A stretch of DNA of 34,823 bases, from NCBI GenBank assembly GCA_002011495.1, contig MTNR01000021.1, positions 1 to 34,823 of the forward strand. Reading direction: 5' to 3'. Position 1 is the stretch's first letter, and every line of letters begins with the position of its first letter. A program made the position numbers and the translations under genes. Of the stretch, positions 1 through 34,823 are shown piece by piece. Below the pieces are notes generated by a model. That model saw only the letters and a program-made list of their open reading frames with translations. It did no database searches and was not told where the DNA came from. This stretch comes from Dehalococcoides sp. JdFR-56 (GTDB lineage: Bacteria; Chloroflexota; Dehalococcoidia; Dehalococcoidales; RBG-16-60-22).

Positions 1-782
1 CAGTCAGAGGCCTCAATGAGGCCGGTGGACAGGGCGGTGTAAACTTCGGCTCCGGGGATGGTGAGCACGTCAGCCCCCAGGGCAGCCCAGACCGGTGCCA
101 TTGTCTCCGGGGCCCTTATCTTCAGCCCCTTGACATCCTCAAAGCCGCGGATGGGTTTCTTGGAGACGATTGATTCGCCGGCGAAGGTGTAGAAGCTGGG
201 AGCTAGGAATTGGAGGTCCCATTTGCCATACAGGTCTCTCGCCAGGTCGTTGCCGCCTCCGGCGTAGAGCCACATAAGGGTGCGTGGATAGTCACCGATG
301 ATTATACTGGCAGACTCATAGGCCACAAACGCCGGGTCTTTCCCGGAATAGTAGCCTCCACCGGATTGCATTATCTCCACCACCCCGCTTCTCAGGGCGT
401 CAAAATACTCGGTGTAGGGCATCAGTGCTCCGGAGGAGAACGCCTCAATCTGAATCCGGCCGTTGCTCATATTCCTGACGTTATCGGCAAACATTTGATT
501 GGCCTTGAACAATAGCTCAGCCTCAGACCACATGCTCACCATTCGCCACTTGTACACCTTCTCGGGCTGAGCTGGTGCTGGCGCCGGTGCTGGTGTTGGG
601 GACGGAGCTGGCGCAGGAGCCGGTGCCGGGGCCGGAGCTGGTGCTGGAGCTGGAGTTGGAGCCGGTGCTGGCGCAGGAGCCGGTGCCGGAGCTGGTGCCG
701 GTGCTGGCGCGGCACAGGCGGTGGCAACTAAGCTGACCACCAGTAGCAGCCCCAGCATACTTAGCCATGTTTTTCTGCTCAC
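1..782 (-). CDS. dctP: TRAP-type transporter substrate-binding lipoprotein (DctP family), C-terminus outside window
   Basis: Minus-strand reading frame not in the ORF track (no stop in window): GTG start at 782, MSRKTWLSMLGLLLVVSLVATAC (lipobox), (PA)n linker, then ...YKWRMVSMWSEAELLFKANQMFADNVRNMSNGRIQIEAFSSGALMPYTEYFDALRSGVVEI...FEDVKGLKIRAPETMAPVWAALGADVLTIPGAEVYTALSTGLIEASD, typical of DctP. SD-like AGGAGGAAAG upstream. Confidence 0.88.
   Translation of the reverse strand, partial: MSRKTWLSMLGLLLVVSLVATACAAPAPAPAPAPAPAPAPAPTPAPAPAPAPAPAPAPAPSPTPAPAPAPAQPEKVYKWRMVSMWSEAELLFKANQMFADNVRNMSNGRIQIEAFSSGALMPYTEYFDALRSGVVEIMQSGGGYYSGKDPAFVAYESASIIIGDYPRTLMWLYAGGGNDLARDLYGKWDLQFLAPSFYTFAGESIVSKKPIRGFEDVKGLKIRAPETMAPVWAALGADVLTIPGAEVYTALSTGLIEASD
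571..719 (-). repeat. Low-complexity Pro/Ala linker-encoding tract in DctP
   Basis: Reverse complement gives CCA/GCA/CCG/GCT repeats encoding (PA)n with scattered T/S right after the lipobox cysteine. Confidence 0.85.
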
Positions 783-1057
783 TTCCTTTCCTCCTCTAAA
801 ATATTACCATACCGTAGCAAACTCTTCCCTTTGAAAGCTATCACCCCCTATCATCTTTTTGAGGTAAAAGCACCCTTCTCGTTTGAGCCGTAAGGTCAAA
901 CTTATCTTCTTTGCCCAATTTGGCAAGCCGGAGATAGCTAAAGGATATACCATTATTCCTCTCTGTTCAACGGACTTTTGGCCGTGTACCAAAGTTCGCC
1001 TCGTGGTCAGAAGCTGGTGTACTTTGGTCCGCTTCCACTTTGTGCTAAAATGGTAGC

Positions 1058-1765
1058 ATGACCGAGTTGCGTGCCGAAGTTGACCCCGCTCAGGGGCAGC
1101 CGGATACGATCACCATAATGCTGGCTGATGACCACCCTCTGCTCCGCCAGGCGCTGAGAAATGTCCTGGAGAAGCAGGCTGATTTCAAAATCATCGCCGA
1201 GGCCGGCGATGGTGAGGAGGCGGTGAAATTAGCCACGGAGCTGGTTCCGGATGTGGTGATTATGGATATAGGTATGCCCAAGCTCAATGGTCTTGAAGCC
1301 ACGCGGCAGATCAAGGAGAAGTGTCCCCGCATCGCCATACTGGTGCTTACCGTTCACGATGATAGCGAGCATATCTTGGGCATACTTGAAGCCGGCGCCG
1401 CTGGGTATCTCACCAAGAGCGTCTTCGGTGACGAGGTGGTCTGTGCCGTGCGTGGGGTGGCTGCTGGGGAGACGGTGCTATCTCCCTCAATCTCGCAGCG
1501 GATAATCAAACACGCGTTGCGCCATATCGCCAAGCCCTTGCCTCTGGACGTCGGTGAGAAGATTACCAGCCGGGAGCTAGATATCCTGAGGCTGGCGGCA
1601 AAGGGCCTGAGCAATAAGGATATCTCGCTCAAATTAGACCTCAGCCTACGCACCGTTAAGGGGCATCTCTCGGAGATTTTTTCCAAGTTGAACGCCGGCA
1701 GCCGCACCGAAGCGGTGATCACTGCGCTGCGCGCTGGTATCCTCACCATTGATGACCTCAACTGA
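1058..1765 (+). CDS. NarL/DegU (LuxR-type) response regulator
   Basis: REC domain MLADDHPLLRQALRN...PDVVIMDIGMPKLNG and LuxR-type HTH SRELDILRLAAKGLSNKDISLKLDLSLRTVKGHLSEIFSKL. Confidence 0.93.
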   Translation: MTELRAEVDPAQGQPDTITIMLADDHPLLRQALRNVLEKQADFKIIAEAGDGEEAVKLATELVPDVVIMDIGMPKLNGLEATRQIKEKCPRIAILVLTVHDDSEHILGILEAGAAGYLTKSVFGDEVVCAVRGVAAGETVLSPSISQRIIKHALRHIAKPLPLDVGEKITSRELDILRLAAKGLSNKDISLKLDLSLRTVKGHLSEIFSKLNAGSRTEAVITALRAGILTIDDLN

Positions 1766-2840
1766 GGTGGTGGATGGTAAAATGATGAGTCGCTCGGAGC
1801 TAGGCAGGCTTGCCCGCAACGTTCATTTCTGGATTATCCTCATCATCACCGCTGCCATCGCCATTATCTATTATGAGTGGAGCAATTGGTTTCCCTGGTT
1901 CTGGCGCTATTTTGTTTTTGAGTTTGCCAACGAGCTTATCGGTAGCCTTTTCTTCATCCCCTTCCTCTACGCTTCCCTCGTCTTCTGGTGGCGGGGCTCT
2001 CTCTTCGTTTGGGTGCTGTCTCAGGCGGCGGTATTTCCCCTTCTGCTCTATTACCGCTCCAGCATTGAGGATGTGCTGATCAATGTGGCACTGTCCTTCG
2101 TTCCGCTGACGGCGGTGATGATTATCACCATGGAGCTAAAGTGGCGCGAGCGCCAGAGACAAATTATGGTGGAGCGGGAGCGAGAGCGCCAAGTGTACAT
2201 GTCTGAGATCTTCAGGGCCCAGGAGAATGAGCGCCAGCGCATTGCTCAGGAGCTTCATGATGATACCACCCAGGAGCTGCTGGTGATAGCCAACCGTGCG
2301 CAAAATCTGGTGTCTGGTGACCATGGCCAATCTTCGCCCATGGTGCGGGAGCAGGCGGAATGGATACGGGATGCCGTGCTTAAGCTCTCAGAAAATGTGC
2401 GACGGCTCAGCCTGGACTTAAGGCCAAGCGTTCTGGATGACATCGGGCTTGTTCCTGCGGTCAGATGGCTGGCTGACCGCTTAAATCAGGAGGACGGCAT
2501 CAATACCAAGGTGGTGGTGAGTGGCCAGGAGAGGAAGCTGCGCCCGGAAGCTGAGGTCACCATTTTCCGCATCATCCAAGAGGCCTTAAATAACGTCAGG
2601 CGCCATTCCCAGGCCAGCGAGGCGGTGGTCACCCTGGACTTCGCCCCCCAGTCACTCAAGATAACGGTGCAGGACAATGGCAACGGCTTTTCGCTCAAGG
2701 AGACGCTCAGTAGCCTTGCCAGCAAGGGTAAGCTAGGGCTGATCGGAGTGCAGCAGCGAGCTAGACTACTCAACGGCACCTGTGTCATCTGCTCCCAGCC
2801 TGGTGAAGGCACCTCGGTCTCGGTTGAGATAGCCGGGTAG
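1749..2840 (+). CDS. Sensor histidine kinase, NarL/DegS type (HisKA_3 + HATPase_c) with multi-TM N-terminus
   Basis: ENERQRIAQELHDDTTQELLVIANRAQ (HisKA_3), LRPSVLDDIGLVPAVRWL, HATPase DNGNGF; overlaps the upstream RR gene. Start may be TTG 1749, ATG 1752 or ATG 1782. Confidence 0.92.
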   Translation: MMTSTEVVDGKMMSRSELGRLARNVHFWIILIITAAIAIIYYEWSNWFPWFWRYFVFEFANELIGSLFFIPFLYASLVFWWRGSLFVWVLSQAAVFPLLLYYRSSIEDVLINVALSFVPLTAVMIITMELKWRERQRQIMVERERERQVYMSEIFRAQENERQRIAQELHDDTTQELLVIANRAQNLVSGDHGQSSPMVREQAEWIRDAVLKLSENVRRLSLDLRPSVLDDIGLVPAVRWLADRLNQEDGINTKVVVSGQERKLRPEAEVTIFRIIQEALNNVRRHSQASEAVVTLDFAPQSLKITVQDNGNGFSLKETLSSLASKGKLGLIGVQQRARLLNGTCVICSQPGEGTSVSVEIAG

Positions 2841-2940
2841 CTAAGCTTGTTACATTATTTAATTATTAGCCCCCCAGAGGTGCTGGTTTCCCCGCAGGAT
2901 TCCCTCAAGCGTTTTTAAGTTTGGTTTCGGTATCCTTTTG

Positions 2941-2970
2941 TTGACAACCATTTTCGGGCCAGTTTACAAT
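2941..2970 (+). promoter_or_regulatory. sigma70-like promoter upstream of 2-hydroxyacid dehydrogenase
   Basis: TTGACA (2941-2946), 18-bp spacer, TACAAT (2965-2970). Confidence 0.6.
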
Positions 2971-3008
2971 GGGCACGAGAAATAACACCAAACTAGGAGG
3001 CGAGCTTG

Positions 3009-4016
3009 ATGGAGAGACCCAAGGTAGTGCGCGTGGACAAAAAGATTGACCGCCATTACATCAAGGAGGAGTATGAAGGGCTGGCCAAGGTCAATGCTGA
3101 GCTGGTGCTCGCTGAATGCGAGACCGAGGAGGAGATAATTGAGGCGACCAAGGACGCGGACGCGGTGCTGACCATGTTTGCCCCGCTGACCCGCCGCGTC
3201 ATGGAGGCGTCCCCCAAATTGAAGGTGATCGTCCGCTATGGCATTGGCTATGATACCGTGGACGTGGACGCCGCCACCGATAATGGAATCCTGGTGGTCA
3301 ATTTCCCCGATTTCTGCCTGCGGGAGGTGGCGGACCACACCCTGGCCTTGCTCTTGGCCTGCGCCCGAAAGGTGGTTTACTATAATAACCTGACCAAGCA
3401 GGGCTACTGGCCTGAGTACAGCGAGCAGGCGCAGACGATCAGGCCCGTCTATGGGGAGACGCTGGGGCTGATCGGCTGTGGCAACATCGGGCGGACGGTG
3501 GCCCGGAAGGCGAAATGCTTTGACTTAAGGGTGCTGGGCTGTGACCCGTATGTGGATAAAGCCGTGGCCGAGGAGGCCGGCATAACTCTAGTGAGCATGC
3601 CCGAGCTGCTGAAAGAGTCAGACTATGTCTCGGTGCACACTTTTTTGAGCAAGTCAACTTGGCATCTCATCGGGGAGAAAGAGTTCCGGCAGATGAAGCC
3701 AACTGCCTATTTCATCAATACCTCGCGCGGTCCGGTGGTTGATGAGGCGGCGCTGATCAAGGCGTTGCAGGAGAAGTGGATCGCCGGGGCGGGGATTGAC
3801 GTCTTTGAGCAAGAGCCGGTCCAGCCCGATAACCCCCTGCTCAAGATGGATAATGTCGTCGTTTCTCCCCACGCGGCTGGTGTCTCTCAGGCTTCGGTGA
3901 GTAACTTGAGGAGGCGGGTGGGGGAGGAGACCGCCAGGGTGCTCAGCGGCCACTGGCCCCAGAACTGGGTGAATAAAAACGTCAAGCCCAAGGTGCCGCT
4001 GGTCAAGGAGGAGTAG
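3009..4016 (+). CDS. D-2-hydroxyacid dehydrogenase (phosphoglycerate dehydrogenase/CtBP-like)
   Basis: GETLGLIGCGNIGRTVARKAKCF Rossmann motif, NTSRGPVVDEAALIKAL, DVFEQEP, SPHAAGVS. Confidence 0.9.
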   Translation: MERPKVVRVDKKIDRHYIKEEYEGLAKVNAELVLAECETEEEIIEATKDADAVLTMFAPLTRRVMEASPKLKVIVRYGIGYDTVDVDAATDNGILVVNFPDFCLREVADHTLALLLACARKVVYYNNLTKQGYWPEYSEQAQTIRPVYGETLGLIGCGNIGRTVARKAKCFDLRVLGCDPYVDKAVAEEAGITLVSMPELLKESDYVSVHTFLSKSTWHLIGEKEFRQMKPTAYFINTSRGPVVDEAALIKALQEKWIAGAGIDVFEQEPVQPDNPLLKMDNVVVSPHAAGVSQASVSNLRRRVGEETARVLSGHWPQNWVNKNVKPKVPLVKEE

Positions 4017-4059
4017 ATAAGCCTTTACGTCCGCTTGAATATCCGGAAGGAGAGGTTTT

Positions 4060-5235
4060 ATGAAGGACAGGCCGAAGATCACCAGAATAGAGGTGCACCA
4101 GTTTGAGTATGAGATCCGGGACGTGGGCCTGGAGCCAGTCCTCTCCCTCCCCGTCTACGAGCCGGGCTCGGTTATCTCTCTGGTTGCCCACGCCATCAGA
4201 ATCTTCACTGATATAGGCATCACCGGGGAATACGTGGGCGGGCGCCCCACCGAGTATGCGGCCATGCCCATGATTGCCCGCCGTATCATTGGGCGCAATG
4301 CCCTGGATAGAGAGGGCATCTACAATGACCTCAAGCTGACCCTGCGCCAGGTCGCCCGCATGGGGATGAGCCAGGTGGACATCGCCCTGTGGGACTTGGC
4401 CGGCAAGTTCTATGGGGCTCCCATCTATGAACTCTTGGGCGGGAGCAGGATTAGTCTGCCCTGTTACGCCAGCACCTACGTGGGGGATAACCAGCCCGGG
4501 GGCTTGAGCAGCCCCGAAGCCTACGCCGATTTCGCTGAGCAATGCCTGGAGATGGGATATCCGGCCTACAAGATACATCCTTGGGTGGAGGCGCCCATCG
4601 AGCGTCATCTGGCCACGATACACGCCGTGGGCAAAAGGGTAGGGGGTAAGATGGACCTGATGCTTGACCCCTTCTGCGCCATCAAGACCTTTGGCGACGC
4701 CCTGAAGCTGGGATGGGCCTGTGATGAGGAGAAGTTCTTCTGGTGGGAGGACCCGTTTCGGGATGGGGGTATCTCCGCCTTTGCCCATCGCAAGCTGCGC
4801 CAGCTGGTGAAGACGCCTCTTTTGCAGTTGGAGCACGTGCGGGGACTGGAGCCTCACGTTGACTTCATTCTCGCCGAGGGCACCGATTTCGTACGGGGTG
4901 ACCCCGATACTGATGGTGGCGTCACTGGGGTGATGAAGATCGCCCACGCCGCCGAGGGCTTTGGCCTGGATATCGAGCTTCACGCCCCCACCGGCCCGGT
5001 GCGCCGCCACCTGATGGCGGCGATACACAACAGCAACTACTACGAGATGGCGCTGGTTCACCCCAAGGCGCCCCTCACCCCGAGCCCGCCCGTCTATAAA
5101 GATGACTACCGGGACGGTCTGGACGCCATTGACGAGAACGGGTGTGTCCAGGCGCCCCAGGGCCCGGGTCTGGGCGTGGAGTATGATTGGGACTTCATCA
5201 CCAAGCACAGCAAGGGCGTGGCGGTGTATGATTGA
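4060..5235 (+). CDS. Enolase-superfamily protein, mandelate racemase/muconate lactonizing enzyme family (acid-sugar dehydratase-like)
   Basis: MSQVDIALWDLAGKFYGAPIYELLGG, MLDPF, WWEDPF, DGGVTGVMKIAHAAE, IELHAPTGP motifs. Confidence 0.88.
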   Translation: MKDRPKITRIEVHQFEYEIRDVGLEPVLSLPVYEPGSVISLVAHAIRIFTDIGITGEYVGGRPTEYAAMPMIARRIIGRNALDREGIYNDLKLTLRQVARMGMSQVDIALWDLAGKFYGAPIYELLGGSRISLPCYASTYVGDNQPGGLSSPEAYADFAEQCLEMGYPAYKIHPWVEAPIERHLATIHAVGKRVGGKMDLMLDPFCAIKTFGDALKLGWACDEEKFFWWEDPFRDGGISAFAHRKLRQLVKTPLLQLEHVRGLEPHVDFILAEGTDFVRGDPDTDGGVTGVMKIAHAAEGFGLDIELHAPTGPVRRHLMAAIHNSNYYEMALVHPKAPLTPSPPVYKDDYRDGLDAIDENGCVQAPQGPGLGVEYDWDFITKHSKGVAVYD

Positions 5236-5286
5236 TACCGGGCATAGTCCTGGCCTTCGGGGGGAAGTGAGGGTAAGGGGGTTACG

Positions 5287-6411
5287 TTACCTATTATTTA
5301 GTAGTTTCAGCATCTTTTCCGTGGCCTTCAGCCCGTGCCCGGTAAACGCGGAGATGATGACCTCGCCCGGGCGGGAGCAGGGCAGGTATTTCTTGACGCC
5401 GGCAACTGTCGCCGCCGCCGTGGGCTCAATATAGTATCCTCTCTGGCAGGTTTCTTTGAGGGAAGCTTCGATTTCCTCCTTGCTGACGGCGATGAAGTCT
5501 CCCTCGGTCTTTTTCACCGCGGCCACAATCTCCTTTCCCCTGACCGGCTTAGCGACGGCAATCCCTTCTGCCAAGGTTTCTTTTTTATAAGTTGGAGGGA
5601 TTTCGTCTAGGTTTTCCCGGAAAGCCTGGCACAGAGGAGCGCAGTTTTCCGCCTGCACGGCGATAATTTTGGGTATCTTCTCAGTGATTTTCGCCTTCAG
5701 AAGGTCACTGAAGCCGAGATAGGCGCCCAAGAGAAGCGTCCCGTTGCCCACGGGCAGGATGAGCGTGTCCGGGGATTTCCAACCAAGCTGCTCACAGACT
5801 TCATAGGCAAAGGTCTTGGTGCCCTGAAAAAAGAACGGGTTCCAAGAGTGGCTGGCGTAGTAAAATTTCTCCGCTGCCTTGAGGGCGGCTCGGGCGGTAT
5901 CCTCCCTGGTGCCGGGAATCCGGTTTAGGCTAGCTCCGTAGAATTGGATCTGGGCTAGCTTTCCCGCTGCAGTATCTTCAGGCACAAAGATATGACAGTT
6001 AATACCGGCCCGGGCACAGTAAGCCGAGATTGCTGCCCCAGCATTTCCCGAGGAATCTTCCACCACCTCTCTGATGCCCAGCTCTTTTATCTTGCTCACC
6101 AGAACTGAAGCGCCTCTATCTTTGAAAGACCCGGTGGGGAATAGTTGCTCTTGCTTGATTAGAATTGCCCTTTGAGCCAAGGTTACTTCCACCAGCGGGG
6201 TAAACCCCTCACCCATGGAGACGATGTTGATGTCATCCCAGACTGGAATCGCTTCCCGATACCGCCACATACTCGGCGGCCTTTGTGCTATTTTGGCCAA
6301 ATCAAAGGTGGCCTCAAACTCAATGTCCAGAACTCCGCCACACTCGCATCTCCACCTGGGGTCATCCAGTGGGTAGGTCGCCTGGCAGCACGTGCAGATA
6401 AGCTGGTTCAT
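5287..6411 (-). CDS. thrC: Threonine synthase-like PLP enzyme with N-terminal zinc ribbon
   Basis: N-term CTCCQATYPLDDPRWRCECGG; PTGSFKDRGASVLVSKIKELG, EDSSGNAGAAISAYCARAG, LPVGNGTLLLGAYLGF. Confidence 0.8.
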   Translation of the reverse strand: MNQLICTCCQATYPLDDPRWRCECGGVLDIEFEATFDLAKIAQRPPSMWRYREAIPVWDDINIVSMGEGFTPLVEVTLAQRAILIKQEQLFPTGSFKDRGASVLVSKIKELGIREVVEDSSGNAGAAISAYCARAGINCHIFVPEDTAAGKLAQIQFYGASLNRIPGTREDTARAALKAAEKFYYASHSWNPFFFQGTKTFAYEVCEQLGWKSPDTLILPVGNGTLLLGAYLGFSDLLKAKITEKIPKIIAVQAENCAPLCQAFRENLDEIPPTYKKETLAEGIAVAKPVRGKEIVAAVKKTEGDFIAVSKEEIEASLKETCQRGYYIEPTAAATVAGVKKYLPCSRPGEVIISAFTGHGLKATEKMLKLLNNR

Positions 6412-6438
6412 TACCGTACTTTCCCTCAGCGCGAATAT

Positions 6439-6816
6439 TTATTTCAGCGCGGCGATGGCTTCAATCTCAATCTGAAAGCCAAAGTGTAAATTCTTGGTGG
6501 GCACCACCGCCCGCGCCGGGCGGTGCTCTCCGAAGAATCTGGCGTAGACGCTATTTACCCGACCCCAGAGCTCAATATCGGCAAGGTAAATGGTGGTTTT
6601 CAGCACTTGACCGAGGTCAGAGCCCGCCGCTTTCAGTATCTCGGCCAAGTTCTTTAATGCTTGTTCTGTCTCTTCTTCAATCGAGCCAAGGCGCTTCTCC
6701 CCAGTCTTTGGGTCTATTGGTAATTGTCCGGAAACGTAAACGATATCGTTATGAACTATCGCCTGGGAGTAATGCCCGGCGGGTTTGGGGGCCTTTTCTG
6801 TCAAAATCGCTTTCAT
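6439..6816 (-). CDS. RidA/YjgF/YER057c family enamine/imine deaminase
   Basis: KAPKPAGHYSQAIVHNDIVYVSGQLPIDPKTGE, VLKTTIYLADI, RPARAVVPTKNLHFGFQIEIEAIA. Confidence 0.93.
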   Translation of the reverse strand: MKAILTEKAPKPAGHYSQAIVHNDIVYVSGQLPIDPKTGEKRLGSIEEETEQALKNLAEILKAAGSDLGQVLKTTIYLADIELWGRVNSVYARFFGEHRPARAVVPTKNLHFGFQIEIEAIAALK

Positions 6817-6880
6817 CTTGTCACCTCCAGAACTCCTAGCTATTCTGAACTACGCTTGTCTAGCTGTCAATGCTGCCCCG

Positions 6881-6922
6881 GAAAAAAATAAAGAGGCACT
6901 AGACCTTAAGTCCGTGCCTCTT
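6881..6922 (-). terminator. Rho-independent terminator downstream of the DapA-family gene
   Basis: Inverted repeat AAGAGGCAC (6891-6899)/GTGCCTCTT (6914-6922), followed on the minus strand by TTATTTTTTTC. Confidence 0.8.
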
Positions 6923-6948
6923 GCCAAAGTTGTATCGGTGGCTTGGGC

Positions 6949-7935
6949 CTAGATTATGCCCATCTCTTTCAGTGCCGCTCTGAGCTCCTCTCTTTCCTCA
7001 GCGGTCAGGTCCTCCATGGGCAGCCTCAGCGGGCCGCCATGCAGTCCGACGATATCCATGGCCGCTTTGCCGATGCCCATGTACATGTAGTTTGACCTCA
7101 GGCACTCAGGTATCACGGAAAGGGACTCTCGCTTCTTGTCGAACTTGGCCAGCAAGTTCCATATGGGCAGTTGCTTCCTCAGGGCTTCCAGCGCCCTATT
7201 GAAGTCACCTGCCTCAACCGCCTCATAAATGGCGTAGCTGGAGGCGGGGGCAAAGTTGCCGATGAAGTTGACGAACCCCCGGTATTTGTATCCGTAGGCC
7301 GCGGAGGCAATATAGTGCACCTCGCCCAGGCCGTTGATCAGCACCATGTCCTCTGGGTCAATGCTGAGGGCTTTGAAGGCGTAGTCGGCGGCGTTGGTGG
7401 CGTTGTCCTTGACGGCGATGATGTTTTCGATTTTGGCTAGCCTTGCTATCAGGTCGGGAGAAATCAGCGTCCCGGAGACCGCGGGGTTGTTGTAGATCAT
7501 GATGCCTATCTTTACTGAGCTGGCCACCGCCTTGAAGTATTGGTACATCCCCTCCTTGCTTGCCGCGTGATAGTAGGGTGGCGTCACCATGGCGCAGTCC
7601 ACCCCAACCTCCTCCGCATACTTGGCCAGCTCTATGGTTCTCTCCGCAGCTGCCTGGGAGACGCCGGCCACCACCGGAATCTTCCCGCCCACAGTCTCCA
7701 CCACCGTTCTGATGACCGTCTTCTGCTCCTCAATTGAGTTGGCGTAGCACTCCGTGGTGCTGCCATTGGTCATCAGCACGACATCTTTACCACCATCTTT
7801 GGCGAAATCAACCAAAAACTGGGTGTTCTCCTTCAGCCCCGCGATGTCCAGTTCCCGGTCCTTGGTGTAGGGACAATACTGCACGGGGATGATGCCCTTA
7901 AGGCGTTTTTTCAGTTCCTCCAAACTCATTGACAT
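6949..7935 (-). CDS. Dihydrodipicolinate synthase/N-acetylneuraminate lyase (DapA) family aldolase or dehydratase
   Basis: LKKRLKGIIPVQYCPYTKD, LMTNGSTTECYANSIEEQKTVI, IMIYNNPAVSGTLISPDLIARLAKIENIIAVKD. Confidence 0.88.
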   Translation of the reverse strand: MSMSLEELKKRLKGIIPVQYCPYTKDRELDIAGLKENTQFLVDFAKDGGKDVVLMTNGSTTECYANSIEEQKTVIRTVVETVGGKIPVVAGVSQAAAERTIELAKYAEEVGVDCAMVTPPYYHAASKEGMYQYFKAVASSVKIGIMIYNNPAVSGTLISPDLIARLAKIENIIAVKDNATNAADYAFKALSIDPEDMVLINGLGEVHYIASAAYGYKYRGFVNFIGNFAPASSYAIYEAVEAGDFNRALEALRKQLPIWNLLAKFDKKRESLSVIPECLRSNYMYMGIGKAAMDIVGLHGGPLRLPMEDLTAEEREELRAALKEMGII

Positions 7936-8020
7936 CTTGGCTCCTCCGTGAGTTTATTTGGCTTTCCGCCTCAAAAGCTAACAGAAAGAGGAGAGCTTGT
8001 CAAGGAAGCGGGAGAAATAT

Positions 8021-8120
8021 AAGGCATTTTTTGAAGAAAAAACAGGGCATTTTGACCAACCAATTTAGGGCATTATTCTCTACTAGAGCCCGCAGTGATA
8101 GGTTAAAGTAATAGGGAATC
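8021..8120 (+). promoter_or_regulatory. Array of 23-bp-phased AGGGCATT-like direct repeats upstream of the cytochrome cluster
   Basis: AAGGCATTTTT at 8021, AGGGCATTTTG at 8044, AGGGCATTATT at 8067, AGGGAATC at 8113; also TGATAGGTTAAAGTAAT at 8096-8112. Confidence 0.5.
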
Positions 8121-8126
8121 TAGATT

Positions 8127-8834
8127 ATGGATATACTACCTCTTATATCCAGCATTGTCGCCCTCATCTTTGCCCTGACCGTTCTTGACCAGTTCTTTGC
8201 CCGGAGAAAGCCCTACCAGCTTGTATGGTCGCTCGGGCTGTTCATGTACTTCATCAGCACCGGCACCGAGTTCTGGACTGGCACCTGGGGGCTAAATCAA
8301 GTAGTCTACCGTCTCTGGTACCTCATCGGGGCGATATTCGTTGCCGCTTACCTCGGGATGGGCACCATTTATCTCTTGGCGCCGCGCCGTGTGGCGCACA
8401 TCATCATGGCGGTTTTGCTCATCGCCTCGGTGTATGCCGCCTTCAAGGTCTTCACCGTCAGCATTGACTTGAGCACTTTGGACCATCTTTCCGGACGGGC
8501 CATGCCCTTGGGGGTGCGGCTGCTTACCCCCTTCTTCAATACCTTCGGCACAGTGGCGCTGGTGGGAGGGGCCATCTACAGCGCTGTGGTTTACTGGCGG
8601 CACCGGCTCATGCCGCACCGGGTGGTTTCCAACATATTGATTGCGGTGGGAGCGCTGCTGCCGGCGTTTGGTGGCATCCACATCCGGCTGGGTGGGGGCA
8701 TCCAGCTCTTCTACCTCTTCGAGTTATTGGGGATTATCATCATCTTCATTGGCTTTTTGCGCAGCCGGGAAGTCTTTGGTTTCTACCGTGTTCCCCTGAT
8801 TCATGGCTTCAAGAAGGTGACGCAGCCTTATTGA
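8127..8834 (+). CDS. Polytopic (about 7 TM) membrane protein of unknown function, first gene of cytochrome cluster
   Basis: Successive hydrophobic helices: MDILPLISSIVALIFALTVLDQFFARRKP...LVWSLGLFMYFISTGTEF...; directly upstream of the multihaem cytochrome genes, same strand. Confidence 0.7.
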   Translation: MDILPLISSIVALIFALTVLDQFFARRKPYQLVWSLGLFMYFISTGTEFWTGTWGLNQVVYRLWYLIGAIFVAAYLGMGTIYLLAPRRVAHIIMAVLLIASVYAAFKVFTVSIDLSTLDHLSGRAMPLGVRLLTPFFNTFGTVALVGGAIYSAVVYWRHRLMPHRVVSNILIAVGALLPAFGGIHIRLGGGIQLFYLFELLGIIIIFIGFLRSREVFGFYRVPLIHGFKKVTQPY

Positions 8835-8853
8835 CCGGATTCAGCGTTCTCTA

Positions 8854-9783
8854 GTGGATAAGAGAAGGAGGGAGGCAAGTTTGAGAGGTTTGGCCTTATC
8901 GCTGGCGGCGGGTTTCGCCTCGGCCGTGGTGATGCTGGCCTTCAGTGGCGGTCAAATCTATGCTTTGGATGAGAACAACTGTCTCTCCTGTCATGGCAAC
9001 CCGGAGCTGACCAAGACCAACGGGGAGGGGAAAGAGGTCTCCCTGTACGTGAGTGAGGAGGCGGTGAATACTGCTGCCCACCGTTTTATTGACTGCACCA
9101 CCTGCCATACTGCCCAGCCCCATCAGGTCAACACCCCGCTCACCAAGCTATCTCTGGCGCAGAAGTGTGGCACCTGTCATCAGTACCAGTATAAGCTGCA
9201 TCTCCAGAGTGTCCACGGTCAGCAGTTGGCCCAGGGTAACCCTGATGTGGCCACCTGTGTTGACTGCCACAGCCCGACGGGCAACCCCCACAGCGTCATC
9301 CGGGTGCTGGAATATAGCGCCCCGGCTTACAAGAAGAACATCGCCCAGACCTGCGCCAAGTGCCATGATAACGAGGAGTTGATGGCCAGCTACGGCATTG
9401 TGGAGAAGGTGTATGAATCCTACATGCGCAGCTTTCACGGCAAGGCGATACAGCTGGGCACCTACGAGATAACCCAGCTGGACAAGGCGACCTGTACCAA
9501 TTGTCACGGCTATCACGATATCAAGAGCACGCGCGACCCCACCTCTCCGGTCTCCGGAGTGCAAAATCTGGCCAAAACCTGTGAGCAGTGCCACCCCGGC
9601 GCTGGGGTGGAGTTTGCCCGCGGCTTCCTTGGCCATAAAGAGGCATCGCCAGAGAATATTCCGGCGGCCCATTACACGGAGGTGTTCTTCACCATCCTGC
9701 TGACGGTGGTGGTGGTGGCTGGCGCCTTCGTGGTCGTCACTGCCGTGGTTCGGTTTGCCATCAACCGATGGAGGGAGGAATAG
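8854..9783 (+). CDS. Membrane-anchored multihaem cytochrome c (7 CXXCH)
   Basis: GTG start; signal/TM; CLSCH, CTTCH, CGTCH, CVDCH, CAKCH, CTNCH, CEQCH; C-terminal TM helix VFFTILLTVVVVAGAFVVVTAVVRF. Confidence 0.92.
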   Translation: MDKRRREASLRGLALSLAAGFASAVVMLAFSGGQIYALDENNCLSCHGNPELTKTNGEGKEVSLYVSEEAVNTAAHRFIDCTTCHTAQPHQVNTPLTKLSLAQKCGTCHQYQYKLHLQSVHGQQLAQGNPDVATCVDCHSPTGNPHSVIRVLEYSAPAYKKNIAQTCAKCHDNEELMASYGIVEKVYESYMRSFHGKAIQLGTYEITQLDKATCTNCHGYHDIKSTRDPTSPVSGVQNLAKTCEQCHPGAGVEFARGFLGHKEASPENIPAAHYTEVFFTILLTVVVVAGAFVVVTAVVRFAINRWREE

Positions 9784-9784
9784 C

Positions 9785-10519
9785 ATGGCCACAGTAGCTA
9801 GGATTATCTCGGCAGAAGGCGCTCAGGAGGAGGTCATCACCCGTTTTGACATCCACCAGATAATCCAGCATGCTGGACTGATGGTGAGCTTCATCCTGCT
9901 GGCGGTTACCGGGCTGCCTTTGAAGTTCCCTGACTGGGCGGTCAGCCAGTGGTGGGCGGGTGTCTGGGGAGGTATTGAGACCCTGCGCGCCACGCACCAC
10001 TTTGCCGCCTGGATGATGGGCGCCGTCGCCCTTTACCACGCCCTCTATATCCTGTATTCCGTCCTCATCTTGAAAAAGCCTTTCCCGGTGAAGATGCTTC
10101 CCAGCTGGCGGGACTTCATCGTCTTCTTCCAGGAGCTGGGGTATTTTCTGGGATTGAGGAAGGAAAGGCCCCTGGTTGACCGCTTCCACTGGAGGGAGAA
10201 GTTTGACTACTGGGCGATTTTCTGGGGGATGCCGGTGATGGGAATCTCAGGCTTCATCATGATGTATCCGGTCTGGGCCACCAAGTTTCTCCCCGGGTGG
10301 GTGGTCCCGGCTGCCCTGGTAGCCCACAGCGATGAGGCGATGCTGGCCCTGATCTGGATTTTCATGGTGCATATTTTCTTCAACCATTTTGCCCCCGGGG
10401 TATTTCCCTTGAACACCTCCATTTTCACCGGCAAGGTGAGCCGGGAGCGATACCGCCGGGAGCACCCCCTTGAGTATGAGAGACTAACGGGAACCGATGA
10501 GAGAAAGGAGGCGGAATGA
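9785..10519 (+). CDS. Cytochrome b-type membrane subunit (formate dehydrogenase gamma/cytochrome b561-like)
   Basis: Several TM helices with conserved histidines (FDIHQIIQHAGLMVSFILLAVTGLPLKF, ATHHFAAWMM, AHSDEAMLALIWIFMVHIFFNHF). ATG 9785, in frame with ORF 9755. Confidence 0.82.
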   Translation: MATVARIISAEGAQEEVITRFDIHQIIQHAGLMVSFILLAVTGLPLKFPDWAVSQWWAGVWGGIETLRATHHFAAWMMGAVALYHALYILYSVLILKKPFPVKMLPSWRDFIVFFQELGYFLGLRKERPLVDRFHWREKFDYWAIFWGMPVMGISGFIMMYPVWATKFLPGWVVPAALVAHSDEAMLALIWIFMVHIFFNHFAPGVFPLNTSIFTGKVSRERYRREHPLEYERLTGTDERKEAE

Positions 10520-10728
10520 GGTACCTTCGCGAGATATTTGATGACTGGCTGACGAGGGCCGCTGGTATCAACTTCGTGCTCATTGTGGCCCTGGTTATGT
10601 TCAACGTTTTCTCCGACCTGCCGGAGAGATATCCCCTCTTCGGTGTGATCAACTTTTCCATGGTGCCCATTCTGTTTATCAGCGGAGGGATTATCTTCGT
10701 CCTGGCCATCCTCAAGAGCTATGAGTAG
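10516..10728 (+). CDS. Small two-TM membrane protein of the cytochrome cluster
   Basis: 70 aa, ATGA overlap with upstream gene; two hydrophobic segments (INFVLIVALVMFNVF; NFSMVPILFISGGIIFVLAIL). Confidence 0.7.
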   Translation: MRYLREIFDDWLTRAAGINFVLIVALVMFNVFSDLPERYPLFGVINFSMVPILFISGGIIFVLAILKSYE

Positions 10729-10746
10729 TTAAGGAGCAAAGCTGGA

Positions 10747-11868
10747 ATGCAGATGAACTACCGGAGACATCGCGAGAAATTGCTTTTTCTTATGTTCGCT
10801 GGGGCCATCGGCATCATACTGCTGGTCATCGGTGGCTATCAGCTGATTGAGTTTATGGATTCCACCTCTTTCTGCGGGCGGCTGTGCCATGAGGTGATGT
10901 ACCCGGAATACACCGCCTATCAGGCATCACCTCACTCCCGGGTGGCCTGCACGGAATGCCATGTTGGCTCGGGGGCTGACTATCTGGTCAAGTCCAAAAT
11001 CAGCGGCATACCGCTCATCTTCACCACCATCGCCGGCAACTATGACCGCCCCATTCCCACCCCGGTGGAGAATCTCCGCCCAGCCCGTGAGACCTGTGAG
11101 CAGTGCCATCGGCCGGAGAGGTTTGCCGGTGACCTGGTTCGCGTCCATACCACCTACGCCGCCGATGAGACCAATACCGAGAAGGTTGATACCCGCATCC
11201 TCCGGGTTGGTGGTGGGGAGTCTGAGGTCGCCCAGGATATTCACTGGCATATCGCGGCCAAGGTCTGGTATCTCCCCATTGATAAGAAGCGGCAGGAAAT
11301 AGCTTGGGTCGGCGTTGAGGATGAGGCTGGTGGCCTCATAGAATACGTTGACCCGGATAAGGTGGCGGAGGTCACCCCGCAGCGCCTCGCCGAGAAGAAA
11401 CGCCTGATGGACTGCGTGGACTGCCACAACCGGGCGACGCATATCTTCCGCTCGCCGGAGGAGCTCATTGACATGGCGCTTGCCCAGGGTAAGATAGACA
11501 AAACTCTCCCCTACATCAAGAAACTGGGGCTGGAAGCCCTGGACCCGCCCAATCCAAGCTTAGAGCAGGCCTTCACCAAGGTGGAGGCGCTTGAAGAATT
11601 CTACCGCACTTCCTATCCGCAGGTTTACCAGGAGAGGAGGGAGGCCATTGATAAGGCGATAGAGGAGCTCAAGGAGATCGCCCGGCTCACCACCTTCCCC
11701 AAGATGAAGGTAACCTGGAAAACCTACATTGATAACCTGGGGCACCAGGAATCTCCGGGGTGTTTTCGCTGCCATGGCAAGCTGGTGGCAGCCGCCGATG
11801 ACCAGGAGGGCGAGGTCATTGATGCCGATTGTCAGCTATGCCATTACTTCGAGCTCCAGCAAAAATAG
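10747..11868 (+). CDS. NapC/NirT-type membrane-anchored multihaem cytochrome (5 CXXCH + 1 CX3CH)
   Basis: N-terminal TM then FCGRLCHEVMYPEYTAYQASPHSRVACTECHVG; CEQCH, CVDCH, CFRCH, CQLCH. Confidence 0.88.
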   Translation: MQMNYRRHREKLLFLMFAGAIGIILLVIGGYQLIEFMDSTSFCGRLCHEVMYPEYTAYQASPHSRVACTECHVGSGADYLVKSKISGIPLIFTTIAGNYDRPIPTPVENLRPARETCEQCHRPERFAGDLVRVHTTYAADETNTEKVDTRILRVGGGESEVAQDIHWHIAAKVWYLPIDKKRQEIAWVGVEDEAGGLIEYVDPDKVAEVTPQRLAEKKRLMDCVDCHNRATHIFRSPEELIDMALAQGKIDKTLPYIKKLGLEALDPPNPSLEQAFTKVEALEEFYRTSYPQVYQERREAIDKAIEELKEIARLTTFPKMKVTWKTYIDNLGHQESPGCFRCHGKLVAAADDQEGEVIDADCQLCHYFELQQK

Positions 11869-11925
11869 GGCATTTTTCTCGGACAAAATGGGTATAAATA
11901 CCCGTAGCTGATAGGGTAAAGATAT
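11867..11925 (+). promoter_or_regulatory. Second AGGGCATT/TGATAGGKTAAAG promoter region, upstream of octaheme lipoprotein
   Basis: AGGGCATTTTT at 11867, TGGGTATAAAT at 11889, AGGGTAAAGAT at 11913; TGATAGGGTAAAGATAT 11909-11925 resembles 8096-8112. Confidence 0.45.
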
Positions 11926-11985
11926 GTTAGTCTACCCTTTAGGTTATGTAGGCACAGGCGATAAGAAAAAGAAAGGAGGGATGGT

Positions 11986-13233
11986 ATGAGAAGAAAGCTC
12001 ATCTGGGTGGCGTTGCCAATAATAATATTGGTAGCGCTGCTCGCTGCTTGCCAAGGTCCACCTGGTCCTCAGGGTCCGGCAGGTCCCGCAGGCCCGGCAG
12101 GCCCACAAGGTCCGGCAGGCCCGCAAGGCCCACCTGGTCCACAAGGTCCGGCAGGTCCCGCAGGCCCAGCAGGTCCGGCAGGCTCGGCGGCTGAGATTAG
12201 CGCCGAATATGTCACCTCTAAGGTCTGTGCTGCTTGCCATACTGAGGAAGCGGAGGAGGTTGGCAAATCCGGGCATGCTTACAAGCTGAACCCGGTGATA
12301 AATGGCCAACCGCCGAAGTATCCTTTCTCCGAGGTACCGAATCCACCCGAAGGCTATACCTGGGATGATATCACCTACGTTATCGGTGGCTATGGATGGA
12401 AGGCTCGCTTCATTGACAAGCAGGGCTACATTATCACCGGCGCTGACGAGAGTGCCACCACGCAGTATAACTTCGCCAATCCGGTGGTAGGCAAGGAGGC
12501 TGGCTGGGTGGGGTATCATGCTGGTGAAAAAGAGAAGCCGTATAACTGCGGACGCTGTCATACCACCGGCTACAAACCAGACGGGCATCAGGATGGTTTG
12601 CCCGGCATCGTTGGCACCTGGGCTGAGCCGGGGATTCAGTGCGAAGCCTGCCATGGTCCGGGTGGTAATCACGTGAACGACCCCTATGGCGTGGCCATGA
12701 AGATAGACCGCAGCTCGGCGATGTGTGGTGAATGTCACTCCCGGGGCGCGGTGGAGACCATTGACGCCAAGGGCGGGTTTATCAAGCATCATGAGCAGTA
12801 TGAGGAGCTTCTCCAGTCCAAGCATCTGGCTCTGAGCTGCGTTGACTGCCATGACCCGCACCAGGGTGTCATCCAGGCGCGCAAGACTGGCGAGGCCACC
12901 GTGCGCATCGAGTGTGAGAGCTGCCACTTCCAGGAGGCCAGATACCAGAAGTCGGCGGCGATGAAGGCATCGGTGGATTGCATTGACTGCCATATGCCTC
13001 GCATCGTCAAGAGTGCCTGGGGTGATGCCGAAGCTTATACTGGGGACATCCGGTCTCACCTCTTCGCTATTGACCCCGAGGCCACGGCGCAGTTCTCGGA
13101 GGATGGCAAGAAAGCCATCTCTCAGATCACGCTGGACTTCGCCTGCAAGTCCTGCCATCGCAGTGGCGGAACCGCCACGGTGAAGACGGATGCAGAGCTG
13201 AAGAGCGAGGCCATCGGCTATCACCAGAGATAG
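11986..13233 (+). CDS. Octaheme c-type cytochrome lipoprotein with collagen-like (GXY) stalk
   Basis: Lipobox LLAAC, then 15 Gly-X-Y triplets ([12 protein letters not shown]...), then CAACH, CGRCH, CEACH, CGECH, CVDCH, CESCH, CIDCH, CKSCH. Confidence 0.92.
12055..12189 (+). repeat. Collagen-like GXY-encoding tandem repeat (15 triplets)
   Basis: GGT/GGC-CCN-NNN 9-nt units encoding [12 protein letters not shown]. Confidence 0.93.
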
Positions 13234-13348
13234 ACGCGTATCAGCTAGATACGGTAAAATTAAATAGGGTGATGGCGGAAGGCAAAAAGGCAGTCTCATC
13301 CGCAGTGCTCTTTGGCAGGAGGAAATAGGGGAGCGGTAAGCTCCTTTA

Positions 13349-13385
13349 AGAGGGGAAGCTAGGAAAATCCCTTAGCTTCCCCTCT
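13349..13385. terminator. Strong 13-bp stem-loop between octaheme and diheme lipoprotein genes (terminator or attenuator)
   Basis: AGAGGGGAAGCTA (13349-13361)/TAGCTTCCCCTCT (13373-13385), 11-nt loop; followed by AT-rich CTTAAAATATTTTGTTTT without a perfect U-tract. Confidence 0.6.
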
Positions 13386-13423
13386 CCCTGTGCTTAAAAT
13401 ATTTTGTTTTAAGGAGGCCAGAG

Positions 13424-13804
13424 TTGAGGAGCAAAATTACACTGTTACTGGTAGCGGCGCTGCTGGTTATAGTGCCCTTGCTCGCAGCTTGTGGTGGTGA
13501 GGAGGCAGCTCCGGCGCCAGCGCCAAGTCCAGCCCCGGCACCAAGCCCAGCTCCGGCACCGGCGCCAAGCCCAACGCCGACGCCAACCCCGACCCCAACA
13601 CCGACGCCAACGCCGACACCAACACCAACTCCTACCCCGTCACCAGCGCCAGCAGCAGGGCCACCTGCCGTGCCGCATACTCTGGAAGGGCGTGACAATT
13701 GTCTTATGTGTCACGAGGCTGGGATTGGTGGTGCCGGCGTGATCCCCGAGGACCACGCTGGGCGCACCAACGAACAGTGCACTACCTGCCATACGCCAGC
13801 CTAA
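13424..13804 (+). CDS. Small diheme cytochrome lipoprotein with Pro/Thr/Ala-rich stalk
   Basis: TTG start; LLAAC lipobox; (PA/PS/PT)n linker; NCLMCHEAG and QCTTCHTPA. Confidence 0.85.
13503..13672 (+). repeat. Low-complexity tract encoding (PA)n/(PT)n stalk
   Basis: Repeated CCNRCN hexamers (ccaacgccgacg...) encoding PAPAPS...PTPTPTPT. Confidence 0.9.
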
Positions 13805-13871
13805 ATGAGGGGGACTGGGCAAGCTCGGTGGCTCTCTGGTGTGGTGGGAATCTCAAATTGAAGAGTGAGCG

Positions 13872-14267
13872 ATGTTGAGGAAGAAAAAATTCCTAGTGGG
13901 TGGTCTTGTTGTTTTCCTCGCCCTGGGCTATCTGATCTATACCGGTTTTCAGAGTTCGGCCACCTATTATTATGAGGTGAGCGAACTTCTGACGCGGGGA
14001 GATTCAGTCTATGGCGAGAATGTGCGGGTGCGTGGGGAGGTTGCTCCCGGCTCGGTGGAGCGGGAGTCTCAGGGGACGGTTCTCCGGTTCATCATTACCG
14101 ATATGGAGGGGGAGCAGAGCTTGCCGGTGGTCTATCAAGGGGTTGTCCCTGACACCTTCAAGGTGGGTGTTGAGGTGGTGGTTGAGGGTCAACTTGACTC
14201 AGATGGGGTCTTTCAGGCCCACACCCTCATGCCGAAGTGTCCCTCCAGATATGTGCCCCAAGAGTAG
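13872..14267 (+). CDS. ccmE: Cytochrome c maturation haem chaperone CcmE, CxxxY variant
   Basis: N-terminal TM, OB-fold GENVRVRGEVAPGSVERESQGTVLRFIITD...VVVEGQLDSDGVFQAHTLMPKCPSRYVPQE; Cys at 14238-14240 in place of the usual haem-binding His. Confidence 0.93.
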   Translation: MLRKKKFLVGGLVVFLALGYLIYTGFQSSATYYYEVSELLTRGDSVYGENVRVRGEVAPGSVERESQGTVLRFIITDMEGEQSLPVVYQGVVPDTFKVGVEVVVEGQLDSDGVFQAHTLMPKCPSRYVPQE

Positions 14268-14291
14268 GACACAATTTAGGAAAGCAATTCT

Positions 14292-16268
14292 ATGGCAGAT
14301 ATAGGCTATATTGCACAGTTTCTGGCGCTGGTGGTCTCGGTTTATGCGGCGGGTGCCTTTATCCTTGGCTGGAGGGGAAAACATCCCGCCCTGCTCAGCA
14401 GTGCTAGGAATGGTTTACTGGCGTCATGCGGGCTGCTTACCATATCAGTGGCCTCGCTGGTCTATGCTCTAGTTAGCCATGACTTCCAGATAGAGTACGT
14501 TTACCAGTACACCAGCCGGGATCTGGCTTTAACCTACCGCCTGAGCGCTTTATGGGCGGGCAATGATGGTTCATTGCTCTTCTGGGCATGGCTTCTTTCC
14601 GTTCTGGGCGCGGCGGTGATACTCCAGAAACGAGAGGTGGGCAAGGAGCTGGTGCCCTATGCCGCCGCAATTATCGGGGTAACCCAGACTTTCTTCATTC
14701 TTCTGCTGCTTACCATAGCCAATCCTTTCCAGAAGCTTCCCCAGGTCCCGGCCGATGGCATGGGGCTTAACCCGATGCTGGAAAATCCCGGCATGTTTTT
14801 CCATCCCCCCCTTCTCCTCGCCGGCTATGTTGGCTTTACCGTTCCTTTCGCCTTTGCCATGGCGGCCCTGCTCTCCAGGAGGCTCGGCGACGCCTGGCTG
14901 ATAGTGGTCAGGCGATGGACGCTGCTGGCTTGGCTCTCCCTTGGCCTGGGCAACCTTTTGGGCGCCTGGTGGGCATACGTTGAGCTTGGCTGGGGAGGCT
15001 ACTGGGCCTGGGACCCAGTGGAGAACGCTGGCCTGATGCCTTGGCTGGTGGCCACCGCCTTTCTTCACTCTATCATGATGCAGAGGCGGCGGGGGATACT
15101 CAAGGTTTGGAATATGGTGCTGATAATACTGACCTTCGTCCTGGCAATACTTGGCACTTTCCTCACCCGGAGCGGTGTTCTTGCTTCGGTTCATACCTTT
15201 GCCGAGTCCCCTTTATTGGGTGCCTCGTTCCTGGCCTTTATCGGTATTACCATCGTCAGTTCGCTGGGCTTGCTCTATTACCGCAGTGAAGAGCTGAAAA
15301 GCGAAGCGGAGATGGAGTCACTTGTCTCCAGGGAGAGCACCTTCCTGCTCAATAATTTGCTCCTGGTCGGTGCTGCCTTCACCATCTTTCTGGGAACGTT
15401 CTTCCCGGTGATATCAGAGGCGGTGCGTGGGGTCAAGGTTAGCGTCGGCCCGCCCTTCTATAACCAGGTGAATGTGCCTATTTTCCTGGCCATCATTCTC
15501 CTCGCCGGGATTTGCACTCTCATTGGCTGGCGGCGAGCCTCCCTCAGGAATCTGGTACAACATTTCCTCTGGCCGCTGGCGACGGCGCTGATTTTGGGGA
15601 TAGTTCTCTTCATCCTGGGGATAAGGCAATGGCTTGCCCTTGTCGCCCTCCCCCTGTGTGGCTTCGTGCTCTTTACCATCCTCTACGAATGGTGGCGAGG
15701 GACGCGGGCTCGCCACCGGATGAGGAGCGAGAACTATCTGAAGGCGTTCTGGGGCTTGATCATGACCAATCGGCCCCGCTATGGCGGCTACATTGTTCAC
15801 ATCGGCGTCATCATCATGGCCGTGGGAATCATCGGCTCATCCCTCTACGGAGTGGAGAAGGAGGCCACCCTTACCCAGGGTGAGTCAATGAGCATTGAGG
15901 ACTACACCCTCACCTATGAGAATATGGACTTTTACGAGACCGAGAGCAAGGCGGTGGTTACCGCCACCCTTCTGGTCTCCAATCAAGGGAAATTGCTCGG
16001 CAGGTTGCTGCCGGAGAAATACTTTCACCGCAGCTTTGAGCAGCCGGTGACCGAGGTGGCCATTCGCAGCACCCTCGTTGAGGACCTGTATGTCATCCTG
16101 GTTGGCTGGGATGAAGATGGCACCACCGCCTTTAAGGTGCTGGTCAACCCGCTGGTTAACTGGATCTGGATTGGGGGAGTCGTCCTGGTTTTGGGAGGGC
16201 TTATTGCTTTCTGGCCTGAGTGGCGCAGGCAGCCAGTTCCACAGTCGGCTGGTAAAAGGGGGGAGTGA
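14292..16268 (+). CDS. ccmF: Cytochrome c haem lyase subunit CcmF
   Basis: WWD domain WGGYWAWDPVENAGLMPWL, LTRSGVLASVHTFAESP, many TM helices, downstream of ccmE. Confidence 0.96.
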   Translation: MADIGYIAQFLALVVSVYAAGAFILGWRGKHPALLSSARNGLLASCGLLTISVASLVYALVSHDFQIEYVYQYTSRDLALTYRLSALWAGNDGSLLFWAWLLSVLGAAVILQKREVGKELVPYAAAIIGVTQTFFILLLLTIANPFQKLPQVPADGMGLNPMLENPGMFFHPPLLLAGYVGFTVPFAFAMAALLSRRLGDAWLIVVRRWTLLAWLSLGLGNLLGAWWAYVELGWGGYWAWDPVENAGLMPWLVATAFLHSIMMQRRRGILKVWNMVLIILTFVLAILGTFLTRSGVLASVHTFAESPLLGASFLAFIGITIVSSLGLLYYRSEELKSEAEMESLVSRESTFLLNNLLLVGAAFTIFLGTFFPVISEAVRGVKVSVGPPFYNQVNVPIFLAIILLAGICTLIGWRRASLRNLVQHFLWPLATALILGIVLFILGIRQWLALVALPLCGFVLFTILYEWWRGTRARHRMRSENYLKAFWGLIMTNRPRYGGYIVHIGVIIMAVGIIGSSLYGVEKEATLTQGESMSIEDYTLTYENMDFYETESKAVVTATLLVSNQGKLLGRLLPEKYFHRSFEQPVTEVAIRSTLVEDLYVILVGWDEDGTTAFKVLVNPLVNWIWIGGVVLVLGGLIAFWPEWRRQPVPQSAGKRGE

Positions 16269-16759
16269 ATATGGGATTTAGGGAGAAGCTCGTCGTCATC
16301 CTGCTCATCGCCCTGCTTGCTCTCATACCCTCTCGAGCTAGCGCGCAGACGGTGATGGGCATCTCTAAAAAGCTTATCTGCCAGTGCGGCTGCACCTTGG
16401 TTCTGGCCAACTGTACGCATAGTGAGTGCGGCTCCCGGGAGGCGATGACCGCCCTGATAAGGGATAAAATCAGCCAGGGATGGTCAGAGGAGGAGATTAT
16501 CCAGTTCTTTGTGGCCCAATATGGGGAGCAGGTGCTGGCATCTCCCCCCAAGCGGGGCTTTAACCTGATGGCCTGGATAACCCCGTTTGCCGTGATACTG
16601 GCCGGAGCTGGGGTGATCTACCTGGCCATAAAGAAATGGACAAAACGGGGCAGGCAAGCTCAGATTGTGGGCGCGCCTGAGAGTGAGGAAGAGGAGGAGA
16701 AATACCGGCAGCAGCTGGAAGAGGAGCTGAAAAAGTTCGCCGAGAGGAGTTTCCGGTGA
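16265..16759 (+). CDS. ccmH: CcmH/CycL/NrfF-family cytochrome c biogenesis protein, with CQCGC active-site variant
   Basis: Signal peptide, GISKKLICQCGCTLVLANCTHSECGSREAMTALIRDKISQGWSEEEIIQFFVAQYGEQVLASPP, TM; overlaps ccmF stop. Confidence 0.9.
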   Translation: MNMGFREKLVVILLIALLALIPSRASAQTVMGISKKLICQCGCTLVLANCTHSECGSREAMTALIRDKISQGWSEEEIIQFFVAQYGEQVLASPPKRGFNLMAWITPFAVILAGAGVIYLAIKKWTKRGRQAQIVGAPESEEEEEKYRQQLEEELKKFAERSFR

Positions 16760-17184
16760 CCATTTTCATCGCTATCTTGCTCACCATGCTCACCTTTGCC
16801 TTCATCGTTTACCCGCTGCTCAAGTCCCGACAGCGCCCCCAGGGTACTGCGCAGGATGAGCGGCTGCAGGAGCTGCAGTTCCGGCGGGATGCCACCTATT
16901 CCATGCTCAAGGAGCTGGAGTTTGACTATCAATCCGGTATCTTGAGCGATGAGGACTATCGGGAGCTTGAGGCGAAGTACAAGCAAAAGGGCATCTCCAT
17001 TCTCAAAAGCATTGATGCTCTGGAGAAGAGTCAGGATATTGAGGCGGAGATTGAAAGGCAGGTTATGGAGCTGCGCCGGGGGAGGAAACGGTTCTGCCCC
17101 CAGTGTGGGGCAAGGTATGAGGAGGGTGACCGTTTCTGCTCCCACTGCGGGACGAGACTAAAACGGGGGGAATCAGGTGATTAA
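16756..17184 (+). CDS. Membrane protein with CcmI-like N-terminus and C-terminal double zinc ribbon
   Basis: GTG start overlapping ccmH; TM MTIFIAILLTMLTFAFIVYPLL; helix RRDATYSMLKELEFDYQSGILSDEDYRELEAKY; FCPQCGARYEEGDRFCSHCGTRL. Confidence 0.8.
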   Translation: MTIFIAILLTMLTFAFIVYPLLKSRQRPQGTAQDERLQELQFRRDATYSMLKELEFDYQSGILSDEDYRELEAKYKQKGISILKSIDALEKSQDIEAEIERQVMELRRGRKRFCPQCGARYEEGDRFCSHCGTRLKRGESGD

Positions 17185-18343
17185 GCGTTTGGTCTGGCTG
17201 GTGCTGGTGCTTATCATCTTGAGCCCATCTCCAGCCGCGCTGGCGGCAGAGCCCGGAGGGGGCGTTATTGAGGGGCAGGTGGTCAATGGCACCGCCGGTG
17301 GCAGCAGCGTGGCCAACCTGGAGGTTACCTTGCAGGTCTACCAAGGTGGGACCCAGGTGGACACTGCCACCGCCCTCACCGATGCCTCGGGCCGCTTTAG
17401 CTTTGAGGGGCTGGCTACCGAGCCCGACTACAGCTATCAGGTGGTGCTCACCTTCCAGCAGGCGGAGTACTCCACCGGGGCGCTCAGCTTTGGTGATGGC
17501 GAGACCACCAAATACGCTGAGGTCACTGTCTATGACGCCACCACCAGCGACGAGGCGGTCAAGGTGGAGATGGCCCACACCGTTATCTATGTTGAGCCAG
17601 ATGGCCTGCGGGTGGAGGAGTATGCTCTGGTGGCCAATGACTCTGACCGGACTTACATCGGCGCCAGAGAAATCACCGATGGGGTCAGGGAGACGCTGCG
17701 CTTTTCCCTCCCCGATAAAGCAGTTGAGCTGCAGGTAAGGCGTGGCCTGATGGAGTGCTGCGTCTACGGCAGCGAGGATGGCTTCGTTGACACCATGCCA
17801 CTTCTACCTGGAAAGAGGGAGCTGGTCTATTCCTACCGCATCAGCGATAGTTCCAAGGAATATACCTTCTCCCGCCGGGTGTACTACCCGACGGGTAACT
17901 ATGACCTTCTGGTTCAGGGGGAGAACGTGGAGGTGGCCAGCGACCAGCTGGCCGTGGCGGAGCCACTGTTTATCAGTGATATCTGGTTTAAGCATCTTAG
18001 CGGCAATGACCTGGCTGCGGGTGATGTTTTGGTGGCGCGGTTTTCCAATCTGCGCCCGGCCAGTACCCAATCGGCCATTCTCTGGGTGGTTCTGGCGCTG
18101 GTGGTGTTGACCGGTGGTTTCGGCCTTGCCTATTATGTATCGCGGCGCAGACATCTCCAGCCAGCGGTGATTGAAGATGACTTGAGCCAGCAGAAGCAGA
18201 GATTGCTTCTGGAGCTCAGCCAGCTGGATGATGACTTTGAGGATGGCAAAATTGACGCTAAGAGCTACCGCCGGCTGCGGGCGGAGAAAAAATCACAGTT
18301 ACTCTTCCTAGTGCAGAAGGAGAAGAGCGGCTCTGGCTCATGA
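17177..18343 (+). CDS. Secreted/membrane protein with carboxypeptidase-regulatory-like beta domain, C-terminal TM and SHOCT-like helix, in ccm operon
   Basis: GTG start; signal; EGQVVNGTAGGSSVANLEVTLQVYQGGTQVDTATALTDASGRFSFEGLATEPDYSYQVVLTFQQAEY; TM ILWVVLALVVLTGGFGLAYYV; LLLELSQLDDDFEDGKIDAKSYRRLRAEK. Confidence 0.78.
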   Translation: MIKRLVWLVLVLIILSPSPAALAAEPGGGVIEGQVVNGTAGGSSVANLEVTLQVYQGGTQVDTATALTDASGRFSFEGLATEPDYSYQVVLTFQQAEYSTGALSFGDGETTKYAEVTVYDATTSDEAVKVEMAHTVIYVEPDGLRVEEYALVANDSDRTYIGAREITDGVRETLRFSLPDKAVELQVRRGLMECCVYGSEDGFVDTMPLLPGKRELVYSYRISDSSKEYTFSRRVYYPTGNYDLLVQGENVEVASDQLAVAEPLFISDIWFKHLSGNDLAAGDVLVARFSNLRPASTQSAILWVVLALVVLTGGFGLAYYVSRRRHLQPAVIEDDLSQQKQRLLLELSQLDDDFEDGKIDAKSYRRLRAEKKSQLLFLVQKEKSGSGS

Positions 18344-19077
18344 AGACGCGTGGTTCTGCGTCCCGGGCTCGGGCGATTGAAGCCCACGAGCTCACCAAGT
18401 CCTTCGGCAACCACCTGGCCCTGAGGGGGGTGGACCTTGACGTGGGGTGGGGTGAGACTGTGGTCATCTTCGGCGCCAATGGAGCCGGGAAAACCACCCT
18501 GATCAAGGTGCTGGCCACCATCATAGGTATCTCCTCTGGCCGGGTCCTCATTGATGGCCTGAATATCAAGGACGACGCTGAAGAGGTCCGGCGCCGCATC
18601 GGCGTGGTCACCCATCAGACCTTCCTCTATGGCAACCTCACCGCCTATGAAAACCTTGATTTCTACGGCCGGATGTATGACGTCCCCAGGCGTGCCGAGA
18701 GGATCAAGGAAGTGGTTGATATGGTGGGGATGACCTCCCGCCTCTATGACCGGGTGAGCACCCTCTCCCGAGGTATGCAGCAGCGGATATCCATCGCCCG
18801 TGCCCTGTTGCACCGGCCGGCCATCATGCTGCTGGATGAACCGGAAACGGGGCTGGACCAGCAGGCAACCACCCGCCTCTGGGAAGTGCTGCAGGCCGGG
18901 GAGGATGGGAAACCTACCATCATCCTCACCACGCATAATCTGGAGCGTGGGCTGGAGCTGTGCGACCGTCTGCTGATACTGGCGCAGGGGAAGATCGCCT
19001 ACCAGGGAGCAAGGCAGGACCTGGACCTTGCCGATTTGAAGCGGACCTACCAGCATTACACCGGGGTGGGGACATGA
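18340..19077 (+). CDS. ccmA: Haem exporter ABC ATPase CcmA
   Basis: Walker A FGANGAGKTTLIKVLATI, signature STLSRGMQQRISIARALLHRP, Walker B IMLLDEP; located between ccm genes. Confidence 0.92.
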   Translation: MKTRGSASRARAIEAHELTKSFGNHLALRGVDLDVGWGETVVIFGANGAGKTTLIKVLATIIGISSGRVLIDGLNIKDDAEEVRRRIGVVTHQTFLYGNLTAYENLDFYGRMYDVPRRAERIKEVVDMVGMTSRLYDRVSTLSRGMQQRISIARALLHRPAIMLLDEPETGLDQQATTRLWEVLQAGEDGKPTIILTTHNLERGLELCDRLLILAQGKIAYQGARQDLDLADLKRTYQHYTGVGT

Positions 19078-19745
19078 GATTCTGGGGCAAAGTCATCACC
19101 ATCACCTGGAAGGACACTCTCTCCGAGATACGCACCAAGGAGATAATCTCCTCCGTGCTCGTGTTCACCCTCCTCGTCATCGTCATCTTCAATTTCGCCT
19201 TCGCCGCTAATCGCGAGATAATGAAACTGGTTGCCCCGGGCATCCTGTGGGCGACCTTCGCCTTTGCCGGGGTCTTGAGCCTTAACCGCTCCTTCGTCCC
19301 GGAGAAGGAGCAGGGCTGCCTTGAGGGGCTGATGCTCTGCCCGGTGGGTCGGGAGGTTATCTATGTGGGCAAGATGCTGGGCAGTTTGCTCTTTATGCTG
19401 GTTATAGAGATGATAGCGCTGCCCATCTTCACCTTTCTCTTCAATCTGCCGGTTCTCTCCCTCCAGATGGTCACCATCGCCCTTCTGGCCACCATAGGCT
19501 TTGTCTCCGTGGGCACCCTTTTTGCTGCGCTGGCGGTCAATACCAAGGCGCGGGAGCTGGTGCTGCCGGTGCTTTTCCTCCCTGTGGTGGTGCCGGTGAT
19601 CATCGGCGCGGTGGAGGCCTCCAGGCTTGCCCTGGCGGGCGAGCCCTGGAGCAGATTGACCTCCTGGCTTGGGATAATCGCTGCTTTTGACGTCATTTTC
19701 TTGGTGGTGTCATATCTTGTCTTCCCCTTCGTCATCGAGGAGTAG
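19074..19745 (+). CDS. ccmB: Haem exporter permease CcmB
   Basis: ATG 19074 overlaps ccmA stop; MRFWGKVITITWKDTLSEIRTKEIISSVLVFTLLVIVIF...RSFVPEKEQGCLEGLMLCPVGREVIYVGKML. Confidence 0.93.
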   Translation: MRFWGKVITITWKDTLSEIRTKEIISSVLVFTLLVIVIFNFAFAANREIMKLVAPGILWATFAFAGVLSLNRSFVPEKEQGCLEGLMLCPVGREVIYVGKMLGSLLFMLVIEMIALPIFTFLFNLPVLSLQMVTIALLATIGFVSVGTLFAALAVNTKARELVLPVLFLPVVVPVIIGAVEASRLALAGEPWSRLTSWLGIIAAFDVIFLVVSYLVFPFVIEE

Positions 19746-19766
19746 AAGCGCAAAGGAGAACAAATT

Positions 19767-20420
19767 ATGAAGAGAAGTATTTTGTTCTGGCTGAGTCTGG
19801 CGCTCTTGGTGGTGGCGCTGTACCTCATCTTCGGCTATGCGCCTATTGAACAAACCATGGGCATAGTGCAGAAGATCTTCTACCTTATGGTGCCCATGGG
19901 CTGGCTGGCCCTGCTCTCCTTTCTCACCGTCTTCGTCGGCAGCATCCTTTACCTGAAGACGAAGGCCCCCAAGTGGGATATCCTGGCTTACTCCGCAGCC
20001 GAGGTGGGGCTCGTCTTCACCACCCTGGCGCTGGTAAGCGGCTCCATCTGGGCGAAGCCAGTCTGGGGGGTGTGGTGGACCTGGGAGCCTCGTTTGACCG
20101 CCACGCTGGTTTTGTGGCTGATCTACCTTGCCTACTTCATGGTGCGCTCTTTCACCGCTGAGGAATCCCGTGGCGCCACCTTTGCCGCTATCGTGGGCAT
20201 TGTCGGCTTCATTGATATCCCCATCATTGCCTTGGCCACCACTCTGTGGCGGGGGATGCACCCCGGAGCGGTGATCTTCAAAGGCGGGCTGGCTCCGCCC
20301 ATGCTGCTCACCTTGCTGGTGAGCCTGGCTGCCTTCACTGTGCTGTATTCTTTCATCTTGAGGCAGAGGATCAGCTTGAGAAATGATGAGATTGAAATTA
20401 AGAAGATGAAAGGACTCTGA
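19767..20420 (+). CDS. ccmC: Haem exporter/WWD protein CcmC
   Basis: MGIVQKIFYLMVPMGWLALLSF, WGVWWTWEPRLTATLVLWLIYLAYF. Confidence 0.95.
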   Translation: MKRSILFWLSLALLVVALYLIFGYAPIEQTMGIVQKIFYLMVPMGWLALLSFLTVFVGSILYLKTKAPKWDILAYSAAEVGLVFTTLALVSGSIWAKPVWGVWWTWEPRLTATLVLWLIYLAYFMVRSFTAEESRGATFAAIVGIVGFIDIPIIALATTLWRGMHPGAVIFKGGLAPPMLLTLLVSLAAFTVLYSFILRQRISLRNDEIEIKKMKGL

Positions 20421-20447
20421 GATAGCACCCGCTGAGGAGAAGGTAAA

Positions 20448-20579
20448 ATGGAAAATGTAGGCTATCTGGTCGCCGCGTATATCATCGTTTATGCCGTGAT
20501 TTTCGGCTACGTGGCTCTCTTGTTCCGGCGCAGGAGAAAGCGGCAGCGGGAAATTGAGTTGCTGAGGGAGAAGAAATAA
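20448..20579 (+). CDS. ccmD: CcmD-like small single-TM protein (43 aa, absent from ORF track)
   Basis: ATG 20448..TAA 20579: MENVGYLVAAYIIVYAVIFGYVALLFRRRRKRQREIELLREKK; position after ccmC and TM-then-Arg/Lys-rich topology are typical of CcmD. Confidence 0.82.
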   Translation: MENVGYLVAAYIIVYAVIFGYVALLFRRRRKRQREIELLREKK

Positions 20580-20663
20580 GCTAGTCGGCGAGGTTTGTCT
20601 TGCTGAGGAGAGCTCTCCCGACGTGGCCCCGGACAGAGGTAAGCCGTCTCAAAGGAAGCTCTG

Positions 20664-22958
20664 ATGAAATTGCTGAGCGACCTCACACTGAGGAAGAGGA
20701 TCATCATCCTCACCGTGCTGGCACTGCTCTTGGGTGCTGGACTGTTCAGTTTTCTAGGGATGCGGGCAGTGGACCAGGCAACCGAAACCATGCTGCAGGA
20801 TAGACTAACCACCGCCCGTCTCATGGCGGACTACATCGATGATGCCCTGGGGCGTGCTCTCGCCGAGCTGGTACGCTGCGCGCAGGCGGTGCAGGACGGC
20901 CAAGCCAGCAGCTTCGGAGCGCAGATAGCCGCCCTTGAGGACGCCTTCTTTTTCCTCTCCTTCTATATTCATGATATTTATCTGCTCGATGGCCGGGGGC
21001 GGATTACCTGGAGCAAATCAGGAGAGGCGGCTATCCTGGGGACGGATATCTCCTTCTATCCCACCATCAGCCAGGCATTAAGCAGTGGTGAGCCTGGCAT
21101 ATCCGGGCTGGTCTCGGCACCGGTGAGCGATACCCCAGTTATCTTCCTCGCCAGCCCCACCGGAGAGGGGGGAGAGCCGGGCAGGGGGGTGCTGGTGGTG
21201 GCCATAGATATCTCCCGGTCAAGCATCGGCGGTTTCATCCGGCCGATAAGATTGGGTGAGACGGGCTACGTTGAGATCGTGGACCAGAACGGGATTGTGC
21301 TCGCCCGCACCGAGCCCGGGCCGAAGCTAGGTGCCTTTACCAAGAGCGACCACAGCGGGCGCTTTGCCGCCCTGATTGCCACAGGGAAGCCAACGCGGGG
21401 GCTGTGTCACTCCTGCCATATACCGGGGCAGAGGGTGGAGAGAAGGGATGTATTGGCCTTCGTGCCGCTCTCCCAGGCCCAGTGGGGGGTTGTCATCCGG
21501 CAGTCGGAAGAGGAGGCGCTGGCGCCCATCCGCGAGCTGCGCCAGAGCCTGCTGCTCTTCGGGGCGGGGTCAATGGTCATCATCTTTCTCTTCGTGCTGG
21601 TAACCACACGGGATGTGGCCAGCCGCATCTGGGGGTTGACCGCGGCCTCCCGAAGGATAGCCGAGGGGGATTTGAGTAGCCCCATCGCCATCTCAGGGAA
21701 GGATGAAGTCGGCGTTTTGGCCCAGACCTTTGACGAGATGCGGCTCAAGCTGCAGACGTCTTACGGAGCGCTGGAGCAGAAGACCAAGGAGCTGGCCTCG
21801 CTGCTTTCGGTGTCTGAGATTCTGACCTCGCTGCCTGACCTCTCCAACCTGGATACCGCGCTCGGCAGCGCCCTAGACAAGACCTTGGAGATAATGCGGC
21901 GAGACGTTGGTGGCATACTCCTCTGGGATGAGGAGAGGGAGGTGCTGCGTTACCGCGTGTATCGGGGGCTCTCTGAGGAGTACGTGCGGCGGGTATCCTG
22001 CCGCCTGGGCGAGGGCATTGCCGGCAGGGTGGCGCAAAGTGGCGAGCCGATTATCCTGGCTGACATCTCCACCGACCCTCGGGCAGCTCACCCTGATCTC
22101 ATCAGTGTCGAAGGACTGCGGGCATTTGCCAGCGTCCCCATTCGCTTCAAGGACAAAGTGCTGGGCGTGCTCAATATCGCCAGCCGTGAGACGCGCCAAT
22201 TTTCGGCTGAGGATGTGAGGCTTCTCGAGGGCATTGCCGTGCAGATTGCCACGGCGATTGAAAACGCCAGATTGCACCAGGAGGTGCAGAACAAGGAGAA
22301 GGTTCGCGGGGAGCTATTGAGCGAGATATTCTCCATCCAGGAGGGGGAGCGCAAGCGGATCGCCCGCGAGCTGCACGACGAGACAAGTCAGGTTCTGGCC
22401 AGCCTCACCGCCAGCCTTCAGGCTGCCTCAAATACCCTGCCCACCAACGTGGATAAGGCCAAAGCTTTGCTGGAGAAAGCCCAGAGGCTGTCCATCAGCA
22501 TCCTTGATGAGATACACCGGCTGATCTACGAGCTCCGCCCCACGCTGCTTGATGACCTGGGGCTGGTGGCGGCAACACGGTGGCTGGTGGATAATATTCT
22601 GGGGGATGCTGGGGTTGCGGTTGATTTCAAGACCTCGGGGCGGGAGAGGAGGCTGCCGCCCCAGCTGGAGACCACCCTGTTTCGGGTTATCCAGGAGGCG
22701 GTTTACAACATCAGCCGTCACGCGCAGGCCAAGAACGCCCAGATAACGCTGCACTTCAAGAGGGGGAAGGTTCGGGTTGGCATTAAGGATGACGGCGTTG
22801 GTTTTGATGTCAAGGAGGCGATAAGCTCCAAGGAAAGGCCACGAGGGCTGGGGCTGCTGGGGATGAAGGAGAGGATAGAGCTGATCCGGGGTAGTTTGAG
22901 CATCTCCTCGCGCCCCGGCAGTGGCACCGAAATCAATATTGAGATACCGACGGGTTAG
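20664..22958 (+). CDS. Sensor histidine kinase: TM - Cache-like sensor with CXXCH - TM - HAMP - GAF - HisKA_3 - HATPase_c
   Basis: TM1 IIILTVLALLLGAGLFSFLGM; extracytoplasmic domain with GLCHSCHIPGQRVERRDVLAFVPL; TM2 SLLLFGAGSMVIIFLFVLV; HAMP; GAF RLGEGIAGRVAQSGEPIILADI; ERKRIARELHDETSQVLASL. Confidence 0.93.
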   Translation: MKLLSDLTLRKRIIILTVLALLLGAGLFSFLGMRAVDQATETMLQDRLTTARLMADYIDDALGRALAELVRCAQAVQDGQASSFGAQIAALEDAFFFLSFYIHDIYLLDGRGRITWSKSGEAAILGTDISFYPTISQALSSGEPGISGLVSAPVSDTPVIFLASPTGEGGEPGRGVLVVAIDISRSSIGGFIRPIRLGETGYVEIVDQNGIVLARTEPGPKLGAFTKSDHSGRFAALIATGKPTRGLCHSCHIPGQRVERRDVLAFVPLSQAQWGVVIRQSEEEALAPIRELRQSLLLFGAGSMVIIFLFVLVTTRDVASRIWGLTAASRRIAEGDLSSPIAISGKDEVGVLAQTFDEMRLKLQTSYGALEQKTKELASLLSVSEILTSLPDLSNLDTALGSALDKTLEIMRRDVGGILLWDEEREVLRYRVYRGLSEEYVRRVSCRLGEGIAGRVAQSGEPIILADISTDPRAAHPDLISVEGLRAFASVPIRFKDKVLGVLNIASRETRQFSAEDVRLLEGIAVQIATAIENARLHQEVQNKEKVRGELLSEIFSIQEGERKRIARELHDETSQVLASLTASLQAASNTLPTNVDKAKALLEKAQRLSISILDEIHRLIYELRPTLLDDLGLVAATRWLVDNILGDAGVAVDFKTSGRERRLPPQLETTLFRVIQEAVYNISRHAQAKNAQITLHFKRGKVRVGIKDDGVGFDVKEAISSKERPRGLGLLGMKERIELIRGSLSISSRPGSGTEINIEIPTG
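21405..21419 (+). other. CXXCH (CHSCH) candidate haem c attachment motif within sensor domain
   Basis: TGT CAC TCC TGC CAT in frame with the 20664 ORF, between TM1 and TM2. Confidence 0.75.
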
Positions 22959-22967
22959 GAGGTCGCT

Positions 22968-23615
22968 GTGGACAAGATAAAGGTGCTGGTGGTGGATGAC
23001 CACGCCATGATGCGGGATGGCATTAGGGCGCTGCTCGCTTTGCAGGAGGATATTGAGATTGTGGGGGAGGCTGAGGAGGGGAGGGAGGCGGTCAAGAAGA
23101 CAGAGGAGCTCATGCCCAATGTGATCATCATGGATATAGCCATGCCAGGCTTGGATGGGCTGGAGGCTACCCGCCGCATCACCAGGAAAAACCCGATGGT
23201 GAAGGTGCTGGTCTTAACCCAGCATGATAAGCGAGAGTACGTGCTGTCCAGCATCAAGGCGGGGGCGAGGGGTTACGTGCCCAAGAGGGCGGTGGGCTCA
23301 GACCTGCTTTCCGCCATACGGGCGGTGCACCGTGGGGATTCCTACCTCTCGCCGTATGCCGCCAAGGCCTTGGTTGACCACTACCGCCGGCAGGGTGAGG
23401 CTGAACCCTATGACCGGCTGACGGCCAGGGAGAGGGAGATATTGAAGCTGATTGCCGAGGGGCACACCAGCCGGGAGATCGCCTCCAGCCTCTTTATCAG
23501 CTTGAAGACAGTTCTGGGGCACCGGGCCAAAATCATGGAGAAGCTGGGGGTACATAACTCCGCCGAACTCATCAAGTACGCCGTGCGCAAGGGCCTGGTG
23601 GAGGCGGATAGCTAG
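22968..23615 (+). CDS. NarL/LuxR-type response regulator, partner of upstream kinase
   Basis: GTG start; VLVVDDHAMMRDGIRALL...NVIIMDIAMPGLDGLEATRRI; LTAREREILKLIAEGHTSREIASSLFISLKTVLGHRAKIMEKL. Confidence 0.94.
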   Translation: MDKIKVLVVDDHAMMRDGIRALLALQEDIEIVGEAEEGREAVKKTEELMPNVIIMDIAMPGLDGLEATRRITRKNPMVKVLVLTQHDKREYVLSSIKAGARGYVPKRAVGSDLLSAIRAVHRGDSYLSPYAAKALVDHYRRQGEAEPYDRLTAREREILKLIAEGHTSREIASSLFISLKTVLGHRAKIMEKLGVHNSAELIKYAVRKGLVEADS

Positions 23616-23663
23616 AAGTTCCTGCCGCCGTGGCTGACATGAGAGGGAGAAGAGGCAAGGCCC

Positions 23664-24107
23664 TTATATGTAGTACATCACCTTGGCGGATTGCTCTTTC
23701 TTCCGCTGGCGGTCAACCAGGTCCTGCAAGGTGGTTGACTTGAGGATGCCATTGGCGGCCCGGTCCAGCTCACTCCAGATATCGCGGGCGGCACACCATT
23801 CCGACCGTTCACAGACCTCAGGGTTGTTGATGCATTCTACCAGGGCGGCATTCCCCTCCAGAAGCTCAATTATCTCCGCCAGCGTTATCTCCGCAGGAGG
23901 TTTGGCCAGGAGCACTCCACCGCCCACCCCCCGCACGCTCCGCATCAGCCCCCCAGTTATCAGGGGGCCGATGAGCCGTTTGAGATACGCCAGCGGAATC
24001 TCCTGTCTCTGGGCGATGTCCTTAAGGGATACCGGTGTCTTGCCCTGGTAGAGGGCTAGGTCCAGGAGCACCCTGGTTCCGTATCGGCCTTTGGTGGAGA
24101 GCTTCAT
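23664..24107 (-). CDS. Rrf2-family transcriptional regulator with three cysteines (Fe-S candidate)
   Basis: MKLSTKGRYGTRVLLDLALYQGKTPVSLKDIAQRQEIPLAYLKRLIGPLITGGLMRSVRGVGGGVLLAKP; CINNPEVCERSEWC. Confidence 0.93.
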   Translation of the reverse strand: MKLSTKGRYGTRVLLDLALYQGKTPVSLKDIAQRQEIPLAYLKRLIGPLITGGLMRSVRGVGGGVLLAKPPAEITLAEIIELLEGNAALVECINNPEVCERSEWCAARDIWSELDRAANGILKSTTLQDLVDRQRKKEQSAKVMYYI

Positions 24108-24123
24108 CGGCAGTTAATTGGTG

Positions 24124-24170
24124 ACTAATATTGTCATCTTAGTTTACAATTTGGTCGCGGCGGTTGTCAA
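24124..24170 (-). promoter_or_regulatory. Rrf2 gene promoter with overlapping dyad operator
   Basis: Minus strand: TTGACA (24170-24165), 18-bp spacer, TAAACT (24146-24141), dyad ACTAAGATGACAATATTAGT (24143-24124). Confidence 0.7.
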
Positions 24171-24396
24171 GCCCTGCGGTAAGCTCGGGCGGCGCTGACC
24201 TTGATGGGCAAAGGCCTTGGTGTTAGAATGAGTATGGCAGGCTTGTCTTTTGAGCATTCCTGGCAGTGCCTTTGCCAGCCGAGGTTTACCTCTGGCGCCG
24301 TAATTGGCTTTCCCGTGATTTTCTCTAGCGCCTTGGCACTGGCCAGGCATGGGAGGTGTTTAGGAGACGACCCAGGACTCAGACTCAGAAGAGACA

Positions 24397-26139
24397 GTGA
24401 TGAAGTTTCTCCGGACCAAGCTGGTTCAGGCGGCCTCTTGGCTGAGGTCCTCGGAGACGGTCACCGGGCTGTTCCTGGCCATCGTGGTCGGGGTTATCGC
24501 TGGACTCGGAGCTGTTTTATTCCGCTGGCTCATAAACAGCTTCCAGTCTCTGTTCTTTGGCGGGGGGGCTAAGGCCCTCGCTTTTCTTGGTGACTATTAT
24601 GTGATCCTGATACCCGCGGCCGGTGGCCTGCTGGTGGGCCCGCTTATCTATTTTCTGGCGCGTGAGGTCAAAGGTCATGGCGTCCCTGAGGTGATGGAGG
24701 CCGTGGCGCTCAAAGGCGGCCGAATACGCCCGCGCGTATCGGCGGTGAAGGCGCTCGCTTCCTCGCTGTGCATCGGGTCCGGGGGTTCGGTGGGCCGTGA
24801 GGGCCCCATCGTGCAGATCGGGGCCTCGGCTGGTTCGGCGATAGGCCAGTGGTTCCGGCTGTCTGACGAGCACCTGAAAACGCTGGTTGCCTGTGGCGCG
24901 GCGGGGGGTATATCCGCCACCTTCAATGCCCCTATTGCTGGGGTCATCTTCGCCCTTGAGGTGATTCTGGGCAGGGTGGTCACCCGCCGGTTCGCCTATG
25001 TGGTTATCAGCTCCGTGGCCGCCGATTTCCTGGCCCAGCTGTTTTTAGGCAACCGCCGTGCCTTCACCGTCCCCCAGTTTAGCATCGTCAGCGCCTGGGA
25101 ATTCCTCTTCTATGCCCTGCTCGGTATCTTGGCTGCCCTGGCTGCTGTGGCTTTCATCCGCGCCCTTTACCGCTGCGAGGATTTGTTTGACTATCTCAAG
25201 CTGCCCGAGTACTTCAAGCCGGCGCTGGGAGGGCTGGCCATAGGCCTTATCGGGCTGTATAGCCCTCATCTTTTCGGGGTGGGCTACGAGGGTATTGACC
25301 TCGCCCTCGGCGGGCAGCTGACGCTGGGGATGCTGCTGATACTATCCCTTCTCAAGATACTGGCCACCTCGCTCACCATAGGCAGTGGCGGCAGTGGCGG
25401 TATATTCGCCCCCAGCCTGTTCATCGGGGCGATGCTGGGGACGGCGCTGGGCACGCTGCTCAACGAGCTTTTCCCGACCATCACCGCCCCCGTGGGGGCC
25501 TACGGCGTGGCGGGCATGGCCGCCGTGTTTGCCGGCGCGGCACGGGCTCCGTTCAGCGCCATACTCATCATGTTTGAGATGACCGGCAACTACGGCATCA
25601 TTCTGCCCCTGATGACCTCAGTGGTCATCAGCACGGTGCTGGCTCGGGCCTTGAAGCGCGAGACAATCTACACGCTCAAATTGCTGCGCCGGGGGGTGGA
25701 TGTTGAGCAGGAGGAGGTGGTTGATGTCATGCGCACCATCAAGGTGCACGAGGTGATGACGCGTGACTTTCCCACCGTCCCCCCAGGGATGCCGGTGAAA
25801 GAGCTGGTGAAGCTGTTCCAGAAGACCGGTCATCACGGGTTCCCCGTGGTCAATGAGGAGGGGGAGCTGGTGGGCGTGGTCACGGCGTCAGACGTCGAGC
25901 GCTCCTTGGGCAGGAGCGATGGCGAGCTTACCGTTGGCGACATCGCCACCAAGTCACCATTTGTCGCCTACCCAGACCAGTCTCTGGACAGGGTGCTGGT
26001 CGCGGCGGAGGAGGAGTACGGGCGTATCCCCGTGGTCGGCCGGGATGACCGGCGGCGCCTGATTGGGGTGCTGCGGCGGCATGACATCATCCGGGCCTAC
26101 CGCAAGAAGGTGGGCCAGATGCGAAGGGGCGGGGAGTAG
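24397..26139 (+). CDS. ClC-family chloride channel/antiporter with C-terminal CBS pair
   Basis: GSGGSVGREGPIVQIGASAGSAIGQ, GSGGSGGIFAPSLFIGAMLGTALG, C-terminal CBS domains (VMTRDFPTVPPGMPVKELV..., HDIIRAY). Confidence 0.95.
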   Translation: MMKFLRTKLVQAASWLRSSETVTGLFLAIVVGVIAGLGAVLFRWLINSFQSLFFGGGAKALAFLGDYYVILIPAAGGLLVGPLIYFLAREVKGHGVPEVMEAVALKGGRIRPRVSAVKALASSLCIGSGGSVGREGPIVQIGASAGSAIGQWFRLSDEHLKTLVACGAAGGISATFNAPIAGVIFALEVILGRVVTRRFAYVVISSVAADFLAQLFLGNRRAFTVPQFSIVSAWEFLFYALLGILAALAAVAFIRALYRCEDLFDYLKLPEYFKPALGGLAIGLIGLYSPHLFGVGYEGIDLALGGQLTLGMLLILSLLKILATSLTIGSGGSGGIFAPSLFIGAMLGTALGTLLNELFPTITAPVGAYGVAGMAAVFAGAARAPFSAILIMFEMTGNYGIILPLMTSVVISTVLARALKRETIYTLKLLRRGVDVEQEEVVDVMRTIKVHEVMTRDFPTVPPGMPVKELVKLFQKTGHHGFPVVNEEGELVGVVTASDVERSLGRSDGELTVGDIATKSPFVAYPDQSLDRVLVAAEEEYGRIPVVGRDDRRRLIGVLRRHDIIRAYRKKVGQMRRGGE

Positions 26140-26233
26140 AGCCTGACACCCATCAGCCCAAGCTTTCACCTGGCCAATTATTGCTTTAGCCTAGGTTCAC
26201 CTTGGATATTGGGAAAAAATTGTCCTATGGGGC

Positions 26234-26280
26234 TTGACAACCTGTCAAGGGTAATTGTATACTAAGTTGGTAACCTTAGT
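26234..26280 (+). promoter_or_regulatory. cysH-like operon promoter with overlapping dyad operator
   Basis: TTGACA (26234-26239), 18-bp spacer, TATACT (26258-26263), dyad ACTAAGTTGGTAACCTTAGT (26261-26280). Confidence 0.75.
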
Positions 26281-26354
26281 CAACTTTCATCTGGGGGATG
26301 AGAAGAGACAAGGGGCAGAAATAGCTAATCTCAACAGAAAAGAGAGGTGAAGAG

Positions 26355-27080
26355 ATGGAGGAGAAAGTCGCGCACGCCAAGGAGTTGATTGAGGAGGCGG
26401 TGAGGAGCTACCCCAAGATAGCCGTGGCCTGCTCTTTTGGCAAGGACAGCATGGTTACGGTTCATCTGGCCAGAGAGGTGGCTCCTGAGATAAAGGTCTT
26501 CTCGATAATGACGCCATACAAGCCGAGGGAGACCTTTGAGTATCTCAGAAAAATGAACCAGGTGATGAACCTCGGCGTCACGGTGTATATGGTGGCGGAC
26601 AGCATTCCTGAAATTCTCCAGGACGGGTCTCTGGAGGTGGTGTTACTGCCCACTGAGGAGTTCCACCAGAAGGCAGCGCAGGTTAAGGCCCAGACCGGCA
26701 AGGAGATTTATGCCATAAACCCGGACGAATGCTGCCGGCTGCTCAAGGTAGAGCCCACCAAGGTGGCGGTGAGTGACTTGGAGGCTTGGATCTGCGGGCT
26801 GAGAAATACTGAAGGCAGGACCAGGGAGGACTACCAGGAGGTGGAGCGGAAGGGTGGGCTGATCAAGGTAAACCCGATTCTGACCTTCACCGAAACCGAT
26901 ATTTGGAAGTATATGGCCACCCGGGGGATTGAGCCGCATCCCTGGTACCGCCGGGATTACCGCTCCCTGGGCTGCGAGCCCTGCTCTCACCCGGGAGGGG
27001 AGCTGGAGCGAGACGGGAGGTGGCAAGGCACCAGCAAGTGCGGCGGCGAGTGCGGTATCCACACGCAGCGGCTGAAGTAG
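26355..27080 (+). CDS. CysH-like (APS/PAPS reductase family) protein
   Basis: ACSFGKDSMVTVHLA; ECCRLLKVEPTKVAVSDLEAWICGLRNTEGRTR; YRSLGCEPCSHPGGELERDGRWQGTSKCGGECGIH (CC + CXXC cluster ligands and C-terminal ECGIH). Confidence 0.88.
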   Translation: MEEKVAHAKELIEEAVRSYPKIAVACSFGKDSMVTVHLAREVAPEIKVFSIMTPYKPRETFEYLRKMNQVMNLGVTVYMVADSIPEILQDGSLEVVLLPTEEFHQKAAQVKAQTGKEIYAINPDECCRLLKVEPTKVAVSDLEAWICGLRNTEGRTREDYQEVERKGGLIKVNPILTFTETDIWKYMATRGIEPHPWYRRDYRSLGCEPCSHPGGELERDGRWQGTSKCGGECGIHTQRLK

Positions 27081-27147
27081 GCTGGGCGCTTGCCAGATAA
27101 CCTTTGCGGTATAAGGCGAGCGGAGCGGATTTTGAGGGCGATTTGGC

Positions 27148-27372
27148 ATGGAAACTCGCTGGAGAAGCATCATAAAGGCGGTGAGCTGGCGGATTGTGGC
27201 CACCATGGTTACTTTTCTGGTAGTCTATTTTTTTACCAGAGAGGAGATACTCTCGCTGGAAATAGGCCTGATGGACGCGCTGCTGAAGATAGGCGTTTAT
27301 TTCAGTCATGAGAGGCTGTGGAATAAAATCGGTTTTGGCCGGAGGAAGGTCAGAGAGGACTACATGATATGA
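27148..27372 (+). CDS. DUF2061-type small membrane protein
   Basis: METRWRSIIKAVSWRIVATMVTFLVVYFFTREEILSLEIGLMDALLKIGVYFSHERLWNKIGFG matches the DUF2061 pattern. Confidence 0.8.
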   Translation: METRWRSIIKAVSWRIVATMVTFLVVYFFTREEILSLEIGLMDALLKIGVYFSHERLWNKIGFGRRKVREDYMI

Positions 27373-27393
27373 GATACCCGGCAGGAGCGGGAG

Positions 27394-28374
27394 ATGGCGC
27401 AGGAGCAGTTTTGTGACCATAGATTGAGGGTGTATTCTGACATAACGCAGCTAAGAGCCAGCCCAGAGAACCCGACGCCACTGGTCAGGCTGAATAGAAT
27501 CAGCCGCAACAGGAGTTTTCCCATCTATCTCAAGCTGGAGAGATACAACCCCTTCGGCTCGATCAAGGACAGGATTGTCTATGAGATGCTCAAATCTCTG
27601 GCCGTGGGAGATAGGACGCTGGTTGAGCCGTCATCAGGCAATACCGGGATTGCCTTGCTCTGCGTGGCCAATAGCCTGGGGATACCGGTGGAGGTGGCGG
27701 TCCCGGAGAGGATTCCCGAGGAAAAGAAGGTGATGCTGAAATTTCTGGGGGCGAGGAAGGTGTGGGAGGCTGATGATGCCCTCTGCCCCAGGTTCCCCTC
27801 CGAGGGGGCCAGGGGCGTGGTCAGCGCCCTGATCAAGAGCCCAGCGACCAAGGACCGCTATATCAGCCCGAATCAGTATGAGAACGAGCTCAATGTGCAG
27901 GCCCATTATCAGGGCACCGGGCCCGAGATATGGCGGCAGACGAGGGGCAAAATCACCCATTTTTTTGCCGGGTTTGGCACCTGCGGGACGATAACCGGCG
28001 TGGGCAGATACCTCAAGGAGCAAAGTCCAGAAATCAAGGTCATCGCGGTGGAGCCCTCCTCCTCGGACCATAAATTGCCGGGCATGAAGAGGATTACCGG
28101 CCTGAGCGAGGAATACATACCCAAGATTCTGGACCGCTCGGTGATTGATGGGGTGGTGGAAGTAACCGACGAGGAGGCGTATACTACCGCGGCTGAGTTG
28201 GCCAGAAAGGACGGAATCCCGGCCGGCCCGAGCACCGGGGCGATACTTCACGCTGCCTTGCGCTACGCCGAATCAAACAAGGGTCTGGCGGTGGTTATCT
28301 CGCCCGATGACGCCTTCAAATATACCAGTTTCTACCAGGATTTTCTGGAGCAAGGTTCCCCTGATAAGACGTAG
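27394..28374 (+). CDS. cysK: Cysteine synthase family PLP enzyme
   Basis: NPTPLVRLNRISRNRSFPIYLKLERYNPFGSIKDRI, EPSSGNTGIALLCVANSLG, GFGTCGTITGVGRYLKEQ, AGPSTGAILHAAL. Confidence 0.88.
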   Translation: MAQEQFCDHRLRVYSDITQLRASPENPTPLVRLNRISRNRSFPIYLKLERYNPFGSIKDRIVYEMLKSLAVGDRTLVEPSSGNTGIALLCVANSLGIPVEVAVPERIPEEKKVMLKFLGARKVWEADDALCPRFPSEGARGVVSALIKSPATKDRYISPNQYENELNVQAHYQGTGPEIWRQTRGKITHFFAGFGTCGTITGVGRYLKEQSPEIKVIAVEPSSSDHKLPGMKRITGLSEEYIPKILDRSVIDGVVEVTDEEAYTTAAELARKDGIPAGPSTGAILHAALRYAESNKGLAVVISPDDAFKYTSFYQDFLEQGSPDKT

Positions 28375-28384
28375 TGGTGCGGAC

Positions 28385-28411
28385 GAGAGCCTCAACTGGC
28401 ATCTGGCTCTC
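28385..28411. terminator. Weak hairpin between convergent genes
   Basis: GAGAGCC (28385-28391)/GGCTCTC (28405-28411); no U-tract on either side. Confidence 0.3.
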
Positions 28412-29147
28412 AATGTTCGCTCAGTTCCTTCATGCCTAAGAACTTACCGTGCCAGGAGTGGTACCATACCTGTCCGGTGTAGCCATTGACGCTGAGCATT
28501 CCGTATATCTTTCCATCTTTCAGGACGTGGAGCGTGTAGTAGCCGTAGAAGCGGTCAGCTTCCTCGGCCACCTCTGCCCCGGGGAGATAGCCATTGATGA
28601 ATTCCTGGGCGTATTCTCTGGCCTGCGCTTCATCCACGGTCATCTCGCCGGCAGCGCCGGGGGTGCCCCACATCATGCCTGACATCATCCCGTACTTGGT
28701 ATTCCACATCATGTTGGGGCCTGGTTCAGGATAGAGGTCTCCGGTGTAGGGGTCTATCAGGGCCTCAAAGGCGTGAAGTCCGGTGCTCTTCTCTGCGAAT
28801 TCAACGTAGAAGTTGTAGGAAAACTCCATGATCTCTGTGACTTCAAGGTCAGGGTCATGGCGCTCCCGCAGGTAGTCATCAACTATCTCAAGCGCCTGGT
28901 CTATGCTTATCCGCTGCTCTTGGTTCTGGTATTGGCCTTCTCGTTCCATCATGCCACCGCGACTGCTGCCCCACGGATGCATCATACCCCCGGGCCCCAT
29001 CATGCTGCCGGGTCCCATCATACCGCCGGGGCCCGCCGGTGGGCGGTAGCTCGACGCAGTCTCAGGGGAAGCGCAGGCGGTGATTGCCAGCAGCCCTGCC
29101 CCCAGCAGTATGGCCAGCGGTGCCATGAAGGCTAGCTTTTTCATCAT
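28410..29147 (-). CDS. Lipoprotein with Met/Gly-rich N-terminal repeats and two PepSY-like domains
   Basis: Lipobox-like LLAITACASP; GPGGMMGPGSMMGPGGMMHPWGSSRGGMM; ISIDQALEIVDDYL...EFSYNFYVEF...DPYTGDLYPEP; second domain MTVDEAQAREYAQEFINGYLPG...FYGYYTLHVL..GYTGQVWYH. Confidence 0.7.
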   Translation of the reverse strand: MMKKLAFMAPLAILLGAGLLAITACASPETASSYRPPAGPGGMMGPGSMMGPGGMMHPWGSSRGGMMEREGQYQNQEQRISIDQALEIVDDYLRERHDPDLEVTEIMEFSYNFYVEFAEKSTGLHAFEALIDPYTGDLYPEPGPNMMWNTKYGMMSGMMWGTPGAAGEMTVDEAQAREYAQEFINGYLPGAEVAEEADRFYGYYTLHVLKDGKIYGMLSVNGYTGQVWYHSWHGKFLGMKELSEH

Positions 29148-29226
29148 GTTACCTCTCTTACGTGGTTGCTTATCGTCATTTTAAGCTCGGGGATGCCATT
29201 TGTGTATGACCTAAGTCACATACAGC

Positions 29227-29256
29227 TTGGGAAATGCTTGGTTAATATATTATAAT
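29227..29256 (+). promoter_or_regulatory. Candidate promoter for SHOCT/methyltransferase pair
   Basis: TTGGGA, 18-bp spacer, perfect TATAAT (29251-29256); RBS AAGGAG ahead of ATG 29286. Confidence 0.5.
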
Positions 29257-29285
29257 TAAAAGATTTTCATGCGAAGGAGTGACCA

Positions 29286-29522
29286 ATGTGGTATTGTGGT
29301 GTAGGCACGGGCTGGTGGGCATGGCTCGGCGGTATCTGGGTGGTGCTGTTCTGGGGTGGCCTCATCGCGCTGATAGTCTGGGGGATAAAGAGGCTAACCG
29401 AGTCCTCCAGCTCAGCGATGGTGAGGCATAGTCCGCTAGACATCGCCAGGGAGCGCTACGCCAGGGGTGAAATCTCCAGAGAAGAGCTTGCCCAAATAGA
29501 GAAGGACCTAACCCAGCGATGA
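29286..29522 (+). CDS. Small membrane protein with C-terminal SHOCT domain
   Basis: N-terminal TM GIWVVLFWGGLIALIVWGIKRL; SPLDIARERYARGEISREELAQIEKDL. Confidence 0.85.
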   Translation: MWYCGVGTGWWAWLGGIWVVLFWGGLIALIVWGIKRLTESSSSAMVRHSPLDIARERYARGEISREELAQIEKDLTQR

Positions 29523-30151
29523 CAGAGGAAGAGGTCAGAGCCACCCAAGCGGCCCAGAGACGGTACAACCGCATCGCCCCTCTTTACGACTTCATGGAGG
29601 GGCTGGTGGAGCGGTCCCGCTACTCCCGCTGGCGGGAGATGCTCTGGGGCAAGGTGGATGGCAGCCGCATCCTTGAGGTGGGCGTGGGCACGGGGAAGAA
29701 CTTCCCTTACTATCCCCAAGATGCCGAGATAACCGCCATAGACTTCAGCGAGAAGATGCTAAAACGTGCCAGAGCCAAGGCAGAGAAGCAGAAGGTGAAG
29801 GTGCGGCTGGAGCAGATGGACGTGCAGCAGCTTGATTTTGATGATGACAGCTTTGACACAGTGGTGGGCACCTTTGTCTTCTGCTCGGTCCCTGACCCGG
29901 TGCGCGGACTAAAGGAAGTCAGGCGGGTGTGCCGGCCAGGGGGCAGGGTGCTTCTGCTTGAGCACGTGCTCAGCGCCAACCGCCTGTTAGCTTGGCTCAT
30001 GAATTTGGCTAATCCGCTGGTGGCCAGCCTCATCGGCCCAAACATCAACCGGCGCACTGTGGAGAATGTAGCTAAAAGCGGGCTAAAGGTGGAGCAGGTC
30101 ACTGACCTGGCCGCGGGCATCTTCAAGCTGATTGAGGCAAGAAAAGTATAG
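29519..30151 (+). CDS. Class I SAM-dependent methyltransferase (UbiE-like)
   Basis: RILEVGVGTGKNFPYYPQDAEITAIDFSEKML; DTVVGTFVFCSVPDPVRGLKEVRRVCRPGGRVLLLEHV; ATGA overlap with upstream gene. Confidence 0.9.
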   Translation: MTEEEVRATQAAQRRYNRIAPLYDFMEGLVERSRYSRWREMLWGKVDGSRILEVGVGTGKNFPYYPQDAEITAIDFSEKMLKRARAKAEKQKVKVRLEQMDVQQLDFDDDSFDTVVGTFVFCSVPDPVRGLKEVRRVCRPGGRVLLLEHVLSANRLLAWLMNLANPLVASLIGPNINRRTVENVAKSGLKVEQVTDLAAGIFKLIEARKV

Positions 30152-30180
30152 CCGCTCTCCGCTACCACTTTTTAGAGGTC

Positions 30181-30214
30181 TTGACATGGTGACAGGGCGA
30201 TGTTATCATGATAA
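30181..30214 (+). promoter_or_regulatory. Promoter with 12-bp perfect palindrome over the -10, upstream of ArsR-type regulator
   Basis: TTGACA (30181-30186), 17-bp spacer, TATCAT (30204-30209); palindrome TTATCATGATAA (30203-30214). Confidence 0.7.
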
Positions 30215-30258
30215 TGGTTTAGCAATTACGCAGATGTTAATGAAAGGAGCCTGCGGAG

Positions 30259-30612
30259 ATGGCCATGGACCGGTGTGAGGCCCACGCTGTGGACCAAGAA
30301 AGGGTGGCGGCGACCAAGAAGAAGCTCCTTGACGATGCCGTATATACCTCACTGGCGGAGACATTTGCCGCTCTGGCTGACTCCAACCGGACCAAGATTA
30401 TTTACAGCCTGATCGGGCAGGAGCTCTGCGTCTGTGATATCGCCTCCGTGGTGGGCATATCGGAATCGGCGGTTTCCCAGCACCTCCGAATCCTGCGCAC
30501 CCTGCGGCTGGTGAAGCAGCGCAAGGATGGGCGGATGATGTACTATTCCCTGAACGATGACCACATCCAGACGCTGCTGAACGTTTGCCTGGAGCATGCC
30601 CGGCACGGCTAG
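30259..30612 (+). CDS. ArsR/SmtB-family metal-responsive repressor, CadC-like
   Basis: N-term DRCEAHAVDQERV, LADSNRTKIIYSLIGQELCVCDIASVVGISESAVSQHLRILR, C-term DDHIQTLLNVCLEHARH. Confidence 0.93.
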   Translation: MAMDRCEAHAVDQERVAATKKKLLDDAVYTSLAETFAALADSNRTKIIYSLIGQELCVCDIASVVGISESAVSQHLRILRTLRLVKQRKDGRMMYYSLNDDHIQTLLNVCLEHARHG

Positions 30613-30673
30613 TTTTTATTTTGGCTAATTGATTTAGCTACTGCGCAATCAATAAAACAAAAACAGGTGGTTT

Positions 30674-31387
30674 TTGGCTATGGGGCAGGGTAATGCCACT
30701 GAGAGCAAAGGGTTAAAAGCGCCAGCCTACTACCGGCAAGAAGCCTGGGACAAGTTTGCCCGGTGGTATGACCCCTTGGTGAAGCTGGTTTTGCTCCCTT
30801 TTGGTGGGGAGGGAAGGTTGCGGCGGAAGTTTGTGGATTTCGCCGCTCCGAAAAGAGGGGAGCAGATGCTGGATGTTTGTTCGGGCACGGGGACGCTGGC
30901 TTCAGTCATCGCCGAGAGGGTTGGTGGTGACGGCAAGGTGATAGGAGTAGACCTTTCTCTTGGCATGATAAGGGTAGCCCAGAAGAAGGTGAAGTCGTCG
31001 GTAACCCGCTTTCAGAGCGCCAACAGCGAGAGCCTGCCTTTCCCGTCCAGCATCTTCCATAGCGCGTTTATTTCCTTTGGCCTGCATGAAATGCCGGAGA
31101 GTGCTAGACAGAATACCTTAAGAGAGATTCACCGGACTTTGAAACCCGGGGGCTATCTTTTTGTCCTTGACTACCATCTACCCCGAGGTGGGGTCGCCCG
31201 GTTTATCATTAAGGCTTTGGTGAGGCTTTTGGAGGAGGATTTCACCTATAAGATGCTGCTGGAGGAGAGTTTGACGGTGGAGGTAAAACAGGCCGGGTTT
31301 GTTATAGAGAGGCGTGAGCTTATCTCCGCGGGCGCCATTCAGATGATCCGGGCGCGAAAGATATCGGAGGAGGGCGCTATTGGCTGA
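30674..31387 (+). CDS. Class I SAM-dependent methyltransferase (UbiE-like)
   Basis: EQMLDVCSGTGTLASVIAERVGGDGKVIGVDLSLGMIRVAQKK; LREIHRTLKPGGYLFVLDYHLP. TTG 30674 or ATG 30680 start. Confidence 0.88.
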   Translation: MAMGQGNATESKGLKAPAYYRQEAWDKFARWYDPLVKLVLLPFGGEGRLRRKFVDFAAPKRGEQMLDVCSGTGTLASVIAERVGGDGKVIGVDLSLGMIRVAQKKVKSSVTRFQSANSESLPFPSSIFHSAFISFGLHEMPESARQNTLREIHRTLKPGGYLFVLDYHLPRGGVARFIIKALVRLLEEDFTYKMLLEESLTVEVKQAGFVIERRELISAGAIQMIRARKISEEGAIG

Positions 31388-33686
31388 AAAGAAGGTTTTA
31401 AGAGTTACCGGCATGGACTGTGCTGACTGCGCCGTCCAGATTGAGGAAGCGGTCAGCCGGGTTAGGGGGGTTAAGTCGGCCAAGGTATATCTGGGAAGCT
31501 CCACCCTGGTGGTAACCCCTGAGTCTGAAGGCTTGGATATGAGCGCTATCGCCCAGCAGGTTAAAAAGCTGGGATATGGCATTGAGGATGATGAGGCAGT
31601 GGCCCGGGTGACCCTGTATGTGGAGGGGATGGACTGCGCTGATGAGGTGGAGGTCATTGACAAGAAGCTAAAGGGCATGGAGGGGGTCCGTGGCTACCAA
31701 GTGAATCTGGTGAACCAGAGCCTGAATCTAGTCTATGAGCCGGCGCTTGTTTCCCCCCAGGATATCGTCAGGGCCATCGCCGAGACAGGGATGAAGGCGC
31801 GCCTGGAGCGGGCCAAGCGCCAGGTAACACCCTGGTGGCAGGAAAGGCGCATTGTCCTTCTCTTCATCTCTGGTGTTTTCACCTTGACTGGTTTCATTTT
31901 GGGCTGGCTGGGGCTGCCTCACTGGGCTGACCAGGTCGCCTTTGGCGCAGCCATCGTTACTGGCGGCTATTACCCGGCCAGAATGGGCCTCGCTGGGCTG
32001 CGGGGATTAAAGTTGAATATCTACACGCTGCTGATAGCCGCCGCCCTGGGGGCCATCGCCCTCGGCCTCTGGCATGAGGCAGCTCTTTTGGTGGTCATCT
32101 ACTCGCTGGGCTCGGTGCTGGAGAGCTATGCCGTGGACAAGGCCAGGGGGTCTTTAAGGGCGCTGATGGCCGTTGTCCCCAGAGAGGCGCTGGTAAAAAG
32201 GGATGGCGAGGAGGTGGTGCTGCCGGTGGAGCAGGTGAAGGTGGGGGATATCATCATCGTCCGCCCTGGGGAGAAGGTGCCGCTTGACGGCGTGGTGGTG
32301 GCTGGCGCATCCACCGTGGACCAGGCCCCGGTTACCGGGGAGTCAATCCCCGTAAGCAAGAATGAGGGTGATGAGGTCTTCGCCGCCACCATAAATCAGC
32401 GGGGCTCGCTCGAGGTGCGGGTGACCAAGCTCTCCCAGGATACCACCTTGGCCAAGGTGATCCACTCGGTGGAGGAGGCTGAGGCCAGGAAGTCAAGCTA
32501 CCAGCGCTTCGCTGAGACCTTCGGCCGGTACTATACCCCGGCCATGTTCGGGCTGGCCTTTCTCACCGCAGTGGTGCCTTCAGCTTTTGGGCAACCCTTC
32601 ACCCCGTGGTTCTACCGTGGGCTGGTGGTGCTGGTGGTCTCCTGCTCTTGCGGTCTAGTGCTTTCTGTGCCGGTGGCGGTGGTGGCCGCCATCACCAACG
32701 CGGCCAGAAGGGGTATCCTGATCAAGGGTGGGGCTTACCTTGAGGCGGCCTCTGGCCTCAAGGCGGTGCTCTTTGATAAGACGGGAACGCTGACCATTGG
32801 TCGACCTCAGGTGACCGATGTGGTCACCTTCAACTCCTCGCGCGAGGAGGTTCTCTCCCTGGCCGCGGCGATTGAATCACGTTCCGAGCACCCTCTGGCC
32901 GATGCTATCGTGAGGCGGGCGAAGGAGGAGGGGAATTCCCTGCCTGAGGTGGCCGAATTTGAGGCCATCACCGGCTTGGGGGCTAGGGCCAGGGTAAATG
33001 GCAGTCTCTATTACATCGGCAGCCGGCGGCTGTTTGAGAGCTTGTCCGTGCCGCTGGCTGGTGCCGAGAAGGAGCTCAGTCGCCTGGAGAGCGAGGGCAA
33101 GACGGCGGTGCTCTTGGGCAACGAGAGGAGCGCTCTGGGGGTTATCGCCGTGGCTGACCAGCTTCGCCCTGAGGCTGCCGAGGCGATCGGGGCGCTGAAA
33201 CAGGCTGGGATAAAGCACGTGGTGATGCTGACCGGGGATAGTGAGGGAACGGCCCGCGCCATTGCCCGGCAGGCAGGCGTGGATGAATACTATGCTCAAT
33301 TGCTACCTGATGACAAGGTGGAGCTGGTAAAGGGGCTTAAGGCCAAGTATGGAAGGGTGGCCATGGTGGGTGATGGGGTCAACGATGCCCCGGCCATGGC
33401 TACTGCTGATGTGGGCATTGCCATGGGGGCGGCGGGGACTGATGTGGCCATAGAGACCGCAGACCTAGCCCTCATGTCTGACGACCTCTCCAGAATACCC
33501 TATGCCCTCAAGCTCAGCCGCAGGTCAATGGCCAACATCAAGCAGAACATAGCCTCAGCGCTGGTGATCGTCGCCTTCCTGGTGCCAGCCGCCCTGTCCG
33601 GGTTCGTTGACCTGGTGCCCGGACTGCTCATCAACGAATCCGGCATGCTGATAGTTATCGCTAACGGGCTTCGGCTGCTCCGCTAA
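31380..33686 (+). CDS. Heavy-metal P1B-type ATPase (ZntA/CadA-like) with CSC transmembrane motif
   Basis: HMA domain RVTGMDCADCAVQIEEAV and degenerate second copy VEGMDCADEVEVI; DKTGTLTIGRP; SEHPLADAI; MVGDGVNDAPA; VVSCSCGLVLSVPVAVVAAITNAA. Confidence 0.94.
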   Translation: MAEKKVLRVTGMDCADCAVQIEEAVSRVRGVKSAKVYLGSSTLVVTPESEGLDMSAIAQQVKKLGYGIEDDEAVARVTLYVEGMDCADEVEVIDKKLKGMEGVRGYQVNLVNQSLNLVYEPALVSPQDIVRAIAETGMKARLERAKRQVTPWWQERRIVLLFISGVFTLTGFILGWLGLPHWADQVAFGAAIVTGGYYPARMGLAGLRGLKLNIYTLLIAAALGAIALGLWHEAALLVVIYSLGSVLESYAVDKARGSLRALMAVVPREALVKRDGEEVVLPVEQVKVGDIIIVRPGEKVPLDGVVVAGASTVDQAPVTGESIPVSKNEGDEVFAATINQRGSLEVRVTKLSQDTTLAKVIHSVEEAEARKSSYQRFAETFGRYYTPAMFGLAFLTAVVPSAFGQPFTPWFYRGLVVLVVSCSCGLVLSVPVAVVAAITNAARRGILIKGGAYLEAASGLKAVLFDKTGTLTIGRPQVTDVVTFNSSREEVLSLAAAIESRSEHPLADAIVRRAKEEGNSLPEVAEFEAITGLGARARVNGSLYYIGSRRLFESLSVPLAGAEKELSRLESEGKTAVLLGNERSALGVIAVADQLRPEAAEAIGALKQAGIKHVVMLTGDSEGTARAIARQAGVDEYYAQLLPDDKVELVKGLKAKYGRVAMVGDGVNDAPAMATADVGIAMGAAGTDVAIETADLALMSDDLSRIPYALKLSRRSMANIKQNIASALVIVAFLVPAALSGFVDLVPGLLINESGMLIVIANGLRLLR

Positions 33687-33722
33687 CAGGAGCTCACTTT
33701 GTGGGGAAGACCTATGGCGGCC

Positions 33723-33998
33723 CTAGGCCTCGCTGGAGACGACCAGTTTAGTGCCCTCTGGGGTATCTTCGGCATCGATGGTGATTCCCTGAAGGGCATC
33801 AGCCAGCTCCTTTTCCACCAGCAGCACTTTGGCATCCTCGTGTTCTATCGCTTGGTCTCCGTCCCTCTCCACGTCTATGGATAGTCCAAGCTGACCTTGC
33901 TCATTGGCGGTGAGCCGCAGGCAGGCTGAAGGCTCGTTGGTGTTGGCGCTCAGTATCCTCTTCAGCTCCTGTTTGGCGCGTTCAGTAACTTCCAGCAT
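33723..33998 (-). CDS. HesB/IscA-like fold small protein lacking the C-terminal cysteines
   Basis: MLEVTERAKQELKRILSANTNEPSACLRLTANEQGQLGLSIDVERDGDQAIEHEDAKVLLVEKELADALQGITIDAED. Confidence 0.65.
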   Translation of the reverse strand: MLEVTERAKQELKRILSANTNEPSACLRLTANEQGQLGLSIDVERDGDQAIEHEDAKVLLVEKELADALQGITIDAEDTPEGTKLVVSSEA

Positions 33999-34056
33999 TA
34001 TTCCTACCTCCTTGGTTTTTCTTTTGGCAGGCTTATCTCATGGCCAAGGGGTGCCC

Positions 34057-34368
34057 CTAGAACCGTCGCTGCCTTCCTCCGTAAGAATCACCGCCTCTCC
34101 GCCCCCGGTATGACCCCCCTCTATCATCGCGAGGCCGGGCCGCATTGACATTCAGCACCCGGTCCTTTAAGGTTTTCCCATTGAGTCCGGTGATAGCCGC
34201 CTGACCCTCGGACACTGATGGCATCTCCACAAATCCGAATCCTTTTGACCGTCCACTGAACTTGTCCATGATGATATCCACCGACTCAACTTCTCCGAAA
34301 GCGAGGAACTCCTGGCGCAATTCCTCCTCGGTGACATCATAAGATAGGTTGCCCACGTATATTTTCAT
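34057..34368 (-). CDS. RRM-type RNA-binding protein with Gly/Arg-rich tail
   Basis: MKIYVGNLSYDVTEEELRQEFLAFGEVESVDIIMDKFSGRSKGFGFVEM (RNP2/RNP1), RGGSYRGRRGGDSYGGRQRRF tail. Confidence 0.95.
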   Translation of the reverse strand: MKIYVGNLSYDVTEEELRQEFLAFGEVESVDIIMDKFSGRSKGFGFVEMPSVSEGQAAITGLNGKTLKDRVLNVNAARPRDDRGGSYRGRRGGDSYGGRQRRF

Positions 34369-34405
34369 TTGAGTATTCCTCCCATTGAGTTTGACTAAGG
34401 GCGAA

Positions 34406-34597
34406 TCAATTGCTCGTTCGCCTTTGTCTTCTGCGGGCGCTCTTTCTTGCCTTGAGCCGGGATGACTCTCCCTTGGATAGAAAATAACGGCGAGCCTTCA
34501 CCTCACGCATGATGCCGCTCGTCTGCACCATCCGCTGAAAGCGCCGCAGTAGCGAGTCCTGTGATTCACCCTCACGTATCGAAACTTCTAACGACAT
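34406..34597 (-). CDS. rpsU: 30S ribosomal protein S21
   Basis: MSLEVSIREGESQDSLLRRFQRMVQTSGIMREVKARRYFLSKGESSRLKARKSARRRQRR. Confidence 0.9.
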   Translation of the reverse strand: MSLEVSIREGESQDSLLRRFQRMVQTSGIMREVKARRYFLSKGESSRLKARKSARRRQRRTSN

Positions 34598-34618
34598 AAC
34601 CCACCAACATATTTCTAG

Positions 34619-34656
34619 GGACAGGCACGGCGGGACTCTCCAGCCGGTGCCTGTCC
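34619..34656. repeat. Stable inverted repeat upstream of rpsU
   Basis: GGACAGGCAC (34619-34628)/GTGCCTGTCC (34647-34656), with inner GGC/GCC extension across a 1-nt bulge; no U-tract. Confidence 0.6.
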
Positions 34657-34673
34657 ACGCTCTTTAAACCGGT

Positions 34674-34823
34674 TTATCTACCCGGTCTGACTTTGCGGTA
34701 GCAATCACTGCAGTACACCGGTCTATCCCCGCGAGGTTCAAAGGGCACTTCAGTGTCTTGACCACACTCGGCGCATACTGCGGGGAACATCTGGCGTCTG
34801 GCGCCGTACCCGTAGTTGCCATT
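34674..34823 (-). CDS. Zinc-ribbon protein (CXXC..CXXC), N-terminus outside window
   Basis: Minus strand: ...NGNYGYGARRQMFPAVCAECGQDTEVPFEPRGDRPVYCSDCYRKVRPGR*; open at window edge so absent from the ORF track. Confidence 0.8.
   Translation of the reverse strand, partial: NGNYGYGARRQMFPAVCAECGQDTEVPFEPRGDRPVYCSDCYRKVRPGR

Follow-up and report, generated by a model that had tools for sequence, protein, structure and literature searches.

A lipid-anchored octahaem cytochrome with a collagen-like stalk in a respiratory operon of Dehalococcoides sp. JdFR-56

Organisation of the cytochrome locus

The window analysed here is the whole stretch of 34,823 nucleotides of contig MTNR01000021.1 (positions 1 to 34,823, forward strand) from Dehalococcoides sp. 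JdFR-56. The ORF located at 11986-13233 of the forward strand encodes a protein of 415 aa and is preceded by a strong Shine-Dalgarno sequence (AGGAGG, 11974..11979, +) situated 6 nt upstream of the ATG. The translation begins with a type II signal peptide (11986..12051, +), which contains a single hydrophobic segment (residues 5-23) and ends in the lipobox LAAC (residues 19-22; the codon of Cys22 is 12049-12051). By inspection, the basic RRK n-region, the hydrophobic core and LAAC follow the pattern of bacterial lipoproteins. Only a single Gln separates Cys22 from the collagen-like stalk (12055..12189, +), a tract of 45 residues preceded by 23 residues and composed of 15 uninterrupted Gly-X-Y triplets (14 GP[PQA] and one GSA). 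The remainder of the gene (12190..13230, +) codes for an octahaem cytochrome core with CXXCH motifs at residues 81, 188, 219, 247, 285, 310, 332 and 387, so that the 17 Cys of the protein correspond to 16 haem Cys and the lipobox Cys. The order of lipobox Cys, 15 triplets and eight haem motifs given in a preliminary description of this DNA is thus exact. The Pfam Collagen model (PF01391) matched the tract with 32.8 bits against a cut-off of 27.2 (E 5.9e-8) and was followed along the protein by MtrC/MtrF-II/IV, C7, c3 and C554 cytochrome models. In the 1.80 Mb genome (93% complete), no other collagen gene was found; the second match came from this very DNA, read on the opposite strand. A 451-aa antisense ORF (11944-13299, -) overlapping the octahaem gene is a product of base composition and not a gene.

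Upstream, the same strand carries a gene for a membrane protein with no Pfam match and 5 hydrophobic segments (8127..8834), followed by three genes assigned by Pfam and by their recurrence beside octahaem genes: a seven-haem C7-like cytochrome with a C-terminal membrane anchor (8854..9783), likely the quinol-oxidising partner; a cytochrome b561/formate dehydrogenase gamma-like membrane subunit (9785..10519; also TIGRFAM); and a NapC/NrfH-type membrane-anchored cytochrome with 5 CXXCH and 1 CX3CH motifs (10747..11868; also profile search). Homologues of these C7-like, cytochrome b and NrfH-like proteins were found beside octahaem genes in more than 20 of the fetched loci. The pair of seven-haem cytochrome and cytochrome b resembles CbcA/CbcB of Geobacter; since this likeness concerns architecture only, the names were not adopted for the neighbours. 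CbcBA is an inner-membrane quinone oxidoreductase of low-potential extracellular respiration (PMC12307469, PMC12977616).

Downstream, also on the forward strand, translation and motif count revealed a dihaem lipoprotein (13424..13804), the Pro-Ala/Pro-Thr stalk of which is nearly equal in length to the collagen stalk. It is followed by genes for the haem chaperone CcmE (13872..14267; Pfam, profile search), the haem lyase CcmF (14292..16268; TIGR00353, 2.7e-146) and CcmH (16265..16759; Pfam, profile search), and further downstream by ABC-transporter and CcmB/CcmC-like genes, named from their operon position and from homologues in relatives. A sensor histidine kinase (20664-22958) adjoins the Ccm cluster and bears one CXXCH motif (CHSCH) in its extracytoplasmic sensor part. 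The other cytochrome cluster of the genome also encodes a sensor-like protein with such a motif (CQTCH; L152:11983-13468), and the two are possibly haem-c redox sensors for both cytochrome operons. In addition, the other cluster (G000, contig C2) encodes a lipoprotein of PgcA-like design (L152:4752-6123), in which 15 haems are combined with a long Pro-Ala/Pro-Thr stalk and the first haem unit resembles the dihaem unit of the window gene 13424-13804.

Fold of the octahaem head and its nearest known systems

An AlphaFold2 model of the octahaem protein, built from 46 relatives, reached a mean pLDDT of 88, with a confidence of only ~49-72 within the tract. A Foldseek comparison with solved structures returned only three significant matches, namely MccA (5.7e-12), OcwA (8.9e-11) and OmhA (1.9e-10). 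The best sequence match in the PDB, found by phmmer, was OcwA (6i5b, 1.9e-13) over core residues 5-194, and the c554-like haems 1-4 with an inserted beta region, as seen in OcwA, were recovered by phmmer and Foldseek alike. In Thermincola potens, a host that also lacks an outer membrane, OcwA serves as terminal reductase at the cell surface and occurs as monomer/dimer (PMC6703420); its haems 2 and 5 are open, and among its substrates are nitrite, hydroxylamine and iron oxides (PMC6703420, PMC7096707). Nevertheless, it differs from the window protein in having nine haems instead of eight and a C-terminal three-helix bundle, which is absent from our model, where only short helices are found past residue 340. 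Moreover, mature OcwA begins with EKPAD after its signal peptide, hence without a lipobox Cys, and no collagen stalk has been reported for it.

MccA, the sulfite reductase of Wolinella succinogenes (PDB 4rkm), is the best fold match and likewise has eight haems. Unlike the window protein, it comprises ~660 residues, and its copper site uses an extra Cys pair outside the haem motifs; the octahaem protein contains no Cys beyond the haem motifs and the lipobox. MccA is reportedly a homotrimer with 24 haems. The CX15CH haem motif that is a feature of MccA (PMC7096707) is also missing, all eight motifs being CXXCH. OmhA (PDB 6qvm), which shares the fold, is a multihaem protein of the cell surface; its host, the Gram-positive metal reducer Carboxydothermus ferrireducens, has an S-layer. 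The protein has been recovered from cell and magnetite surfaces (PMC7829351), but it carries eleven haems, is predicted to be secreted and has no reported lipobox stalk. The decahaem lipoproteins of the OmcA/MtrC family (TIGR03507) also serve surface electron transfer; they differ in their ten haems, overall architecture and outer membrane. The eight-haem window protein gave no TIGR03507 match at E<=0.01, and the only trace of this family in its core is a partial hit to PF22113 (MtrC/MtrF domain II/IV, 42 bits).

In the alignment of relatives, about seven His outside the CXXCH motifs are conserved (97, 229, 268/269, 280, 292, 358, 413). Since there are eight haems, one of them may be open, and alignment with OcwA indicates haem 2 as the likely candidate.

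As regards the stalk, the closest known analogue in function is provided by the PTX repeats of PgcA from Geobacter sulfurreducens, a lipid-anchored protein acting on Fe(III) oxides in which a Pro-rich repetitive stalk bears haem domains, although these repeats are PTX/PAX rather than Gly-X-Y and the haems lie in three single-haem segments (PMC5732950). Bacterial collagens of the BclA/Scl type also use a collagen-like stalk to keep a head domain at a distance from the surface of a cell or spore, but they are haem-free, have other heads and usually much longer tracts (PMC8968730).

Distribution of the stalk

A scan of GTDB genomes with the octahaem core yielded 154 relatives, 80 loci of which were fetched and their N-termini read. 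In the tree of the 80 core sequences, the clade of the window protein comprises 52 rows (48 Chloroflexota-titled, 3 Actinomycetota-titled and the window itself). A tract of 5-16 Gly-X-Y triplets follows the lipobox Cys in 46 of these, including four (L047, L059, L060, L071) whose contigs have a frameshift, a stop or an ambiguous base between tract and core. Outside the clade, the tract is absent from all 28 rows; these relatives do without a stalk and show in its place a plain signal peptide, a short ordinary linker or, in Gemmatimonadota, Ig-like domains. Six trait changes are needed on the tree, which fits one gain and five losses, gain and loss being indistinguishable. In an independent sample of four more Chloroflexota relatives, three have the tract and the fourth has another N-terminal extension. 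The relatives in which Ig-like domains take the place of the tract are L088, L092, L100, L117, L118 and L149.

The preliminary description held that orthologues without the tract would count against a functional stalk. Such clade members do exist, six among the 52, so the objection holds in part, though four of the six (L049, L055, L057, L060) lie directly upstream of a tandem copy that bears the tract. In these tandem arrangements the first gene is stalk-less and the second has a 14-triplet stalk; they could be pairs of a membrane-near and a membrane-distant cytochrome. The tract-less copies of G033 and G034, two genomes of the same order, were considered as losses in direct orthologues and rejected as such: they group outside the clade with Symbiobacterium- and Acidobacteria-titled copies and hence are not direct orthologues, although their operon context is common to that of the window.

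Two further observations concern the octahaem family itself. A genome of the window's family (G089) holds a decayed, truncated octahaem remnant of 70% identity (L007:3168-3651) with lost haem motifs (CVTCP, GKSCH). In seven loci from non-Chloroflexota genomes (L081, L083, L094, L098, L099, L101, L122), octahaem modules are fused or repeated within one polypeptide, giving 14-28 haems, which represents a possible covalent alternative to trimerisation.

Collagen stalks are also found on other heads. A six-haem lipoprotein cytochrome unrelated to the octahaem protein carries 9-10 collagen triplets (L040, 3121+; L042, 2571+; L078:6200-7231; L134); in two genomes of the same order its gene closes the Ccm operon, while the genome of L134 is Chlorobiota-titled. 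A lipobox-adjacent collagen tract is also present on a two-haem protein (L128), and five fetched members of the decahaem OmcA/MtrC family (L137, L138, L139, L142, L145) have 7-10 Gly-X-Y triplets immediately behind the lipobox Cys. In Chloroflexota, haem-free heads bear such stalks as well; two lipoproteins (L012, L041) combine 26-36 collagen triplets with a head of beta-propeller-like repeats and no haem. Given its presence on unrelated two-, six- and ten-haem and haem-free heads, the collagen stalk is a shuffled module, with the octahaem core as one of several redox heads. More broadly, the collagen triple helix may serve surface multihaem cytochromes in general as a stalk module that has escaped notice, bundling three heads (here 24 haems) and setting their height on unrelated 2-, 6-, 8- and 10-haem cytochromes of several phyla; this proposal is put forward tentatively and at somewhat less than even odds.

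Selection on the glycine register

To compare codons, 17 non-overlapping pairs of tract-bearing relatives were used. Each linker was taken in full, between the lipobox Cys and the core, regardless of Gly register, since picking tracts by their register biases Gly counts, and a codon was classed as Gly if it encoded Gly in either member of the pair (214 compared). These linker Gly codons showed 122 synonymous versus 14 non-synonymous differences, the other linker codons 153 versus 177, and the Gly codons of the core 258 versus 123, the neutral expectation for GGN codons being ~2 replacements per synonymous change. Hence, Gly is constrained more tightly in the stalk than in the haem core, while the X/Y positions change freely between Pro, Ala, Gln, Glu, Val and other residues. 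Alignment gaps in the linker were multiples of three residues in 7 of 13 cases, numbers too small to carry independent weight. The octahaem stalk is thus an old feature that is maintained by selection.

That the tract is merely low-complexity DNA, grown by replication slippage and structurally meaningless, would agree with its repetitive DNA and with the frequency of collagen-like tracts in Chloroflexota (145/400 genomes). We consider this hardly credible: the nine-base units are only ~73% alike and their third bases are scrambled, which rules out a recent DNA repeat and is a kind of synonymous scrambling that slippage would not leave, the tract is kept in most of the clade, and its Gly codon changes are almost all synonymous. 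The same conservation and codon evidence rules out the assembly artefact that had been named beforehand as a reason to dismiss the repeat. A structural alternative has more in its favour, namely that the tract is a single-chain extended (polyproline-II-like) spacer, like the stalk of the dihaem neighbour and the PTX repeats of PgcA, and that the cytochrome is monomeric. Indeed, the (PA)n/(PT)n stalk encoded by the next gene (13424-13804) is about as long, the haems of PgcA are separated by PTX/PAX repeats (PMC5732950), OcwA is a monomer/dimer (PMC6703420), and the replacement of the tract by Ig-like domains or short linkers in some relatives suggests that spacing alone may suffice. Yet Gly at every third residue, which a triple helix demands, is no requirement of a plain or flexible spacer, and Gly is stricter here than both the other linker residues and the core Gly, so that this alternative is judged unlikely, albeit one to be taken seriously. 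Selection on the register therefore speaks well for a triple helix without proving it, and the stalk would most likely be homotrimeric. Towards a trimer point the Gly-only constraint and the reported homotrimeric state of MccA, a relative in fold; the state of OcwA points the other way. Against a triple helix it may be held that the tract is short and without hydroxyproline and that it is modelled at low AlphaFold confidence, and against the reading as a whole that cytochromes outside the clade manage without a stalk. Bacterial collagens form triple helices without hydroxyproline (PMC8968730), usually with a trimerisation domain.

The head, too, may be read differently, as a membrane-proximal reductase of a soluble oxyanion (of the nitrite, hydroxylamine, sulfite or tetrathionate type), the stalk giving it freedom of movement only. 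The related fold includes small-molecule reductases, which speaks against an extracellular role: its neighbour MccA reduces sulfite, OcwA also reduces nitrite and hydroxylamine (PMC7096707), and the count of conserved His suggests one open haem. On the other hand, OcwA and OmhA, which among proteins of known function are closest to the window protein in sequence, are surface cytochromes, and the Cys pair of the MccA copper site cannot exist in a protein all 17 Cys of which are accounted for. We find such a reductase unlikely. What the evidence supports, taken together, is that the protein is a lipoprotein whose collagen register is under selection, that its octahaem core has the fold of surface reductases and that its gene belongs to a respiratory operon. 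The reading preferred here, with a probability of about 0.6, places the cytochrome in the MccA/OcwA/OmhA superfamily as an octahaem reductase or electron relay, exposed at the cell surface, anchored by lipid and carried on a collagen-like stalk above a single membrane.

Cell envelope and proposed function

Searches of the genome (93% complete) for PBP transpeptidase, FtsW/RodA and Omp85 returned no match, most control genomes having matched as expected, which argues for a single membrane without outer membrane or normal peptidoglycan. Dehalococcoides has a single membrane, an S-layer and no normal peptidoglycan, and an S-layer over the single membrane is probable here as well. With these genes absent, what the stalk bridges is probably an S-layer gap and not a peptidoglycan wall. 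Of the monoderm cell wall invoked in the preliminary description, the single membrane is consistent with the lack of Omp85, whereas the wall finds no counterpart in the absence of PBP transpeptidase and FtsW/RodA. As a triple helix, 15 triplets (45 residues) of 0.86 nm each would measure ~13 nm, which would suit such a gap. In G033 and G034, the octahaem protein has no tract and the dihaem protein a short linker; from these parallel lengths in three genomes it may be conjectured that the octahaem and dihaem stalks are matched to envelope thickness.

We infer that the octahaem head would be held ~13 nm over the cell membrane by its lipid-anchored stalk. Electrons would pass from menaquinol through the seven-haem cytochrome/cytochrome b pair and the NrfH-like cytochrome to the octahaem head, and from there to an extracellular acceptor, for which a mineral, humic matter, another surface acceptor or, at an open haem, a small oxyanion may be considered.

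The superfamily of the head and the fold of the stalk are each known; their combination has apparently gone undescribed. A full-text literature search, with most subscription papers outside its coverage, found no paper joining collagen with multihaem or c-type cytochromes, and a review of prokaryotic collagens mentions neither cytochromes nor Chloroflexi (PMC8968730). The combination is thus apparently unreported, although automatic database annotation may already list both domains. The earlier remark that collagen-stalk multihaem cytochromes are not known as an established class agrees with this search; the window protein is nonetheless not unique, as the design recurs in most members of its clade and on unrelated cytochromes.

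Electron transport past the envelope of single-membrane bacteria is poorly known except in a few Firmicutes, and a collagen rod that is anchored by lipid and can be adjusted in length would solve the problem by simple structural means. Its predictions, namely a trimer, a defined height and a stalk length fitted to envelope thickness, are testable, and the succession of lipobox, Gly-X-Y and CXXCH offers a sequence signature for surface reductases in metagenomes. Redox proteins would thereby join the known cargoes of bacterial collagens.

Follow-up and report, generated by a model that had tools for sequence, protein, structure and literature searches.

The first Cache domain known to carry a covalent cofactor is reported to be that of the sCache_heme family (PF11845; PMC12889525, a preprint of February 2026). 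In this family the CXXCH motif sits in an enlarged loop ahead of the final strand (PMC12889525, Fig. 1C), and its members include GSU0582 and GSU0935 from Geobacter and an NO-binding protein from P. azotoformans (PMC12889525, PMC8396549). NO binding has been shown for a signalling-type member, and the family is rare or absent in Chloroflexota (PMC12889525). For GSU0582 and GSU0935, which bind NO as well as CO, a redox-linked ligand change has been proposed as the means of signalling (PMC8396549). An extracytoplasmic haem c is also present in DcrA from Desulfovibrio vulgaris, a chemoreceptor that is proposed to act as a redox or oxygen sensor (cited in PMC8396549 and PMC3460858).

The kinase described here is encoded in the window, that is, the whole stretch of 34,823 nucleotides of Dehalococcoides sp. 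JdFR-56 that was analysed. With a probability of about 0.75, judged from sequence and predicted structure, it is a sensor kinase with haem c attached to a double-Cache domain. Like DcrA, it would hold haem c outside the membrane in a signalling protein, although DcrA is a chemoreceptor and the two are compared by description only. In fold and in its TM-sensor-TM layout, the kinase resembles the dCache_1 (PF02743) ligand sensors PctA, PctB, DctB and KinD, retrieved with Foldseek. These known sensors, however, bind small ligands without a cofactor, whereas the window kinase carries a CXXCH motif. The output side is reminiscent of NarX/NarQ-NarL, which likewise consists of a HisKA_3 kinase and a NarL-type regulator. 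Here the models of NarQ and NarX match the kinase part only, and the sensor is a dCache domain with CXXCH instead of the four-helix nitrate sensor of NarX.

Gene neighbourhood of the kinase

The kinase gene belongs to a run of genes on the plus strand:

8854..13804, plus strand: multihaem cytochrome cluster (a 7-haem protein, proteins of the cytochrome b561 and NapC/NirT types, an 8-haem lipoprotein-like cytochrome and a 2-haem protein)
13872..16759, plus strand: ccmE, ccmF and ccmH (cytochrome c maturation, System I), upstream of ccmA-ccmD
17177..18343, plus strand: membrane protein with a weak CcmI-like C-terminal stretch, between ccmH and ccmA, kept in the syntenic block
18340..20579, plus strand: ccmA (from 18340), ccmB, ccmC and a 43-aa ccmD-like gene (20448-20579), directly upstream of the kinase
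20664..22958, plus strand: histidine kinase of 764 aa (TM1, dCache with CHSCH, TM2, HAMP, GAF, HisKA_3, HATPase_c)
22968..23615, plus strand: NarL-type response regulator (Response_reg and GerE, Pfam), likely partner of the kinase

The first-pass annotation had placed the kinase directly behind ccmABCD and ahead of a NarL-type regulator, and both assignments are upheld by the genes listed. The HisKA_3 kinase and the adjacent NarL/FixJ-type regulator form a two-component pair of the NarX/NarL kind. The upstream multihaem cytochromes had been given as about 13 kb; they actually span about 5 kb, with CXXCH counts of 7, 5, 8 and 2 in addition to the b561-type gene, and the approximately 7 kb between them and the kinase are the ccm cluster.

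Several other genes of the window deserve mention. The lipoprotein-like cytochrome with eight CXXCH motifs (11986-13233) has collagen-like Gly-Pro-Ala/Pro repeats after its signal sequence. The membrane protein at 17177-18343 also holds an Ig/carboxypeptidase-regulatory-like part and occupies the same place in other genomes. Between ccmH and this CcmI-like gene lies a small zinc-ribbon protein (16756-17184), with a homologue in the ccm cluster of locus L166. The start of the window (1058-2840) encodes another NarL-type regulator and HisKA_3 kinase, the latter lacking CXXCH. Directly after the response regulator gene, on the minus strand, is a gene for an Rrf2-family regulator (23664-24107); regulators of this family often contain an iron-sulphur cluster.

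The order cytochrome-ccmE-ccmF-CcmI-like-ccmA-B-C-kinase-regulator recurs in loci L059, L061 and L062. It is also found in L060, where no match to ccmF was found, and partly on the shorter contig of L081, so that the ccm-kinase-regulator order is seen in the window and in five other genomes. Across the family, a NarL-type regulator gene follows the kinase directly in 57/79 loci under a strict rule. The adjacency of kinase and regulator to the ccm genes agrees with a sensor of haem supply or Ccm capacity, in which the apo form would signal shortage and the haem form sufficiency, and the regulator would set ccm expression. The rest of the family speaks against it, ccm genes being found near the kinase in only 7/79 loci, within the sampled flanks. 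The window's own genome encodes two kinase paralogues (L054:10172-12493 on contig C42 and L056:1302-3182 on C44), both with CHxCH and with no ccm gene nearby in the sampled flanks. Local control of ccm cannot explain most of a family in which so few loci adjoin these genes. A readout of haem-maturation capacity, one of those suggested in the first-pass annotation, is therefore considered unlikely when the entire family is taken into account.

Domain architecture and predicted structure

The sensor features that bear on haem attachment are the following:

20766..21548, plus strand: double-Cache sensor region outside the cytoplasm (residues 35-295), the part used for alignment and modelling (dCache_1, Pfam; AF2)
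21351..21353, plus strand: His230 (in SDH), kept in haem-type members and in non-haem relatives alike; a candidate for the distal ligand or for lining a pocket
21405..21419, plus strand: CHSCH, residues 248-252 (Cys248-His252), in frame, candidate haem-c attachment site in the membrane-proximal Cache module, at the end of strand 3 and in the strand 3-4 hairpin
21498..21500, plus strand: Arg279 in strand 5, present in 99% of CXXCH members vs 8% of non-haem dCache relatives (Chloroflexota-centred set)

Pfam places dCache_1 at residues 36-232, HAMP at 315-364, GAF at 395-533, HisKA_3 at 562-628 and HATPase_c at 669-763. The dCache_1 profile is matched by all 18 orthologues, and the match of 54-57 bits exceeds the curated cut-off of 45. 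Hydropathy peaks mark TM1 at about 13-31 and TM2 at about 295-313, and HAMP directly follows TM2, which puts CHSCH in the extracytoplasmic segment. The in-frame motif and its location between TM1 and TM2/HAMP, as first annotated, are thus confirmed, and no sign of a cytoplasmic topology was seen in hydropathy or HAMP position. As for a c-type haem protein, the predicted exported CXXCH domain is accompanied by ccmA-F and ccmH in the window. Ten diverse members of the family are all histidine kinases (10/10), mostly of the HisKA_3 type.

In an AF2 model based on 18 sequences the motif region is poorly predicted; the model used here draws on 79 sequences (mean pLDDT 92.6, pTM 0.89). This model contains two Cache modules and, together with the Pfam match, answers the proposed check of the fold in favour of dCache. 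The strands of the proximal module are predicted at 201-207, 211-215, 244-249, 261-268 and 274-281 (kinase numbering, equal to model numbering plus 34). The motif begins in strand 3 and enters the strand 3-4 hairpin, leaving two strands after it. The top ranks of a Foldseek search against the PDB are double-Cache ligand domains, and none of the 50 PDB matches listed is described as a haem protein. Sequence searches of the PDB return no haem sensor for the proximal module and, for the full sensor, weak matches to double-Cache chemoreceptors and kinases only.

Conservation and distribution of the motif

Conservation of CXXCH in orthologues had been set beforehand as one test of the haem reading. 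The first set of 61 genomes consisted of 60 relatives and the genome of the window itself; in it, 18/18 alignable sensors carry the motif, the 17 others being 39-73% identical to that of the window. A scan of 85,462 species genomes then used two patterns, built on the motif and on the strand-5 segment (WGxxxRQxE type), respectively. Among loci found through the strand-5 pattern alone, which is blind to the motif, 17/18 have CXXCH and one has CHDCG. CXXCH is kept in 83/87 proximal modules scoring at least 60 bits and in 0/22 that score less, the nearest non-haem dCache relatives. Its retention in 83/87 relatives makes the motif more than a chance occurrence, and the test brings no refutation. 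The four exceptions are L117 (CHDCG), L173 (CX3CH), and L151 and L175, both without Cys; some relatives have lost the site.

Going by record titles, the members, nearly all from metagenome-assembled genomes, belong mostly to Dehalococcoidia and other Chloroflexota; the remainder come from Nitrospirota and from single genomes of Vicinamibacterales and of a deltaproteobacterium. Profile searches give matches in 26/148 genomes of the phylum of the Nitrospiria genome G438 and in 5/198 genomes of the phylum of G437. Most genomes of these two phyla with a match to the proximal module have CHxCH, while two have CHRCK and several are degenerate. The CHRCK sequences in place of CXXCH belong to L254 and L255, both with a Cys in the loop around residue 230 (230 loop). 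A second kinase copy (L063:6045-8315; genome G007, contig C15), located close to the copy linked to ccm, carries an in-frame TAG immediately behind its CHTCH, which may reflect a pseudogene, an assembly error or recoding. A tree of 104 sensors needs 7 motif changes, of which starred branches require at least 5, and a single gain within the dCache family is accordingly not demonstrated.

Maturation genes and cytochromes in other genomes

CcmF (PF16327) is present in 160/394 genomes of the window's class. Sorted by reading two tables, these comprise 25/26 genomes that match the haem-type module strongly vs 135/368 others (Fisher p = 8e-10), and among genomes with weak module matches alone the count is 9/15. 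The one strong-match genome in which CcmF was not found is 88% complete. Shared ecology or ancestry may lie behind part of this link. Genes with at least three CXXCH occur within 5 kb of 24/83 haem-type kinases vs 1/20 non-haem dCache kinases (p = 0.04), but the enrichment over other kinases is not significant (24/83 vs 3/20, within the same 5 kb).

Taken together, the retained motif, its extracytoplasmic position, the presence of CcmF in the same genomes and the recurring gene order lend good support to the reading as a haem-c sensor kinase put forward in the first-pass annotation.

Residues around the motif

The family signature, from the aligned sequences, is CHxCH. The first X of the motif (His249) is His in 97% of CXXCH members vs 8% of non-haem relatives, and Tyr202 is found in 89% vs 8%, again in the Chloroflexota-centred set. 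The frequency of Arg279 is somewhat inflated because this Arg formed part of one search pattern, and Nitrospirota members with Gln at this position indicate that Arg is not obligatory. Since His230 is kept in non-haem relatives, it is not a haem-specific ligand and a haem-specific role is weakened. Where CXXCH or CXXCK members lack a His in the 230 loop, 9/10 have Cys there, in about two lineages, which hints at, without proving, a Cys or His of this loop as axial ligand. For co-variation of Arg279 and His230 with CXXCH on independent branches, there are too few pairs for significance.

The same residues could be read as a Cys-His-x-Cys-His site, perhaps completed by His230, which binds zinc, nickel or copper, or as a redox-active disulphide, the kinase then sensing metal or thiol redox state. 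In line with this, the first X is His in 81/83 kinases vs 0/372 motifs of the multihaem genes in the sampled loci, His230 is conserved even where CXXCH is missing, and L117 retains the two cysteines while lacking the final His. That His is otherwise retained along with both cysteines, CcmF accompanies the strong matches in all but one genome, and the window kinase sits inside a ccm block, all of which count against a metal site. An exported CXXCH in a Ccm-bearing cell is expected to receive haem. The variants point the same way, CXXCK and CX3CH being haem-c types, the former known from the active-site haem of NrfA. A metal or thiol site is thus rated as quite improbable, and covalent haem is retained as the preferred reading of the motif.

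Relation to the sCache_heme family

Like sCache_heme, the window kinase has an extracytoplasmic sensor of the Cache superfamily with a near-universal CXXCH, fused to HAMP and signalling modules. Unlike the single-module sCache_heme, it is a dCache protein with the motif before the penultimate strand, His at the first X, and no match to PF11845. The earlier comparison with Geobacter haem c PAS-type sensors is consequently useful as an analogy, but the relationship does not extend to a double Cache lacking PF11845 and with its motif in a different hairpin.

An origin within the known family would require a diverged sCache_heme/Tll0287 member in which, by fusion, a second Cache module came to precede the haem module. 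The two families do share the motif, the superfamily and the kind of kinase output, and a profile comparison to sCache_heme gives a weak 57% probability with the motif included. This value drops to 0.9% once CXXCH is masked, as against 99.9% for the comparison to non-haem dCache relatives, which align across the motif with small gaps only. PF11845 matches 0/18 dCache-haem members at E values up to 1 and nothing in the window's own genome; it is found in 1/148 genomes of the window's class and 11/301 of the phylum. Moreover, two strands follow the motif here and only the last strand does so in sCache_heme (Fig. 1C of the same preprint), a layout also seen in 27 sequences of the sCache_heme family. 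Descent from sCache_heme by such a fusion is therefore improbable.

With the similarity gone upon masking and the close alignment to non-haem dCache relatives, the site looks like a separate acquisition in an existing hairpin of the dCache domain. The sequences look like a second haem-c Cache family, spanning Chloroflexota and Nitrospirota, which probably evolved separately from sCache_heme. As to the wider history, the balance tips modestly towards covalent haem sensing having arisen twice in the Cache superfamily: a dCache lineage in these two phyla would have acquired CHxCH within the existing strand 3-4 hairpin, hardly any residues being inserted, and the single-Cache family would have obtained its site separately, as an inserted cytochrome fragment.

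Proposed signalling mechanism

A mechanism is proposed by analogy with GSU0582 and GSU0935. The Ccm system would link haem to Cys248 and Cys251, and His252 would bind the iron on the proximal side. This would place the haem on the hairpin between strands 3 and 4 of the membrane-proximal module, its putative pocket being near His230 and perhaps Arg279. The sixth ligand could be His230 or, in some relatives, a nearby Cys. When the iron is oxidised, or when NO or CO takes the place of the distal ligand, strand 5 would move together with the helix leading into TM2. This shift might be relayed through HAMP and GAF to the HisKA_3 kinase, followed by phosphotransfer to the NarL-type regulator which, once phosphorylated, would adjust the linked cytochrome and ccm genes.

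Among redox state, NO, CO and haem supply, sensing of redox state or of a ligand is the best inference for the signal, with a slight preference for redox-linked ligand switching over the sensing of a gas alone. The particular signal, be it redox state, a gas or haem-maturation capacity, and the set of controlled genes are, as in the first-pass annotation, inferred.

If this reading is correct, such a double-Cache family, having a haem site of its own, would close the gap in Chloroflexota left by the survey of sCache_heme (PMC12889525), as far as the open-access literature goes. It would also offer a test case for the convergent origin of covalent haem sensors, and a handle on redox or gas sensing outside the membrane in uncultured, cytochrome-rich Dehalococcoidia and Nitrospirota.
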